This document shows, piece after piece, positions 1-64,000 of a stretch of 64,000 nucleotides of DNA (the stretch's first letter is position 1; the number at the start of each line of letters is the position of its first letter). Both the position numbers and the translations under genes were made by a program. The notes below the pieces were generated by a model. It was given only the letters and a program-made list of their open reading frames with translations, had not been told where the DNA came from and did no database searches. This DNA comes from Gemmatimonadota bacterium. Lineage in GTDB: Bacteria > Gemmatimonadota > Gemmatimonadetes > Gemmatimonadales > Gemmatimonadaceae. The DNA is taken from contig JAJTGR010000018.1 of NCBI GenBank assembly GCA_021299375.1, positions 1 through 64,000 of the forward strand, read 5' to 3'.

Positions 1-24
1 GAAGCCGGCCTCCGGGACCAAGTC

Positions 25-828
25 ATGAGCGCGGTCGACATCGGGCTGAGTACGGCGGCCGAGCGCCTCGCCGTCACCAGCGCGCCAGGCACCGCGCCGA
101 GCCAGGATTGGGTCATCGTCACCCGTCAGCTCAAGCGGCAGTACGACATGGGCGGGGAGATCGTGCGCGCATTGCGCGGGGTCGACGTCGCCATCCGGCG
201 CAACGAGTACGTGGCCATCATGGGGCCATCGGGCTCGGGCAAATCCACGCTCATGAACCTCATCGGCTGTCTCGACACGCCCAATGAGGGCGAGTACTGG
301 TTGAGTGGCCAGCTGGTGAGCGAGATGAGCGACGACCAGCTGGCCCGGGTGCGCAACCGGGAAATCGGTTTCGTGTTCCAGACATTCAACCTGCTGCCGC
401 GCGCGTCGGCGCTGCAGAACGTGGAGTTGCCGCTCGTGTACGCCGGCATTTCGGCCGACGAGCGGAAGAAGCGGGCCAGTGAGGCGCTCCAGCGGGTGCA
501 GCTTGGCGAACGCATGCATCACCGTCCCAACGAGCTGTCCGGTGGTCAACGCCAGCGCGTGGCCATCGCGCGGGCGCTGGTGAACCGCCCGTCCATTCTG
601 CTCGCCGACGAACCCACCGGCAATCTCGACTCGACGACCTCCGAGGAAATCATGAAGGTCTTCGAGGAGCTCGCGCAGCAGGGTCAGACGGTGGTGATGG
701 TCACGCACGAACCCGACATCGCGGCCCATGCCCGCCGCGTGGTGGTGCTGCGCGATGGCGTCATCGCCAGCGACGAGACGCGCGAGCAGTTCATCGAGCG
801 CGTCGGCCTCACCCACGCCGCGCACTGA
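25..828 (+). CDS. ABC transporter ATP-binding protein (MacB/LolD-type)
   Basis: Walker [10 protein letters not shown], signature [15 protein letters not shown], Walker [13 protein letters not shown]. Confidence 0.95.
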
Positions 829-883
829 AACCAGCGCGGGGGCGGCACGTACGGCACGGGGTCACCGCTTTCCGCGAGGCCCC

Positions 884-2131
884 GTGCCGTTTTTCGATGC
901 CATTGGATTGGCGCTCCGCACCATCCGCACCCAGAAGCTCAAGAGTGCGTTCACGCTGCTCGGTGTCTGCATCGGGGTGATGTTCCTCATCTCCGTCGTG
1001 TCCATCGTGGAAGGCATGGGCCGGTACATGGAGGAGGATCTCATCGGCAAGCTCATCGCGGTGAACACGTTCGAGCTGCGGTCCCGCCCCAACATCATCA
1101 TGGGCGATGTGGACGAGGCCACCTGGGAGGCGTACCGCAAGCGCCCGCGCCTCGACATCACCGACGTGCCGCCCGCCACCGCCACCCTGCCCGCCGATAC
1201 GCGCTGGTATCTCTACAGTGAGGATCAGGTCCTGGCGACCAGCAGTACGAGCGGCAAACCACGCCGGGTTCGCGGCATCGCCGTTCAGGGCGACTTCTTC
1301 GAGATCAAGAACATGAGTGTCACCCGCGGACGCCTGCTCTCGGCGCAGGAGCTCGACCGCGGGGAGAAGTCCGTCGTGATCGGCCCCGACGCCGCCGAGC
1401 GCCTCTTCCCCGGTCTCGATCCCATTGGCCGCGAGCTCAAGATGGGCGGCGTCCCGTACCGCGTCGTGGGGCTGGCGGAGGCCCAGGGCAAGGCCATGGG
1501 CATGTCGTTCGACAACTTCGTCGTGGCGTCCTTCCGCTCGCCGGCGCGACGCCTGCTCAATTCGCGGCCCAACATCGTGGATGCCGTGGTGATCCAGTCG
1601 CCGAACGTGCCGGCGATGACCGAGAACATGGAGCTGGTACGCGCGGCCATGCGCGCCCAGCGAAAGCTGCGACCCGCCCAGCAGGATGATTTCTCGCTGC
1701 AGACGGCCGACTCGGCGCTCGAGTTCTGGAACAAGATCAAGGGGTACCTCGTGCTGGCCGGTGTGGCGCTTCCCGCCATCGGGCTTGTGGTGGGCGCCAT
1801 CGTGATCATGAACATCATGCTGGTGGCCGTGGCGGAGCGCACGCGGGAGATCGGCATTCGCAAGGCGCTTGGCGCCAAGCGGCGGGATATCCTGCTGCAG
1901 TTTCTCATCGAGGCGTCCACGCTGGGCACCATCGGCTCGGCGATCGGCGTAGGGCTTGGCATCGGGCTCGCGCAGCTCATTGCGGCGGTCTCGCCGTTGC
2001 CGGCCAGCGTGGCCCCCTGGTCCATCGTCGTCGGCATCGCGCTCGGCGCCGGCGTGGGCATCATCTCCGGTGTGTATCCCGCCAGCCGCGCCTCGCGGCT
2101 CGATCCCATCGCTGCCCTGCGGCAGGAGTAA
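884..2131 (+). CDS. ABC transporter permease (MacB/FtsX family), pair 1 member A
   Basis: KLKSAFTLLGVCIGVMFLISVVSIVEGM N-terminus, C-terminal VAERTREIGIRKALGAKRRDI; GTG start at 884 inferred, inside ORF 728-2131. Confidence 0.88.
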   Translation: MPFFDAIGLALRTIRTQKLKSAFTLLGVCIGVMFLISVVSIVEGMGRYMEEDLIGKLIAVNTFELRSRPNIIMGDVDEATWEAYRKRPRLDITDVPPATATLPADTRWYLYSEDQVLATSSTSGKPRRVRGIAVQGDFFEIKNMSVTRGRLLSAQELDRGEKSVVIGPDAAERLFPGLDPIGRELKMGGVPYRVVGLAEAQGKAMGMSFDNFVVASFRSPARRLLNSRPNIVDAVVIQSPNVPAMTENMELVRAAMRAQRKLRPAQQDDFSLQTADSALEFWNKIKGYLVLAGVALPAIGLVVGAIVIMNIMLVAVAERTREIGIRKALGAKRRDILLQFLIEASTLGTIGSAIGVGLGIGLAQLIAAVSPLPASVAPWSIVVGIALGAGVGIISGVYPASRASRLDPIAALRQE

Positions 2132-2134
2132 GCC

Positions 2135-3400
2135 ATGAGTGCATTCCCCACGGGGCTGTTGGCCGTGAGCGAGGGGGTCCGTATCGCCATCGAGGCGGTG
2201 CGCGCCAACAAGGTGCGGGCGGGGCTCACCATCCTCGGCATCGCCGTGGGCGTGTTCGTGGTGGTGGCCATCGCAGCGGCGGTACACGGCATCAACCAGG
2301 CCGTGGCCAGGGACTTTGCCAGCATGGGGCCCACCACGTTCTTCGTCGCGCGCTACCCCATCAGTTTCGAAAGCTGTGACGGGAGCGAGAACAGTTGCCG
2401 GTGGTTGCGCAACCCGCCGCTGCGCCCCAACGAAGTGGACGCCCTGCGGCGGCTCTCCTCGGTGGACGCGGTGGGCGAGCGGCTCGAGTGGGGGGCCAAG
2501 GTGGCCTACCGCTCCACCGAGCTGGCATCCACCAGCGTGGAGGGGTACTCGGCGGAGTGGACGCTGATCAACGCGCCGGAGGTGTATCCGGGGCGGGCCT
2601 TCACCCCGTCGGAGGTCCGCACCGGGGCGCGCGTCGCGGTCATCAGTACGCTCATGGCCGAGCGGCTGTTCGCCGACAGTGACCCCATTGGCAAGACCAT
2701 TGCCATGAACGATGTGCCCTTCGAGGTGATCGGCGTGTTCAAGGACAACGTCAGCTTCCTGAACGGTGGCGACCGCCCCAAGGCGGTGGTGCCCATCACC
2801 GCGCTCATCCGCTCGATCGGGGCCCGGGAAAGCGGCGTGGCGTTGGCGGTGAAGCCGCGGGAGGAGCTGGCACCGGCCCTCGCCCGGGACCTGGCCATCG
2901 ACGACGTCACGGCCACGCTGCGCGGCCTGCGAGGTGCGCGGCCGGCCGAGGAATCGACCTTTGCGATCATCACACAGGACCGCCTGTTCGAGACCTACGA
3001 CAAGATCGTCGGGATGTTCTTCCTGGTCATGCTCGCGCTGTCGGGGGTGGGGCTCATCGTGGGCGGGGTGGGCGTGGTGGCCATCATGATGATTTCGGTG
3101 ACCGAGCGGACCCGGGAAATCGGGGTGCGCAAGGCGCTGGGGGCCACGAAGGCCACCATTCTCTGGCAGTTCCTGGTGGAAGCGGCGACCCTCACCGGCA
3201 TCGGCGGGGCGATCGGCCTGTTTGTGGGGTGGCTGGGCACGTTGCTCATCCGCAACCTCACCCCCATCGAAGCGAGCATCCCCCCGCTCGCGGTGGTGGC
3301 GGCCCTCGGCGCCAGTGCCATTACCGGGATCCTGTTCGGCATGCTCCCGGCGAGCCGGGCCGCCCGGCTGGACCCGGTGGAGTCGCTCCGGTACGAGTAG
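2135..3400 (+). CDS. ABC transporter permease (MacB/FtsX family), pair 1 member B
   Basis: NKVRAGLTILGIAVGVFVVVAIAAAVHGI and SVTERTREIGVRKALGATKATI motifs. Confidence 0.9.
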   Translation: MSAFPTGLLAVSEGVRIAIEAVRANKVRAGLTILGIAVGVFVVVAIAAAVHGINQAVARDFASMGPTTFFVARYPISFESCDGSENSCRWLRNPPLRPNEVDALRRLSSVDAVGERLEWGAKVAYRSTELASTSVEGYSAEWTLINAPEVYPGRAFTPSEVRTGARVAVISTLMAERLFADSDPIGKTIAMNDVPFEVIGVFKDNVSFLNGGDRPKAVVPITALIRSIGARESGVALAVKPREELAPALARDLAIDDVTATLRGLRGARPAEESTFAIITQDRLFETYDKIVGMFFLVMLALSGVGLIVGGVGVVAIMMISVTERTREIGVRKALGATKATILWQFLVEAATLTGIGGAIGLFVGWLGTLLIRNLTPIEASIPPLAVVAALGASAITGILFGMLPASRAARLDPVESLRYE

Positions 3401-3462
3401 TCGCGTGGCACCACGCCCCCGGGGGGCGGAACAACGCTTGGGGTCGGCGTTATTGTACTCGG

Positions 3463-4704
3463 GTGAAAACCCGTGACGCGGTTCTGCTTGCGCTGGCCCA
3501 ACTTCGGGTCCAGAAGCTCAAGAGTGCCTTCACCCTGCTCGGGGTGACCATCGGGGTGATGTTCCTCATCGCCGTCGTGTCCATCGTCGAAGGGATGGGC
3601 AAGTACGTCGAGGAGGACTTCGCCTCGCGGCTGATCGGCACCAACACATTCACGCTGCGCCGCTTCGACAACATTGGTCCGGGCGGCAATCGCGGCATGG
3701 ATGCGCGCGTTGCCCAGCGCCGGCCCCTCCTCCGAATGACGGACATCGAGGCCGTGCGGGCGGCGCTGCCGTCTACCATGCGGTCCTCCATTTCCAGTGA
3801 GACCTTCCGGTACGCCTCCGCCCCCGGTGCCCGTCCGCGGCAGGTGCAGGCGGTCGCGACCGATGCAGAGTACTTCGCCATCAAGAAGTTCTCGGTGACG
3901 CAGGGTCGGGCATTCACCGAACAGGAAGTGCGCGCCGGCACACCGGTGGTGGTGATCGGGGTCGAGGTGGCCGAACACTTCTTCCCGGGGCTCAATCCCG
4001 AGGGACGGCCGCTGCGGTTGGCGGGGGTCCCTTTCACGGTGATCGGGGTGATCGAGAAGCAGGGGTCGGTGTTCGGCTTCTCACTCGACCGCCTGGCCAT
4101 CGCGCCGTACACCTCGCCGATGGGACGCATCATCCGCCCCCAGCGGGACATTTCCTCGCTGATCGTTCAGGCACCCACGCAGGCTGACCTCGCCGAGGGT
4201 ATCGAGGCGGCCCGCAGCGCGTTGCGCGCGTTTCGCGGCTTGCGCGCGGGCGAACCCGACAACTTCGGTCTGGTCACGCAGGACGCGGCGTTCGGCTTCA
4301 TCAAGCAGCTCAAGGGCCGGCTGGTGCTGTTCGGCACTGCGCTGCCCGCCATCAGCCTGGTGGTCGGGGCCATGGTCATCATGAACATCATGCTGGTGGC
4401 TGTCGCCGAGCGGACGCGCGAGATCGGCGTACGCAAGGCGCTGGGGGCACGGCGCGGGGACATTCTCTCGCAGTTCCTCGTCGAGGCCGCCACCCTGAGC
4501 ACCCTCGGGGCCGCGATCGGTATCGGGCTCGGCATCGGGCTGGCCAAGCTCATCGCCCTGTTGACGCCCCTTCCCGCTGCCGTGGCGCCCTGGTCCATCG
4601 CTGCGGCCCTGGTCACCGGCGCGGGCGTCGGCATCGCGGCCGGCCTCTACCCCGCGAGTCGGGCGTCGCAGCTCGATCCCATCGCCGCCCTGCGCTCGGA
4701 GTAA
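3463..4704 (+). CDS. ABC transporter permease (MacB/FtsX family), pair 2 member A
   Basis: KLKSAFTLLGVTIGVMFLIAVVSIVEGMGKYVEEDF; GTG start at 3463 inferred. Confidence 0.88.
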   Translation: MKTRDAVLLALAQLRVQKLKSAFTLLGVTIGVMFLIAVVSIVEGMGKYVEEDFASRLIGTNTFTLRRFDNIGPGGNRGMDARVAQRRPLLRMTDIEAVRAALPSTMRSSISSETFRYASAPGARPRQVQAVATDAEYFAIKKFSVTQGRAFTEQEVRAGTPVVVIGVEVAEHFFPGLNPEGRPLRLAGVPFTVIGVIEKQGSVFGFSLDRLAIAPYTSPMGRIIRPQRDISSLIVQAPTQADLAEGIEAARSALRAFRGLRAGEPDNFGLVTQDAAFGFIKQLKGRLVLFGTALPAISLVVGAMVIMNIMLVAVAERTREIGVRKALGARRGDILSQFLVEAATLSTLGAAIGIGLGIGLAKLIALLTPLPAAVAPWSIAAALVTGAGVGIAAGLYPASRASQLDPIAALRSE

Positions 4705-4710
4705 CTCACG

Positions 4711-5967
4711 GTGAACAAGCTGCTGTTGGCCCTGGAAGGCGTGGGCATGGCGATCGAGGCGATCCGGGGCAACAAGGTCCGCGCCGGCCTGACCATCGCC
4801 GGGGTGGCCATCGGGGTGTTCGTCGTGGTCGCGATGGGCGCGGTCGTGACCGGCATCCGGACCTCGTTCGAGCAGGATCTGGAGGAGATCGGCGCCACGA
4901 CGTTCCTCGTCCAGCGGCGCAGCAGCGGCCTCAGCGGCTGCGACGGGACCGACGAAAAGTGCCCCGACCGGCGCAATCCGCCGGTTTCCTTCGCCGAGTG
5001 GGACATGATCCGGCGTCTCCCCGGCGTGCAGGAAGCCATCGGCTCTCTGGCGGGACAGGCCAACTTCGCCTACCGCAACAGTCGCGTCGACAATGTCGGC
5101 TACGATGCGTACAGCGTCGAGTGGCCGGCGGTGAACGCTTCGGACATTGCGCCCGGCCGCAACTTTACCCGCGCCGAGTATGATGCCGGGCAGCCGGTCG
5201 TGCTGGTCAACGACACGCTCAAGGCCCAGCTGTTCGGCGACTCCGAGCCCATCGGCAAGCAGGTCGTGATCAACGGGCGGCAGTTCACCGTGATCGGCGT
5301 GTACCAGCCACGGGCCGGTTTCCTGCGCTCGCTCGAGGGACGGGGGCCGGACACGCCCCGGGCCATCATCCCGCTGCAGACGGCCGTCCGGTCGCTGGAC
5401 GCGTTCCGGGGCAGCCTCACGCTGCTCGTGCGCCCGCTGTCCACGTTCGCACAGGACGAGGTCATGGACGAGGTCATGGCGTCCATGCGCGCCCGTCGCG
5501 GCCTGCGCCCCGGGGACCGGAATACGTTCTATCTCGTCGAGCAGGACCGCATCATGGATACTTTCAACCAGCTCTTTGGCGCGATCTTCGCCGTGGGACT
5601 GGCGCTGTCGGCGGTGGCGCTGCTCGTTGGCGGCGTGGGCGTCGTCGCGATCATGATGATCTCGGTGACCGAGCGCACCCGCGAGATCGGGGTGCGCAAG
5701 GCGCTCGGAGCCACCGCCGGCACCATCCGCTGGCAGTTCCTGGTCGAGGCGGCCACCCTCACGAGTATCGGCGCCATCATTGGGCTTGCCATCGGCGCGC
5801 TGCTGGCCTGGGTGATTCGCACCAACAGCTCCATTCCGGCCACGCTCCCCGCGAGCATCGTGGTTACCGCGCTCGCCGCCAGTGCGCTCACGGGGGTGGC
5901 GTTCGGCATGCTCCCGGCGGTCAAGGCGTCACAACTCGACCCGGTCGAGGCGCTGCGCTACGAATAA
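4711..5967 (+). CDS. ABC transporter permease (MacB/FtsX family), pair 2 member B
   Basis: NKVRAGLTIAGVAIGVFVVVAMGAVV; C-terminal FtsX motif. Confidence 0.9.
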   Translation: MNKLLLALEGVGMAIEAIRGNKVRAGLTIAGVAIGVFVVVAMGAVVTGIRTSFEQDLEEIGATTFLVQRRSSGLSGCDGTDEKCPDRRNPPVSFAEWDMIRRLPGVQEAIGSLAGQANFAYRNSRVDNVGYDAYSVEWPAVNASDIAPGRNFTRAEYDAGQPVVLVNDTLKAQLFGDSEPIGKQVVINGRQFTVIGVYQPRAGFLRSLEGRGPDTPRAIIPLQTAVRSLDAFRGSLTLLVRPLSTFAQDEVMDEVMASMRARRGLRPGDRNTFYLVEQDRIMDTFNQLFGAIFAVGLALSAVALLVGGVGVVAIMMISVTERTREIGVRKALGATAGTIRWQFLVEAATLTSIGAIIGLAIGALLAWVIRTNSSIPATLPASIVVTALAASALTGVAFGMLPAVKASQLDPVEALRYE

Positions 5968-6000
5968 CCGGTGACGGCCGGCGCCGAGTAGCTTTCCAGC

Positions 6001-7245
6001 ATGCGCTTTTCTGATGTGCTGCGGCTTGCCTTCGGCCAGCTGCGGGTGAACCCGCTGCGAACGGCTTTCACCCTGCTCGGCATCGTGGTCTCCGTGGGGT
6101 TCCTGGTGGCCGTGGTGGCCATCATCCAGGGCATGAACGCGTACGTGAAGGAGAACATCGCCGACGCCATGATCGGCATGAATACCTTCCAGGTGCGTCG
6201 GCTCCCCATCAGCCTCGGCCTCTTCACCGACGACCAGTTTCGCCTCCTGCAGCGGCGTCCGCGCATCGACGAGCGTGATGCCGCCGCGGTACAGGAGGCA
6301 CTCCCCGACGCGCTGGCCATCAGCCTCACGTCGGGGTGGCCCACCCCGCGCGCCGACATCGTCTGGCGCAACCGTACGCTCGGCAGCGTCCTCATTTTCG
6401 GCGTCACGCCTGGCTACCAGCAGGTGCAGGACTATCGCTTCACCGCCGGGCGGCCGCTGAACGAGCTCGACCTGCGGGAGCGCCGACCGGTGATCGTTCT
6501 GGGCGCCGACGTGGCCCGCGATCTGTTCGACGGCGGCAATGCGGTCGACCAGGAAGTGCGGCTCATGGGTACGCGCTTCACCGTCGTCGGTGTGGTGGCG
6601 CCCAAGGGTCGTGTGCTCGGGCAATCGTTCGATGCCTTCGCCCTCATCCCGATCGGTGCGTTCGAGGCCATCTATGGCCGCCGGCAATCCACCACCGTGT
6701 CCGTGAAGATGCGGGAGGCCGACGAGGTGGCGCCAGCGATGGCGCGCGCCCAGGAGGCGATGCGACTCGCCCGCCGCCTGCGCCCGTCGGAGGCCGACAA
6801 CTTCGACATCGGTACCGGGGAGGCCTTCGTGGCCTTCTGGAAGCAACTCACTCGTGTGCTGTTCGCGGTGGTGCCGGCGGTGGTGGCCATCGGGATTCTC
6901 GTGGGCGGCATCGTGATCATGAACATCATGCTCATGGCCGTCACCGAGCGCACCCACGAGATCGGGCTGCGCAAGGCGGTCGGGGCAAGCGCCGCCGATG
7001 TGCGACGGCAGTTCCTCGCCGAGTCCATCGCGCTCGCCGTCTTCGGCGGCATGCTGGGGGTGTTGGCCGGCTGGGGGCTGGCGCTGCTCGTGACCACCGT
7101 GTCGCCGTTGCCGGCGCGGGTAACGCCCTGGAGCGTGGTGCTGGCGCTCACCCTGGGGGCCGGAATCGGCGTGCTGTTTGGTGTATACCCTGCCTCGCGT
7201 GCCGCCCGCCTCGACCCGATCACGGCCATGCGAGCCGAGACATGA
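6001..7245 (+). CDS. ABC transporter permease (MacB/FtsX family), pair 3 member A
   Basis: PLRTAFTLLGIVVSVGFLVAVVAIIQGMNAYVKENI; VTERTHEIGLRKAVGAS. Confidence 0.9.
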   Translation: MRFSDVLRLAFGQLRVNPLRTAFTLLGIVVSVGFLVAVVAIIQGMNAYVKENIADAMIGMNTFQVRRLPISLGLFTDDQFRLLQRRPRIDERDAAAVQEALPDALAISLTSGWPTPRADIVWRNRTLGSVLIFGVTPGYQQVQDYRFTAGRPLNELDLRERRPVIVLGADVARDLFDGGNAVDQEVRLMGTRFTVVGVVAPKGRVLGQSFDAFALIPIGAFEAIYGRRQSTTVSVKMREADEVAPAMARAQEAMRLARRLRPSEADNFDIGTGEAFVAFWKQLTRVLFAVVPAVVAIGILVGGIVIMNIMLMAVTERTHEIGLRKAVGASAADVRRQFLAESIALAVFGGMLGVLAGWGLALLVTTVSPLPARVTPWSVVLALTLGAGIGVLFGVYPASRAARLDPITAMRAET

Positions 7246-8495
7246 GTGCCCGGCTTGCCCCCAACGCCCTCAGCGAGAACGTGCGCATGGCGCTCGAGAC
7301 GCTGCGGGTGAACAAGCTGCGGTCGTCGCTCACCATCCTCGGCGTGGTCATCGGTGTCGCCACCGTCATGGCCATGGCGGCGATCGTGCAGGGCATCCGG
7401 GACCAGATCGTCGCCAAGATCGAAGTGGCTGGCCCGACGACGTTCTATGTCCTCAAGAAGTTCTCGCAGACGCCACTCAACCCGGACAACCTGCCCAAGG
7501 ACGTGCGTATTCGGCCGGATCTTTCGGAAGCCGAAGCGGAGCGCATCCGGCGGTTGCCGGAGATCGGCTATGCCTCGCTGTGGGCGCAGACACTCTCGCG
7601 TATCGAGGCCGGCGCCGTACGCTCCCAGGGAATGGCGATCTTCGGCGCCGACGACGGCTTCACCCGCATCCAGGGGGGCGAACTCGTCGAGGGGCGCTGG
7701 TTCACCCGATCGGAACTGGTGGCTGGCTCGCCCGTCGCCGTGCTCCAGGAGGAGACGGCGCGCCGGCTCTTCGGGCAGGAGCAGTTGCTCGGCCGCATGG
7801 TGCAGATCGGCGGTCGGCCGCTCGTCGTCATCGGACTCTGGGAAGAGCCGGGCAACATCTTCGCCCCGCCGGGGCAGGCCGTGGGTGCCATTGTGCCCTA
7901 CCGATTCATGGACCGGTCCTACCCCATCGACCGCACCAACGCGCTCTTCATTCCGGTCAAGCCGCGCGCCGGGGTGCGGGTGGCCGACGCGCAGAGCGCC
8001 ACCGAGATGACGCTGCGCGAAGCGCGCCACCTGCGGCCGGGCGACGGCAACACCTTCGACCTCGTGACGCAGGACCAGATCCTCGACACGTTCAACAACA
8101 TCACCGGCGTGTTCTTCCTGGTGATGATCGTGCTCTCCGGCGTCGCCCTGCTCGTCGGCGGCATCGGCGTGATGGCCATCATGACCGTGTCGGTCACCAG
8201 CCGCACCCGCGAGATTGGTGTACGCAAGGCGCTCGGGGCCACCCGACGGGACATCCTGGTGCAGTTCCTCGTCGAGTCGGCAACGCTGACCGGCATCGGC
8301 GGCGCCATCGGCATCGTGGTGGGCCTCGCCTTCGGCCGAATCGCATCGCTGGCGCTCGACATCGATGCCCCGGTGCCCATCGCGCTCACCATGGTGGCGG
8401 TGGTGGTGTCGGTCGGAATCGGGATCGTCTTCGGCATGGTCCCGGCGCAACGCGCCGCGCGACTGGATCCGATCGAGGCACTGCGCTACGAGTAG
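7242..8495 (+). CDS. ABC transporter permease (MacB/FtsX family), pair 3 member B
   Basis: ATG at 7242 overlapping the previous stop (ATGA); NKLRSSLTILGVVIGVATVMAM; SVTSRTREIGVRKALGATRRDI. Confidence 0.9.
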   Translation: MSARLAPNALSENVRMALETLRVNKLRSSLTILGVVIGVATVMAMAAIVQGIRDQIVAKIEVAGPTTFYVLKKFSQTPLNPDNLPKDVRIRPDLSEAEAERIRRLPEIGYASLWAQTLSRIEAGAVRSQGMAIFGADDGFTRIQGGELVEGRWFTRSELVAGSPVAVLQEETARRLFGQEQLLGRMVQIGGRPLVVIGLWEEPGNIFAPPGQAVGAIVPYRFMDRSYPIDRTNALFIPVKPRAGVRVADAQSATEMTLREARHLRPGDGNTFDLVTQDQILDTFNNITGVFFLVMIVLSGVALLVGGIGVMAIMTVSVTSRTREIGVRKALGATRRDILVQFLVESATLTGIGGAIGIVVGLAFGRIASLALDIDAPVPIALTMVAVVVSVGIGIVFGMVPAQRAARLDPIEALRYE

Positions 8496-8523
8496 GCGCC
8501 CCGCGAGTGATGCGGGCCGCGGC

Positions 8524-9447
8524 TCAGTAGCCGCGCACGGCGAGGAACGCTTCCCACAGTGGCAAGTGGATCGGGGCGCCCAGCACCGCGAGTTCCAGCA
8601 CGCTCAAGGCGCCGATGACGGTGAGCAGCATCATGCGCTGCCGATGGCCCGGGGTGCGGCCACGAATGGCGAAGATCGCCGTGTACAGCGTATAGGCGAT
8701 GACGCAGGCGATCGTGAACGGCAGGAACCAGCTGTTCGTCGGCGGCCCGAAGTAGCTCTCGAGGAACACCAGCGCCTGGGGGAAGAACCCGCGTCCGCTG
8801 TTCTCGACGCCGAGAAAGATGTTGATGCTCGCCACCTGATGCACGCACCAGAAGAGGGCGGCCGTCCACCAGCCGGTACGGTTCACGCGCCGGTGGGTCA
8901 TGACCGCCGTGGCCGCGAGCACGGCCAACATGACCAGTTGGTACCAGAACATCGACCAGACCGCTCGCACGGCGAAGCCCCACGACGGCGGCTCGGCCGG
9001 GATGTGCAGCCGCATCGACTCGGGCCCGATGATCCAGGCGCCGTAGAACGCGACCTGCGCCCACGTCCAGAGGAACGCGCCGCCCAGGAAACTGCGCCGC
9101 ACCGCCGATGGCGTGTCCCGGTCGCGCTCGAGGAACACCAGCGACGCGCCCCACAGGGCGAGCGCCGACGCCACCACGAACCCGAGCAGGCGGGTAGACG
9201 GCGATCGCTCGAGCGCGAACACGATGCCCGTGGTACTCCACCAGAACAGCACCACCACGGCAAAGGAGCGCAGCGCCACGCGGAGTGTCGTCTCCCGCGT
9301 GGCGATATCGGTCACCTGCACCATGTCGGGATGTCGCGCGCGCAGCAGCACGTGCAGGCGCTGTCGCCACCCGGTGAGCGGCGCGACCGCCACCGGGGGC
9401 ACGCCGACCGTTGGCACCCGCGCGGTTTCCGTGGCGGCCCCACTCAT
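8524..9447 (-). CDS. puhE: putative photosynthetic complex assembly protein PuhE (DUF3623-like membrane protein)
   Basis: FLWTWAQVAFYGAWIIGP, FWCVHQVASINIFLGVENSG, multiple TM helices; ATGA overlap with bchD stop. Confidence 0.8.
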   Translation of the reverse strand: MSGAATETARVPTVGVPPVAVAPLTGWRQRLHVLLRARHPDMVQVTDIATRETTLRVALRSFAVVVLFWWSTTGIVFALERSPSTRLLGFVVASALALWGASLVFLERDRDTPSAVRRSFLGGAFLWTWAQVAFYGAWIIGPESMRLHIPAEPPSWGFAVRAVWSMFWYQLVMLAVLAATAVMTHRRVNRTGWWTAALFWCVHQVASINIFLGVENSGRGFFPQALVFLESYFGPPTNSWFLPFTIACVIAYTLYTAIFAIRGRTPGHRQRMMLLTVIGALSVLELAVLGAPIHLPLWEAFLAVRGY

Positions 9448-11303
9448 GGGCGGCCCTCCGCCATCTGCATCGCCGTTCGCACCAATCCGCCCAGCGCCTT
9501 GGCATCAGCCGCCGGCAACACGACGTATCGCGCCTTCATCGATTCGGCAATGCGCCGCGCCACCGCTTCGCCTCGCGGCGAGGTGTCCACGAACAGCGCC
9601 GGAATGTGCTGCGAGGCAAATCGCCCGCCCGCCGCCAGCGCGTCCCGCTCGGCCTGCTGCCGTCCGGGAGAGCCGTCGCGGGCAATGTTCGCCCGGCCGT
9701 CGGTGAGCATCACCACCAACGGCGCGCTGCCGCCCCGGCGAATGCCGATGGCCTGCTCCAGCGCCGTGTCGATGGCAAGGGCCATCGGTGTGCCACCACC
9801 ACCGGGCAGCGCCGCGAGCACCTTCTTCGCGCGGGCCAGTGCGCGCGTGGGCGGCAGCAGCACATCGGTGCCCTGGCCGCGAAATGCCAGGAGGCTCACA
9901 CGATCGCGACGGGCATAGCTCTCGGCCAGCAGCAGCTCCACCGCGCCCTTCGCCTCGGCGAGGCGATAAAGGGCCGAGGACCCCGAGGCATCGACCACAA
10001 AGAGCACCGTGGTGCCGGTCTTCTCGATGAAGCGACGAATCCGGAAATCCTCACGGCGTACGGCCACCTGCGGACGTGTGCCGCGGGCGACGGTCGCCGC
10101 CCGTGGCGGAGTCGAACGGACACGTTGCCACGGGGCCGCGGCCCGCAGCGTCTCCAGCAGGTGCAGGCGCGCTCCCCCCCGCGGCAGGCCACTGCGCGCT
10201 CCGCGGGGACGGCCACGCAGCAGGTTCGGCGTTTCCTCACCAACGCGCCCCTGCATGACGCCGGCCACGCGGTTCTGCGCCAGCAACTGCGCGAGCAGTC
10301 CTGGCGGCAACGCCGCCTGCACCGCGGCGCGCAGCAGGTCCCCGCTGTCGGGCGTGGGCTGGGCGCTGTCATCGTCGCGGTCACGTCGCTCCTCCGGCCT
10401 CTCCGGCTCGTCGGGCTGCTCCAACGGCGGCGGCGGGGGCTCCGGCTCCTCGCCCGGCTCATGCTGCTCGGGCGACGTGTCGTCGGACGCCTCCTCGGGG
10501 GGCGGGGGCAGGCGGGTCGCCCGCGGGGCAAACACCAGCGCCGCCGCCTGCTCGGCATCGCTCTCCGTCACCACCAGCCGTCCGTCCAGCGCCGCCAGCG
10601 CCCGCGCGCCGCGCAGCGCAAAGAGCATCGCCCGTACGGAGTCCACACCGAACGCCTCCGCTGTTTCGCACAGCGCCACCGACCAGGCGTCATCGACAGT
10701 CACCTGCGGCAGCCGATGCCGGGCTTCGCGCACCAGCGTCCCAAACGGATGCGCCTCCGATTCGTCGGCCAGCCGCGCGAGCTCCTCGCTCGTGCGGCCA
10801 TCGAAGCGCACTCGGAACGCGAGGCGGTCGGAGAGCGCCGGATGCACAACTTCGTCGTCCACCGATTCGTCGAGCAGCAGCGCACAGACCCGCGCGGCGT
10901 GGCGCTCGCCGATGCCGTCGCGCGCGACCTGCACCTCGCCATGATCGAGCACTTCGCACACCGCCGTCCGTCCAGCGACCGCGAGGCGTTCGGCCATCGG
11001 GATCACGATCACGCCGCCGTCGGCCCCGGCAAGCACCCCGCGATCCGCCACCAGCCTGCCTGCCGCCAGCGTGGCCGCAAGGTCGACGCCGCCGTAGAGC
11101 CGGTCCGCGGTGATGCTCGACGGGACCCGTCGCAACGGCGCGCCGGCCGGCAGCCACGCCCGCACCAGCGACGCGAACGTCCGCGCCTGCTCGTGCAGCG
11201 GGTGATCGAGCACGGCGCCACCGAGGCCGCGCGGGTCGACCGCCAGCAGGAGCGCCGTCAGCGCGCCACCGCTCGACGGCAGGTCAGGGCGCGACGGCGC
11301 CAT
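9444..11303 (-). CDS. bchD: magnesium chelatase subunit D
   Basis: C-terminal vWA domain VLFVVDASGSSAL...LTDGRANI, acidic/proline linker, adjacent to bchI; start at 11303 inferred. Confidence 0.9.
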   Translation of the reverse strand: MAPSRPDLPSSGGALTALLLAVDPRGLGGAVLDHPLHEQARTFASLVRAWLPAGAPLRRVPSSITADRLYGGVDLAATLAAGRLVADRGVLAGADGGVIVIPMAERLAVAGRTAVCEVLDHGEVQVARDGIGERHAARVCALLLDESVDDEVVHPALSDRLAFRVRFDGRTSEELARLADESEAHPFGTLVREARHRLPQVTVDDAWSVALCETAEAFGVDSVRAMLFALRGARALAALDGRLVVTESDAEQAAALVFAPRATRLPPPPEEASDDTSPEQHEPGEEPEPPPPPLEQPDEPERPEERRDRDDDSAQPTPDSGDLLRAAVQAALPPGLLAQLLAQNRVAGVMQGRVGEETPNLLRGRPRGARSGLPRGGARLHLLETLRAAAPWQRVRSTPPRAATVARGTRPQVAVRREDFRIRRFIEKTGTTVLFVVDASGSSALYRLAEAKGAVELLLAESYARRDRVSLLAFRGQGTDVLLPPTRALARAKKVLAALPGGGGTPMALAIDTALEQAIGIRRGGSAPLVVMLTDGRANIARDGSPGRQQAERDALAAGGRFASQHIPALFVDTSPRGEAVARRIAESMKARYVVLPAADAKALGGLVRTAMQMAEGRP

Positions 11304-12327
11304 CGGTCCACAGGTCCTCGATCGCCCGCGCCACGCGGGTGGTCGACCCCGCGTCGTCAAGCACATTGCGGCGCAGCCGGTGCCGCAGCGCCATGGGCGC
11401 AATGCGGCGCAGGTGATCGAGCGTCACCGCGTCGGCGCCTTCATACGCAGCCAGCGCGCGCGTGGTCCGCAGCAGGGTGAGTTCGCCGCGTAGCCCGTCG
11501 GTGCCCAGCGCCGAGCAGAGCGCCGCCGCCCGCTCGAGGATGGCATCGGGCACGGTGAGCGTTTCCAGCCGGGTGCGAGCCTTCTCCAAGGAGCGGCGCA
11601 CCTTGGCGTCCGCTTTCTGCCAGTGCGTCAGGAATGCCTCGGGGTCCCGGTCGTACGCATCGCGGCGCTTGATCACCTCGATGCGCGACCCGATCGCCGC
11701 AGGCGTTTTCACGTCGACGGCGAGCCCGAACCGGTCCAGCAGCTGCGGCCGCAGCTCGCCTTCCTCCGGGTTGCCGCTGCCCACCAGGACGAAGCGTGAC
11801 GGGTGCCGCACGCTGACCCCCTCCCGCTCGACGACATTCTCTCCCGTGGCCGCGGCATCGAGCAGCAGGTCGACCAGATGATCCTCGAGCAGGTTCACCT
11901 CGTCGACGTAGAGAAAGCCGCGGTGGGCGCGCGCCAGCAGTCCGGGCTCGAACGCCTTCTCGCCGGTGGTCAGCGCCCGCTCGAGGTCGAGGGCGCCCAC
12001 GACGCGGTCTTCGGTGGCGCCCAGCGGCAGGTCGACCACCGGCACGGGCGCAAGCACGGCGCGGGGATGTTGGCCGGCCGCCAGCCGGTCACGGCAGTCG
12101 TCGCAGCGGGCCCCCTTGTCGGCGGGGTCGCAGCCGTACTTGCACCCCTGCACCACCTTCATGGGCGGGAGGAGCCCGGCGAGAGCGCGTACGGCGGTGC
12201 TCTTGCCCGTACCACGGTCGCCGAACACCATGACCCCGCCGATGGTGGGGTCGATGGCCACCAGCAGGAGGGCCAGCTTCATCTCCTCCTGGCCGACGAT
12301 GGCACTGAACGGATACACAGGTCGCAT
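11284..12327 (-). CDS. bchI: magnesium chelatase ATPase subunit I
   Basis: PFSAIVGQEEMKLALLLVAIDPTIGGVMVFGDRGTGKSTAVRAL; YVDEVNLLEDHLVD. Confidence 0.97.
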   Translation of the reverse strand: MRPVYPFSAIVGQEEMKLALLLVAIDPTIGGVMVFGDRGTGKSTAVRALAGLLPPMKVVQGCKYGCDPADKGARCDDCRDRLAAGQHPRAVLAPVPVVDLPLGATEDRVVGALDLERALTTGEKAFEPGLLARAHRGFLYVDEVNLLEDHLVDLLLDAAATGENVVEREGVSVRHPSRFVLVGSGNPEEGELRPQLLDRFGLAVDVKTPAAIGSRIEVIKRRDAYDRDPEAFLTHWQKADAKVRRSLEKARTRLETLTVPDAILERAAALCSALGTDGLRGELTLLRTTRALAAYEGADAVTLDHLRRIAPMALRHRLRRNVLDDAGSTTRVARAIEDLWTDGAVAP

Positions 12328-12392
12328 CGAGGTTCCGAAAGAATCCCGCAGCAGCCCCGGGGGCTGCCGGTAAGGTCTGAGACGCTGGGTGG

Positions 12393-12421
12393 ACGTTAGG
12401 AGCGGGAATCGGCTGTCGCAA
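12393..12421 (-). promoter_or_regulatory. candidate bchI promoter: TTGCGA-17-TAACGT (minus strand), -35 inside a PpsR-type box
   Basis: minus-strand TTGCGA (12416-12421) with 17-nt spacer to TAACGT (12393-12398). Confidence 0.4.
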
Positions 12422-12431
12422 TGTCCTGACA
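12414..12431. promoter_or_regulatory. PpsR/CrtJ-type operator TGT-N12-ACA (TGTCGCAATGTCCTGACA)
   Basis: exact TGT-N12-ACA between divergent bchI and crtF. Confidence 0.7.
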
Positions 12432-12448
12432 GTCACAACATCAACGGG

Positions 12449-12466
12449 TGTACACTTTTCTTGACA
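12449..12466. promoter_or_regulatory. PpsR/CrtJ-type operator TGT-N12-ACA (TGTACACTTTTCTTGACA)
   Basis: exact TGT-N12-ACA overlapping the crtF -35. Confidence 0.8.
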
Positions 12467-12489
12467 CCATTCCCGCCATTCGCTATCCT
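12461..12489 (+). promoter_or_regulatory. candidate crtF promoter TTGACA-17-TATCCT
   Basis: TTGACA 12461-12466, TATCCT 12484-12489; GTG start 7 nt after the -10. Confidence 0.6.
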
Positions 12490-12495
12490 CGGCCT

Positions 12496-13722
12496 GTGAA
12501 TCCCCCCGAACAGGCGCTCCCCGCGCCACCGGTTCCGGCGGCTGAACGCCTGCGTACGCCCGCCGCCATTGACGCTGTTCCCGCTGCCCCAGCGACCGTG
12601 ACGCCCGCGCCGACATGGCTCGAGCGGATGCGCGATCGTTGGAACGCCTTGGTCGCCACCGACGACTTCCAGCGGTGGAGCGCCCGCTTCCCGCTCACGC
12701 GGCCGATCACGATGTACCGGTCGCGCAAGCTGTTCGACATCGTCTCGGGATTCGTCTACACGCAGACCCTGCTGGCCTGCGTCGAGCTCGACCTCTTCGA
12801 GTTCCTTGCCGACGGGGCGAGAACCGCGGACGAAATCGCCACCCACACCGGGCTGTCGCGTGCCAGCACCGAGCGCCTCGTCAACGCCGCCGTGTCGCTG
12901 CGCTTGCTCGTGAGGCGCCGCCACGGCCGCTTTGCCGTAGGGCCGCTCGGTGCACCGCTGGTGCGCAACACGGGCGTGCTGGCCCTCATCCGGCACCACC
13001 GGATGGCCTATCACGATCTCTCCGATCCGGTGTCGCTGCTCCGCCAGGGCGCCGATTACCGCACCGAACTGTCCCGCTACTGGTCCTACGCCGATGCGCC
13101 ACGCCCGCAGGCCATCGACGACACCCGGGTCGCGGCCTATTCGGAGATCATGGCCGCCACACTCCCCCCGGTCGCGCACGATGTGCTCGATGCCTACGAC
13201 CTGTCGAAGCACGAAAGCCTGCTCGACGTGGGCGGCGGCGAGGGCGCGTTCCTGTCGCTCGTCGGCGCGCGGCACCCCCGGCTGCAGCTCCAGCTGTTCG
13301 ACCTGCCGGCCGTGGCCGCGCGGGCCCGGACCCGTCTGGAACAGGCAGGACTCGGCGACCGGGTGACGTGCCACGGCGGCAACTTCCACGCCGATTCACT
13401 GCCCGGCGGTGCCGACGTCTGCTCCCTCGTCCGTGTCCTCCTGGATCATGACGACGCGTCGGTGCTCCGTCTCCTGCAGCGGGTGCGCGCGGCGCTGCCG
13501 CGTGGCGGGGTGCTGCTGATCGCCGAAGCGCTTGCCGGCGCCAAAGGGGCCGAGACGGTGGGCGACGCCTACTTCTCGTTCTACCTCATGGCCATGGGCA
13601 AGGGACGAGCGCGCCGGGCGTCGGAGCTGCACCAGCTGCTGCAGTCGGCCGGGTTCCGCCGCAGCCGAGAACTGCCGACCCGCTTCCCTATCCAGACCGG
13701 GCTGATCGTCGCCGAGGTCTGA
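12496..13722 (+). CDS. crtF: hydroxyneurosporene/carotenoid O-methyltransferase CrtF
   Basis: SAM methyltransferase motif SLLDVGGGEGAFLSLV, N-terminal dimerisation/HTH region, immediately 5' of bchC as in classical PGCs; GTG start inferred. Confidence 0.85.
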   Translation: MNPPEQALPAPPVPAAERLRTPAAIDAVPAAPATVTPAPTWLERMRDRWNALVATDDFQRWSARFPLTRPITMYRSRKLFDIVSGFVYTQTLLACVELDLFEFLADGARTADEIATHTGLSRASTERLVNAAVSLRLLVRRRHGRFAVGPLGAPLVRNTGVLALIRHHRMAYHDLSDPVSLLRQGADYRTELSRYWSYADAPRPQAIDDTRVAAYSEIMAATLPPVAHDVLDAYDLSKHESLLDVGGGEGAFLSLVGARHPRLQLQLFDLPAVAARARTRLEQAGLGDRVTCHGGNFHADSLPGGADVCSLVRVLLDHDDASVLRLLQRVRAALPRGGVLLIAEALAGAKGAETVGDAYFSFYLMAMGKGRARRASELHQLLQSAGFRRSRELPTRFPIQTGLIVAEV

Positions 13723-13887
13723 AGGCGCGCCGGGTCCCCGCCGTCGAGGAAGACCGGGAGGCGCGCCGCCACCGCGGCCCACCGGTCGACCGCCGAGGGC
13801 CGTGGCCGATGCGTCACGGCGCGCCGCCGAGGTGGAGGCCGTGGGCGAATTCCCGACAGGAACGCTCTGGATGTTGACAGCTTCTGG

Positions 13888-13905
13888 TGTCAACCTCACT
13901 GTACA
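13888..13905. promoter_or_regulatory. PpsR/CrtJ-type operator TGTCAACCTCACTGTACA upstream of bchC
   Basis: exact TGT-N12-ACA 4 nt before the inferred GTG start; TTGACA at 13874-13879. Confidence 0.7.
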
Positions 13906-13909
13906 CGCC

Positions 13910-14863
13910 GTGAACACTCTCGCCGTCGTTTTCGAAGCGCCCACACAGCTGTCCGTTCGCGAACTCACGCTCGTCGCCCCCACGCCGCAGGATGTGGTGG
14001 TGGCGATGCGCTGGTCTGGCATCAGCACCGGCACGGAGAAGCTGCTGTTCACGGGGCGTATGCCTCCCTTTCCCGGCCTCGGGTATCCCCTCGTGCCCGG
14101 CTACGAGGGGGTCGGAGAGATCATCGAGGCCGGTGTCGAGTCCGGCCGTCGGGTCGGCCAGCTGGTGTATGTGCCTGGCTCCAAGGGCTTCACCGAGGCC
14201 CGCGGCTTGTTCGGGGGGCAGGCCTCGCGCGTCGTGGTGCCCGGGGCCAAGACCATCCCCCTCGCGGATCAGCTGGGCGAACAGGGTGCGCTCTTTGCCT
14301 TGGCGGCCACCGCGCACCACTGTCTCGAGGCGGATCCGGCCAACCATCTCGACACGCTGCCCACCCTGATCGTCGGCCACGGGGCGCTGGGGCGACTCAT
14401 TGCCCGGCTGTGCATGTTGTACGGCGCGCCGGCCCCGACGGTATGGGAGACGAACCCGATCCGCATGGACGGCGCCCGCGGCTACACGGTCATCCATCCG
14501 AACGACGACACGACCCGCGGCTACCGGACGATCTGCGATGTGAGCGGCGCCAATGGCATCCTCGATTCGCTGGTGGACAAGCTCGTGCCGGGGGGCGAAA
14601 TCATTCTCGGTGGCTTCTACAGCGAGCCGGTATCGTTCACCTTCCCGCCCGCGTTCCTGCGCGAAGCACGGCTGCGCATCGCGGCGCAATGGAAGGAACA
14701 GGACCTCATGGCCATCGCCGGGTTCGCCAACAGCGGCCGACTCGACCTCGATGGCCTCATCACGCACCGCGAGCCGGCGGCGCGTGCGGCCGACGCCTAC
14801 GCCACGGCGTTCGGTGATCCCCACTGCGTCAAGATGATCCTCGACTGGAGATCTGCTGCATGA
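13910..14863 (+). CDS. bchC: bacteriochlorophyllide a dehydrogenase BchC
   Basis: VNTLAVVFEAPTQLSVRELTL...SGISTGTEKLLFTGRMPPFPGLGYPLVPGYEGVGEI; start at 13910 inferred from family N-terminus. Confidence 0.93.
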   Translation: MNTLAVVFEAPTQLSVRELTLVAPTPQDVVVAMRWSGISTGTEKLLFTGRMPPFPGLGYPLVPGYEGVGEIIEAGVESGRRVGQLVYVPGSKGFTEARGLFGGQASRVVVPGAKTIPLADQLGEQGALFALAATAHHCLEADPANHLDTLPTLIVGHGALGRLIARLCMLYGAPAPTVWETNPIRMDGARGYTVIHPNDDTTRGYRTICDVSGANGILDSLVDKLVPGGEIILGGFYSEPVSFTFPPAFLREARLRIAAQWKEQDLMAIAGFANSGRLDLDGLITHREPAARAADAYATAFGDPHCVKMILDWRSAA

Positions 14864-15855
14864 GCGAGAACGGACTGCACCAGCTGCACAAGAACGTGCG
14901 CGACGAGGCCGCCGAGGCCCAGGATACCGTGCATACCGGTCCGGTGACCAAGGAGACGCAGATCATCGCGATCTACGGCAAGGGCGGCATCGGCAAGAGC
15001 TTCACGCTTGCCAATCTCTCGTACATGATGGCGCAGCAGGGCAAGAAGGTGCTCCTCATCGGCTGCGACCCCAAGTCGGACACGACGTCGCTGCTCTTCG
15101 GTGGCAAGGCGTGCCCCACCATCATCGAGACATCGAGCCGCAAGAAGCTGGCCGGCGAAGCGGTCAGCATCAGCGACGTCTGCTTCAAGCGCGACGGCGT
15201 GTATGCCATGGAACTCGGCGGCCCTGAAGTGGGGCGCGGCTGCGGCGGCCGCGGTATCATCCATGGCTTCGAGACGCTCGAGAAGCTCGGGTTCCACGAG
15301 TGGGGCTTCGACTATGTCCTGCTCGACTTCCTGGGCGACGTGGTGTGCGGCGGCTTCGGATTGCCCATCGCGCGCGACATGTGCCAGAAGGTCATCGTCG
15401 TTGGCTCCAACGACCTGCAGTCCCTCTACGTGGCCAACAACGTGTGCAGCGCCGTGGAGTACTTCCGCAAGCTTGGCGGCAACGTGGGCGTCGCCGGCAT
15501 GGTCATCAACAAGGACGACGCCACCGGCCAGGCGCAGGCCTTCGCGCGGAACGCCGGCATTCCGGTGCTCGCGGCCATCCCTGCCCACGACGACATCCGT
15601 CGCAAGAGCGCCAGCTACGAGATCATCGGCAAGCCCGAGGGCGAATGGGGCCCGCTGTTCGCCGAGCTGGCGCAGAACGTGGCCGATGCGCCGCCGGTGC
15701 GTCCCAAGCCGCAGACGCAGGACCAGCTGCTCAGCCTCTTCAGCGCCGAATCCACCGGGCGCGACTTCGTGATGGAGCCGGCCACCATGTTCGACATGGT
15801 GGGCAAGGAAGCGGTCGTGAAGCCGTCGCTCGAAATCGTCTACGACACCGTCTGA
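14860..15855 (+). CDS. bchX: chlorophyllide reductase iron protein subunit X
   Basis: NifH-like [45 protein letters not shown]. Confidence 0.97.
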   Translation: MSENGLHQLHKNVRDEAAEAQDTVHTGPVTKETQIIAIYGKGGIGKSFTLANLSYMMAQQGKKVLLIGCDPKSDTTSLLFGGKACPTIIETSSRKKLAGEAVSISDVCFKRDGVYAMELGGPEVGRGCGGRGIIHGFETLEKLGFHEWGFDYVLLDFLGDVVCGGFGLPIARDMCQKVIVVGSNDLQSLYVANNVCSAVEYFRKLGGNVGVAGMVINKDDATGQAQAFARNAGIPVLAAIPAHDDIRRKSASYEIIGKPEGEWGPLFAELAQNVADAPPVRPKPQTQDQLLSLFSAESTGRDFVMEPATMFDMVGKEAVVKPSLEIVYDTV

Positions 15856-15864
15856 GGCCCCCCG

Positions 15865-17502
15865 ATGTCGACCGAGAAGGAAGTGGTGTACGACGACGTG
15901 GGCACCGTACCCATGCTCAACGACGCCGACGCACCGGGCGGCATGGGCTGCGCCCCGGGAACGCCCACCGGCAAGGCCCTGCCGGTCATCGACGGCACAC
16001 CGGTGAACCTGGCGGCCACGCAGGAGGACGGTCTCGGCTGCCACTCGGGCACGGCGCAGATGCGCGAGGCGGCCCGCGCGGCCGGCAAGAGCGAGGTGCT
16101 CGATCGCTATGCGGCCGACTATCCCAAGGGGCCGCACGACCAACCGCAGAGCATGTGCCCGGCCTTCGGGTCACTGCGGGTGGGGCTGCGCATGCGCCGG
16201 ACAGCCACCATCCTCAGCGGCTCGGCGTGCTGCGTGTACGGGCTCACGTTCACGAGCCACTTCTACGGGGCGCGTCGCACGGTGGGCTACGTGCCCTTCA
16301 ACTCGGAGACGCTCGTCACCGGGCAGCTCTTCGAGGACATTCGCGACGCCGTGTTCAAGATGGCCGATCCCGCGCAGTACGACGCGATTGTCATCACCAA
16401 TCTGTGCGTCCCCACGGCGTCGGGCGTCCCGCTGCAGATTCTCCCCAAGGAGATCAACGGCGTGCGGATCATCGGCATCGACGTGCCGGGCTTCGGGGTC
16501 CCCACACACGCGGAAGCGAAAGATGTGCTGGCTGGCGCCATGCTCAGGTACGCGCGCCTGGAGGCCGAACAGGGGCCGGTACAGGCACCGCGGGGCGGGC
16601 GCGCCGCCCGGCCCACGGTCACGCTGATCGGCGAGATGTTCCCCGCCGATCCCGTCGGCATCGGCATGATGCTCGACCCCATGGGCCTCGCGGCGGGGCC
16701 GGTCGTCCCGACGCGCGAGTGGCGTGAGCTGTACGCCGCCCTCGACGGTGCCGTCGCCGCCGCCATCCATCCGTTCTACGTCGCGAGCTACCGCGAGTTC
16801 GCGGCCGCCGGGCGCCCCATCGTGGGCTCGGCGCCCGTGGGGTACGACGGGACGGAAGCCTGGCTCGAGTCCGTCGGCCAGGCGGCTGGCGTGGCCCGTG
16901 CGCAGATCGACACGGCCAAGAACCGCGTCCTCCCTGCCATCAAGGGCGCCCTGTCGGCCATGCCGGTGACGGGGCGCATCACGCTCTCCGGCTACGAAGG
17001 CTCGGAGCTGCTCGTGGCGCGCCTGCTGGTCGAGTCGGGCGCCGATGTGCGCTACGTGGGAACCGCTTGTCCGCGCACGCCGTACTCCGAGGCGGATCGC
17101 GAGTGGCTCGAGGCCAAGGGCGTGCACATCCAGTATCGCGCGTCGCTCGAGCAGGACTGTGCCGCCATGGAGGAGTTCCGGCCGGACCTCGCCATCGGTA
17201 CCACCCCCGTGGTGCAGAAGGCCAAGGAGCTGACGATACCGGCGCTGTACTTCACGAACCTCATCTCCGCCCGTCCGCTCATGGGTCCCGCCGGCGCCGG
17301 CTCGCTGGCCACGGTCGTCAATGCCGCCATCGCCAACAAGGCGCGCTTCGACGAGATGCAGGCGTTCTTCGGCGACGTGGGCCGCGGCTACAAGGCGGGC
17401 GTGTGGGAAGCGGTCCCGGAGGACCGCCCCGAGTTCCGCGAGCACTACAAGCGGCACCTCGCGAAGCTCCACCGGCAGCGCAAGGCCGAGGAAATGGTCT
17501 GA
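15865..17502 (+). CDS. bchY: chlorophyllide reductase subunit Y
   Basis: [44 protein letters not shown]; follows bchX. Confidence 0.96.
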
Positions 17503-18959
17503 TGTCGCTCATTCTCGACCTCGATCGCGCCGGCGGCTACTGGGGCGCCGTGTACGTGTTCACGGCCATCAAAGGCATGCAGGTCGTCATCGATGGCCCG
17601 GTGGGCTGCGAGAACCTGCCGGTCACCTCGGTGCTGCACTATACCGACGCGCTGCCGCCTCACGAGCTGCCGATCGTCGTGACCGGGCTCGCCGAGGAGG
17701 AACTCGGCCAGCACGGCACCGAAGGCGCCATGAAGCGCGCGCACGCGACGCTCGACCCGGAGCTGCCCAGCGTGGTGGTGACCGGCTCGATCGCCGAGAT
17801 GATCGGCGGCGGCGTCACGCCCGAAGGCACGAACATTCAGCGTTTCCTGCCCCGTACGATCGACGAAGACCAGTGGCAGGCGGCCAACCGGGCCATGTAC
17901 TGGCTGTGGACCGAATATGGCCTCAAGAAGGGCGTGCGCCCGAAGAAACGGGAGCGCCAGCCGGGTGACAAGCCGCGGGTCAACATCATCGGCCCGATCT
18001 ACGGGTACTTCAACACCGCCAGCGACCTGCATGAGATCCGGCGCCTGATCGAGGGAATCGGCGCCGAGGTCAACATGGTGTTCCCGCTCGGCAGTCACAT
18101 GCAGGACATTCCGCGGCTGGTCGATGCCGACGTGAACATCTGCATGTATCGCGAGTTCGGCCGCATGCTCTGCGAGGACCTCGAGGTGCCGTACCTGCAG
18201 GCCCCCATCGGCCTGCACAGCACCACCCGCTTCCTTCGCACGCTCGGCGAGTTGCTGGACCTCGACCCCGAACCGTTCATCGAGAAGGAGAAGCACACCA
18301 CGATCAAGCCGCTGTGGGACCTGTGGCGGTCGGTGACCCAGGACTTCTTCGGCACGGCCAACTTTGCCATCGTGGCGAACGAGACCTACGCCCGTGGGGT
18401 GCGGCACTTCCTCGAAACCGAGATGGGAATGCCCTGCTCGTTCAGCTTTGCGCGCCGGCCCGGTGTGAAGCCCGACAATCAGGCCGTGAAGGACGCGATC
18501 AAGAGCAAGCCGCCGCTCATCATGTTCGGCAGCTACAACGAGCGCATGTACCTCGCGGAACTGGGCGCGCGGTCCATGTACATCCCGGCGTCGTTCCCGG
18601 GAGCGCTGATCCGTCGGCATACGGGCACGCCGTACATGGGCTACAGCGGCGCCACGTACATCGTGCAGGAGGTGTGCAACCAGCTGTTCGATGCGCTGTT
18701 CCACATCCTCCCGCTGGGGACGGAGATGGACAAGATCGATGCCACGCCGGCGCGGCTGCACCAGGAACTGCCATGGGACGACGACGCCAAGGCGACGTTC
18801 GACGAGTTGTGCGAGGGCTTCCCGATCCTCATCCGCATCTCGGCGGCCAAGCGCCTGCGCGATGCGGCCGAGAAGGATGCCCGGGAGTTGGGCGACACAG
18901 TCGTGACGCGCGACCACGTGCTGGCGAGCCGGCGGACGCTGGCAGGCGCGACATCGTGA
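17502..18959 (+). CDS. bchZ: chlorophyllide reductase subunit Z
   Basis: [59 protein letters not shown] at 17502. Confidence 0.96.
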
Positions 18960-19030
18960 CACGTGCAGCGCTCTTGAGGCCGTCGGAACAGCGACAGCGC
19001 TGACGGCGGCACCGGGACGACATCACGTCG

Positions 19031-19084
19031 AACGGCGTGATCTGGACTGCGGACAAGGACGTCCTCACCGATCACGCCGTTTTT
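19031..19084. terminator. hairpin AACGGCGTGATC...GATCACGCCGTT followed by T-run; likely terminator between convergent bchZ and bchO
   Basis: 12-bp perfect inverted repeat plus T5 run. Confidence 0.65.
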
Positions 19085-19114
19085 CATGACGCCGTTGTGG
19101 GGCCGCGGCTGTCG

Positions 19115-20014
19115 CTACCGCCGTTCCTGCAACTGCCGTTCGATATCCACGAGGGTCTGCGTGACGACCTCCGGCCGTTCCTCCGGCAGCAGGTGCCCGC
19201 CGTCTTCCACCTGCCACGTCATCCCGGGCATCCCACGGGCGGCCCGCTCCAGCGGCCCGACGGGGATCCAGCGGTCGCCGCGGGCGGCTACGAGGTGCAC
19301 TGACGCCCGGAGGGAGCCGAGGTCGCGCCGCAGCGCGGGCAGGTCCCATCGCGACATCATGGTGAGGGCGGCGTGGACGTGTTCGGGGGTGGCGCACAAG
19401 GCGCGGTAGCGCGCGCGTTGCGCCTCGGTGAGGCGACTGCCGGTGCTGGCCAGCATCTGTTCGACAAGGCGGGTGCCGGACGCGAGGCGGGCCGCCCCGT
19501 CGGCAACGGGGCCGGACTCGACGAGGAACCCAAGCAGCGGCGCCACGAAGGCGACGTACCAGGCCGGCGGGGCGATGAGGGCCGGACAGAAGCCGACGAG
19601 GCGCTGCGGCGTCATGAGTCCGTCAACCGTCATGCGCAGCAGCACGGACAAGCCGGCCGAGTGGCCCGCCGCAACCACCGGCCGCTCTCCGAGTGCGGTC
19701 AGCACCTCCCCCACCGCGCGCGCCATGCCCGAGAGCGCATACGGGTTGCGGCGGCGCTCCACGTCGGCGGGCACGTGCGTGTAGCCGTGTCCCGGCAGAT
19801 CGAGGCTCACGATGTGGAAGTGAGGCGCCAGAGCAGCGGTGCACCCGGCCCAGGAATGGGTGCTTCCTCCCGCGCCATGCACCAGCAGCAGGGTTGGACC
19901 GTCCCCCTGACGCTGCACATGCCACCGGATACCTCCGACTTCGTGGAACGCGGAGGCGTGGGCATCCGGCCAGTCCGGCGGCGGCGTGCGGAGCGAAACA
20001 GGATGGGAAAGCAT
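19115..20014 (-). CDS. bchO: alpha/beta hydrolase, BchO-type Mg-chelatase accessory protein
   Basis: GGIRWHVQRQGDGPTLLLVHGAGGSTHSWAG...LDLPGHGYT; GHSAG nucleophile elbow; ATG at 20014 inferred. Confidence 0.85.
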   Translation of the reverse strand: MLSHPVSLRTPPPDWPDAHASAFHEVGGIRWHVQRQGDGPTLLLVHGAGGSTHSWAGCTAALAPHFHIVSLDLPGHGYTHVPADVERRRNPYALSGMARAVGEVLTALGERPVVAAGHSAGLSVLLRMTVDGLMTPQRLVGFCPALIAPPAWYVAFVAPLLGFLVESGPVADGAARLASGTRLVEQMLASTGSRLTEAQRARYRALCATPEHVHAALTMMSRWDLPALRRDLGSLRASVHLVAARGDRWIPVGPLERAARGMPGMTWQVEDGGHLLPEERPEVVTQTLVDIERQLQERR

Positions 20015-20090
20015 GAGATTTTTGGGCCGAGACGCGCCGGGAGGGCGAAAACGTGTGGATGTACCGTAAATTCTTCTTGACGCATCGAAC

Positions 20091-20108
20091 CGTAAGGTCC
20101 AGTTTACA
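20091..20108. promoter_or_regulatory. near-match PpsR-type box (CGT-N12-ACA) in puf upstream region
   Basis: CGTAAGGTCCAGTTTACA; reverse complement TGTAAACTGGACCTTACG resembles the bchG box TGTAAACTAGACTAGACA. Confidence 0.4.
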
Positions 20109-20127
20109 CCCGAGTCCGAGAAGCATC

Positions 20128-20148
20128 GCCGCCCGTTACTTGGGCGGC
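20128..20148 (+). other. hairpin in puf leader (GCCGCCC-GTTACTT-GGGCGGC)
   Basis: 7-bp perfect inverted repeat, 7-nt loop, 55 nt upstream of pufB ATG. Confidence 0.5.
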
Positions 20149-20202
20149 ATCCCAGCCGCGCGGGACGAGCGCGGTAGTCCAATCAGTTCCCCGGAGGCAG
20201 AG

Positions 20203-20337
20203 ATGTCGGAAAAGGGCGGAATGACCGAGGAAGAGGCGCGCCGCTTCCACGGCTACATGGTGACCGGCACCATGGGCTACATCGTCGTCGCCGCGGTCGC
20301 GCATTTTCTTGCGTGGTCGTGGCGTCCGTGGTTCTAA
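20203..20337 (+). CDS. pufB: light-harvesting complex beta polypeptide
   Basis: MSEKGGMTEEEARRFHGYMVTGTMGYIVVAAVAHFLAWSWRPWF, canonical LH beta with conserved A..H. Confidence 0.95.
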   Translation: MSEKGGMTEEEARRFHGYMVTGTMGYIVVAAVAHFLAWSWRPWF

Positions 20338-20363
20338 CCCTCTGAGTTCTATCGGGAGACATC

Positions 20364-20528
20364 ATGCATAGGATTTGGATGGGCACGGACCCCCACCTGA
20401 TCATGAGCGCGCTTGGCACGTTCCTGGTTGGGTGCGTTCTCGTGCTGCACATCTGGGCATTCGGTCAGTTCAACTGGCCGGGCACTCTCAAGGCCAAGTA
20501 CGCGACGCCTGCTGCCGCCACCCGCTGA
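20364..20528 (+). CDS. pufA: light-harvesting alpha-type polypeptide (first of two)
   Basis: MHRIWMGTDPHLIMSALGTFLVGCVLVLHIWAFGQFNWPGTLKAKYATPAAATR; conserved MHRIW start and TM His. Confidence 0.88.
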   Translation: MHRIWMGTDPHLIMSALGTFLVGCVLVLHIWAFGQFNWPGTLKAKYATPAAATR

Positions 20529-20537
20529 GGAGCACAT

Positions 20538-20753
20538 ATGCACCGCATTTGGCTGATGTTTGACCCGCGGCGCGTCATGGTGGCCCTGGTGGGCTTCCTC
20601 GCCGTGCTTGCGCTGGTCATTCACTTCATCCTGCTCAGTTCGCAGCGTTACTCGTGGATCGAGAACGGTACGCTCGGTGCTGATCAGGCCCCCGTCGGGG
20701 CGTCGGCTCCGGCGGCGGCGGCAGAAATGTCGCCGCTCCCGCCCGGCCGGTAA
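20538..20753 (+). CDS. pufA: light-harvesting 1 alpha-type polypeptide (second of two)
   Basis: [44 protein letters not shown], canonical LH1 alpha, with an A/P-rich C-terminal tail. Confidence 0.93.
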
Positions 20754-20772
20754 CACGTCGAGCGTCGTTGCC

Positions 20773-20810
20773 GGGCTGGCGTTTCGCACGTGTCGGTGCG
20801 ACGCCAGCCC
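20773..20810 (+). other. intercistronic pufA-pufL hairpin
   Basis: GGGCTGGCGT-TT-CGCAC/GTGCG-ACGCCAGCCC stem with GTGTCG loop. Confidence 0.65.
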
Positions 20811-20933
20811 CGGCCGACGCCAAACGTCCGGCTGGTTGGTGGTAGTGCGTTGGCAGTCGTTGGCCGTCTTCTGGTGAGTTGCAGCCGTTCCCCCCCCCGC
20901 TGCCTTTTCTCTGCGCGTCCGGAGATATCGCCC

Positions 20934-21758
20934 ATGGCGATGCTGAGCTTCGAAAAGAAGTACCGTGTCCGCGGTGGTACGCTGATCGGCGGAGATCTCT
21001 TCGATTTCTGGTTCGGTCCGTTCTACGTGGGCTTCTTTGGTGTCACGACGATTTTCTTCGTCACGCTCGGCACGCTGCTCTGCGTGTGGGGGGCGGCGAT
21101 GGGACCGACGTGGAACCTCTGGCAGATCAACATTGCGCCACCCGACCTCAAGTACGGTCTGGGCCTCGCGCCACTCCGCGAAGGCGGGCTGTGGCAGATC
21201 ATCACCTTGTGCGCCGTCGGAGCCTTCGGTTCGTGGGCGCTGCGCCAAGCCGAGATTGCGCGCAAACTCGGCATGGGGATGCACGTGCCCTGGGCGTATG
21301 GCGGCGCGATTCTCGCCTACGTCACACTGGTCGTCATCCGCCCGCTGCTGCTCGGCGCGTGGGGCCACGGCTTTCCGTACGGCATCTTCTCGCACCTGGA
21401 CTGGGTGTCGAACGTGGGGTACCAGTACCTCCACTTCCACTACAATCCGGCGCACATGATCGCCGTGACGTTCTTCTTCACGAACTGCCTCGCTCTGGCG
21501 ATGCACGGTTCGCTCATCCTCTCGGTGACCAACCCGCCGAAGGGGACGCCGACCGGGACGAGTGAGCAGGAGAACGTCTTCTTCCGCGACCTGCTTGGCT
21601 ACTCGATCGGCGCAATCGGCATTCACCGGCTCGGCCTGTTCCTCGCGGTCGGCGCGGCGGTGTGGAGTGCCATCTGCATCGTGATTTCCGGCCCCTTCTG
21701 GAGCAAGGGCTGGCCCGAGTGGTGGAGCTGGTGGCTCAACCTTCCGATCTGGCGCTGA
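20934..21758 (+). CDS. pufL: photosynthetic reaction center subunit L
   Basis: [50 protein letters not shown]. Confidence 0.98.
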
Positions 21759-21773
21759 GGTCACAGGGCTCAC

Positions 21774-22901
21774 ATGCTCGAATACCAGAACCTCTTCACG
21801 CGCGTACAGGTCCGCACCGTACCCGAACCGGGCCTGCCGATCGACGAGTCGACCGGCACCCGGTATGGCAAGGGCACCTTCTCGTACCTCGCCGGCAAGT
21901 TCGGCGACGCACAGATCGGACCGATCTACCTCGGCTGGGCCGGCGTCCTGTCGTTGATCTTCGGCTTCATGGCCTTCGAGATCATCGGGCTCAACATGTG
22001 GGCGTCGGTGGGATGGGATCCGGTGGAGTTCATCCGCCAGCTCCCGTGGCTTGCCCTCGAGCCACCGCCACCGCAGTACGGCCTGCGCATTCCGCCGCTC
22101 AACCAGGGCGGGTGGTACCTGATGGCCGGGTTCTTCCTCACCGTCAGCATCATCCTCTGGTGGATCCGCATCTACCGCCGGGCTCGCGCCCTGCAGATGG
22201 GGACGCACCTGCCCTGGGCCTTCGCCAGCGCGATCTTCCTGTACTCGACGTTCTTCTTCCAGCCGCTGCTCGTCGGCAGCTGGAGCGAGATGGTGCCGTT
22301 CGGCATCTTCCCGCACCTCGACTGGACGTCGGCGTTCTCGATCCGCTACGGCAATCTGTACTACAACCCGTTCCATGCCCTCTCGATCGCGTTCCTGTAC
22401 GGATCGGCCGTGCTCTTCGCGATGCACGGGGCCACCATCCTGGCCGTCGCCCGCATGGGAGGGCAGAACGAAATCGAGCAGATCACCGACCGCGGTACCG
22501 CGGCCGAACGCTCGATGCTCTTCTGGCGCTGGTGCATGGGGTTCAACGCCACGATGGAGTCCATCCATCGCTGGGCGTGGTGGTTCGCGGTGTTGACCAC
22601 CTTCACCGGGGGGATCGGCATCCTGCTGACGGGCACCGTGGTCGACAACTGGTACCTCTGGGGCGTGAAGCACGGCCTCGTGGCCCCGTACCCGGCCCAG
22701 AACGTGCTGACGCCGGAGCAGCAGGAACTGCTGCGCGGCCGCTACCAGGGCACGGCGCCGGACACGTTCCCGACTTTTGTGGTGCCGCAGTCGGCAACCA
22801 TCCCTGATACCGCGGCCATGCTGGTGCCTGCGGACTCGGTGAAGGCGGACTCCACCGCGGCCAAGGACTCGACCGTGGCCCCTGCGGGAGGCAAGCAATG
22901 A
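21774..22901 (+). CDS. pufM: photosynthetic reaction center subunit M with C-terminal extension
   Basis: [48 protein letters not shown]; about 65 residues beyond usual end. Confidence 0.98.
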
Positions 22902-24025
22902 GCAGCCGACGTCGTTTCCGTGCCCTGATCGGTGCCCCGATCGCCCTGCTGCTGCTGGGTGCCTGCGGCGATGCGGCGACCGACAGTGTGCAGGTGGGCT
23001 ATCGCGGTACCGCACTCGAGCAGAACTACGATCATGGCGACCTCAAGGCCAAGTTCGCCCAGGTCAAGATCCCGGCCCCGCCGCCGCCGGCGGGGGAGTC
23101 GCCCCCGGGACCGCTGCCGTGGCAGAACGTGCAGGTACTCAACGACATCAGCGTGGCGGAGTTCAACCGCACCATGATCGCCATGAGTACCTGGGTGGCG
23201 GGCACGGGCAACTGCGCCTACTGCCACAACATTGCGAATCTGGCCGCGGACACGCTTCCCAACGGCAAGCCGTTGTATGCGAAGATCGTCGCTCGACGCA
23301 TGCTGCAGATGACCCGCAACATCAACGGGAACTACGCGCAGCACGTGAAGAACACCGGCGTGACCTGCTACACGTGCCACATGGGCAAGCCGTTGCCGAA
23401 CGGGCTCTGGTTCTACTCGAGCCAGACCGACTACCTGCGGCACTACCTCGACCGTGACGGCGCCCGTGTCATCACTCAGGGCGTGACCCCGACGAACGAC
23501 AACCGCAGTTCGGTCAAGGCCGCGGAGTGGACCCACGCCCTCATGATCTCGCAGTCGCGGTCGCTGGGCGTGAACTGCACCTACTGCCACAACACGCGGC
23601 AGTTCGCCAGCTGGCAGGAAGCCCCGCCGGCCCGCGTCACGGCCTATCACGGCATCCTGATGCTGCGGGACGTCAACCGGAACTACCTCGCGCCGTTGCA
23701 GCCGGTGTATCCGGCGGTACGGCTCGGGGCGATGGGAGACGCGCCCAAGGCGCAGTGTGTGACCTGCCACAACGGTGCCTACAAGCCGCTGTATGGGGCC
23801 CAGATGGCCAAGGACTTCCCGGCCCTCTGGGGACGAGCCGACTGGAACGGTGTCCCGTTCCCGGGGCTGGGTGCGCCTCGGGGAGGGGCGGCGGATAGTG
23901 CGGCTGCCATGCCGGCTCCGGCCACTCCGGCCACTCCGGCCCCTGCACCAGTGGCACCGAAGCGCAGTAGTGCCCGCCCGGTGCCCCCCAACAGTGCGGT
24001 TGGGGCCGCGGGCGGCACGAACTAG
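22898..24025 (+). CDS. pufC: tetraheme reaction center cytochrome c subunit (lipoprotein)
   Basis: four CXXCH motifs (CAYCH, CYTCH, CTYCH, CVTCH), lipobox LLGAC. Confidence 0.97.
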
Positions 24026-24044
24026 GCCGGACACGTTCTCGAGT

Positions 24045-24079
24045 GCCCCGCGGCGCCCCGGCGTCGCGGGGCTTTTCGC
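24045..24079 (+). terminator. Rho-independent terminator after pufC
   Basis: GCCCCGCG-GCGCCCCGGCGT-CGCGGGGC stem followed by TTTTCGCTTTT. Confidence 0.75.
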
Positions 24080-24135
24080 TTTTCCGGTCGAAACCCGATT
24101 CGTTAGCTTGGCATTGATCGAGTGGCGATGCCGCC

Positions 24136-24819
24136 ATGACGGCGCCCGTTCCGTCTTCCCCTCCACCGAGTCCTCTTGTGTCTACCCGACGCCTTCCCGT
24201 CTACATCCTTGCCGACGTGTCCGGTTCGATGCAGGGCACTCCCATCGAATCGGTGAAGTCGGGCATCCGCCAGCTGCACCGCGACCTGCTGGGCGATCCG
24301 CAGGCCATCGAGAGCGCCTACCTCTCGGTCCTCACCTTCTCGAACAGCGCGCAGCAGCTTGTGCCGCTTACCGAGGTGGCGATGTTCAACCCGCCCGAGC
24401 TCGTCGCCAGCGGCTCGACCAACTTCGGCGACGGCCTGCGCCTGCTGCTGGAATCGTTCGATCGCGAGATCGTGCGCACCACGGCCGAGCAGAAAGGCGA
24501 CTGGCGCCCCCTGGTGTTCATTCTCTCCGATGGCGCGCCGACGGATGTCGAGTGGCCGGTGTACGCGCAGCAGCTGCGCGAGCGGCGCCCGGCCAACATC
24601 ATCGCCGTGGCCTGCGGTGACCAGGCGGATGTCGAGGTGCTCAAGCAGGTCACGGAAATCGTGATCCAGATGCAGGACATGTCGCCGGACGCCTTCAAGG
24701 CGTTCTTCCGCTTCGTCTCGGCCTCGGTCAAGCAGACAAGTGCCAAGGTCGGCGCCCTCGCTGACGGTCAGGGGATCACGCTTCCCCCGCCGCCGCCGGG
24801 CATCACGATCGTTCCGTAA
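24136..24819 (+). CDS. TerY-like von Willebrand factor A domain protein
   Basis: RRLPVYILADVSGSMQGTPIESVKSGIRQLHRDLLGDPQAIESAYLSVLTFSNSAQQLVPLTE; MIDAS DVSGS; EQKGDWRPLVFILSDGAPTD. Confidence 0.88.
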   Translation: MTAPVPSSPPPSPLVSTRRLPVYILADVSGSMQGTPIESVKSGIRQLHRDLLGDPQAIESAYLSVLTFSNSAQQLVPLTEVAMFNPPELVASGSTNFGDGLRLLLESFDREIVRTTAEQKGDWRPLVFILSDGAPTDVEWPVYAQQLRERRPANIIAVACGDQADVEVLKQVTEIVIQMQDMSPDAFKAFFRFVSASVKQTSAKVGALADGQGITLPPPPPGITIVP

Positions 24820-24827
24820 CGCCTCGC

Positions 24828-25913
24828 GTGCACTCCGAACTCCCCACCGCCCCCGGCGCCGCGGACGCGCCAACGGGGGACGCGGGGCGCCCGGCCACCG
24901 AGGCGGTGTCGGCGTCCACCACCCCGGAGGCCGTGGCCCCGCTGGCGCCGTTGGAAGCCCCACCGCGCGCCGTCTGGACGTCTCTCGCCCCCGCCGTGCC
25001 GTGGTGTCCTGCCGAGTGGATCGGTCACCTCGAGGCCGTCGCCCCCGGACTGGCCACGGCGGTCGCCACCACCGAGGCGGGTGAGGCCGTCGGCGATCGC
25101 CTCGCCGCGCACGGCTGGACGCTCGTGATGGCGTCGCGCCGTGGACGCCTGCACGCGCATCGTGGTGATCACCGGGAGGACGCCGGCGCCATTTCGGGCA
25201 TGCCGAGCGGATGGTGCGCCGCCGTTGCCGACGGCGCCGGGTCCGCCGCGTGGAGCCGCCTCGGCGCGGCGATGGCCACCCACGTGTTCACCCACGCCGT
25301 GCGTGCAGAGCTGGCGACGGGTGGCCGCGCCGGCGACACGCTGGCCACGGCCATGCAGCGCGCCGCAGACGCCACCAACCGGGCCCTGCGCGACTTTGCC
25401 TCCCGCTCCGGGCTGGCCCTGCGCGACTTGCGCACGACGTTGCTGTCCGTGGCGCTGCACCAGGGCTCGCTGGCCGTCATGCAGGTGGGCGATGGGGCCA
25501 TGGCGCTCCTGCACACCGGGCGCGTCGTCATTCATCCGCACGCCGCGGCCACCGGCGACTACTCCGGCGAGGTTACGCACTTTCTCCCCGATGACGGCGC
25601 CGTGGAGCACTTGCGGCAATCGCTGGCCGTACGCGACGCCGACGACTGCGTGGGGGTCGTGCTCGCCACCGACGGTGTGGACGATCCGTACTATCCGTTC
25701 ACGCGACACGTGGGCTCGCTGTACGCGCAGCTCCTGCATGGCACCACCGCCGAGACGCCGTTGCCAGCGGGCCTTGTGCCGGTGCGGCAGGCGCCGGTGT
25801 TCGATGCGCCGGATCCCGTGCGCGCGCTCAGTGAATGGCTGGCGTTCGAGAAGCGCGGGGAGAACGACGACCGGACGCTGTGCGTCATCCGGCGGGACGG
25901 CACGTCATGGTGA
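24828..25913 (+). CDS. PP2C-family Ser/Thr protein phosphatase
   Basis: GWCAAVADGAGSAAWSRLGA, MQVGDGAMALL, VVLATDGVDDPYYPF; GTG start inferred. Confidence 0.8.
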   Translation: MHSELPTAPGAADAPTGDAGRPATEAVSASTTPEAVAPLAPLEAPPRAVWTSLAPAVPWCPAEWIGHLEAVAPGLATAVATTEAGEAVGDRLAAHGWTLVMASRRGRLHAHRGDHREDAGAISGMPSGWCAAVADGAGSAAWSRLGAAMATHVFTHAVRAELATGGRAGDTLATAMQRAADATNRALRDFASRSGLALRDLRTTLLSVALHQGSLAVMQVGDGAMALLHTGRVVIHPHAAATGDYSGEVTHFLPDDGAVEHLRQSLAVRDADDCVGVVLATDGVDDPYYPFTRHVGSLYAQLLHGTTAETPLPAGLVPVRQAPVFDAPDPVRALSEWLAFEKRGENDDRTLCVIRRDGTSW

Positions 25914-25944
25914 CCGGCCTCGCCACCACGATCGGTCGCTGACC

Positions 25945-27366
25945 ATGGGTGTGGTGCATGTCCGCCTCACCGACGGGCGCGTCCTGCAGATCGACGACGA
26001 GCCGGTGGGCACTGGTGCCGAGAAGCGGGTGTTCCTCACCCGAGATCGGCAGTACGCCGTCGGGTTCTATTACGGCGCGCTGAGTGATCGGCGGGAACGC
26101 GTGGACCGACTCACCCGCATCCTCACCAACTACAACCCCACGCTCGCCGCCAACGGCACCTACTGGTCGCCGTATTTCTGCTGGCCGGTGGGCGTCGTCG
26201 ATGGGGTGAACGCCATCCCGCTGGCGTTTGCGCAGCGGCAGCAGCTGGTGTGGCCCCCCCTCGCCGTGGTCACGCCAACCTACCGCGGCAACTTCTACTT
26301 CAGCGACCGGTTCGGCTCGAAGCAGGAGAAGGAGGTGCGGTGGTTCACCGGTGGCAAGGCGTCCAGGTTCGTGCCTCAGGCCGAGACTGGGTCGCTGCTC
26401 ACGCGCCTTCAGGTGGCCGTGCGCCTCGCGCGGGCAGTGCGCCGGCTGCACATGGCGGGACTCGCGCATGCCGACCTGTCCAACAAGAACGTACTCGTCG
26501 ATCCCAAGGGCGGGGATGCCTGCATCATCGACATCGACTCGCTCGTCGTGCCAGGCGTGGCGCCGCCGTCTGTGCTGGGTACGCCGGGGTACATCGCGCC
26601 GGAGGTGCTCGCCAACAAGGCCCAGCCCAGCATCGCCACCGACAAGCATGCGTTGGCCGTGCTGCTCTACGAGCTGCTGCTCCAGCGGCACCCGCTGCAG
26701 GGCAAGCGCGTGAACAGTACGCGCTCCGCCGAGGAAGACGAACAACTGTCGATGGGGGCGCGCGCCCTGTTCATCGAGCATCCCACCGACCAACGCAATC
26801 CGCCGCACACGCCGATCAGCGTGCCCTTCACGCGGCTCGGGCCGGCGCTGGCCCAGTGTTTCACCCGCACGTTCGTGGACGGATTGCACACGCCAAACCG
26901 GCGCGCGGACGCCGCTGAATGGGAGGTGGCCCTCTACCGAACGATGCAGCGCGTCCATCCCCTCCCTTCGGGCAAGTGGACCGTGGTGGGCCCTGGCCTC
27001 CCCCTGGCGTCGCTGGCGGGCGATGAGCGCCTCTCCGGGCCGGTGCTGGTGGCCCATGTGCTCCGCGAGACGCCGGAGGGCGTGGTCGACGAGCAGGATC
27101 TGTTGGTCCTGTTCCATCACCTCGCCCTGCACGACTGGCACCTGCGCATCGGCTCGCTGCCGAACGAGAAGGCCGATCGGACTCCGCGTGGCTATGTGGC
27201 GCAGCACGGCGGCAAGTGGTGGCTCGTGAACACCAGCGACACCCCCTGGGACGTGATCGACGGCCCGCGCATCGGACGCAACGCCTCGGTGGAGTGCGTG
27301 AGCGGCCTCACGCTGCGGATCGGCGAAGCGTTGCCGGCCCGTGTGCTGCGGATCGGAACCCTGTAG
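25945..27366 (+). CDS. Ser/Thr protein kinase of a TerY-P-type triad
   Basis: LHMAGLAHADLSNKNVLVDPKGGDACIIDIDSLVVPGVAPPSVLGTPGYIAPEV catalytic core; ATG at 25945. Confidence 0.82.
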   Translation: MGVVHVRLTDGRVLQIDDEPVGTGAEKRVFLTRDRQYAVGFYYGALSDRRERVDRLTRILTNYNPTLAANGTYWSPYFCWPVGVVDGVNAIPLAFAQRQQLVWPPLAVVTPTYRGNFYFSDRFGSKQEKEVRWFTGGKASRFVPQAETGSLLTRLQVAVRLARAVRRLHMAGLAHADLSNKNVLVDPKGGDACIIDIDSLVVPGVAPPSVLGTPGYIAPEVLANKAQPSIATDKHALAVLLYELLLQRHPLQGKRVNSTRSAEEDEQLSMGARALFIEHPTDQRNPPHTPISVPFTRLGPALAQCFTRTFVDGLHTPNRRADAAEWEVALYRTMQRVHPLPSGKWTVVGPGLPLASLAGDERLSGPVLVAHVLRETPEGVVDEQDLLVLFHHLALHDWHLRIGSLPNEKADRTPRGYVAQHGGKWWLVNTSDTPWDVIDGPRIGRNASVECVSGLTLRIGEALPARVLRIGTL

Positions 27367-27397
27367 CCGCCACCCATCAGCGCGGTATCGTTCGGCC

Positions 27398-28657
27398 ATG
27401 GCTTCCGTTCCTCGGCACGACCCTCCGAACGACGCGTTCGCGCGTGTGAGCGCGGCGCTGCTGGCCGTGTGGCCAACAGTGCAGGATCAGGCGGCGGGGC
27501 TCTCGGCGGCAGAACGGAGTCTCGTACTGGACGAGTGCGGTAGCGACTACCGCCCCCTCGTGGAGCTGCTGCTCGACATCGGGCGGCAGCTTCGCCCGAC
27601 ACTCCTGGCGTTTGGCACCGCGCCGCAGTCCATTGCCGTCTGGGCGACCATGCGGGCCCCGCTGGTGCATCGCCTCGTGGCCACGCGCTACCTGCAACCG
27701 GATGTGGCGCGCTGGGCCGTGGATGTCTGGGGGCGCGTCCACGGCGTGGCGCCACCGCCGGAATCACCAGTCGCGGTGCCGCCCGGCAGGGTACCGGCAC
27801 CGGGTGGCCTGTCGACGCCGGCTGTCACTGTCTCCGGCGGTGCCGCGCGGCGCCCACCGACGCGGCCGGTCGTGGTCAGCCCGGCGAGTATCGCGCCGGC
27901 CGCCCTCGGCAACGTCCCGTCCTGGGCGGGGGGCCCGGTGTCGCCCCGCGTTGGCGTCAGGGCGACAGCGCTGGCGGCGAGCGGCCGGCTGGTGGTGAGT
28001 GGCACGACATCGACCGGCCCGCGGTACCAGCCGGCCGAGCGTCGCGCCGCAGTCGTCTTGGCCATACTGTTGGGGGCGATCGCGACCGGCCTGTTCCACA
28101 CGTTTCGCGAACGCGCCGGGGAGTCGGCACGACCTGCCGAGCGTGAGGATCGGACGCGCCGGGGCGATTCCCTGGTGGCGGGGGTCAGCGACAGCGTGGC
28201 ACCCGTGATGTCGGTACGCGACGATTCAACGCCAGCCCCGACGCGAGTGGCCGGGGCAATCACGGGCTCCTTCGTCGACACCGGCGTCGGGGGGCGCTAC
28301 GTCGTCACGCCACACGTGCGGGACGTCAGCGGAACCGAGACCTGCGCGGCCGTGGCGCGCGCGTTGGGCGCCGGCCGGGAGACGCTGGAACTCGTGAAGC
28401 ATCAGCCAGGCGTCCGCACCTTCGAGCTGACGACCCGTGCGGTGACGGGAACGCTGGATCCCGACGGCTGGTTTACCGCACATCCGCGATCCGGGACCAC
28501 CAACAACGTCAACTGGCAGTTCCGCATGCGTGGCCGATTCGGTCCCAATGGATTCAGCGCCGTGAGCGAGACGTACACCGAGGCCATCCTTCGCTGGGGG
28601 CGCACCCAGCAGTGCGTGGTGACTGCCGAGCTCACGGGCCGTCGCCTTCCCGGCTGA
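27398..28657 (+). CDS. uncharacterized single-pass membrane-anchored protein; paralog of the next CDS
   Basis: N-terminal helical domain DYRPLVELLLDIGRQL...LQPDVARWAVDVWG, P/A-rich linker, TM AAVVLAILLGAIATGLF, C-terminal domain with DPDGWF. Confidence 0.65.
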   Translation: MASVPRHDPPNDAFARVSAALLAVWPTVQDQAAGLSAAERSLVLDECGSDYRPLVELLLDIGRQLRPTLLAFGTAPQSIAVWATMRAPLVHRLVATRYLQPDVARWAVDVWGRVHGVAPPPESPVAVPPGRVPAPGGLSTPAVTVSGGAARRPPTRPVVVSPASIAPAALGNVPSWAGGPVSPRVGVRATALAASGRLVVSGTTSTGPRYQPAERRAAVVLAILLGAIATGLFHTFRERAGESARPAEREDRTRRGDSLVAGVSDSVAPVMSVRDDSTPAPTRVAGAITGSFVDTGVGGRYVVTPHVRDVSGTETCAAVARALGAGRETLELVKHQPGVRTFELTTRAVTGTLDPDGWFTAHPRSGTTNNVNWQFRMRGRFGPNGFSAVSETYTEAILRWGRTQQCVVTAELTGRRLPG

Positions 28658-28667
28658 GACGTCGCCC

Positions 28668-30515
28668 GTGACGTCCTTTCTCGACCCGCGCATCCGCATG
28701 CGCGACGCCTTGCGCGAGCTGATCGACGAGACCCCGGTCGGCTGGGAGCGCCCGTCATTGTTCGTACTCCGCAACCGGCTGCTCGACCGGACGGGCAGCG
28801 ATGCCCGTCCCCTCGCCGAGTTGCTGCTCGAGGCGTTGCGTCGCGGTTGGGGTGATCGATTGCCGTCCGGGCGGCTCGACACGCCGCGCTTCGATGGCCT
28901 GGTGTCCCCGTTCGTCATGCAATGGTCGGCGGAGCGGTTCGTGCAGCCGGAGATGGCGCGATGGGCGGTGGAGTCGTGGGCCTACGCGCTGCGGCGCATT
29001 GACGAACAGCAGCTCCGGATTGCGCCGCCCCCCAAGCGGGAATCGATGGCGGCCATGGCGGCCCGCCTCAACGCTCAGGCCGCGGCATCAGGTGTGCAGG
29101 CGGCCCGGGCGGCGCGGGCGCTGGCGGCAACAGCGGCACCGGCGGCCGGAGCCGCTCGCGTAGCCGGCACCGCCACGTCACCCGCGGCGAGCCCTGGCCG
29201 GCCCCTCCTGCCCCGCAACACCGCGCGGTCGACCACGGCGGCCCCGTCGCGTTACCCGCCGGCCTATTCCCCGCGCAGCCGGGTGGCGGGCCCATCGGTC
29301 GCACCATGGATCCCGCGCGCCATGTTCGGCACGTTGGTGGCCATGGGGCTGGCCGTCGTCGTTCGGGTCGTGGTCGCCAACGGGCAAGGGCCATCGGCGA
29401 CGGAGGTGCGCGCGGCCACCACGGCGGTGACGCCATCAGCGCCGGCTGACCGCGCGCGGCCGGACGGTTCGTCCACTCCGTCCGGCACCGTTTCACCTCT
29501 GGTCTCCGCGGCAAACGTACCGGGCGAGGCCGTCACGGCGGCCGCGGCCGAGCGGCCGAACGGCAACACACCGAACGGCAACACGCCGAACGGCAACACA
29601 CCGAACGGCAGCACACCGAACGGCAGTACGCCGAGCGGCCGCGTGACGGTTGCCGAGCCGCCGGGAGGGGTTGGCACCGACGGGTCCCGCGGGTTGGTGT
29701 CGCCAGCGCTCACCGGCGGTATCGCGATTGTCGCCCCGGAGCGCCCCGGCGTACCCTCGATCACGCGAGGCCTGCTCTCCGCCGGTGCCGACTCCGCGCG
29801 CATGTTGTTTGTGCAGCCAGCGCGCCGAGCAGCCGGTGAGTCGCGCCGCATCGCGACGACCACCTCAGCCACCCCGATCACCTTTGATGAACTCCATCTC
29901 GCCGACGGCACCATCCTCCGTGGGCGGGTAGAAGTCGTGCGCGCCGGCACGGTGATCTTCCGCGACATGAAGTCGGGGCTCCGTGTGGAATACCGAAAGG
30001 ACGACATCGACGAAGTCATCACCGAGTTCGGCACTATCGTGCGCTTCCGTGCCGAGCCAGCCGTCCGGAATGCGTCTGGGGGGGCGGGCGGGCGGCCAGG
30101 CACGGCCGAGCGCGGCGTCCGTGCCAAGGGGGTGAACGGCAGCTATCGCATCCGTTACGCGGCGGCGACGGCGGTTGGCTCACCGGAATGCACCCAGGTG
30201 TGGACCCGGGCGCCGAATGCAGAGGACATCGCCGACGTGCGCCACCGTGCTGGCGACGACACCCTGAGCGTGGCGTTCCGTGGCGGCGATGTCTTTCCCA
30301 GCAACGTCGATCCCGATGGCTATTTCGCCAGCACGTTTCGCATCGTGCCGGACCAGGCCCGAACCATGACGGCGCTCACGACACGTCTGAATGGCCGCTT
30401 CACCGCCGATGGTGGCCTTGCCCTGACCGTGAACATCGTGTTCTACCGCCGACTGCGGAGCGGTGAGGTCACATGCAATGTGACCGTCAAGGCGAACGGC
30501 ACGCGGGACCGGTAA
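28668..30515 (+). CDS. uncharacterized membrane-anchored protein with low-complexity linker; paralog of the previous CDS
   Basis: N-terminal DARPLAELLLEALRRG...VQPEMARWAVESWA, TM MFGTLVAMGLAVVVRVVVA, NGNTP repeats, C-terminal domain with DPDGYF; GTG start inferred. Confidence 0.65.
   Translation: MTSFLDPRIRMRDALRELIDETPVGWERPSLFVLRNRLLDRTGSDARPLAELLLEALRRGWGDRLPSGRLDTPRFDGLVSPFVMQWSAERFVQPEMARWAVESWAYALRRIDEQQLRIAPPPKRESMAAMAARLNAQAAASGVQAARAARALAATAAPAAGAARVAGTATSPAASPGRPLLPRNTARSTTAAPSRYPPAYSPRSRVAGPSVAPWIPRAMFGTLVAMGLAVVVRVVVANGQGPSATEVRAATTAVTPSAPADRARPDGSSTPSGTVSPLVSAANVPGEAVTAAAAERPNGNTPNGNTPNGNTPNGSTPNGSTPSGRVTVAEPPGGVGTDGSRGLVSPALTGGIAIVAPERPGVPSITRGLLSAGADSARMLFVQPARRAAGESRRIATTTSATPITFDELHLADGTILRGRVEVVRAGTVIFRDMKSGLRVEYRKDDIDEVITEFGTIVRFRAEPAVRNASGGAGGRPGTAERGVRAKGVNGSYRIRYAAATAVGSPECTQVWTRAPNAEDIADVRHRAGDDTLSVAFRGGDVFPSNVDPDGYFASTFRIVPDQARTMTALTTRLNGRFTADGGLALTVNIVFYRRLRSGEVTCNVTVKANGTRDR
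29556..29645 (+). repeat. 15-bp coding tandem repeat (PNGNT/PNGST), five units plus one degenerate unit
   Basis: ccgaacggcaacaca repeated in frame at 15-nt spacing. Confidence 0.85.
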
Positions 30516-30569
30516 CGGCGAACTGCGGCATCGAGACCGGCGAAACCGACGACGGCGTCCTGTAGCACA

Positions 30570-30606
30570 ACGTGATCGGTGAACGGGGTCGCCTCATCGA
30601 TCACGT
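30570..30606. terminator. hairpin ACGTGATCG...CGATCACGT in convergent intergenic region; possible bidirectional terminator
   Basis: 9-bp perfect inverted repeat, sequence-related to the 19031 hairpin region on the opposite strand. Confidence 0.45.
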
Positions 30607-30700
30607 CGTCCCCCACGACGCCGGTGGCGGTGCCGTCGTTGCGATGACGGCGTTCCATTGACCGCGCCCCGCGGTCAGAGATCCGACAGCGAACGCGTAC

Positions 30701-31240
30701 CTACTGAATTGGCACGAACGGTGGCGCCACCGTGGGCCCGGGGCCAGGTTTGGTCTTCAGCAGGTTGTCGAAACTCTCGATCTGCGTCGGCCCGAAGCTG
30801 GTGATGGTCACCTGTTGCCTGGTCGCATCGTCGTGCAGCACGAGCCGGCCATCCGTGTAGCGAACGAGCCGGAAGGGCTCGGCATGACCGATACCGGCGG
30901 CCATGCGACTGCGGGTGAGCGCGCGCAAGGCGCCGCGCAGAAAGCCATTGCTGCCGGGAGCCAGCACGACCGCCACCGTGTTCGTGGTGGCATCGATGAC
31001 GGTGATCCCCTGATTGGGCGCATCCTCGAAGCGCAGGGCGCGCTCGACGAGAATGGTGGTGGGGACCTCACGGAACGCACCAAAACCGAGGAAGCGCGCT
31101 GATGCGGCGAGGATGAACACCGTCAGCACGAGCAAGCCGGCCATGATGAGCGCCGGCTTGGGGACCGTGAGCGGCGGGGCGCCAGGCCGTTCGCCCGGTT
31201 CCGGCTCGAAGATGATGCCGGGTTGTGGGGGCTGCGTCAT
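30701..31240 (-). CDS. puhC: photosynthetic complex assembly protein PuhC
   Basis: single N-terminal TM, RFEDAPNQGITVIDATTNTVAVVLAPGSNGFLRGALRALTRSR; position after puhB. Confidence 0.87.
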   Translation of the reverse strand: MTQPPQPGIIFEPEPGERPGAPPLTVPKPALIMAGLLVLTVFILAASARFLGFGAFREVPTTILVERALRFEDAPNQGITVIDATTNTVAVVLAPGSNGFLRGALRALTRSRMAAGIGHAEPFRLVRYTDGRLVLHDDATRQQVTITSFGPTQIESFDNLLKTKPGPGPTVAPPFVPIQ

Positions 31241-31242
31241 GG

Positions 31243-31902
31243 TCAGGCTCCGGCGTGCGCGGGCATGGCCATGGCCCCGCCACGCGCGCCGCTCAGCCGC
31301 TCGATGCGCGTGTCAGCGTCCGCGGCGTCGGCCACGGCCTTGGAGAGGATCTCCGCCACCCGGCGCGGCTCGTCGAGCCCGCGAAGCACCGGCTCCGGCT
31401 GGGTGAACCGGAAGACACGGCAGTGCGGCCAGAGCGCGATGTACGCGATGCGGTTGCCCTTGCTGAGGGAGAGCAGCACCTGCCCCGAACCGTCCCGGAA
31501 CGTCCGGAGGCCCGCCGACTCGATGAGCCGGAACGGAATGTTGATCGACATGGGGAACACCATGCCGATGCGCAGCACCACCCGCTGCGTCGTGATGGCG
31601 TACCAGGTCGTGACCGATACGACCCGCGAGAGGCCCAGCACGATGAGCATCGTGAAGACGGCGAGCGACACACGCACGACCGCGCTTGCCACGTAGGTCT
31701 CGCTTCCGGGCGCGTGCTCGGTCGACACGGCCCAGATCGCGAGCATGGCTGCGAAGTAGGCCACGAAGAGTCGCCAGTGAAACACGTGGGTCGCCACGGC
31801 CCGCATGGACGGAGCCCCCTCCCACAGCAACCGCTCACCAGCCGGCAGCGGGTGCGGTACGCCGCGAATGAACTGCGGCGTACCGTCGACCACGTCACTC
31901 AT
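31243..31902 (-). CDS. puhB: photosynthetic complex assembly protein PuhB (PH-domain membrane protein)
   Basis: GVPHPLPAGERLLWEGAPSMRAVATHVFHWRLFVAYF; YAITTQRVVLRIGMVFPMSINIPFRLI. Confidence 0.9.
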   Translation of the reverse strand: MSDVVDGTPQFIRGVPHPLPAGERLLWEGAPSMRAVATHVFHWRLFVAYFAAMLAIWAVSTEHAPGSETYVASAVVRVSLAVFTMLIVLGLSRVVSVTTWYAITTQRVVLRIGMVFPMSINIPFRLIESAGLRTFRDGSGQVLLSLSKGNRIAYIALWPHCRVFRFTQPEPVLRGLDEPRRVAEILSKAVADAADADTRIERLSGARGGAMAMPAHAGA

Positions 31903-32444
31903 ATGATCGGCTCGCCCCGACCCGGCATGGCGTACAGGTGACCACCCGCGTAGTAGGCGCAGATCCGATCCTCCTCGAGGAGCGTGATCTGGTCGTCGCG
32001 CCTGGTCACCGGCACGTTCGCGAACTGCGCCGCCGTGATGGACTTCACCAGGAGCTTGTCATTGCCCCAGAGTCCGAAGTTCGGCCACTGCACATACCCG
32101 GCGGGCAGCAGGACGCGGCGTTCGCTGCCCACCAACTGCACTTCGTAGTAGCTCACCTGCGGCTCCGAGCGATTCACCCACAGGTCGACGACGATGCCCG
32201 CCGTTTCCTTGTCGGCGGCCACCACCGGCAGGCCCCGCGGATCGGGGTCGCCCTTGGCGATCGAGAACGCCGGATCGAGCCGCATGGGGACGATCTTGTT
32301 CGCACCGTGGTAGGTGAGATCGGGCTCGTCGCGGCGATCGGTGGCCCACGCGGCGGGACCGACGCCGTCGATCATGGGGTCGCCGGTCGGGATGATCGGC
32401 GAGCCATTGTAGTTGTCAGCCGGGACGAACGTGACGTCGGACAT
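31899..32444 (-). CDS. puhA: reaction center subunit H, cytoplasmic domain (second part of split PuhA)
   Basis: PTGDPMIDGVGPAAWATDRRDEPDLTYHGANKIVPMR...GDPDPRGLPVVAADKETAGIVVDLWVNRSE. Confidence 0.9.
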   Translation of the reverse strand: MSDVTFVPADNYNGSPIIPTGDPMIDGVGPAAWATDRRDEPDLTYHGANKIVPMRLDPAFSIAKGDPDPRGLPVVAADKETAGIVVDLWVNRSEPQVSYYEVQLVGSERRVLLPAGYVQWPNFGLWGNDKLLVKSITAAQFANVPVTRRDDQITLLEEDRICAYYAGGHLYAMPGRGEPII

Positions 32445-32647
32445 CAGTGAGCCCCCTCGCCGCCGTGCGGCCGATGCAGATAGGTCTTCTTTTCCCCCGG
32501 CTTCGGCCAGCCTTCGCGCGGGCCCTGCGGGGATTCGAGCGGATACCCTTCACGCTTGTCTTCGCGGCGGAGATAGATGATCAGGCCGAAGAAGAACAGC
32601 CAGAATGCGTAGAGCGCGATCTGGGCACCATCGATGTACTCCATCAT
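32444..32647 (-). CDS. puhA: reaction center subunit H, transmembrane/linker part (first part of split PuhA)
   Basis: [37 protein letters not shown]...[21 protein letters not shown] overlap with the downstream ORF. Confidence 0.88.
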
Positions 32648-32676
32648 GAGACGACTCCGGTGCGGAGGGTAACCGG

Positions 32677-34122
32677 TCAGGCCGGGATATCAGCAAGACC
32701 GAACGGACGAGAAGAATCTACTGCTTCCGGCGCGATCGTGCGGCGCCCCAGTGTGCCGAGGGCGACAAGCGTCGCGAACAACACCACGATCTCCAGCACG
32801 TACACCACGGTGTAGGGGGCCGCTGCGCTAGTGATCGCGCCCCCGAAGCTCTGGGTGGCGACCAGATGCGACATCCAGTCCTTGGCGACTCCGCTGACCG
32901 CGAACGACAGCCCCTCGGCCGTGGCGAAGACCGCCCCCCACGCCCCGAGCGCGATGCCGTGCTGGGACGCGTCGCGAATGCCCATGGCATACGACAAGGT
33001 GCCCACGCCGAAGAGCCCCTCGCCAAAGCCGATCATCATGACGCCGACCCGGAACAGGAATGCCGAGGTCAACACGCTCGCGGTCGCGATCAGCCCAAAC
33101 CCCACAATACCGACGATCGCCCCCTGAATGGCGAGCTTCACCGGGTCGTTCACGGTGCGCATCACGTTCGCCGACCATGCGAAGGCGATCACCGCACCGA
33201 ACGCCATGATGGCGGTGAGCGCCGTGGTCTCCGCGACCGTGAACTTCAGGATCTCTCCCCCATACGGTTCGAGCAGCACGTCCTGCAGGTTGAAGGCGAA
33301 GAACCCGAGCCCGGAGGCCACCAGCAGGCGTACCGCCTGGCCGCCCTCGGCGAAGGTTCGCCAGGCATCCCGGAAGAGGGGACGGCGCTCGCCCTTCTTG
33401 TACTCCACCACGCCGCGCACCCGCGCTTCCTGCTTCCACAGCGAGAACGCGTTGCACACCACGGTGAACACCGCCGTGCCCTGAATGACCTGGATGAGCC
33501 GGAGCGGCGTGAAGTCCTGCAGCAACCGCTCCAGGACCAGTGCGCTCATGAGGGTCCCGGTGAGCATCATGAGGTACATGAGGGCAATCACGCGCGGGCG
33601 CTTCTCCTCATCCACGATGTCCGTGGCGAGGGCGAGCCCCGCCGTCTGCGTGGTGTGCGCCCCGGCACCGACGAGCAGGAACGCGAGCCCCGTCCCGGCA
33701 TAGGCGACCCAGAGCGGCGCCCGCCCCCCACCCTCCGAAAGGACCAGCAGGGCGAACGGCATGATGGCCAACCCGCCGAACTGCATCTGGGTGCCAAGCC
33801 AGAGATAGGGCACCCGCTTCCAGCCGAGAATGCTCTTGTGCGTGTCCGACTTGAATCCGACCAGCGCGCGGAACGGAGCAACGAGCAGCGGGATCGCCAG
33901 CATGATCGCCACGAGCGACGCCGGCACCTTGAGCTCCAGAATCATTACGCGGTTAAGGGTGCCGACAAACAGCGTCTGCACCATCCCCACCGACAGCTGG
34001 AAGAGCGCCAGCCGCATCAGGCGGGACAGCGGGACGTCGGTGGTGGAGACGTCCGAGAACGGCAACCACTGCGTGTTGACGTTGCGCCACACGTTGATCA
34101 ACCGCTCGGAGGAAGAGGCCAT
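32677..34122 (-). CDS. lhaA: PucC/LhaA-family MFS transporter (LH1 assembly)
   Basis: [67 protein letters not shown] at 34122 inferred. Confidence 0.88.
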
Positions 34123-34145
34123 CGGGGCTCCGGGGCGGGCCGGGG

Positions 34146-35231
34146 TTACCAGACCGGCTGCATGCGCACATCCGCCGGCAGGGGCTGCCGGTGGGGGCGC
34201 CGCAGGAACAGCCGCACAAACGTCAGGCCATTCGCGACCTTGAGGCCGGTGACCGTGACCTTGGCGAGGAAACCGCCCTTCGCCTCCGCCTTCCGCATCG
34301 CGTCGGTGTTGCGCCACATGGTGTCCATCAACTCCCAGAATGCCTCGCTCTCGGTGTCAATCGTATCCGGGAAAACCTGACGGCTGATATGGTTGGTCAG
34401 CTTGATCACCTGCCGGTCGTATTCGTCGACGTTCATGCCCATGAAGTCGAAGAAGGGCTTCCGGGCGTGGTCACGCACGTACATGGTGCAGAACACGGCG
34501 AGCAGGAAGAAGCGGATCCAGAGCTTGTTCACGCCTTCGAGGAACTCCGGGTTGGAGCGCATCAGCACCGCGAACGCCTCGCCGTGGCGGAACTCGTCGA
34601 GACACCAGTTCTCGAACCATTTGAAGATCGGGTGGAAGCGCCGGTCCGGCTGCTTCTCGAAGTTCCGGTAGATCGTGACGTAGCGCGCGTAGCCGATCTT
34701 CTCCGACAGGTACGTGGCGTAGTAGATGAACTTGGGCTGGAAGTACGTGTACTTCTTGGCCTTGGTGAGAAAGCTGAGGTCGACCGCCACGTTGAAGTCA
34801 TTCAGCGTGTGGTTGATGAACCCGGCGTGACGCCCCTCGTCGCGGCTCATGAAGCCGAACAGTTCGCGAACCTCGGGGTTCTTGATGCGCTTCTTGATCT
34901 CGGCGTAGAGAATGCAGCCGGAAAACTCGGCCGTCACGGACGATGTGAGGAACTCGACGAACTGCTCGCGCAGCGCCGGGTCCATGGTCGAGAAGTCGGC
35001 GTCGAACTCCGCATTCCGCTTGAAGTGATCCTTGTTCGGATCGCGCCGGAACTCGGCCAGGATGTCGTCCCACATCTGCCGATTCTCCGGCGTGATGCGG
35101 AGCGCGTCGATCTCGGCAAAGTTCGTGGTATAGAAGCGCGGGTTCAGGATCGCATCCTGCTGCGCCGCCTTCGTGGTCTCGTTCACCGGCTTCATCGCCC
35201 GGACCGGGACGCTCGTTTCAGTCGAATACAT
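34146..35231 (-). CDS. acsF: Mg-protoporphyrin IX monomethyl ester (oxidative) cyclase, aerobic AcsF
   Basis: NPRFYTTNFAEID, FSGCILYAEIKKRI, SRDEGRHAGFINHTLND, FENWCLDEFRHGEAF di-iron ligands. Confidence 0.96.
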   Translation of the reverse strand: MYSTETSVPVRAMKPVNETTKAAQQDAILNPRFYTTNFAEIDALRITPENRQMWDDILAEFRRDPNKDHFKRNAEFDADFSTMDPALREQFVEFLTSSVTAEFSGCILYAEIKKRIKNPEVRELFGFMSRDEGRHAGFINHTLNDFNVAVDLSFLTKAKKYTYFQPKFIYYATYLSEKIGYARYVTIYRNFEKQPDRRFHPIFKWFENWCLDEFRHGEAFAVLMRSNPEFLEGVNKLWIRFFLLAVFCTMYVRDHARKPFFDFMGMNVDEYDRQVIKLTNHISRQVFPDTIDTESEAFWELMDTMWRNTDAMRKAEAKGGFLAKVTVTGLKVANGLTFVRLFLRRPHRQPLPADVRMQPVW

Positions 35232-35241
35232 GTGCGTGCTC

Positions 35242-35574
35242 TCAGCCTTCGAAGCCGACTTCGTAGAGTTCGTGGATCTCAGTGCCGCCGGTCAGCTTGA
35301 CGATCTGGCGCTTGAGCCAGCTCGCGCGCTTCACTTCGGCGCTTGACTCGAACGTGGTGGTGGTGCCAAAGGCGATCCGACTCGGCGCGTTGCGCACCAG
35401 CACCTCGTCACCCGGATCGACCTCGACTCCCTTGAGGTCCACGTGGGCGTGGAAGTGGTCGTGCGTCATCTCCAGGTCCACCGTGCAGGGGACCTCGCTG
35501 CGCCGCGACCTCACGTACCACGCTCCGACCCCGACCACCACGAGGCCGGCCACGCTCCAACCCATCCCATCCAT
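35242..35574 (-). CDS. small single-TM protein of unknown function within the puh-bch operon
   Basis: MDGMGWSVAGLVVVGVGAWYVRSRRSEVPCTVDLEMTHDHFHAHVDLKGVEVDPGDEVLVRNAPSRIAFG; co-directional between acsF and bchM. Confidence 0.65.
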   Translation of the reverse strand: MDGMGWSVAGLVVVGVGAWYVRSRRSEVPCTVDLEMTHDHFHAHVDLKGVEVDPGDEVLVRNAPSRIAFGTTTTFESSAEVKRASWLKRQIVKLTGGTEIHELYEVGFEG

Positions 35575-35595
35575 GCTGCGTCCTCCTGAGGGCAA

Positions 35596-36401
35596 TCAGC
35601 GGCGCGGGGCGCCCGTCGCGCCCAGCGATGCATTCTGCAACGTGATGGCCAGCGAGCGATAGAACCCGGACTCGATCAGCCGAGTGCCGACCATTCCCCA
35701 CGTGTCAAGCTGCGGGGCGGCCCCGAACGCTTTCCGGAACGCCCGCGTCGACACCGGGACGATCGACGGTGCGCGGTCCGACCGCGGGAACAGCTTGCCG
35801 ACCGCCCGCATCAACGCCAGCAGGGGTGTCCGCGGCGCCACCGTGATGACCATGCGCTCCCGCACGCGGGGGGCCAGGGTCGAGAGGGCCGCGATCATCT
35901 CCGGCAACTCGTAGTGGATGATCGAGTCCATCGCAATGACGTAGTCGAAGGTGCCCAGCGACGGATCGAGCATGTCCCCCGAGCGAAAATCGATGTCGTA
36001 AACGCCTGCCTGCTCGGCGCGCTCCCGGGCGTGCTCTACCAGCGTCGGTGACAGGTCGATGGCCACGACCTCGGCGCCCCGCAACGCCAACTCGATCGAC
36101 GCCGTACCCGTTCCGCAGCCGGCGTCGAGGACGCGCTTGCCATGCAATTCCGGGGGGAGCCACGACAGCAGCGTCTCGCGCATGCGGTCGCGCCCCGCGC
36201 GTACCGACGCGCGCACCCTGGATACCGGCGCATCGGACGTCAGGGCCTTCCAGGCATCGGCCGCCGTCCGGTCGAAGTACTCCCCGATCCAGGCCCGCCG
36301 CTCGCGGTACGACACCGATGCGGCGTGCGAACCCCCAAGCGGCGTTCCCTCGAACGACGGACCTGGAATCGGGGAGTGTTCCTGTGTGGTCGTGGCGGCC
36401 A

Positions 36402-36402
<1 letters not shown>
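35596..36402 (-). CDS. bchM: Mg-protoporphyrin O-methyltransferase
   Basis: RVLDAGCGTGTASIELALRGAEVVAIDLSPTLVEHA; YVIAMDSIIHYE; location next to bchL. Confidence 0.92.
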
Positions 36403-41134
<4,732 letters not shown>

Positions 41135-41145
<11 letters not shown>

Positions 41146-42820
41146 AGTACGCCTTGGCATCGTACAAGGTGTCCACGGTGATCTCGGTGATCCCGTGTTC
41201 GAGCGCGTACTTCTCCGTGTTGCGGCGCGCCTTGCCTCGCACGAAGAAGGGGATCTTCTTGAGTTCCGCCTCGGCGAGTGGGAGCCAACGCGACACGACG
41301 GGCTCCGCCAGCGACGACACCACGGCGACCAGCTCCTCGCCTTCCTCCTCGGCGAGCCCCACCGCGCTGGCGGCCTCCGGAACCGCCTCACTGGCGAGCG
41401 CAGCGTGGTTGCTCGCCGCCTTCGGCGCGGTGCTGTGGAGGTGCGACGGGGCCGCGCCATCGCCGAACTCGAAGTCGTCACGGAACATGTGCAGCAGGTG
41501 TTCCTCGAGCCCCATCATCAACGGATGCACCCACGTGTCGAAGATCACGTTGGCGCCTTCGAAGCCCATCTGCGGCGAATGCCGCGCCGGTACGTCCTGC
41601 ACATGGATGGGCGCCGAAATCACGGCGCACGGCACCCCGAGTCGCTTGGCGATGTGCCGCTCCATCTGCGTGCCGAGCACGAGTTCCGGCGCCAACTCGC
41701 CGACCCGTTGTTCCACCGCCAGGTAATCGTCGCTGATCAGCGCCTCAACGCCGATCTGCGCGGCGTATTCGCGGACCGGCTTCGCGAGCTCCCGCGAGTA
41801 GGTGCCGATGCCCACGACCGTAAAGCCGAGTTCGTCCTTCGCGATGCGCGCCGCGGCAAGCACGTGTGTGGCATCGCCGAAGACGAACACCCGCTTGCCG
41901 GTGAGGTACGTCGAGTCGACCGAGCGCGAATACCAGGGGAGCAGCGACCGGCTGGCATCGACCTGCGCCGTGCCGGCCCGTTCGTGCTCGAGCAGCGGCT
42001 GCACGTCGAGCCCCGTCACCCGCCCCACCTCTTCGACGAACTCGCGCGTGGCCAGTACGCCGATCGGCACCGTCCGCACGATGGGCATGCGAAAGGTCTT
42101 CTCGAGCCAGCGGGCCGTGGTGTCGGCGACTTCGGGGTAGAGGCAGATGGTGAAGTCCGCCTCGGGGATGCGCCGGAGGTCCGCCACGGTGGCGTGAAGC
42201 GGCGCACACACGTGCACATCGACGCCGAGGTCGTGCAGCAGCCTGGTGACTTCCCGCACATCATCGCGATTGCGGAAGCCGAGCGCCGTGGCGCCCAGCA
42301 GGTTCGCCCGTGGTCGCCGCCCTTCTCGCGCACACCGCTCGCCCACCGGCTCGCGGGTGGTGCCCGGCGGCGGCGCCTGAGGCAGCAGCAGCGTACGCAC
42401 GAGGTGATAGAACGTTTCGCTGGCGCCCCAGTTCTCCTTCTTGCTGTACGCGGGCAATTCGAGCGGCACCACCGGCACCGGCAGCGACATGCCCTGCGCC
42501 AGCGACCCGGGCTGATCCTGAATCAGCTCGGCGGTGCACGACTCCCCCACGAGGAGGGCGTCGGGCTGGAAGCGTTCGTAGGCATCACGTACCGACTGTT
42601 TCACCAGCTCCGCGGTGTCACCACCGAGGTCGCGCGCCTGGAAGGTGGTATAGGTGACCGGCGGGCGGCGGTCCCGCCGCTCGATCATGGTGAACAGCAG
42701 ATCGGCGTACGTGTCGCCCTGTGGGGCGTGCAGCACGTAGTGCACCCCCTTCATGGATGTCGCGATACGCATGGCCCCGACATGCGGCGGGCCTTCGTAG
42801 GTCCAGAGCGTCAGTTCCAT
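41135..42820 (-). CDS. bchB: light-independent protochlorophyllide reductase subunit B
   Basis: [60 protein letters not shown]. Confidence 0.97.
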
Positions 42821-42827
42821 GGTCGCC

Positions 42828-44650
<1,823 letters not shown>

Positions 44651-44691
44651 CTCGCCTTCTCTTCCGGGGGTTCGCTGCCCAGATGTGTTCG

Positions 44692-44720
44692 ATGCTACGG
44701 GTGGGACCCGAGGTTGTCAA
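44692..44720 (-). promoter_or_regulatory. candidate bchF promoter (minus) TTGACA-17-TAGCAT
   Basis: minus-strand TTGACA at 44715-44720, 17-nt spacer, TAGCAT at 44692-44697. Confidence 0.55.
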
Positions 44721-44749
44721 GAACAGTTGACGTACACCTTTCTTGACAA
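44714..44749. promoter_or_regulatory. inverted repeat TTGTCAAGAA-N16-TTCTTGACAA holding PpsR-type near-match CGTACACCTTTCTTGACA (44731-44748)
   Basis: 10-bp perfect inverted repeat between divergent bchF and ppaA; reverse complement TGTCAAGAAAGGTGTACG resembles the crtF box TGTCAAGAAAAGTGTACA. Confidence 0.65.
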
Positions 44750-44771
44750 CGGGACCCGACCGGGTCATACT
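44743..44771 (+). promoter_or_regulatory. candidate ppaA-ppsR promoter TTGACA-17-CATACT
   Basis: TTGACA 44743-44748 and CATACT 44766-44771. Confidence 0.5.
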
Positions 44772-44849
44772 CGCCGAGGTGCCGCCGGCGGGCGTCCCTG
44801 CCCCGCGCCATCTCATCACTTGCCATTGCGCCAAGGAGACCCCGCGGCC

Positions 44850-45803
44850 ATGTTCGGCGCGTCTTTCCAGCCCGTCGCTTCCGGCTCCACTTCGGTGTCC
44901 AAGGGCGCGGGCCTCTCGCCTGACGTCATGGATCACGTGCCTCCATCGCGCCACAGTGAGCGTCTCGCGCGCCTCGAACGGACCATCCAGCACGAGCTTG
45001 TTCCACGGCTGATGACGAGTCATCGCGTCGGCCCCGTGTCGCCGGCCATGTTGTCGGCCGCGACGCGGGTGTTGTCGGAGCGCGATGTGGCGGCCTTCGT
45101 GGCGGCCGTGCGGAGCCAGCACGAGGGCCACAGTGCCGAGTTCATCCGCGCCGTGCTCGACGAGGGCGCCACGGTCGAAGCCGTCTATCTGGATCTCCTC
45201 GCGCCATCGGCGCGACGACTGGGGGCCCTGTGGGATGCCGACGAGTGCGACTTCGTCGAGGTGACCGTCGCGCTCGGGCGCATGCAGCGCCTGCTCCGTG
45301 ATTTGTCGCAGGTGTTCCTCGCGGAAGCTGGGCAGTCGGAGCCGGTGGGCAACGTCCTGCTCACCTGCGTCCCGGGCGAGCAGCACACGCTCGGGATCAT
45401 CATGGTGGGCGAGTTCCTGCTTCGTGACGGGTGGCGAGTGCTCGTCGGCGCCCCGTGGTCCGACAGCGACCTGCCGTCCATGGTGGCTGCAGACTGGTAC
45501 GACGTGATCGGGTTTTCCGTGGGCACGGAGAATCGCCTTGCCGTGCTGCGCCGTGACATCCGGCGTCTCAAGTCGGCCTCGAAGAATCCCAACGTGCAGG
45601 TCATGGTCGGCGGCCAGCTCTTCGCCGACCATCCGGAGCTGGCCGACCAGGTCGGGGCCCAGGCCATTGCGGCCGACGCCCGATCGGCGCCGGTCGTTGC
45701 GCGTTCACTCCTTGCCGCGGCGCGCGTCTCTACCGCGGGTCGCCTTCCGCCAGAGGGGCTCGCCGAGCATGGCCAGTTCCGTGAAGCCCTTCGACGGGAC
45801 TAA
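44850..45803 (+). CDS. ppaA: cobalamin-binding photosynthesis regulator PpaA/AerR
   Basis: B12-binding-like fold, LLTCVPGEQHTLGIIMVGEFLLRDGWRVLVG; immediately upstream of ppsR. Confidence 0.88.
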   Translation: MFGASFQPVASGSTSVSKGAGLSPDVMDHVPPSRHSERLARLERTIQHELVPRLMTSHRVGPVSPAMLSAATRVLSERDVAAFVAAVRSQHEGHSAEFIRAVLDEGATVEAVYLDLLAPSARRLGALWDADECDFVEVTVALGRMQRLLRDLSQVFLAEAGQSEPVGNVLLTCVPGEQHTLGIIMVGEFLLRDGWRVLVGAPWSDSDLPSMVAADWYDVIGFSVGTENRLAVLRRDIRRLKSASKNPNVQVMVGGQLFADHPELADQVGAQAIAADARSAPVVARSLLAAARVSTAGRLPPEGLAEHGQFREALRRD

Positions 45804-47211
45804 CCCCGTCTTGGGCGAGCTGGATGCCAAGTCCGCGGCGGCGCTGCTGGCCGTCGCGGGCGACATCGCGCTGGTCATGGACGCGGCGGGCGTCATCCGT
45901 GACGTGACGCTGGTCAGCGGCGGCGATTCGCAGTTCGACGCGGCCACCCAGTGGGTGGGCCGGCCATGGAATGAGACGGTCACCAGCGAGTCGCGCGGAA
46001 AGATCGACACTCTGGTCAAGGAAGCAGCCCATCAGGGCATCTCCAAGCGTCGTCAGGTCAATCACGTCCTCGGCGACGTCAGTGAGGTGCCCATCGCCTA
46101 CACCACCATCAAGCTGGGCCGCGAGGGCGGCCTGGTGGCGGTCGGCCGCGACATGCGACACGTGTCGGCGTTGCAGCAGCGCCTCGTCGAGGCCCAGCAG
46201 GCCATGGAGCGCGATTACTGGCGGCTCCGCCATGTGGAGACGCGCTACCGTCTGCTCTTCCAGCTCGCCAGCGACGGCATTCTGGTCCTCGATGCGGCCA
46301 ACCTCAAAGTGCTCGACGCGAACTCGGCCGCAGGACAGATCTTCGGCGAGCCGGCCGATCGCCTGCTCGGCAAGACGTTCCCGTTCGGGATGGACGCGGC
46401 CACCAGCCGCCAACTCGACGACCTGCTCTCCTCGGCGCGGAGCGCGGGTCGGGCGGGCGAGGTCACGATGCCCCTGCTCGGGGGGCGGAACTATCATGCC
46501 TCGGCGTCCTGCTTCCGGCAGGAGTCGTCGACGTTGATGCTGCTCCGCTTCTCCCCGGCCGACGCGTCGGTGGCCGAAGCGACCGGGGCCAGTTCGCCCT
46601 CCAGGCTGCTCGACCTCCTCGAACGCTCGCCCGACGCCTTTGTCGTCACCGACCTCGACGGCGACATCCTGACCGCCAATCGCGCCTTCCTCGACATCGC
46701 CGAGCTGGCCAGTGAGGAGCAGGTACGGGGGACGCCGCTGGCCACGTACATCGGTCGCCCGGGCGCGGATTTCGGTGTGTTCACCGGCATGCTGCGACGC
46801 AACGGCGTGGTGCGCCTGATGGCAACCACGGCCCGCGGGACGCATGGCCATCAATCGGAAGTCGAGGTGTCGGCCGTGTGGGCGCCGGAGGGGGAGGAGC
46901 CGTGCATCGGCTTCACCATCCGGGACATCGGCCGGCGGCTCGCCAGCGGCCCGCAGGGTGCGCGGGACCTGACGCGTGCCGTCGAGGAACTCACGTCGCT
47001 GGTTGGCCGGGTGTCGCTCCGCGACCTCGTGCGGGACACGGTGGACCTTGTCGAGCGCCACTTCATCGAGGCCGCCCTCGAGCTCACGCATGACAACCGG
47101 ACCTCAGCGGCCGAGGTGCTGGGGGTGAGCCGGCAGAGCCTGTACGTGAAGCTGAGACGCCATCGACTGGTGACGCCGGGCGCCGATCGGGACGACGACG
47201 TCAGCCGCTGA
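45769..47211 (+). CDS. ppsR: transcriptional regulator PpsR/CrtJ (PAS domains plus Fis-type HTH)
   Basis: PAS-like repeats and C-terminal IEAALELTHDNRTSAAEVLGVSRQSLYVKLRRH. Confidence 0.94.
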   Translation: MASSVKPFDGTNPVLGELDAKSAAALLAVAGDIALVMDAAGVIRDVTLVSGGDSQFDAATQWVGRPWNETVTSESRGKIDTLVKEAAHQGISKRRQVNHVLGDVSEVPIAYTTIKLGREGGLVAVGRDMRHVSALQQRLVEAQQAMERDYWRLRHVETRYRLLFQLASDGILVLDAANLKVLDANSAAGQIFGEPADRLLGKTFPFGMDAATSRQLDDLLSSARSAGRAGEVTMPLLGGRNYHASASCFRQESSTLMLLRFSPADASVAEATGASSPSRLLDLLERSPDAFVVTDLDGDILTANRAFLDIAELASEEQVRGTPLATYIGRPGADFGVFTGMLRRNGVVRLMATTARGTHGHQSEVEVSAVWAPEGEEPCIGFTIRDIGRRLASGPQGARDLTRAVEELTSLVGRVSLRDLVRDTVDLVERHFIEAALELTHDNRTSAAEVLGVSRQSLYVKLRRHRLVTPGADRDDDVSR

Positions 47212-47270
47212 CGCAGCTCGTCCCCGTGGCGGTGCACCGACCTCAACCAGACTCTGTCGCATTTGCGGAC

Positions 47271-47288
47271 TGTAAACTAGACTAGACA
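47271..47288. promoter_or_regulatory. PpsR/CrtJ-type operator TGTAAACTAGACTAGACA upstream of bchG
   Basis: exact TGT-N12-ACA ending 3 nt before the ATG. Confidence 0.75.
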
Positions 47289-47291
47289 CAT

Positions 47292-48224
47292 ATGGGCGTC
47301 AGTTATACAGAACAAGCAGCCCCATCCCGGCTGGATCCGCGTGCGGTTCTGACGCTGCTCAAGCCGGTGACTTGGTTTCCGCCGATGTGGGCGTTCACCT
47401 GTGGCGCGATTTCGGCGGGGGTGCCCCTGTCGTCGGAGCGCCTCTGGACGCTGGCATTGGGGATTGGCCTGACCGGCCCGCTGGTCTGTGCGTCGAGCCA
47501 GGCTGTCAATGATTGGTTCGACCGGCACGTTGACGCCATCAACGAGCCGAATCGCCCCATTCCCTCGGGGCGTATCCCCGGGCAGTGGGGGCTGATCATC
47601 GCGGTGTTCTGGAGTGTGCTCTGCGTGGTGTGGGCCCTGCCACTTGGCGCCTTCGGCCTCGCCGCGGTCGCCGTGGCGCTGGCGTTCTCCTGGGGCTACA
47701 GCGCGCCGCCGTTCCGCTTCAAGCGCAATGGCTGGGTTGGCAACGCGGCCGTGGGCTTCACCTACGAAGGGCTGGCCTGGACGACGGGGGCCGGCATCAT
47801 GCTGGGGAATGTGCTACCGCCGGCGCCGCTGTTGCTGCTGGCCGTGCTCTACAGCATCGGTGCGCACGGCATCATGACGCTCAATGACTTCAAGTCCATC
47901 GAGGGTGACCGGACGATGGGCGTCAACTCGCTCCCGGTGCTGCTTGGGCCCCACGGGGCCGCGCGCGTCGCGGCGGGCGTGATGCTGGCGGCGCAAGTCG
48001 TGGTGATCGGGTTGCTGGTCGCGTGGGGACGTCCCGGCTATGCCACCGCCATCGGCGTGTTGGCGGCGATCCAGGCGGGCCTCATGGGGTGGTTTCTCGG
48101 GCAGCCGGTGGAGCGCGCGCTCTACCTCAGCGCGTTTGGTGTGCCGTTCTATGTGAGTGGGATGATGGTGTCGGCGTTCGCGGTGCGGACGCTCCCCCTC
48201 CTGGACACGGTGGTCCGCGGATGA
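47292..48224 (+). CDS. bchG: bacteriochlorophyll synthase
   Basis: LLKPVTWFPPMWAFTCGAISAG, QAVNDWFDRHVDAINEPNRPIPSGRIPG prenyltransferase motif. Confidence 0.97.
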   Translation: MGVSYTEQAAPSRLDPRAVLTLLKPVTWFPPMWAFTCGAISAGVPLSSERLWTLALGIGLTGPLVCASSQAVNDWFDRHVDAINEPNRPIPSGRIPGQWGLIIAVFWSVLCVVWALPLGAFGLAAVAVALAFSWGYSAPPFRFKRNGWVGNAAVGFTYEGLAWTTGAGIMLGNVLPPAPLLLLAVLYSIGAHGIMTLNDFKSIEGDRTMGVNSLPVLLGPHGAARVAAGVMLAAQVVVIGLLVAWGRPGYATAIGVLAAIQAGLMGWFLGQPVERALYLSAFGVPFYVSGMMVSAFAVRTLPLLDTVVRG

Positions 48225-49588
48225 GTGCGGCCGTGGCGCCGGTGCCCGTGACGACCGTCGCTGCCCCAGCGACCATGAGCTGGCTGCAACTGACGCGACT
48301 CGGTTTCGTGCAGGCGGCGATTGGCGCAGTGGTGGTGTTGCTGACCACGACCATCAATCGCGTGATCGTGGTCGAATTGTCGCTGCCGGCGCTGATTCCC
48401 GGCCTGCTGGTGGCGCTGCACTTCGGTGTGCAGCTCTACCTGCGTCCGCGCCTCGGACACGACAGCGACCGGCAGAGCCGCCGCACCCCGTGGATCGTGG
48501 GTGGCCTCGCCGTCTGTGCCGTGGGTGGTGTGGCGGTGGCGGCGAGCATTCCGGTGATGGCGCGCAACACGGCGCTCGGCGTGGGCGTCGCGGCCATCGC
48601 CAGCATGGTGCTCGGCGCCGGGGTGAGCGCCGCCGGCACACCGTTGCTGGCCCTCATGAGCGAGCGCGCGAAACCCTCGCAGCGCGCCGGCGCGGCCGCC
48701 ATCACGTGGATCCTGATGATCGTCGGCATCATCATCACGGCGGCGGTGTCCGGCGCCCTGCTCGATCCCTTCTCGCATTCCCGTCTCATTGCGATCGCCG
48801 GCGGCATCGGCGGGGCGGGCGTCCTCGTGGCGTGGATCGCCACGCTCGGCGTGGAACGCGGGCCGCGGCCGGTCATGCCTGCCGATCTCGACGGCACCGC
48901 CACCGGCTCGTTCGCGGTGTCATTCCGCACCGTGTGGCAGGAGCCGGCGGCGCGCCTGTTCGCCGGATTCATCTTCGTGGCGATGTTCGCCTACAGCGCC
49001 CAGGATCTGATCCTCGAGCCGTTCGCCGGCCTCGCTTTCGGCATGACCCCCGGGGAGAGCACGGCCCTGTCGGGCATGCACCACGGAGGGGTGCTCGTGG
49101 GGATGATACTCGCGGCCCTGATCGCGACCCGCCGCGGGCAGTTGCGCCATTGGGCCGCGGCCGGCTGCCTCGCCTCGGCGGTCACGTACCTCGCGCTGGT
49201 CGCCTCGCCGGCCGTTGATCAGGTGGGTGTGTTCCGCATCATCGTGGTGTGCCTTGGCTTGTCCAACGGTGTGTTCGCCATTGGCGCCATCGGGTCGATG
49301 ATGGCCCTGACCGGCGACAAGACCGACGGTCGGGCGGGGCTGCGCCTGGGCGTGTTCGGTGCGGCGCAGGCGCTGGCCTACGCCGTGGGTACCATGTCGG
49401 GCGCGGCGGGGGTCGACTTCGCGCGCACGATCTTCGCGGCGCCGGTGCGTGGCTACCTCGCGGTGTTCGGTGTGCAGGCGGTGCTGTTCGCCGGGTCGGC
49501 GTGGATGGCGCTGCGCAGCGCCTCCAGCGACCGGGCCACCGAGGTATTCCGTCAGCGCGGCGACATGCTGTCGGCGGTGATGCCGTGA
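48221..49588 (+). CDS. PucC-family MFS protein between bchG and bchP
   Basis: QLTRLGFVQAAIGAVVVLLTTTINRVIVVELSLPALIPGLLVALHFGVQLYLRPRLGHDSDRQSRRTPWIVGG. Confidence 0.9.
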   Translation: MSAAVAPVPVTTVAAPATMSWLQLTRLGFVQAAIGAVVVLLTTTINRVIVVELSLPALIPGLLVALHFGVQLYLRPRLGHDSDRQSRRTPWIVGGLAVCAVGGVAVAASIPVMARNTALGVGVAAIASMVLGAGVSAAGTPLLALMSERAKPSQRAGAAAITWILMIVGIIITAAVSGALLDPFSHSRLIAIAGGIGGAGVLVAWIATLGVERGPRPVMPADLDGTATGSFAVSFRTVWQEPAARLFAGFIFVAMFAYSAQDLILEPFAGLAFGMTPGESTALSGMHHGGVLVGMILAALIATRRGQLRHWAAAGCLASAVTYLALVASPAVDQVGVFRIIVVCLGLSNGVFAIGAIGSMMALTGDKTDGRAGLRLGVFGAAQALAYAVGTMSGAAGVDFARTIFAAPVRGYLAVFGVQAVLFAGSAWMALRSASSDRATEVFRQRGDMLSAVMP

Positions 49589-49658
49589 GGAGTGTGAAGC
49601 GGGCAGGAGTCCATCGGGTGTTCTGGATGCGCGGCGAACCACGCAGGGAGGAGATCGC

Positions 49659-50912
49659 ATGATTGCCAAGCCGGAGCAGGACCAGCCGTTGACGTCGCTG
49701 GAGCGCGCGACGCCACGGGAAGACGGGGAGCTGTTCGACGTCGTGGTGGTCGGCGGCGGCCCCGCTGGGGCAACGGCGGCCCATGAACTGGCCTGCGCCG
49801 GGCGCAAGGTGCTGCTGCTCGATCGGGCGTGGCGCACGAAGCCGTGCGGTGGTGCCGTGCCGCCGCAGTTGCTGCGGGACTTCAAGATCCCCCAGTCGTT
49901 GCTCGTCGCGCGGGTCAACACGGCGCGCGTGATCTCTCCGACGGCGAAGAAAGTGGACATCCCGGTGGGCGACGGCTTTGTCGGGATGGTCGACCGGGAT
50001 GTCTTCGACGAATGGCTGCGCCAGCGCGCCGCGTCGGCGGGCGCGGAGCGCCGGACCGGGGCCTTCACGCAGTTTTCGCGCGACCACGACGGCACCGCGG
50101 TCCTGACGTACACCGAGGGACGGTCGCGCCATGGGGCCACGCGGACCGTGCGCGCCCGCTACGTGATCGGGGCCGACGGGGCGCTGTCACCGATTGCGAA
50201 ACAGTGCATTCCGGGCTCGCACAAGGCGAAGCACGTGTTTGCCTATCATGAGATCGTCAAGTCGCCGAGCATGGACAGCGAGCAGTTCGGGCACGACCGT
50301 GTGGACGTGTACTACAACGCACCGCTCTCCCCCGACTTCTACGCGTGGGTGTTTCCCCACGGCCCGACGACGTCGATCGGCACGGGGACTTTCCAGAAAG
50401 GGTTCGGCCTGAAGGAAGCCGTGGCCAAGCTGCGGGCGGACACCGGGATGGACGGACTGGAGACCATCCGTCGCGAAGGCGCGCCGATTCCCCTCAAGCC
50501 GCTGCCCCGCTGGGACAACGGGCGGGATGTGGTGGTAGCCGGCGACGCCGCCGGCGTGGTGGCGCCAGCGAGCGGCGAAGGCATCTTCTACGCCATGACG
50601 GGGGGGCGCCTGGCGGCCGATGCGGTCGAAGAGGCGCTCCAGACCGGGAACGCCAAGGCGCTGCGACAGGCCCGGCGCCGGTTCATGCGACTGCACGGCC
50701 CGGTCTTCTTCGTGCTCGACGTGATGCAAAGCTTCTGGTACACCACGGACAACCGGCGTGAACGATTCGTGGCGATCTGCCGCGACCGCGATGTCCAGCA
50801 GCTGACGTTCGATGGCTACATGCGCAAGCAGCTCGTGAAGGCGAAGCCGCTGTCTCACATGCGGATCTTCTTCAAGAACCTCGCCCATCTCGCTGGTTTC
50901 GCCACCGCGTGA
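49659..50912 (+). CDS. bchP: geranylgeranyl reductase
   Basis: FDVVVVGGGPAGATAAHELACAGRKVLLLDR...KPCGGAVPPQLLRDF; VVAGDAAGVVAPASGEGIFYAM. Confidence 0.96.
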   Translation: MIAKPEQDQPLTSLERATPREDGELFDVVVVGGGPAGATAAHELACAGRKVLLLDRAWRTKPCGGAVPPQLLRDFKIPQSLLVARVNTARVISPTAKKVDIPVGDGFVGMVDRDVFDEWLRQRAASAGAERRTGAFTQFSRDHDGTAVLTYTEGRSRHGATRTVRARYVIGADGALSPIAKQCIPGSHKAKHVFAYHEIVKSPSMDSEQFGHDRVDVYYNAPLSPDFYAWVFPHGPTTSIGTGTFQKGFGLKEAVAKLRADTGMDGLETIRREGAPIPLKPLPRWDNGRDVVVAGDAAGVVAPASGEGIFYAMTGGRLAADAVEEALQTGNAKALRQARRRFMRLHGPVFFVLDVMQSFWYTTDNRRERFVAICRDRDVQQLTFDGYMRKQLVKAKPLSHMRIFFKNLAHLAGFATA

Positions 50913-50937
50913 GTTCCGACTTCGCATCCCCTGCCCG

Positions 50938-52350
50938 ATGCTGATCTCGATCGCCATCGACTTCCGCCATGCCGACGTGGCCACGCGTGAACGCTTTCAC
51001 CTCTCCGAGGAGCGTCTCACGCAGCTGTATCGCACGGCACGCACCGACGTGATCACCGAGTCGGCCCTGATTGCGACGTGCAACCGCACGGAACTCTACG
51101 CCTGGGTGGACAGTGACGATCCCGTCGTCCTCGAACGCGCCGTGCAGACGCTGGCCCGACGCTGGATGCGGACCCGTTCCGAAGGCGATCAGCTGCTGCT
51201 CACGGCGACCCGCCGCGTCGGCCTCGAGGCCGCCGAGCATGTGGTGCGCATCGCCTCGGGACTCGAGTCGCAGGTCCTGGGCGACGGGCAGATTCTCGGC
51301 CAGCTCAAGGCCGCCTACAAGCGCGCCTCGCGCGGTCAGGCGGCCGGCCCGGTGCTGCACCGCCTGTTCGAGACCGCTCTGCGTGCCGGCAAGCGGGTGC
51401 AGACCGAAACCTCGCTGACGGCCGGGCGCAACTCGGTGGGTGCGGAAGCGGCCCTGACGGCGGCGCAGCGCTTCGGCCAGCTCGAGAACGCCCGCTGCGT
51501 CCTCATCGGCGCGGGCAAGACCGGTGCCCGGGCGGCGAAGCAGTTGCACAAGCTTGGGGCCCGCGATCTCGTCATCGTCAATCGCACCCCCGAGAACGCG
51601 CAGGCGCTGGCGGGCATGGTGGGGGGCCGTGCGGCGCCGTGGGACACGTTGCACGTCGAGGCGGCCATGGCCGATGTGGTCATTGTGGCCACCGGGAGCG
51701 AGGTGCCCGTGGTCACCGGCGACGCCCTGATGCGTGCACGGGAAGCGTGTGCGGCCAGCGGGTACGCCCTGCTGCTGATGGACCTCAGTGTCCCACGCAA
51801 CATCGACCCGACCGTGACGCTCGAGCCGGGGGTCACCCTCATCGACCTCGACACCCTGCACCAGCCGGTGCTGTCCGCCGAGGTCATGCGCCGCGACGCG
51901 GTACCGCATGCCGAGTCGATCTGCGCCGAAGAAACCCGGGCGTTCATGGAGTGGCTGGCCACGATGCCGGCCCGTGATGCCATCAAGCCGCTGCGGGAGG
52001 CGCTGGAAGACGTGGCGCGCCGGGAAGTGGCGTTCCATGCCAAGGACGCCCACGTGGCCGAAAAGGCGGCATCGCGCATCGTCGCGAAGCTGCTTGCCGG
52101 CCCCATGGCCGCGCTGCGCCGCACGCTGCAGCGCGGCGAGCCGCTCGACCAGCAGGCGATGATGCTGCTGGAGATGTTCTCCCCGCAGGGTGCGGCGCCC
52201 CACCCGTCGCCAACGTCATCACCGACGGCACCGCGTCCCTCCGACGCGGTGCCGCCCAAGACGGTGCCGCGCCGGCCCGCGCTGACTTCCGTCGACAGTC
52301 CGGCCGACCGACACCGTCCGCTGGCCATCTCGAACGAGCAGTACACCTGA
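50938..52350 (+). CDS. hemA: glutamyl-tRNA reductase (C5 pathway)
   Basis: ESALIATCNRTELYAW, GLESQVLGDGQILGQLKAAYKRA, LIGAGKTGARAAKQL. Confidence 0.96.
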   Translation: MLISIAIDFRHADVATRERFHLSEERLTQLYRTARTDVITESALIATCNRTELYAWVDSDDPVVLERAVQTLARRWMRTRSEGDQLLLTATRRVGLEAAEHVVRIASGLESQVLGDGQILGQLKAAYKRASRGQAAGPVLHRLFETALRAGKRVQTETSLTAGRNSVGAEAALTAAQRFGQLENARCVLIGAGKTGARAAKQLHKLGARDLVIVNRTPENAQALAGMVGGRAAPWDTLHVEAAMADVVIVATGSEVPVVTGDALMRAREACAASGYALLLMDLSVPRNIDPTVTLEPGVTLIDLDTLHQPVLSAEVMRRDAVPHAESICAEETRAFMEWLATMPARDAIKPLREALEDVARREVAFHAKDAHVAEKAASRIVAKLLAGPMAALRRTLQRGEPLDQQAMMLLEMFSPQGAAPHPSPTSSPTAPRPSDAVPPKTVPRRPALTSVDSPADRHRPLAISNEQYT

Positions 52351-52372
52351 GTTCGTCCTCCATCCGTCCGTT

Positions 52373-53470
52373 ATGAACGACCTGCTGTTGCGCGCGCTGC
52401 GCCGAGAAGCCGTCGACCGTCCCCCCGTGTGGATGATGCGGCAAGCCGGACGCTATCTCCCCGAGTACCGGGCCGTGCGCGCCAAGTCCGACTTCCTCAC
52501 CATGTGCCGCACGCCCGAGCTCGCGGTTGAGGTCACGCTGCAGCCGATCGATCTCGTCGGCGTGGATGCGGCAATCATTTTCAGCGACATCCTGGTCGTG
52601 CCCGAGGCCATGGGCATGCATCTCACCCTCGACGAGGGCGTCGGGCCGCAATTCTCGTCACCGATTCGGTCGCGGGCGGACCTGACACGGCTCACTCCGG
52701 TGGAGCCGCGGGAGCAGCTCGCCTACATGCTCGACGCCCTGCGCATGGCGCGCCGCGCACTGAATGGTCGGGTGCCGCTCATCGGGTTCGCCGGTGCACC
52801 GTGGACGCTCGCGGCGTACATGGTCGAGGGCAAAGGCACCAAGCAGTTCGCCGTGGCCAAGAAGATGCTTTTTGAACAGCCGGCGCTGGCGCATGCGTTG
52901 CTCGACCAGCTGGCCACGGCGGTCGGCGACTTCCTGGTGGCGCAGGTCGAGGCGGGCGCGCAGGTGGTCCAGCTCTTCGAGTCGTGGGCAGGGGCACTCG
53001 GTCCCGAGGAGTTCCGTACCTTTGCGCTGCCGTACCTTGCGAAAGCGGCCCAGCGGGCCCGTGAAGCGGGCGTGCCGGTGATCGTCTTCGCTCCCGGCGG
53101 TGGCTGGGCCCTGAGCGAGATCGCGGCCGCCACACATGCCGATGCCATCGGGGTGGACTGGCATACGACACCGCAGGAGGCCCGCCGCCTCACCGATCCG
53201 TTCCGTGTGGCGTTGCAGGGCAACCTCGATCCGTGCACGCTCTACGCCCCGGTCGAGGAGATCCGCCGCCGCACGCACACCATGATCGAGGCGTTCGGAC
53301 CAGTGGGCCACGTGGCCAACCTCGGCCACGGTATCCTGCCCGACATGAAGCCGGATCATGCCCGTGCCTTCATTGATGCGGTGAAGGAGTGGCAGTGGAC
53401 GGACGAACGCCTCGCCGCCGCGCACGGGACGGCGGCCCCGGCTGGTCCGCAACTCGCGGGGGTGCCGTGA
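52373..53470 (+). CDS. hemE: uroporphyrinogen decarboxylase
   Basis: RPPVWMMRQAGRYLPEYRAVR; IGFAGAPWTLAAYMVEG. Confidence 0.98.
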   Translation: MNDLLLRALRREAVDRPPVWMMRQAGRYLPEYRAVRAKSDFLTMCRTPELAVEVTLQPIDLVGVDAAIIFSDILVVPEAMGMHLTLDEGVGPQFSSPIRSRADLTRLTPVEPREQLAYMLDALRMARRALNGRVPLIGFAGAPWTLAAYMVEGKGTKQFAVAKKMLFEQPALAHALLDQLATAVGDFLVAQVEAGAQVVQLFESWAGALGPEEFRTFALPYLAKAAQRAREAGVPVIVFAPGGGWALSEIAAATHADAIGVDWHTTPQEARRLTDPFRVALQGNLDPCTLYAPVEEIRRRTHTMIEAFGPVGHVANLGHGILPDMKPDHARAFIDAVKEWQWTDERLAAAHGTAAPAGPQLAGVP

Positions 53471-54465
53471 GCGTGGCCGTGCATTCGCCTGAGCCCGTCC
53501 CGGTGGCCGCCGTTGCGTCACGGCGGGCGGAGGCCACGCGCTGGATCGCGGGGCTGCACGATGAACTGACGTCGTTCTTCGGACGGCTCGATCGTGGGGG
53601 CACCTTCATCGAGGACCGGTGGGAGCGCCCCGGCGGCGGCGGTGGGGTGGCCCGCGTGATGACGGATGGTGTGACCTTCGAGAAGGCCGGCATCAATCGG
53701 TCGGCTGTGATGGGCGAACTGCCGGAACTCGCCGCGCGCCGGCTGGGTGGCCGCGGCGCGGCCGTGGGGGCGACGCACTTCTTCGCGACCGGCGTGAGCC
53801 TCGTGGTACACCCCCGCAGCCCAAAGCTGCCAACGGTGCATCTGAACGTGCGCTACTTCGAGCTGACCGACGACGCCGGGCACCTTACCGACAGCTGGTT
53901 CGGCGGCGGCACCGACGTGACGCCGTTCTACCCGCACGAGGAGGACCCACGCACCTTTCACCTTGCCCTCAAGGCGATGTGCGACCGGCACCATACCGGC
54001 TTCTATCCCACGTTCAAGACCTGGTGCGACGAGTACTTCGTCAATGCGCACCGGGACAACGAGGCGCGCGGCTGCGGCGGCATCTTTTTCGACCACCTGC
54101 GGGCGGACGACCCGGCCTACGGCCTCGACTACGACGCGACCAAGGCCTTCGTGTCCGACGTGGCGCGGGTGCTGCGCCACGCCTACGAGCCGATTGTCGA
54201 TCGCCGCCGAGACGAGCGCTTCAGCGAGGCGGAGCGCGAGTTCCAGCTGGTGCGCCGGGGCCGGTATGTGGAGTTCAACCTCGTGCATGATCGCGGCACC
54301 ACCTTCGGGCTGCAGACGAATGCCCGGGTCGAAAGTGTGCTCATGAGCCTGCCCCCGCTGGCGATGTGGCAGTATGCCCCACGCTATTCCCCTGAATCCT
54401 TCGAGGCTCGGCTGCTGCGCCTGCTCGAGCCGCGCGACTGGGCCACGGACGTCGCGGGAGCGTGA
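53467..54465 (+). CDS. hemF: coproporphyrinogen III oxidase, aerobic
   Basis: FFATGVSLVVHPRSPKLPTVHLNVRYFEL, WFGGGTDVTPFYP, YVEFNLVHDRGTTFGLQ; GTG start overlapping hemE stop. Confidence 0.96.
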   Translation: MSVAVHSPEPVPVAAVASRRAEATRWIAGLHDELTSFFGRLDRGGTFIEDRWERPGGGGGVARVMTDGVTFEKAGINRSAVMGELPELAARRLGGRGAAVGATHFFATGVSLVVHPRSPKLPTVHLNVRYFELTDDAGHLTDSWFGGGTDVTPFYPHEEDPRTFHLALKAMCDRHHTGFYPTFKTWCDEYFVNAHRDNEARGCGGIFFDHLRADDPAYGLDYDATKAFVSDVARVLRHAYEPIVDRRRDERFSEAEREFQLVRRGRYVEFNLVHDRGTTFGLQTNARVESVLMSLPPLAMWQYAPRYSPESFEARLLRLLEPRDWATDVAGA

Positions 54466-54468
54466 ATC

Positions 54469-55941
54469 ATGCGCGCGCTGGCTGACCACCTGGGCAACAT
54501 GCCGTCCATCGACGCAGACTCCGGGGCGTCGCGTTCCGTCGCCGTGGTGGGCGCGGGCATCACCGGCCTCGTGGCCGCCTACGAACTGCGGCGCCGCGGG
54601 GTGAACGTCACGCTGTATGAAGCCAGTGGTCATGCGGGCGGTGCCATTCGCACCACCCACGCTGACGGCTTCCTGGCGGAGCATGGGCCCAATTCGTTCG
54701 TGACGTCGGCGCCGGTCGATGCGCTGCTGCAGCGGCTTGACCTGCAGGACGATGTGGTCGAGGCCAATCCCGGCGCGAACCGGCGTTATGTCGTCCGTCA
54801 TGGGATGCCCCTGCCGTTTCCGCTGACACCGCTCGCCATGCTCGGCACGAAGCTGCTGTCGTTCCGAGCCAAGGTGCGGGTGCTGATGGAGCCGCTCATT
54901 CGTGCGCGCCGGACACCGGACGACGAGTCGGTGGCGTCGTTCGTGCGACGCCGGCTCGGCCACGAGGTGCTCGACTACGCCGTGGACCCGTTCATCTCGG
55001 GGATCTTCGCCGGCGATGCGGAGACGCTGAGCATGGCCCACGCCTTTCCGCGCGTGGCGGAGCTGGAGCGCGAATGTGGCTCGCTGTCCAAGGGGCTCAT
55101 GGCGCAGCGCAGACAGCGCGCAAGCGACGACCCGCCCCCCACCGCGCATCAGGGTGCGATGACGGCCTCACCGCCTGCCCGGGCGCGGCTCATCTCGTTC
55201 GTCGATGGCATGCAGACGCTCCCCGCGGCACTCGAAGCGTCGCTCACCGGTACCCTGCGCCTCGGCTGCCCGGTACGTCTGGTGCACCGCCACGAATCGC
55301 GCTGGACGGTCGAGGCCGGCCCCGATGGCGCGGCGCGCTCGCGGACGGTCGATGCGGTGGTCATGGCAACACCGGCGCACGTGCTGGCGGCGATGGAGTT
55401 GCCAGCGGCGCTGCGCAAGTTCGCCGCGCCGATCGAGCGGGTGGAGTATCCGCCCGTGAGCACCCTGACACTTGGTTTCCGCCGCGTCGACGTGGCGCAT
55501 CCACTGGACGGCTTCGGGATGCTGATCCCGCACACCGAGAAGCGGAGCCTGCTGGGCGCGCTGTTCAGTTCCTCGCTGTTTCCCGGGCGCGCGCCGGACG
55601 GGTACGTGGCCCTCACCTGTTTCGTGGGCGGCGCCCGTCAGCCGGAGCGCGCCCGCGAGGACACCGACCTGCTGGTCGAGCGCGTGCTCAGTGACTTGCG
55701 CCAGCTGCTGGGCGTGCGCGGCGAACCAGAGTTCGCCCAGCACGTGTACTGGTCGCGGGCGATTCCGCAGTACACGGTCGGCTACCAAGCGGTCAAGGAT
55801 GCGGCCGACATCACGGAATGGCAGAACCCCGGGCTGTATCTGGCCGGCAACTACCGCCATGGCGTGTCGGTGGGTGACTGCGTGGCGAGTGGGATACAGG
55901 TGGCGGACCAGGTGGCGGCGTACCTGGCGCGGGCGGGGTGA
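54469..55941 (+). CDS. hemY: protoporphyrinogen oxidase (HemY/HemG-type FAD enzyme)
   Basis: VAVVGAGITGLVAAYELRRRGVNVTLYEASGHAGGAIRTTH; C-terminal GLYLAGNYRHGVSVGDCVASG. Confidence 0.92.
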   Translation: MRALADHLGNMPSIDADSGASRSVAVVGAGITGLVAAYELRRRGVNVTLYEASGHAGGAIRTTHADGFLAEHGPNSFVTSAPVDALLQRLDLQDDVVEANPGANRRYVVRHGMPLPFPLTPLAMLGTKLLSFRAKVRVLMEPLIRARRTPDDESVASFVRRRLGHEVLDYAVDPFISGIFAGDAETLSMAHAFPRVAELERECGSLSKGLMAQRRQRASDDPPPTAHQGAMTASPPARARLISFVDGMQTLPAALEASLTGTLRLGCPVRLVHRHESRWTVEAGPDGAARSRTVDAVVMATPAHVLAAMELPAALRKFAAPIERVEYPPVSTLTLGFRRVDVAHPLDGFGMLIPHTEKRSLLGALFSSSLFPGRAPDGYVALTCFVGGARQPERAREDTDLLVERVLSDLRQLLGVRGEPEFAQHVYWSRAIPQYTVGYQAVKDAADITEWQNPGLYLAGNYRHGVSVGDCVASGIQVADQVAAYLARAG

Positions 55942-55950
55942 GGCAACGGC

Positions 55951-56216
55951 GGGACGGCGCGAGCGGGACGGCGCGAGCGGGACGGCGCATGCGGGACGGC
56001 GCGAGCGGGACGGCGCGAGCGGGAAGGCGCGAGCTAGAAGGCGCGAGCTAGAAGGCGCGAGCTGGAAGGCGCGAGCTGGAAGGCGCGAGCCAAGCAGCGC
56101 CCCTCAGCTCGCGCCCCTCAGCTCGCGCCCCCAAGCTCGCGCCCCTCAGCTCGCGCCCCTTAGCTCGCGCCGTTTCGCTCGCGCCGTTTCGCTCGCGCCG
56201 TTTCGCTCGCGCCGCC
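55951..56216. repeat. 14-bp tandem repeats in opposed orientations (10 left-arm, 8 right-arm units) capable of a large hairpin
   Basis: gggacggcgcgagc / tagaaggcgcgagc / tggaaggcgcgagc units, then cagctcgcgcccct / tcgctcgcgccgtt units complementary at the GGCGCGAGC core. Confidence 0.9.
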
Positions 56217-56261
56217 CTTGCTTGCGCTTCCCGCCCACGCCGCCGCACCCTAGCTTCCGGC

Positions 56262-56987
56262 ATGTCCGACGCTCTCGACCTGCTGTGCATCGCTCCCCAC
56301 CGCGACGACGCCGAACTCACCTGCGGCGGCACCCTCATCAAGGCTGTGGACCAGGGCAAGCGCGTCGGCATCCTCGACTTGACGCAGGGCGAGATGGGAA
56401 CGCGCGGGTCGGCAGCATTGCGCGCGGCGGAGGCCGACGCGGGGCAGCGCGTGATGGGCGTCCAGGTGCGCGAGAATCTGGGGCTGCCGGACGCCGGGGT
56501 GCGCAACGACGACGAGACGCGCGCCCTGCTGGTGCAGGTGCTGCGCCGGTTGCGGCCGCGGGTGGTGATCGCGCCGGCCCTGCGCGGCCGGCACCCGGAT
56601 CATCGGCGTACGACCGAGCTCGCGCGTGACGCCTGCTTCCTGAGCGGATTGGCAAGGTACGCGCCGGGCGACCATCCGGCGTTTCGCCCGTTCAAGCTGC
56701 TGCACACCATCGCCTACCGCGAGGATCATGTGAAGCCGACGTTCGTGGTCGACATCACGGCGCAGTTCGCGCGCAAGCTCGAGGCGATTCGCTGTTATGC
56801 CTCGCAGTTCGACGGCACGACGCAGGCCGGCGAGGTGTATCCCAACGGCGAACCGCTGTACGATATCGTGCGGCACCACGCGGCGCACTACGGATCGCTC
56901 CTTCGCGTACAGTATGGCGAGCCCTTCTACACCGACGAGACGATGCACGTCGACGACGTGACCACGCTCGGTGTGTCCACGTTCTGA
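56262..56987 (+). CDS. bshB1: BshB1-type N-acetylglucosaminyl-malate deacetylase (LmbE family, bacillithiol biosynthesis)
   Basis: LLCIAPHRDDAELTCGGTLIKAVDQGKRVGILDLTQGEMGTRGS; RGRHPDHR. Confidence 0.88.
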   Translation: MSDALDLLCIAPHRDDAELTCGGTLIKAVDQGKRVGILDLTQGEMGTRGSAALRAAEADAGQRVMGVQVRENLGLPDAGVRNDDETRALLVQVLRRLRPRVVIAPALRGRHPDHRRTTELARDACFLSGLARYAPGDHPAFRPFKLLHTIAYREDHVKPTFVVDITAQFARKLEAIRCYASQFDGTTQAGEVYPNGEPLYDIVRHHAAHYGSLLRVQYGEPFYTDETMHVDDVTTLGVSTF

Positions 56988-56997
56988 CCCCCTCATC

Positions 56998-57762
56998 ATG
57001 AGCGACCACGGCACCGAAGGGCGCGCGGCCAGCGGCATCGATTACGGCTCATATCTGCGCCTCGAGGAATTGCTCGCGCTGCAGACGCCACAGTCGGTCC
57101 CTGAGCATCCGGACGAACTGCTGTTCATTGTGGTGCACCAGGCGAGCGAGCTGTGGTTCAAGGTGTTGCGCCATGAGATGGACACCCTCATCACGGCACT
57201 CGAAGGCTTCGACACGATGCGCGCACTGCTCGCGGTGCAACGGGTCAATGTGCTCACCGAGATCGTCGCCCAGCAGCTCACCGCACTGGATACCCTGCCG
57301 CCGCAGCGATTCGCGCAGTTTCGCGGCTATCTCGGGTCCAGCAGCGGCTCGCAGAGTGTCCAGTTCCGCGCCATCGAGGCCACGGCGGGGCTGCGCGATC
57401 CACACTTCCTGCAGGCCATCAGCGAGCACGGTGAGCCGCCCGCCGAGGTGCAGGCGGCGTTACAGCGGCCGACGCTGCAGTCGCTGGTACTGGCGCTACT
57501 GGAGCACGAGCAGGTCGCGCTGGAGGAGCTCTACATGGGGCCCGGCCCCACGCCGCTCTTCCTGCTGGTGGAGGGGCTGCTGGAATTCGAGCAGCGCTTC
57601 GCCCGCTGGCGCTTTCTCCACGTGCAGCTGGTGGAGCGCATCATCGGGCCAGGGACCGGCGGCACCGGCGGGACGTTGGGTGCCAAGTACCTGTCACGCA
57701 CGGTCAGCCACAAGTTCTTCCCGGAACTGTGGGCGGTGCGCGCCAGGTTCTACGGGCGGTAA
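56998..57762 (+). CDS. kynA: tryptophan 2,3-dioxygenase
   Basis: IDYGSYLRLEELLALQTPQS, ELLFIVVHQASELWFKVLRHEMD, FRGYLGSSSGSQSVQFR. Confidence 0.95.
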   Translation: MSDHGTEGRAASGIDYGSYLRLEELLALQTPQSVPEHPDELLFIVVHQASELWFKVLRHEMDTLITALEGFDTMRALLAVQRVNVLTEIVAQQLTALDTLPPQRFAQFRGYLGSSSGSQSVQFRAIEATAGLRDPHFLQAISEHGEPPAEVQAALQRPTLQSLVLALLEHEQVALEELYMGPGPTPLFLLVEGLLEFEQRFARWRFLHVQLVERIIGPGTGGTGGTLGAKYLSRTVSHKFFPELWAVRARFYGR

Positions 57763-57768
57763 CGCGGC

Positions 57769-58416
57769 ATGCTGTTCGACATCTCGACGCCCCTCGCGGC
57801 CACCACGCCGGAGTGGCCGGGCGACCACGCCTTCGCCTGCGGCTGGACCTGTCGCCGCGAGCGGAACGACAGTGTGAACCTCGCCGCCGTCACCACCAGC
57901 TTTCACGTGGGGACGCACGCCGATGCGCCGCTGCACGTGCACAGCGCATGGCCGGCATCGGAGGCGCTCGAACTCGACGCCTTTGTGGGTCCGACCCGCG
58001 TCATCACGTTGCCCGCGTATCACGACCGGTCGCAGGATCTCGATGTCGAGCACGTGGTGGAGCTGCTGGGTGGGATTGTTCCGCCGCGGGTGCTGCTCCG
58101 CACGGGGGTGAGTGTCGCCGACGGGGCGTTTCCTGCCGACTGGCCCTGCCTCACGCCCACCGCCGCAGCGTGGCTGGTCCATCAGGGACTCCGCCTGTGG
58201 GGGGTGGACGCGCCGAGCGTGGACCGGCGGGAGAGCAAGGAGCTTCCGGTGCATCACGCGCTGCTGGGGCACAACGCCTTCGTGCTCGAGAACCTCGACC
58301 TGCGCCATGTGCCAGCGGGGCTCTACGAGCTCATCGCGCCACCGCTGGCGGTGGTGGGGGCCGATGCGGCGCCGGTGCGGGCGTTGCTTCGCGCGGTGGT
58401 CACGCCTGGGCGATGA
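57769..58416 (+). CDS. kynB: arylformamidase / kynurenine formamidase (cyclase family)
   Basis: SFHVGTHADAPLHV metal-binding motif; follows kynA. Confidence 0.92.
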   Translation: MLFDISTPLAATTPEWPGDHAFACGWTCRRERNDSVNLAAVTTSFHVGTHADAPLHVHSAWPASEALELDAFVGPTRVITLPAYHDRSQDLDVEHVVELLGGIVPPRVLLRTGVSVADGAFPADWPCLTPTAAAWLVHQGLRLWGVDAPSVDRRESKELPVHHALLGHNAFVLENLDLRHVPAGLYELIAPPLAVVGADAAPVRALLRAVVTPGR

Positions 58417-58699
58417 GCCCGGTACGCGTGCGTGGTCGATGCCCGCGAGGGCGTGTGTCTCACGCCGGGATCGCACGGCGGGTGTCCCGTTGATTCGGAG
58501 CTCTTCGGATTCCCCGGATCAGCACCCGTGAAACCCGGAGGTACGCAGATCGCGCGGGTTCCACCGATCGTCTTCGCCTTTGGGGCTCCGTGCGCTCCGC
58601 GCCATCGCCGTGCCAATCCGTGGTTTGCTGGTGTTGATCCGTGCGCTTCCGTGCCACTCGACGATGCGTCATGGCGGCGCGGTATGCACTCCCACCACC

Positions 58700-59797
58700 T
58701 CATTCCGGCGACGTTGGCGACTTGAGCGCCGCGAGTTGCTGGTCGATGCGTGCCGGCACGATCAGGCTGTCGGCGATGGCTGCGATGCCTTCCGCCTCGG
58801 CCCACGCGCGTTCGAGTGCTGCCAGCTCGCCCTCCATGGCCCGACGCTCGGCGTCTTCATGCAGCGCCATCTCGAAGGCCAGTCGGGCCGCGGCCGGGAT
58901 GTATTGCAGGTCGCCGGTGTCCCCGAGCGTCTGCCTTGCCCCCCACGCGCGTCGCTGCGTGGCCGCCCAGCGGCCGAAGTGTTCGGGGCCACCGGCGTGT
59001 TCGATGAGCTGCACCCCATCGGCGATGAGGGCCCGGGTTGCCCCGGCCCTGTTCACCCTGGGCAGCATCTGACGAAGCAGCGGCAGTGCCTCTGCGCCGT
59101 GCAACTGCGTGCGGCCGATCTCTCCGTTCGACTTGTGATTCCAATCCGGCATGAAGCGGTCATGCGACACGCGGCGACCGTCGACCACGTCGTAACGCTC
59201 ACTGAACCCGACCTCGACCCCCCACCCCGCGGCGGTCGGGCTCTCGATCAGACGCGGCATGCCGTAGGCCACGAACAGTCCCCCGTCGGGGTGCGGTAAC
59301 GGCCGCGTGGGCACGAGGTGCTGGCTGACGATGGCCCCGCTCAGCGTGAGCACCTGAAAGAGCGGCAACAACGCCAGAACGCCGGCACCGCTCGCAATCG
59401 CTCCACCGGCCAGCAGGCCGATACCGCCGACGGCACCGACCGCGGTCACCGCGTTGCGAAGACGCCGCCGCCCGAACTGGTCCCCATAGCGCCACGCCGC
59501 GAACTCGGGCCGCTGCGGTTCGCCGATGCGCACCAGCTCCGTGCCATCGCGCAACCGCGCCAGACCGATGTGGTCGGTGCTTACCCGCACACGCGTGCCG
59601 CGGAAGGCGCGCTCACCCTGCTCGATGGCCTCCCAGCGCGTCTCGAACGGCGTGAGGTTCCATCGTTCGCAGCGCCGGCACACCACCCACAACCGGCCGC
59701 GCTTCGCGTCGAACGCGATGCGGCGGCCGACCGGGAGCGCCTCGATCGACTCGTTGCTCCCGAGAAACTTCGTGCAGTGGATGCAGGTGGCGTACAT
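58700..59797 (-). CDS. uncharacterized zinc-ribbon-like membrane protein (copy 1)
   Basis: CIHC...CRRC pairs, TM segment; paralog of the adjacent CDS. Confidence 0.65.
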   Translation of the reverse strand: MYATCIHCTKFLGSNESIEALPVGRRIAFDAKRGRLWVVCRRCERWNLTPFETRWEAIEQGERAFRGTRVRVSTDHIGLARLRDGTELVRIGEPQRPEFAAWRYGDQFGRRRLRNAVTAVGAVGGIGLLAGGAIASGAGVLALLPLFQVLTLSGAIVSQHLVPTRPLPHPDGGLFVAYGMPRLIESPTAAGWGVEVGFSERYDVVDGRRVSHDRFMPDWNHKSNGEIGRTQLHGAEALPLLRQMLPRVNRAGATRALIADGVQLIEHAGGPEHFGRWAATQRRAWGARQTLGDTGDLQYIPAAARLAFEMALHEDAERRAMEGELAALERAWAEAEGIAAIADSLIVPARIDQQLAALKSPTSPE

Positions 59798-59832
59798 GAT
59801 GAGTGGCTATCAGCCGAGTGAACGGAAACGAA

Positions 59833-60924
59833 TCAGGCGCGAGCCGATGGCGCGGTGCCCGTTTCGCGCAGCTGCCGTAGCCGCTCCTCCACCGCGGCCG
59901 GCGTGAACATGTCATCGGCGATCTTCGCGATCACCTCGGCGTCCTCCCACGCGCGCTCGAGCGCGGACAGCTCGCCTTCCAAGGCGAGCCGCTCCTGCTC
60001 CTCGTGCAACGCCATCTCGATGGCGAGGCGTTCGCGCGGAGCCAACGTGTGCAGTGTGCCAGGCAACTTGTGCACCATCTTCCGCTTGTTCTTTCCCTCC
60101 CAGACGCTGCCAGTTCCCCACCTCTCGTGGCCTGGCACCCAGCCACTCTGCCGCTGCACGGTGAGCAGCACGGCATAAGGATCGCCCGCTGTCTCGAGCA
60201 ATTCCACGGCCTCCTGTACCTGCTTCGCCGAGCCGCCAAAGCGGTTGACCGTAGGCATGAGCCGCGCGGCAATGCGCATGGCGTCGTCACCCGTGACGAG
60301 ACTCGAGCCCGCCGTGTGCTCGACCCGCAACTGAAGCGGCGCACGGCTGCTGTCGCGCACGAAGGCGCTCATGCGGGCGTGCCGGCGCTGCAGCTCCACC
60401 ACGCGACCGTCGGGCAACGCCACGTGGCCAATGGACGCACTCTGCCGGCCGTGAACGAGGCTGTCCCAGAACTGGCCATTGGCATAGATCCCGGCGAAGC
60501 TACCCACGCTGGCGCCCAAGGCGATGACCCCGCCGATGATGGCCGCAGCACTGCCGACCACCGCCCCGGTGACGAGCAGCTGCCGCCTGCGGCGCGTCCC
60601 GAATTGATCCCCATACCGCCACGCCGCCATCTCGGGACGCTGCGGCGCGCCGATGCGAATGAGGTCCACGCCCTCGCGCAGCCGCGCCAGCCCGATCTGA
60701 TCGGTGCTGACCCGCAGCCGGGTGTCTCGGAACCGACCTTCCATGGCCTCGATGGCTTCCCAGCGCTCATCGAGCGGTGAGAGGTTCCACCGACCGCAGC
60801 CGTGGCAGATCACCCACAGGCGCCCGCGCGCGCTGTCGAAGGCCAGCCTGCTGCCGACCGGGAAGACCTCGAACGCCTCGTTCGTGCCAAGCGATTGGGT
60901 GCAGTGGATGCAGGTCGTGAACAT
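59833..60924 (-). CDS. uncharacterized zinc-ribbon-like membrane protein (copy 2)
   Basis: CIHC...CHGC pairs, shared FDxxRGRLWVxCxxCxRWNLxP and GLARLRxGxxLxRIGxPQRPExAAWRYGDQFG; ATG at 60924 inferred. Confidence 0.65.
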   Translation of the reverse strand: MFTTCIHCTQSLGTNEAFEVFPVGSRLAFDSARGRLWVICHGCGRWNLSPLDERWEAIEAMEGRFRDTRLRVSTDQIGLARLREGVDLIRIGAPQRPEMAAWRYGDQFGTRRRRQLLVTGAVVGSAAAIIGGVIALGASVGSFAGIYANGQFWDSLVHGRQSASIGHVALPDGRVVELQRRHARMSAFVRDSSRAPLQLRVEHTAGSSLVTGDDAMRIAARLMPTVNRFGGSAKQVQEAVELLETAGDPYAVLLTVQRQSGWVPGHERWGTGSVWEGKNKRKMVHKLPGTLHTLAPRERLAIEMALHEEQERLALEGELSALERAWEDAEVIAKIADDMFTPAAVEERLRQLRETGTAPSARA

Positions 60925-61066
60925 GGCTACCTCGAGGAGCCTCCGACGCACAGTCGCACCGACTCCCTCCGTTGCCGCATATCCCTCGGTGAGCCTCCCG
61001 TGCCCCCCATACGGCGCAGGGCATCCGTAAGTTCCGCCATCGGCACGGGTTAGCTAGCTTTTCCGG

Positions 61067-62251
61067 ATGTCCCAGTCGCCCGTGTACCTGGACCACGCCG
61101 CCACCACGCCGGTGCGCGACGAGGTCATGGCCGCCATGGCCCCGTTTTTCGGCCCGCGTTTCGGCAACCCCAGCAGTGTGCACCGCTGGGGGCGCGACGC
61201 GCGTGTCGCGCTCGACGAGGCCCGCGAGCGGCTTGCGATGTGTCTCGGCGCCCACCCCGACGAGGTCTGCTTCACCTCAGGTGGTACGGAGGGCGACAAC
61301 TTCGCCATCCTCGGCGTGTTCCGCACACTGCGGGCACGGGGACGGCGCGCCGCGATCACGACGCCCATCGAGCACAAGGCGGTGCTGGCGGCGGTGCATC
61401 ACGTCGTGCACGAGGGAGGCGAGGAACGCCTGGTGCGCGTGCACGGCAACGGGCAGGTGGACACGGCGCATTTCGCCGAGTTGCTCGATGCGCAGGTGGC
61501 CATCGCGAGCGCGATGTGGGTGAACAATGAGGTCGGGGTCATTCAGGACGTGCCCGCCCTCGCCGACCAGGCCAAGGCGGCGGGCGCCGTGTTCCACACC
61601 GATGCCGTGCAGGCGTTCGGCAAGGTCGCCATCGACGCCCGTACGCAGCCCTTCGACCTGCTCACGCTGTCCGGGCACAAGATCGGCGCCCCCAAGGGCA
61701 TCGGCGCGCTCTACATCCGTCGCGACACGCCGCTCGAGCCGATGTTGCACGGTGGCTCGCAGGATCGTGGGCGACGGCCGGGCACGGAGAACGTGGCCTT
61801 TGCCGTGGGGCTCGCCACCGCGGCGGAACTGGTGCTCGCCGAGCACGACGCCGAGCAGGCGCGACTCCTCGCGCTGCGCGAGGCGCTCGAACAGGGGCTG
61901 CGCACCCGCATTCCCGATGCGGTCATCCACGGGGCCGGCGCACCGCGCGCGGCGCACATCGTCAACGTGTCCATTCCCGGCACCAACAGCGAGTCGATGC
62001 TGATGGCGCTCGACCTGCGCGGCATCGCCTGCAGCGCCGGTTCGGCGTGCCAGAGCGGCAGCGTCTCGGCGTCGCATGTGCTGAGCGCGATGGGTGTGTC
62101 GCCGGACCTGGCGAACGCCGCCCTGCGCCTCTCCCTCGGCTGCCTCAGTACGCCCGACGATGTCACCCGCACCGTGGACGTGCTGGCGACGCTCGCCGAG
62201 AAGGCGCGCGCCCCGAAGGCCGCGACCGTGTTCGAGATGGTGGAGTTCTGA
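61067..62251 (+). CDS. cysteine desulfurase (NifS/IscS family)
   Basis: VYLDHAATTPVRDEVMAAM, SGHKIGAPKGIGALYIRRD, SGSACQSGSVSASHVL. Confidence 0.95.
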   Translation: MSQSPVYLDHAATTPVRDEVMAAMAPFFGPRFGNPSSVHRWGRDARVALDEARERLAMCLGAHPDEVCFTSGGTEGDNFAILGVFRTLRARGRRAAITTPIEHKAVLAAVHHVVHEGGEERLVRVHGNGQVDTAHFAELLDAQVAIASAMWVNNEVGVIQDVPALADQAKAAGAVFHTDAVQAFGKVAIDARTQPFDLLTLSGHKIGAPKGIGALYIRRDTPLEPMLHGGSQDRGRRPGTENVAFAVGLATAAELVLAEHDAEQARLLALREALEQGLRTRIPDAVIHGAGAPRAAHIVNVSIPGTNSESMLMALDLRGIACSAGSACQSGSVSASHVLSAMGVSPDLANAALRLSLGCLSTPDDVTRTVDVLATLAEKARAPKAATVFEMVEF

Positions 62252-62255
62252 GCGC

Positions 62256-63404
62256 ATGACGCACGACGCCGCGCTCCAGCCGCAGCCAGGAGACCGCGTG
62301 CTCGTGGCGATGAGTGGCGGCGTGGATTCGAGCGTGGCCGCCGCGTTGCTCGTGGAATCGGGGTGCGACGTGGTCGGCGTGACGATGAAGCTGCACGGCG
62401 ACGGCGCCGACGTGCCTGACCGGCCCTGCTGCTCGCTCGATGCCACCAGCGACGCGCGGCGCGTGTGCGAGACGCTCGGCATTCCGCACTATGTCACCAA
62501 CCTCGTCGACCACTTCGGACACGATGTGCTCGACGACTTCGTGCAGGAGTACGCCCGCGGCCGCACACCCATTCCCTGCGTCCGCTGCAACACGTTCACG
62601 AAGTTCCGCGACCTGCTCGACAAGGCCGACGCCATCGACGCCCGCTGGCTCGCCACGGGGCACTACGCGCGCATGGGTCGTGTGGACGACCACGCGGTGA
62701 TGCGGCGCGGACTCGACCCGGCCAAGGACCAGAGTTACTTCCTGTGGGGCGTCGACCGGTCGGTGCTCGATCGGCTCGTACTGCCCATCGGCGGGCAGAC
62801 CAAGGCCGAGACGCGGGAGATCGCGCGGCGCTTCGGCCTGCGCACGGCGGAGAAGCGCGAGAGCCAGGACATCTGCTTCGTGCCCGACGGCGACCATGTG
62901 CGCGTCATCGCTGAACACCTCGGTGCCGATGCGCCGGCGCTGCAGCCCGGGCCGCTGCGCCTCACGAACGGCGAAGTCGTCGGCGAGCATCAGGGCTTCG
63001 CGCGCTACACGATCGGCCAGCGCAAGGGACTGCCGGGCGGGTTCAGCGAGCCGATGTTCGTGGTGGAGATCGTGCCGAGTGAGCGCGCGGTGGTGATCGG
63101 GCCGCGCGAGGCGCTGCTCGGGCGCGGCCTCGAGGCGCGTGCACTCAACTGGCTCGTCGCGAGAACGCCCGCCGTCGGGGCGACAGTGCAGGTGCAGGTG
63201 CGCAATCGCGCCAAGCCATCGCCGGCCACTCTCGTCCGCCTCGATCAGACGGGCCTCGAACTCGCGCTTGATGAGCCCATTCAGGCCATTGCGCCGGGCC
63301 AGTCGCTGGTGGTCTACGACGGTGACATCGTGCTGGGCGGCGGCGTGATCGAGCGCGGCCTGCACACGTCGCCCACGCGACGACTGCCGATTCTCGCGGC
63401 GTAG
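62256..63404 (+). CDS. mnmA: tRNA-specific 2-thiouridylase MnmA
   Basis: VLVAMSGGVDSSVAAALLVESGCDVVGVTMKLH; PIPCVRCNTFTKF; KDQSYFLWGV. Confidence 0.96.
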   Translation: MTHDAALQPQPGDRVLVAMSGGVDSSVAAALLVESGCDVVGVTMKLHGDGADVPDRPCCSLDATSDARRVCETLGIPHYVTNLVDHFGHDVLDDFVQEYARGRTPIPCVRCNTFTKFRDLLDKADAIDARWLATGHYARMGRVDDHAVMRRGLDPAKDQSYFLWGVDRSVLDRLVLPIGGQTKAETREIARRFGLRTAEKRESQDICFVPDGDHVRVIAEHLGADAPALQPGPLRLTNGEVVGEHQGFARYTIGQRKGLPGGFSEPMFVVEIVPSERAVVIGPREALLGRGLEARALNWLVARTPAVGATVQVQVRNRAKPSPATLVRLDQTGLELALDEPIQAIAPGQSLVVYDGDIVLGGGVIERGLHTSPTRRLPILAA

Positions 63405-63492
63405 CGGGTTTGCCGATCCGCCCTGCGACCGGCGGCTCGATGGCGTGCAGACGCCCCCCACACTCGCCTTCCCTCACCGCAGACGGGTTGCG

Positions 63493-64000
63493 TCAGCAGA
63501 CCAACTCGTCACGCGGCGCCGTAGGCGCCGTCACGACCGCCACGAGCATGTCGCTCGTCACGTTGAGCAGGGTCTTGAACATGTCCGGCAGCGTGTCCAG
63601 CGCAATCATGATGCCCACCGCTTCCACGGGCAGTCCGATGGCCGTGTACACCGGCACCTGCAGCAGTTGCCCGCCGCTGGGGATGCCCGGCGTGCTGAAG
63701 CTGAGCACCACGCCGGCCAGCGCCACGACGGCGAGCTGGCTGTCGGTGAGCGGCAGTCCGTAGAGCTTCGCGGTGAAGAATGCGCCCACCGCCCAGTAGA
63801 TCCCGCTGTTCAGCTTGAACACCGACGCGCACAGCGGCAGCACGAAACCCGTGGCGGTGGTGGGCAGCGTGAGCACGTCGGTGGCGCCCTTCACCATGGC
63901 CGGTAACGACGCCAGGGAACTCCGCGAGCCGATGCCGACCACCTGCGCCGGCAGCGCCGCCCGCGCGAAGTCGCGCACCGACACGCGCCGCGTAAGGGCG
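63493..64000 (-). CDS. dicarboxylate/amino acid:cation symporter, C-terminal portion, truncated by window edge
   Basis: SSLASLPAMVKGA, TTATGFVLPLCASVFKLNSGIYWAVGAFF, DTLPDMFKTLLNVTSDMLVAVV. Confidence 0.85.
   Translation of the reverse strand, partial: ALTRRVSVRDFARAALPAQVVGIGSRSSLASLPAMVKGATDVLTLPTTATGFVLPLCASVFKLNSGIYWAVGAFFTAKLYGLPLTDSQLAVVALAGVVLSFSTPGIPSGGQLLQVPVYTAIGLPVEAVGIMIALDTLPDMFKTLLNVTSDMLVAVVTAPTAPRDELVC

Follow-up and report, generated by a model that had tools for sequence, protein, structure and literature searches.

Five genes of the photosynthesis gene cluster of this Gemmatimonadota bacterium, located between pufC and puhC, encode a vWA protein, a PP2C phosphatase, a Ser/Thr kinase and two paralogous membrane proteins (mem1 and mem2). 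The chances are about even, in our judgement, that they form one functional module, a membrane-coupled Ser/Thr phospho-switch derived from the TerY-P triad and recruited by phototrophic Gemmatimonadaceae. More tentatively, we propose that this module could be a dedicated post-translational regulator of photosynthesis, in which a split receptor kinase with two PknI-like sensors, a vWA scaffold and a ribbon-less kinase/PP2C pair would act on the photosynthetic membrane of bacteria in whose cluster transcriptional control is almost lacking.

Position and boundaries of the five-gene cassette

The locus was analysed in a window of 64,000 nucleotides (the whole stretch of DNA under study), in which the cassette and its borders are as follows.

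20790-24025, + strand: pufL, pufM and pufC, the upstream boundary (open reading frames; pufM matches from genome surveys)
24045-24072, + strand: terminator-like hairpin 3' of pufC (stem and T-rich tail), which sets the cassette apart from the puf operon
24136-24819, + strand: TerY-like stand-alone vWA protein, 227 aa (PF00092, 2.9e-9)
24828-25913, + strand: PP2C-type protein phosphatase, 361 aa, GTG start (PP2C_2, PF13672, 5.8e-33)
25945-27366, + strand: TerY-P-derived Ser/Thr kinase, 473 aa (PF00069, 2.8e-15)
27398-28657, + strand: mem1, with an N-terminal domain, a P/A-rich linker, one TM segment and a C-terminal beta domain in which a Cys pair is conserved
28668-30515, + strand: mem2, a mem1 paralog whose C-terminal domain is preceded by an additional Sm/Hfq-like one (from the model; PDB fold matches to the PknI sensor domain and Hfq)
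30701-32647, - strand: puhC, puhB (PF03703), puhA1 and puhA2, the convergent downstream boundary (bPH_2 in 31243-31902; order conserved in relatives)
30701-31240, - strand: puhC

The five co-directional, tightly spaced genes described by the initial annotation were all recovered as open reading frames of the plus strand, separated by gaps of 8, 31, 31 and 10 bp and running from the pufC side to the puhC side in the order vWA, PP2C, kinase, mem1, mem2. The puh-bch operon starts at puhC on the minus strand, so that the cassette is convergent with puh. Comparison with other clusters, which had been recommended, revealed an identical gene order in many other genomes, indicating that this arrangement is not due to chance. 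The terminator reported 3' of pufC was also found again. Its hairpin comprises 12 pairs, 11 of which are G-C, a pair count that does not by itself exceed chance; a strong hairpin followed by a T-rich tail is present 3' of pufC in 18 of 22 relatives, with differing stem sequences and maintained pairing. This conserved terminator suggests that the cassette may constitute a separate transcription unit. No sigma-70 promoter was detected by consensus upstream of the cassette, the consensus not being decisive for this phylum, and no PpsR-type TGT-N12-ACA site was found near it; over the window the number of such sites is at chance level, three of them being clustered at 12414-12512.

Protein families and relation to TerY-P triads

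Pfam analysis of all five proteins, as had been advised, identified vWA, PP2C and Pkinase domains in the first three and no family for mem1 or mem2, nor any family consistent over the 31 members of the mem group. The vWA protein displays a DxSxS..T..D MIDAS (DVSGS, GST and SDG, at positions 27, 93 and 131 of the window protein) and shares up to about 50% identity with vWA proteins of TerY-P loci. The metal-site motifs DGAG, TDGV and NDDRT are present in the PP2C protein. The kinase is homologous to TerY-P kinases over most of its sequence (33-43% identity), and a search of its own genome for further complete copies yielded a single full-length match. In a residue table of 45 kinases (28 from Gemmatimonadaceae and 17 Ter-type homologs), the catalytic Asp/Asn/Asp/Glu set was present in every protein, including all 28, and a Lys was located in the Gly-rich loop (GxGxxK, WNK-like) in 44, again including all 28; the cassette kinase has none at beta3. 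Judging from these residues, the kinase is probably catalytically active.

The genes for vWA, PP2C and Ser/Thr kinase, neighbours in the same orientation, correspond to a TerY-P triad, and the identification proposed in the initial annotation stands as regards homology and gene order. By contrast, other attributes of the triad are missing. The full four-Cys zinc-ribbon set was found in 17 of 17 Ter-type homologs and in none of the 28 Gemmatimonadaceae kinases. TerD (PF02342), confirmed near four of the homologous loci that were checked (L043, L050, L055 and L060), was not detected in any of the seven genomes searched, controls being positive. Because the zinc ribbon has been lost, TerD is absent from the searched genomes and the kinase C-terminus is FHA-like instead of OB, the cassette kinase is to be regarded as a derived TerY-P variant. 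The loss of the ribbon and the absence of TerD further suggest that an ancestral metal-sensing input was replaced by mem1 and mem2.

The following segments were delimited within the kinase and mem2.

26905-27363, + strand: C-terminal region of the kinase (residues 321-473), a former zinc-ribbon segment followed by an FHA-like beta domain (AlphaFold2 pLDDT 94.5)
28668-28997, + strand: N-terminal helical domain of mem2 (residues 1-110), predicted cytoplasmic (pLDDT mostly about 93-96)
29307-29381, + strand: transmembrane helix of mem2 (residues 214-238; helix in the model, hydropathy peak at 218)
30129-30506, + strand: C-terminal beta-sheet domain of mem2 (residues 488-613), predicted periplasmic, with conserved Cys508 and Cys603

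The top PDB matches of the kinase C-terminal model were FHA domains (best E 1.6e-3, prob 1.00), a likeness that would concern the fold and not the function. The claim that the two downstream genes encode paralogous membrane proteins was borne out by pairwise BLASTP (5e-6) and by residues G491, Y493, C508, H526, F553, G576 and C603, invariant across the 31 mem1/mem2 homologs; the N-terminal domain of mem2 also contains nearly invariant A97, W99 and W104. Each protein has one strongly hydrophobic segment, as expected of a single-pass protein, and in both a cytoplasmic helical domain is predicted to be joined to a periplasmic beta-domain. For the whole mem2 model, the best PDB match was the PknI sensor domain (5xlm; E 6.7e-4, prob 1.00, 141 columns, target TM 0.52), which here again would point to a common fold without implying a common function. 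An identity of mem1 and mem2 with RC-S or RC-U, the supernumerary subunits of the reaction centre, was also considered and rejected, as sequence searches of the PDB with mem1, mem2 and puhC gave nothing at E<=1.

Distribution, history and alternative explanations

Among 179 Gemmatimonadaceae genomes, the kinase was found in 27 of the 44 that carry pufM and in one of the 135 that do not; within the genus, the figures are 17 of 23 and 0 of 7, respectively (p=8e-4). The sole kinase-positive genome without pufM (G301) is a MAG that is 85% complete and from which acsF is also absent. The module is kept outside the cluster in G181 and in genus g18, both phototrophs. In a 249-genome sample the mem proteins were restricted to kinase-positive genomes, save for one weak partial match. 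In other genomes too they accompany the triad, even where it has left the cluster, as the initial annotation required, although inside this clade only. Its description of the genes as unrelated to photosynthesis holds for their domains, none of which is photosynthetic, but not for their occurrence, which links them to phototrophy. Part of this co-occurrence stems from the descent that the cassette shares with the cluster.

The module is missing from several phototrophs (G172, G219, G274, G275, G286, G287, all sampled members of genus g2, and also g22, g28 and family f5), showing that it is dispensable for phototrophy. Furthermore, the linker of mem1 contains a frameshift in G074, and no PP2C gene was found beside the vWA and kinase genes of G203, so that not all parts are always needed; in G203 the mem proteins are still present, about 16 kb from the kinase. 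A link to the double-ring antenna was discarded since a second pufA also occurs where the cassette is missing, for instance in G172, G219, G275, G286 and G287.

A rather unlikely alternative is a general envelope or oxidative-stress phospho-module that has nothing directly to do with the photosynthetic apparatus. Such a module would be useful mainly to cells whose bacteriochlorophyll is made under aerobic conditions (singlet oxygen, membrane load), which would explain its presence in phototrophs, and would owe its location to a tolerant site or to co-acquisition. The stress-related ancestry of TerY-P modules (PMC11090510), the retention at other chromosomal sites, the dispensability in several phototrophs and the predicted sensor-like periplasmic domain agree with this explanation, whereas the near-complete restriction to pufM-positive genomes and the position of the cassette directly after pufC in 22 genomes argue against it.

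The kinase tree closely follows the PufLM tree, with several clean losses and at least one relocation. As a recent event, the insertion after acquisition of the cluster envisaged in the initial annotation is ruled out by this large congruence; the cassette is of long standing and its presence is bound up with phototrophy. Congruent trees and repeated clean losses would also be expected of a hitchhiker that entered the ancestral cluster once and was then co-inherited without functional linkage. We regard this as improbable, since the omega values of the vWA protein (0.04-0.10) and the kinase (0.08-0.13), together 0.04-0.13, are as low as that of pufM (0.05-0.12) and denote strong purifying selection, and since the module persists in G181 and g18, still phototrophs, although it has left the cluster there. 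The omega of PP2C is 0.29-0.41.

Control of Mg-chelatase, in which the MIDAS-containing vWA protein would compete with or modulate the vWA domain of BchD while kinase and PP2C set its state, is very improbable: a stand-alone MIDAS protein within a bch-rich cluster and a very weak match to the chelatase family TIGR02442 (E 0.029) speak for it, but the protein is closely related to vWA proteins of TerY-P loci and the membrane proteins would be left without explanation. The least credible role is the antiphage defence raised at the outset: OB-fold TerY-P-like modules are published as stand-alone defence systems (PMC11090510), yet the predicted kinase C-terminal fold is not OB, the distribution is phototroph-restricted and largely vertical, and PADLOC gave no match for vWA or PP2C and STK_OB only at E 0.02, models that the Ter-type control triads also miss.

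Proposed mechanism and comparison with known systems

Returning to the membrane-coupled phospho-switch, we infer an interaction of the five proteins, a signal and a set of substrates. As bitopic inner-membrane sensor or anchor proteins, mem1 and mem2 would read a condition at the photosynthetic membrane through their PknI-sensor-like periplasmic beta-domain, and their cytoplasmic helical domain would recruit the vWA scaffold, which would carry the soluble kinase to the membrane along with PP2C, its antagonist; in effect, the parts of a receptor kinase would be encoded by separate genes. The balance of kinase and PP2C would set the phosphorylation of photosynthetic-membrane proteins, of pigment synthesis or assembly proteins, or of mem1 and mem2 themselves, and the phosphorylated targets or mem1/mem2 could dock on the FHA-like domain of the kinase.

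In phototrophic Gemmatimonadota, photosynthesis genes were acquired from a purple bacterium. According to the published view, the donor's genetic control did not come with them, and no regulation specific to the photosynthetic apparatus has evolved in G. phototrophica (PMC11406998). With a conserved Ser/Thr phospho-module nearly confined to phototrophs and usually located in the cluster, control would instead act on proteins, and a stress-signalling module would have been rewired by exchanging its metal-sensing part for membrane partners. The cassette is therefore a testable candidate for the regulation of photosynthesis in bacteria to which hardly any is ascribed. Conserved, unannotated 'hypothetical genes between puh and puf' have been reported in G. 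phototrophica and G. groenlandica (PMC7844134), and such genes are drawn as grey hypotheticals in the transcriptome paper (PMC11406998). From their same position and their conservation in both species, they very probably represent the same locus; neither domain content nor family, distribution or function is given for them in the consulted part of PMC7844134. With these two cultured species and natural module-less phototrophs, the proposal is directly testable. Our literature search found no paper joining Gemmatimonas photosynthesis with a vWA/kinase cassette.

According to the summary in PMC11090510, the TerY-P triad (Anantharaman et al. 2012) consists of a TerY-like vWA protein, a PP2C and an STK-zinc ribbon protein, and an actinobacterial form is GAP1-N2-associated (PMC7159879). 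The cassette has the same three proteins, and its kinase the same C-terminal layout of a ribbon segment followed by a beta-rich domain; it differs by the missing ribbon cysteines, by the absence of TerD from the seven genomes searched, by two dedicated membrane partners and by its site in a photosynthesis gene cluster. The antiphage TerY-P-like module, a kinase-OB-fold fusion (Gao et al. 2020, as cited in PMC11090510; PADLOC STK_OB), shares the kinase/PP2C/vWA logic, whereas the cassette kinase ends in an FHA-like domain and its locus has no defence context. Finally, the extracytoplasmic sensor fold matched by mem2 belongs to PknI, a receptor Ser/Thr kinase of Mycobacterium tuberculosis; PknI is a single polypeptide, whereas in the cassette kinase and sensor are encoded by separate genes, with two sensor paralogs.

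The pufC-puhC interval and its surroundings

As the initial annotation had described, five co-directional, closely packed genes follow pufC (end at 24025), all lying on the + strand with intergenic gaps of 8-31 bp. Pfam searches of the five products confirmed the vWA, PP2C and Ser/Thr kinase proteins and found no family for the two membrane proteins, mem1 and mem2.

Features of the cassette and of the photosynthesis cluster
20203-20337, pufB, upstream of two pufA genes
20364-20528, first pufA
20538-20753, second pufA, differing from the first
24045-24072, hairpin with T-rich tail, 3' of pufC
24136-24819, + strand, vWA gene, Pfam-confirmed ORF
24828-25913, + strand, PP2C gene, Pfam-confirmed ORF
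25945-27366, + strand, kinase gene, Pfam-confirmed ORF
27398-28657, + strand, mem1 gene, ORF without Pfam match
28668-30515, + strand, mem2 gene, ORF without Pfam match
30701-31240, - strand, puhC, downstream boundary of the cassette
31899-32444, puhA1, part of split puhA
32444-32647, puhA2, part of split puhA

Strong hairpins are present after pufC in 18 of the 22 relatives, and their stems differ in letters yet still pair (e.g. CCCCGCGGCGCC/GGCGTCGCGGGG and CCCCGTAATGCC/GGCATTGCGGGG); the cassette is therefore probably its own transcription unit.

Other features of these clusters should be mentioned. The pufB gene with two different pufA genes (20203-20753) is a double-ring antenna genotype, also seen in relatives lacking the cassette; in genera g22 and g28 and in loci of f5, the other phototrophic family, a single pufA was found. 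The puhA gene is split, as reported for Gemmatimonadota (PMC12817894). Three PpsR-type TGT-N12-ACA sites lie within 100 bp between bchI and the divergent gene (12414-12512); nowhere else in the window do such sites cluster. In f5 (L115 6686-8612, L114 9039-11001), acsF is located between puf and puh, and in Gemmatimonadaceae beyond lhaA.

Distribution, relocation and loss

The kinase was detected (E<=1e-20) in 12 of 249 Gemmatimonadota genomes; pufM was present in 25 of the 249, and all 12 fall within these. A search of 179 Gemmatimonadaceae genomes gave 28 with the kinase and 44 with pufM, 27 of the 28 being pufM-positive (Fisher 2e-19, a significance overstated owing to shared ancestry); within the genus, the kinase occurs in 17/23 pufM-positive versus 0/7 pufM-negative genomes (p=8e-4). 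In the sole exception, G301 (a MAG, 85% complete), the cassette lies on a contig of 4 kb and neither pufM nor acsF was found in the genome; its photosynthesis cluster may just be absent from the assembly.

The cassette adjoins pufC in 22 genomes, the contig end being reached in some. Phototrophs that carry it elsewhere include G135 and G299 of genus g18, where it lies outside the cluster with one membrane protein visible, probably G298 likewise, and G181, whose pufC-puhC junction is empty and whose complete cassette is on a different contig. In phototrophic G277, the contig terminates within pufC and the position is not assignable. Since G181 and G277 neighbour the window genome in both the PufLM and the kinase trees, the cassette must have moved out of the cluster in their lineage. 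In other phototrophs, including G172, G219, G274, G275, G286, G287, G087 and G183, the cassette is missing and pufC is directly followed by puhC. Gemmatimonas genomes without it nest mostly inside cassette-bearing groups of the PufLM tree and so lost it independently, which marks the module as accessory. The omega values of vWA and kinase (0.04-0.13) are comparable to those of PufM (0.05-0.12); constraint is looser on PP2C (0.29-0.41) and on mem1/mem2 (0.22-0.37).

In G203 (L195 12987-15947, L107 8183-10244), vWA and kinase genes are contiguous after pufC, no PP2C was found between or near them, and mem1/mem2 are retained on the opposite strand, some 16 kb away from the kinase. Downstream of pufC, G129 (L100 6767-7093) has a kinase-like fragment (29%) that is unrelated, and the puh genes do not come next.

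Membrane proteins, kinase and proposed mechanism

The mem1 and mem2 proteins are paralogs (pairwise alignment, 5e-6). In common with 31 homologs they have an N-terminal helical domain, in which A97, W99 and W104 are conserved, a single transmembrane segment and a C-terminal domain where Gly, Tyr, His, Phe and two Cys residues are invariant. Their co-occurrence with the triad was borne out within this clade: matches to a mem1/mem2 profile were found in 10 of the 12 kinase-positive genomes of the 249-genome sample; in the remaining two the contig stops within the cassette, and outside kinase-positive genomes only a weak partial match (G121) was obtained. The mem2 model comprises a confident N-terminal helical domain, a transmembrane helix (214-238), a small Sm/Hfq-like domain (~405-460), a beta domain at the C-terminus (488-613) and disordered linkers. 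Its best PDB match is the M. tuberculosis PknI sensor domain (E 6.7e-4, prob 1.00, 141 columns), and, judged by length and fold class, the PknI-like part should be the C-terminal domain.

A WNK-like pattern, in which the Lys stands in the Gly-rich loop (GxGxxK) and beta3 lacks one, characterizes 44 of 45 kinases in an alignment that includes 25945-27366 and L043 9971-11389; the Heliorestis kinase shows the reverse, canonical placement. All 45 retain the HxD Asp, Asn, DFG Asp and APE Glu, and the kinases therefore look active. Residues 321-473 of the window kinase are predicted with pLDDT 94.5, FHA domains being the top PDB matches (best E 1.6e-3, prob 1.00).

The module is most economically modelled as a receptor kinase whose parts are encoded by separate genes, and here we infer activity, interactions, topology, signal and substrates: mem1/mem2 would be membrane sensors or anchors, vWA a scaffold, kinase and PP2C antagonists, and the FHA-like domain might serve in docking. 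Because of the location and the restriction to phototrophs, the likely field of action would be the photosynthetic membrane or pigment machinery. The main rival is general stress protection by the module. That the cassette is a hitchhiker in the cluster comes second, pure hitchhiking being countered by the distribution and by retention after relocation. One report states that no regulation specific to the photosynthetic apparatus has evolved in G. phototrophica (PMC11406998), and no identification of the cassette genes was found in the literature searched.

Relationship to TerY-P systems

In the TerY-P setting, vWA and PP2C accompany a kinase with a C-terminal zinc ribbon (PMC11090510); the actinobacterial form comprises kinase, zinc ribbon and beta-rich domain (PMC7159879). 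Full-length kinase relatives (33-43% identity) occur in Thiotrichales, Heliorestis, Planctomycetes, Deltaproteobacteria, Succinivibrionaceae and Rhodobacteraceae, most adjoined by a PP2C gene together with one or two vWA genes, with TerD domain proteins confirmed at four of these loci; their arrangement is that of the TerY-P setting. The 28 Gemmatimonadaceae kinases form a single clade (support 100/100). The four zinc-ribbon Cys are present in 17/17 TerY-P relatives examined, whereas the full set is found in 0/28 Gemmatimonadaceae kinases; TerD was absent from the genomes tested (0/7). The TerY-P assignment of the initial annotation thus holds for homology of the triad and fails for the zinc ribbon. 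Because this one defining feature fails, we file the cassette as a TerY-P-derived variant and not as a canonical member, although it is expected to operate in the manner of a TerY-P kinase/phosphatase switch.
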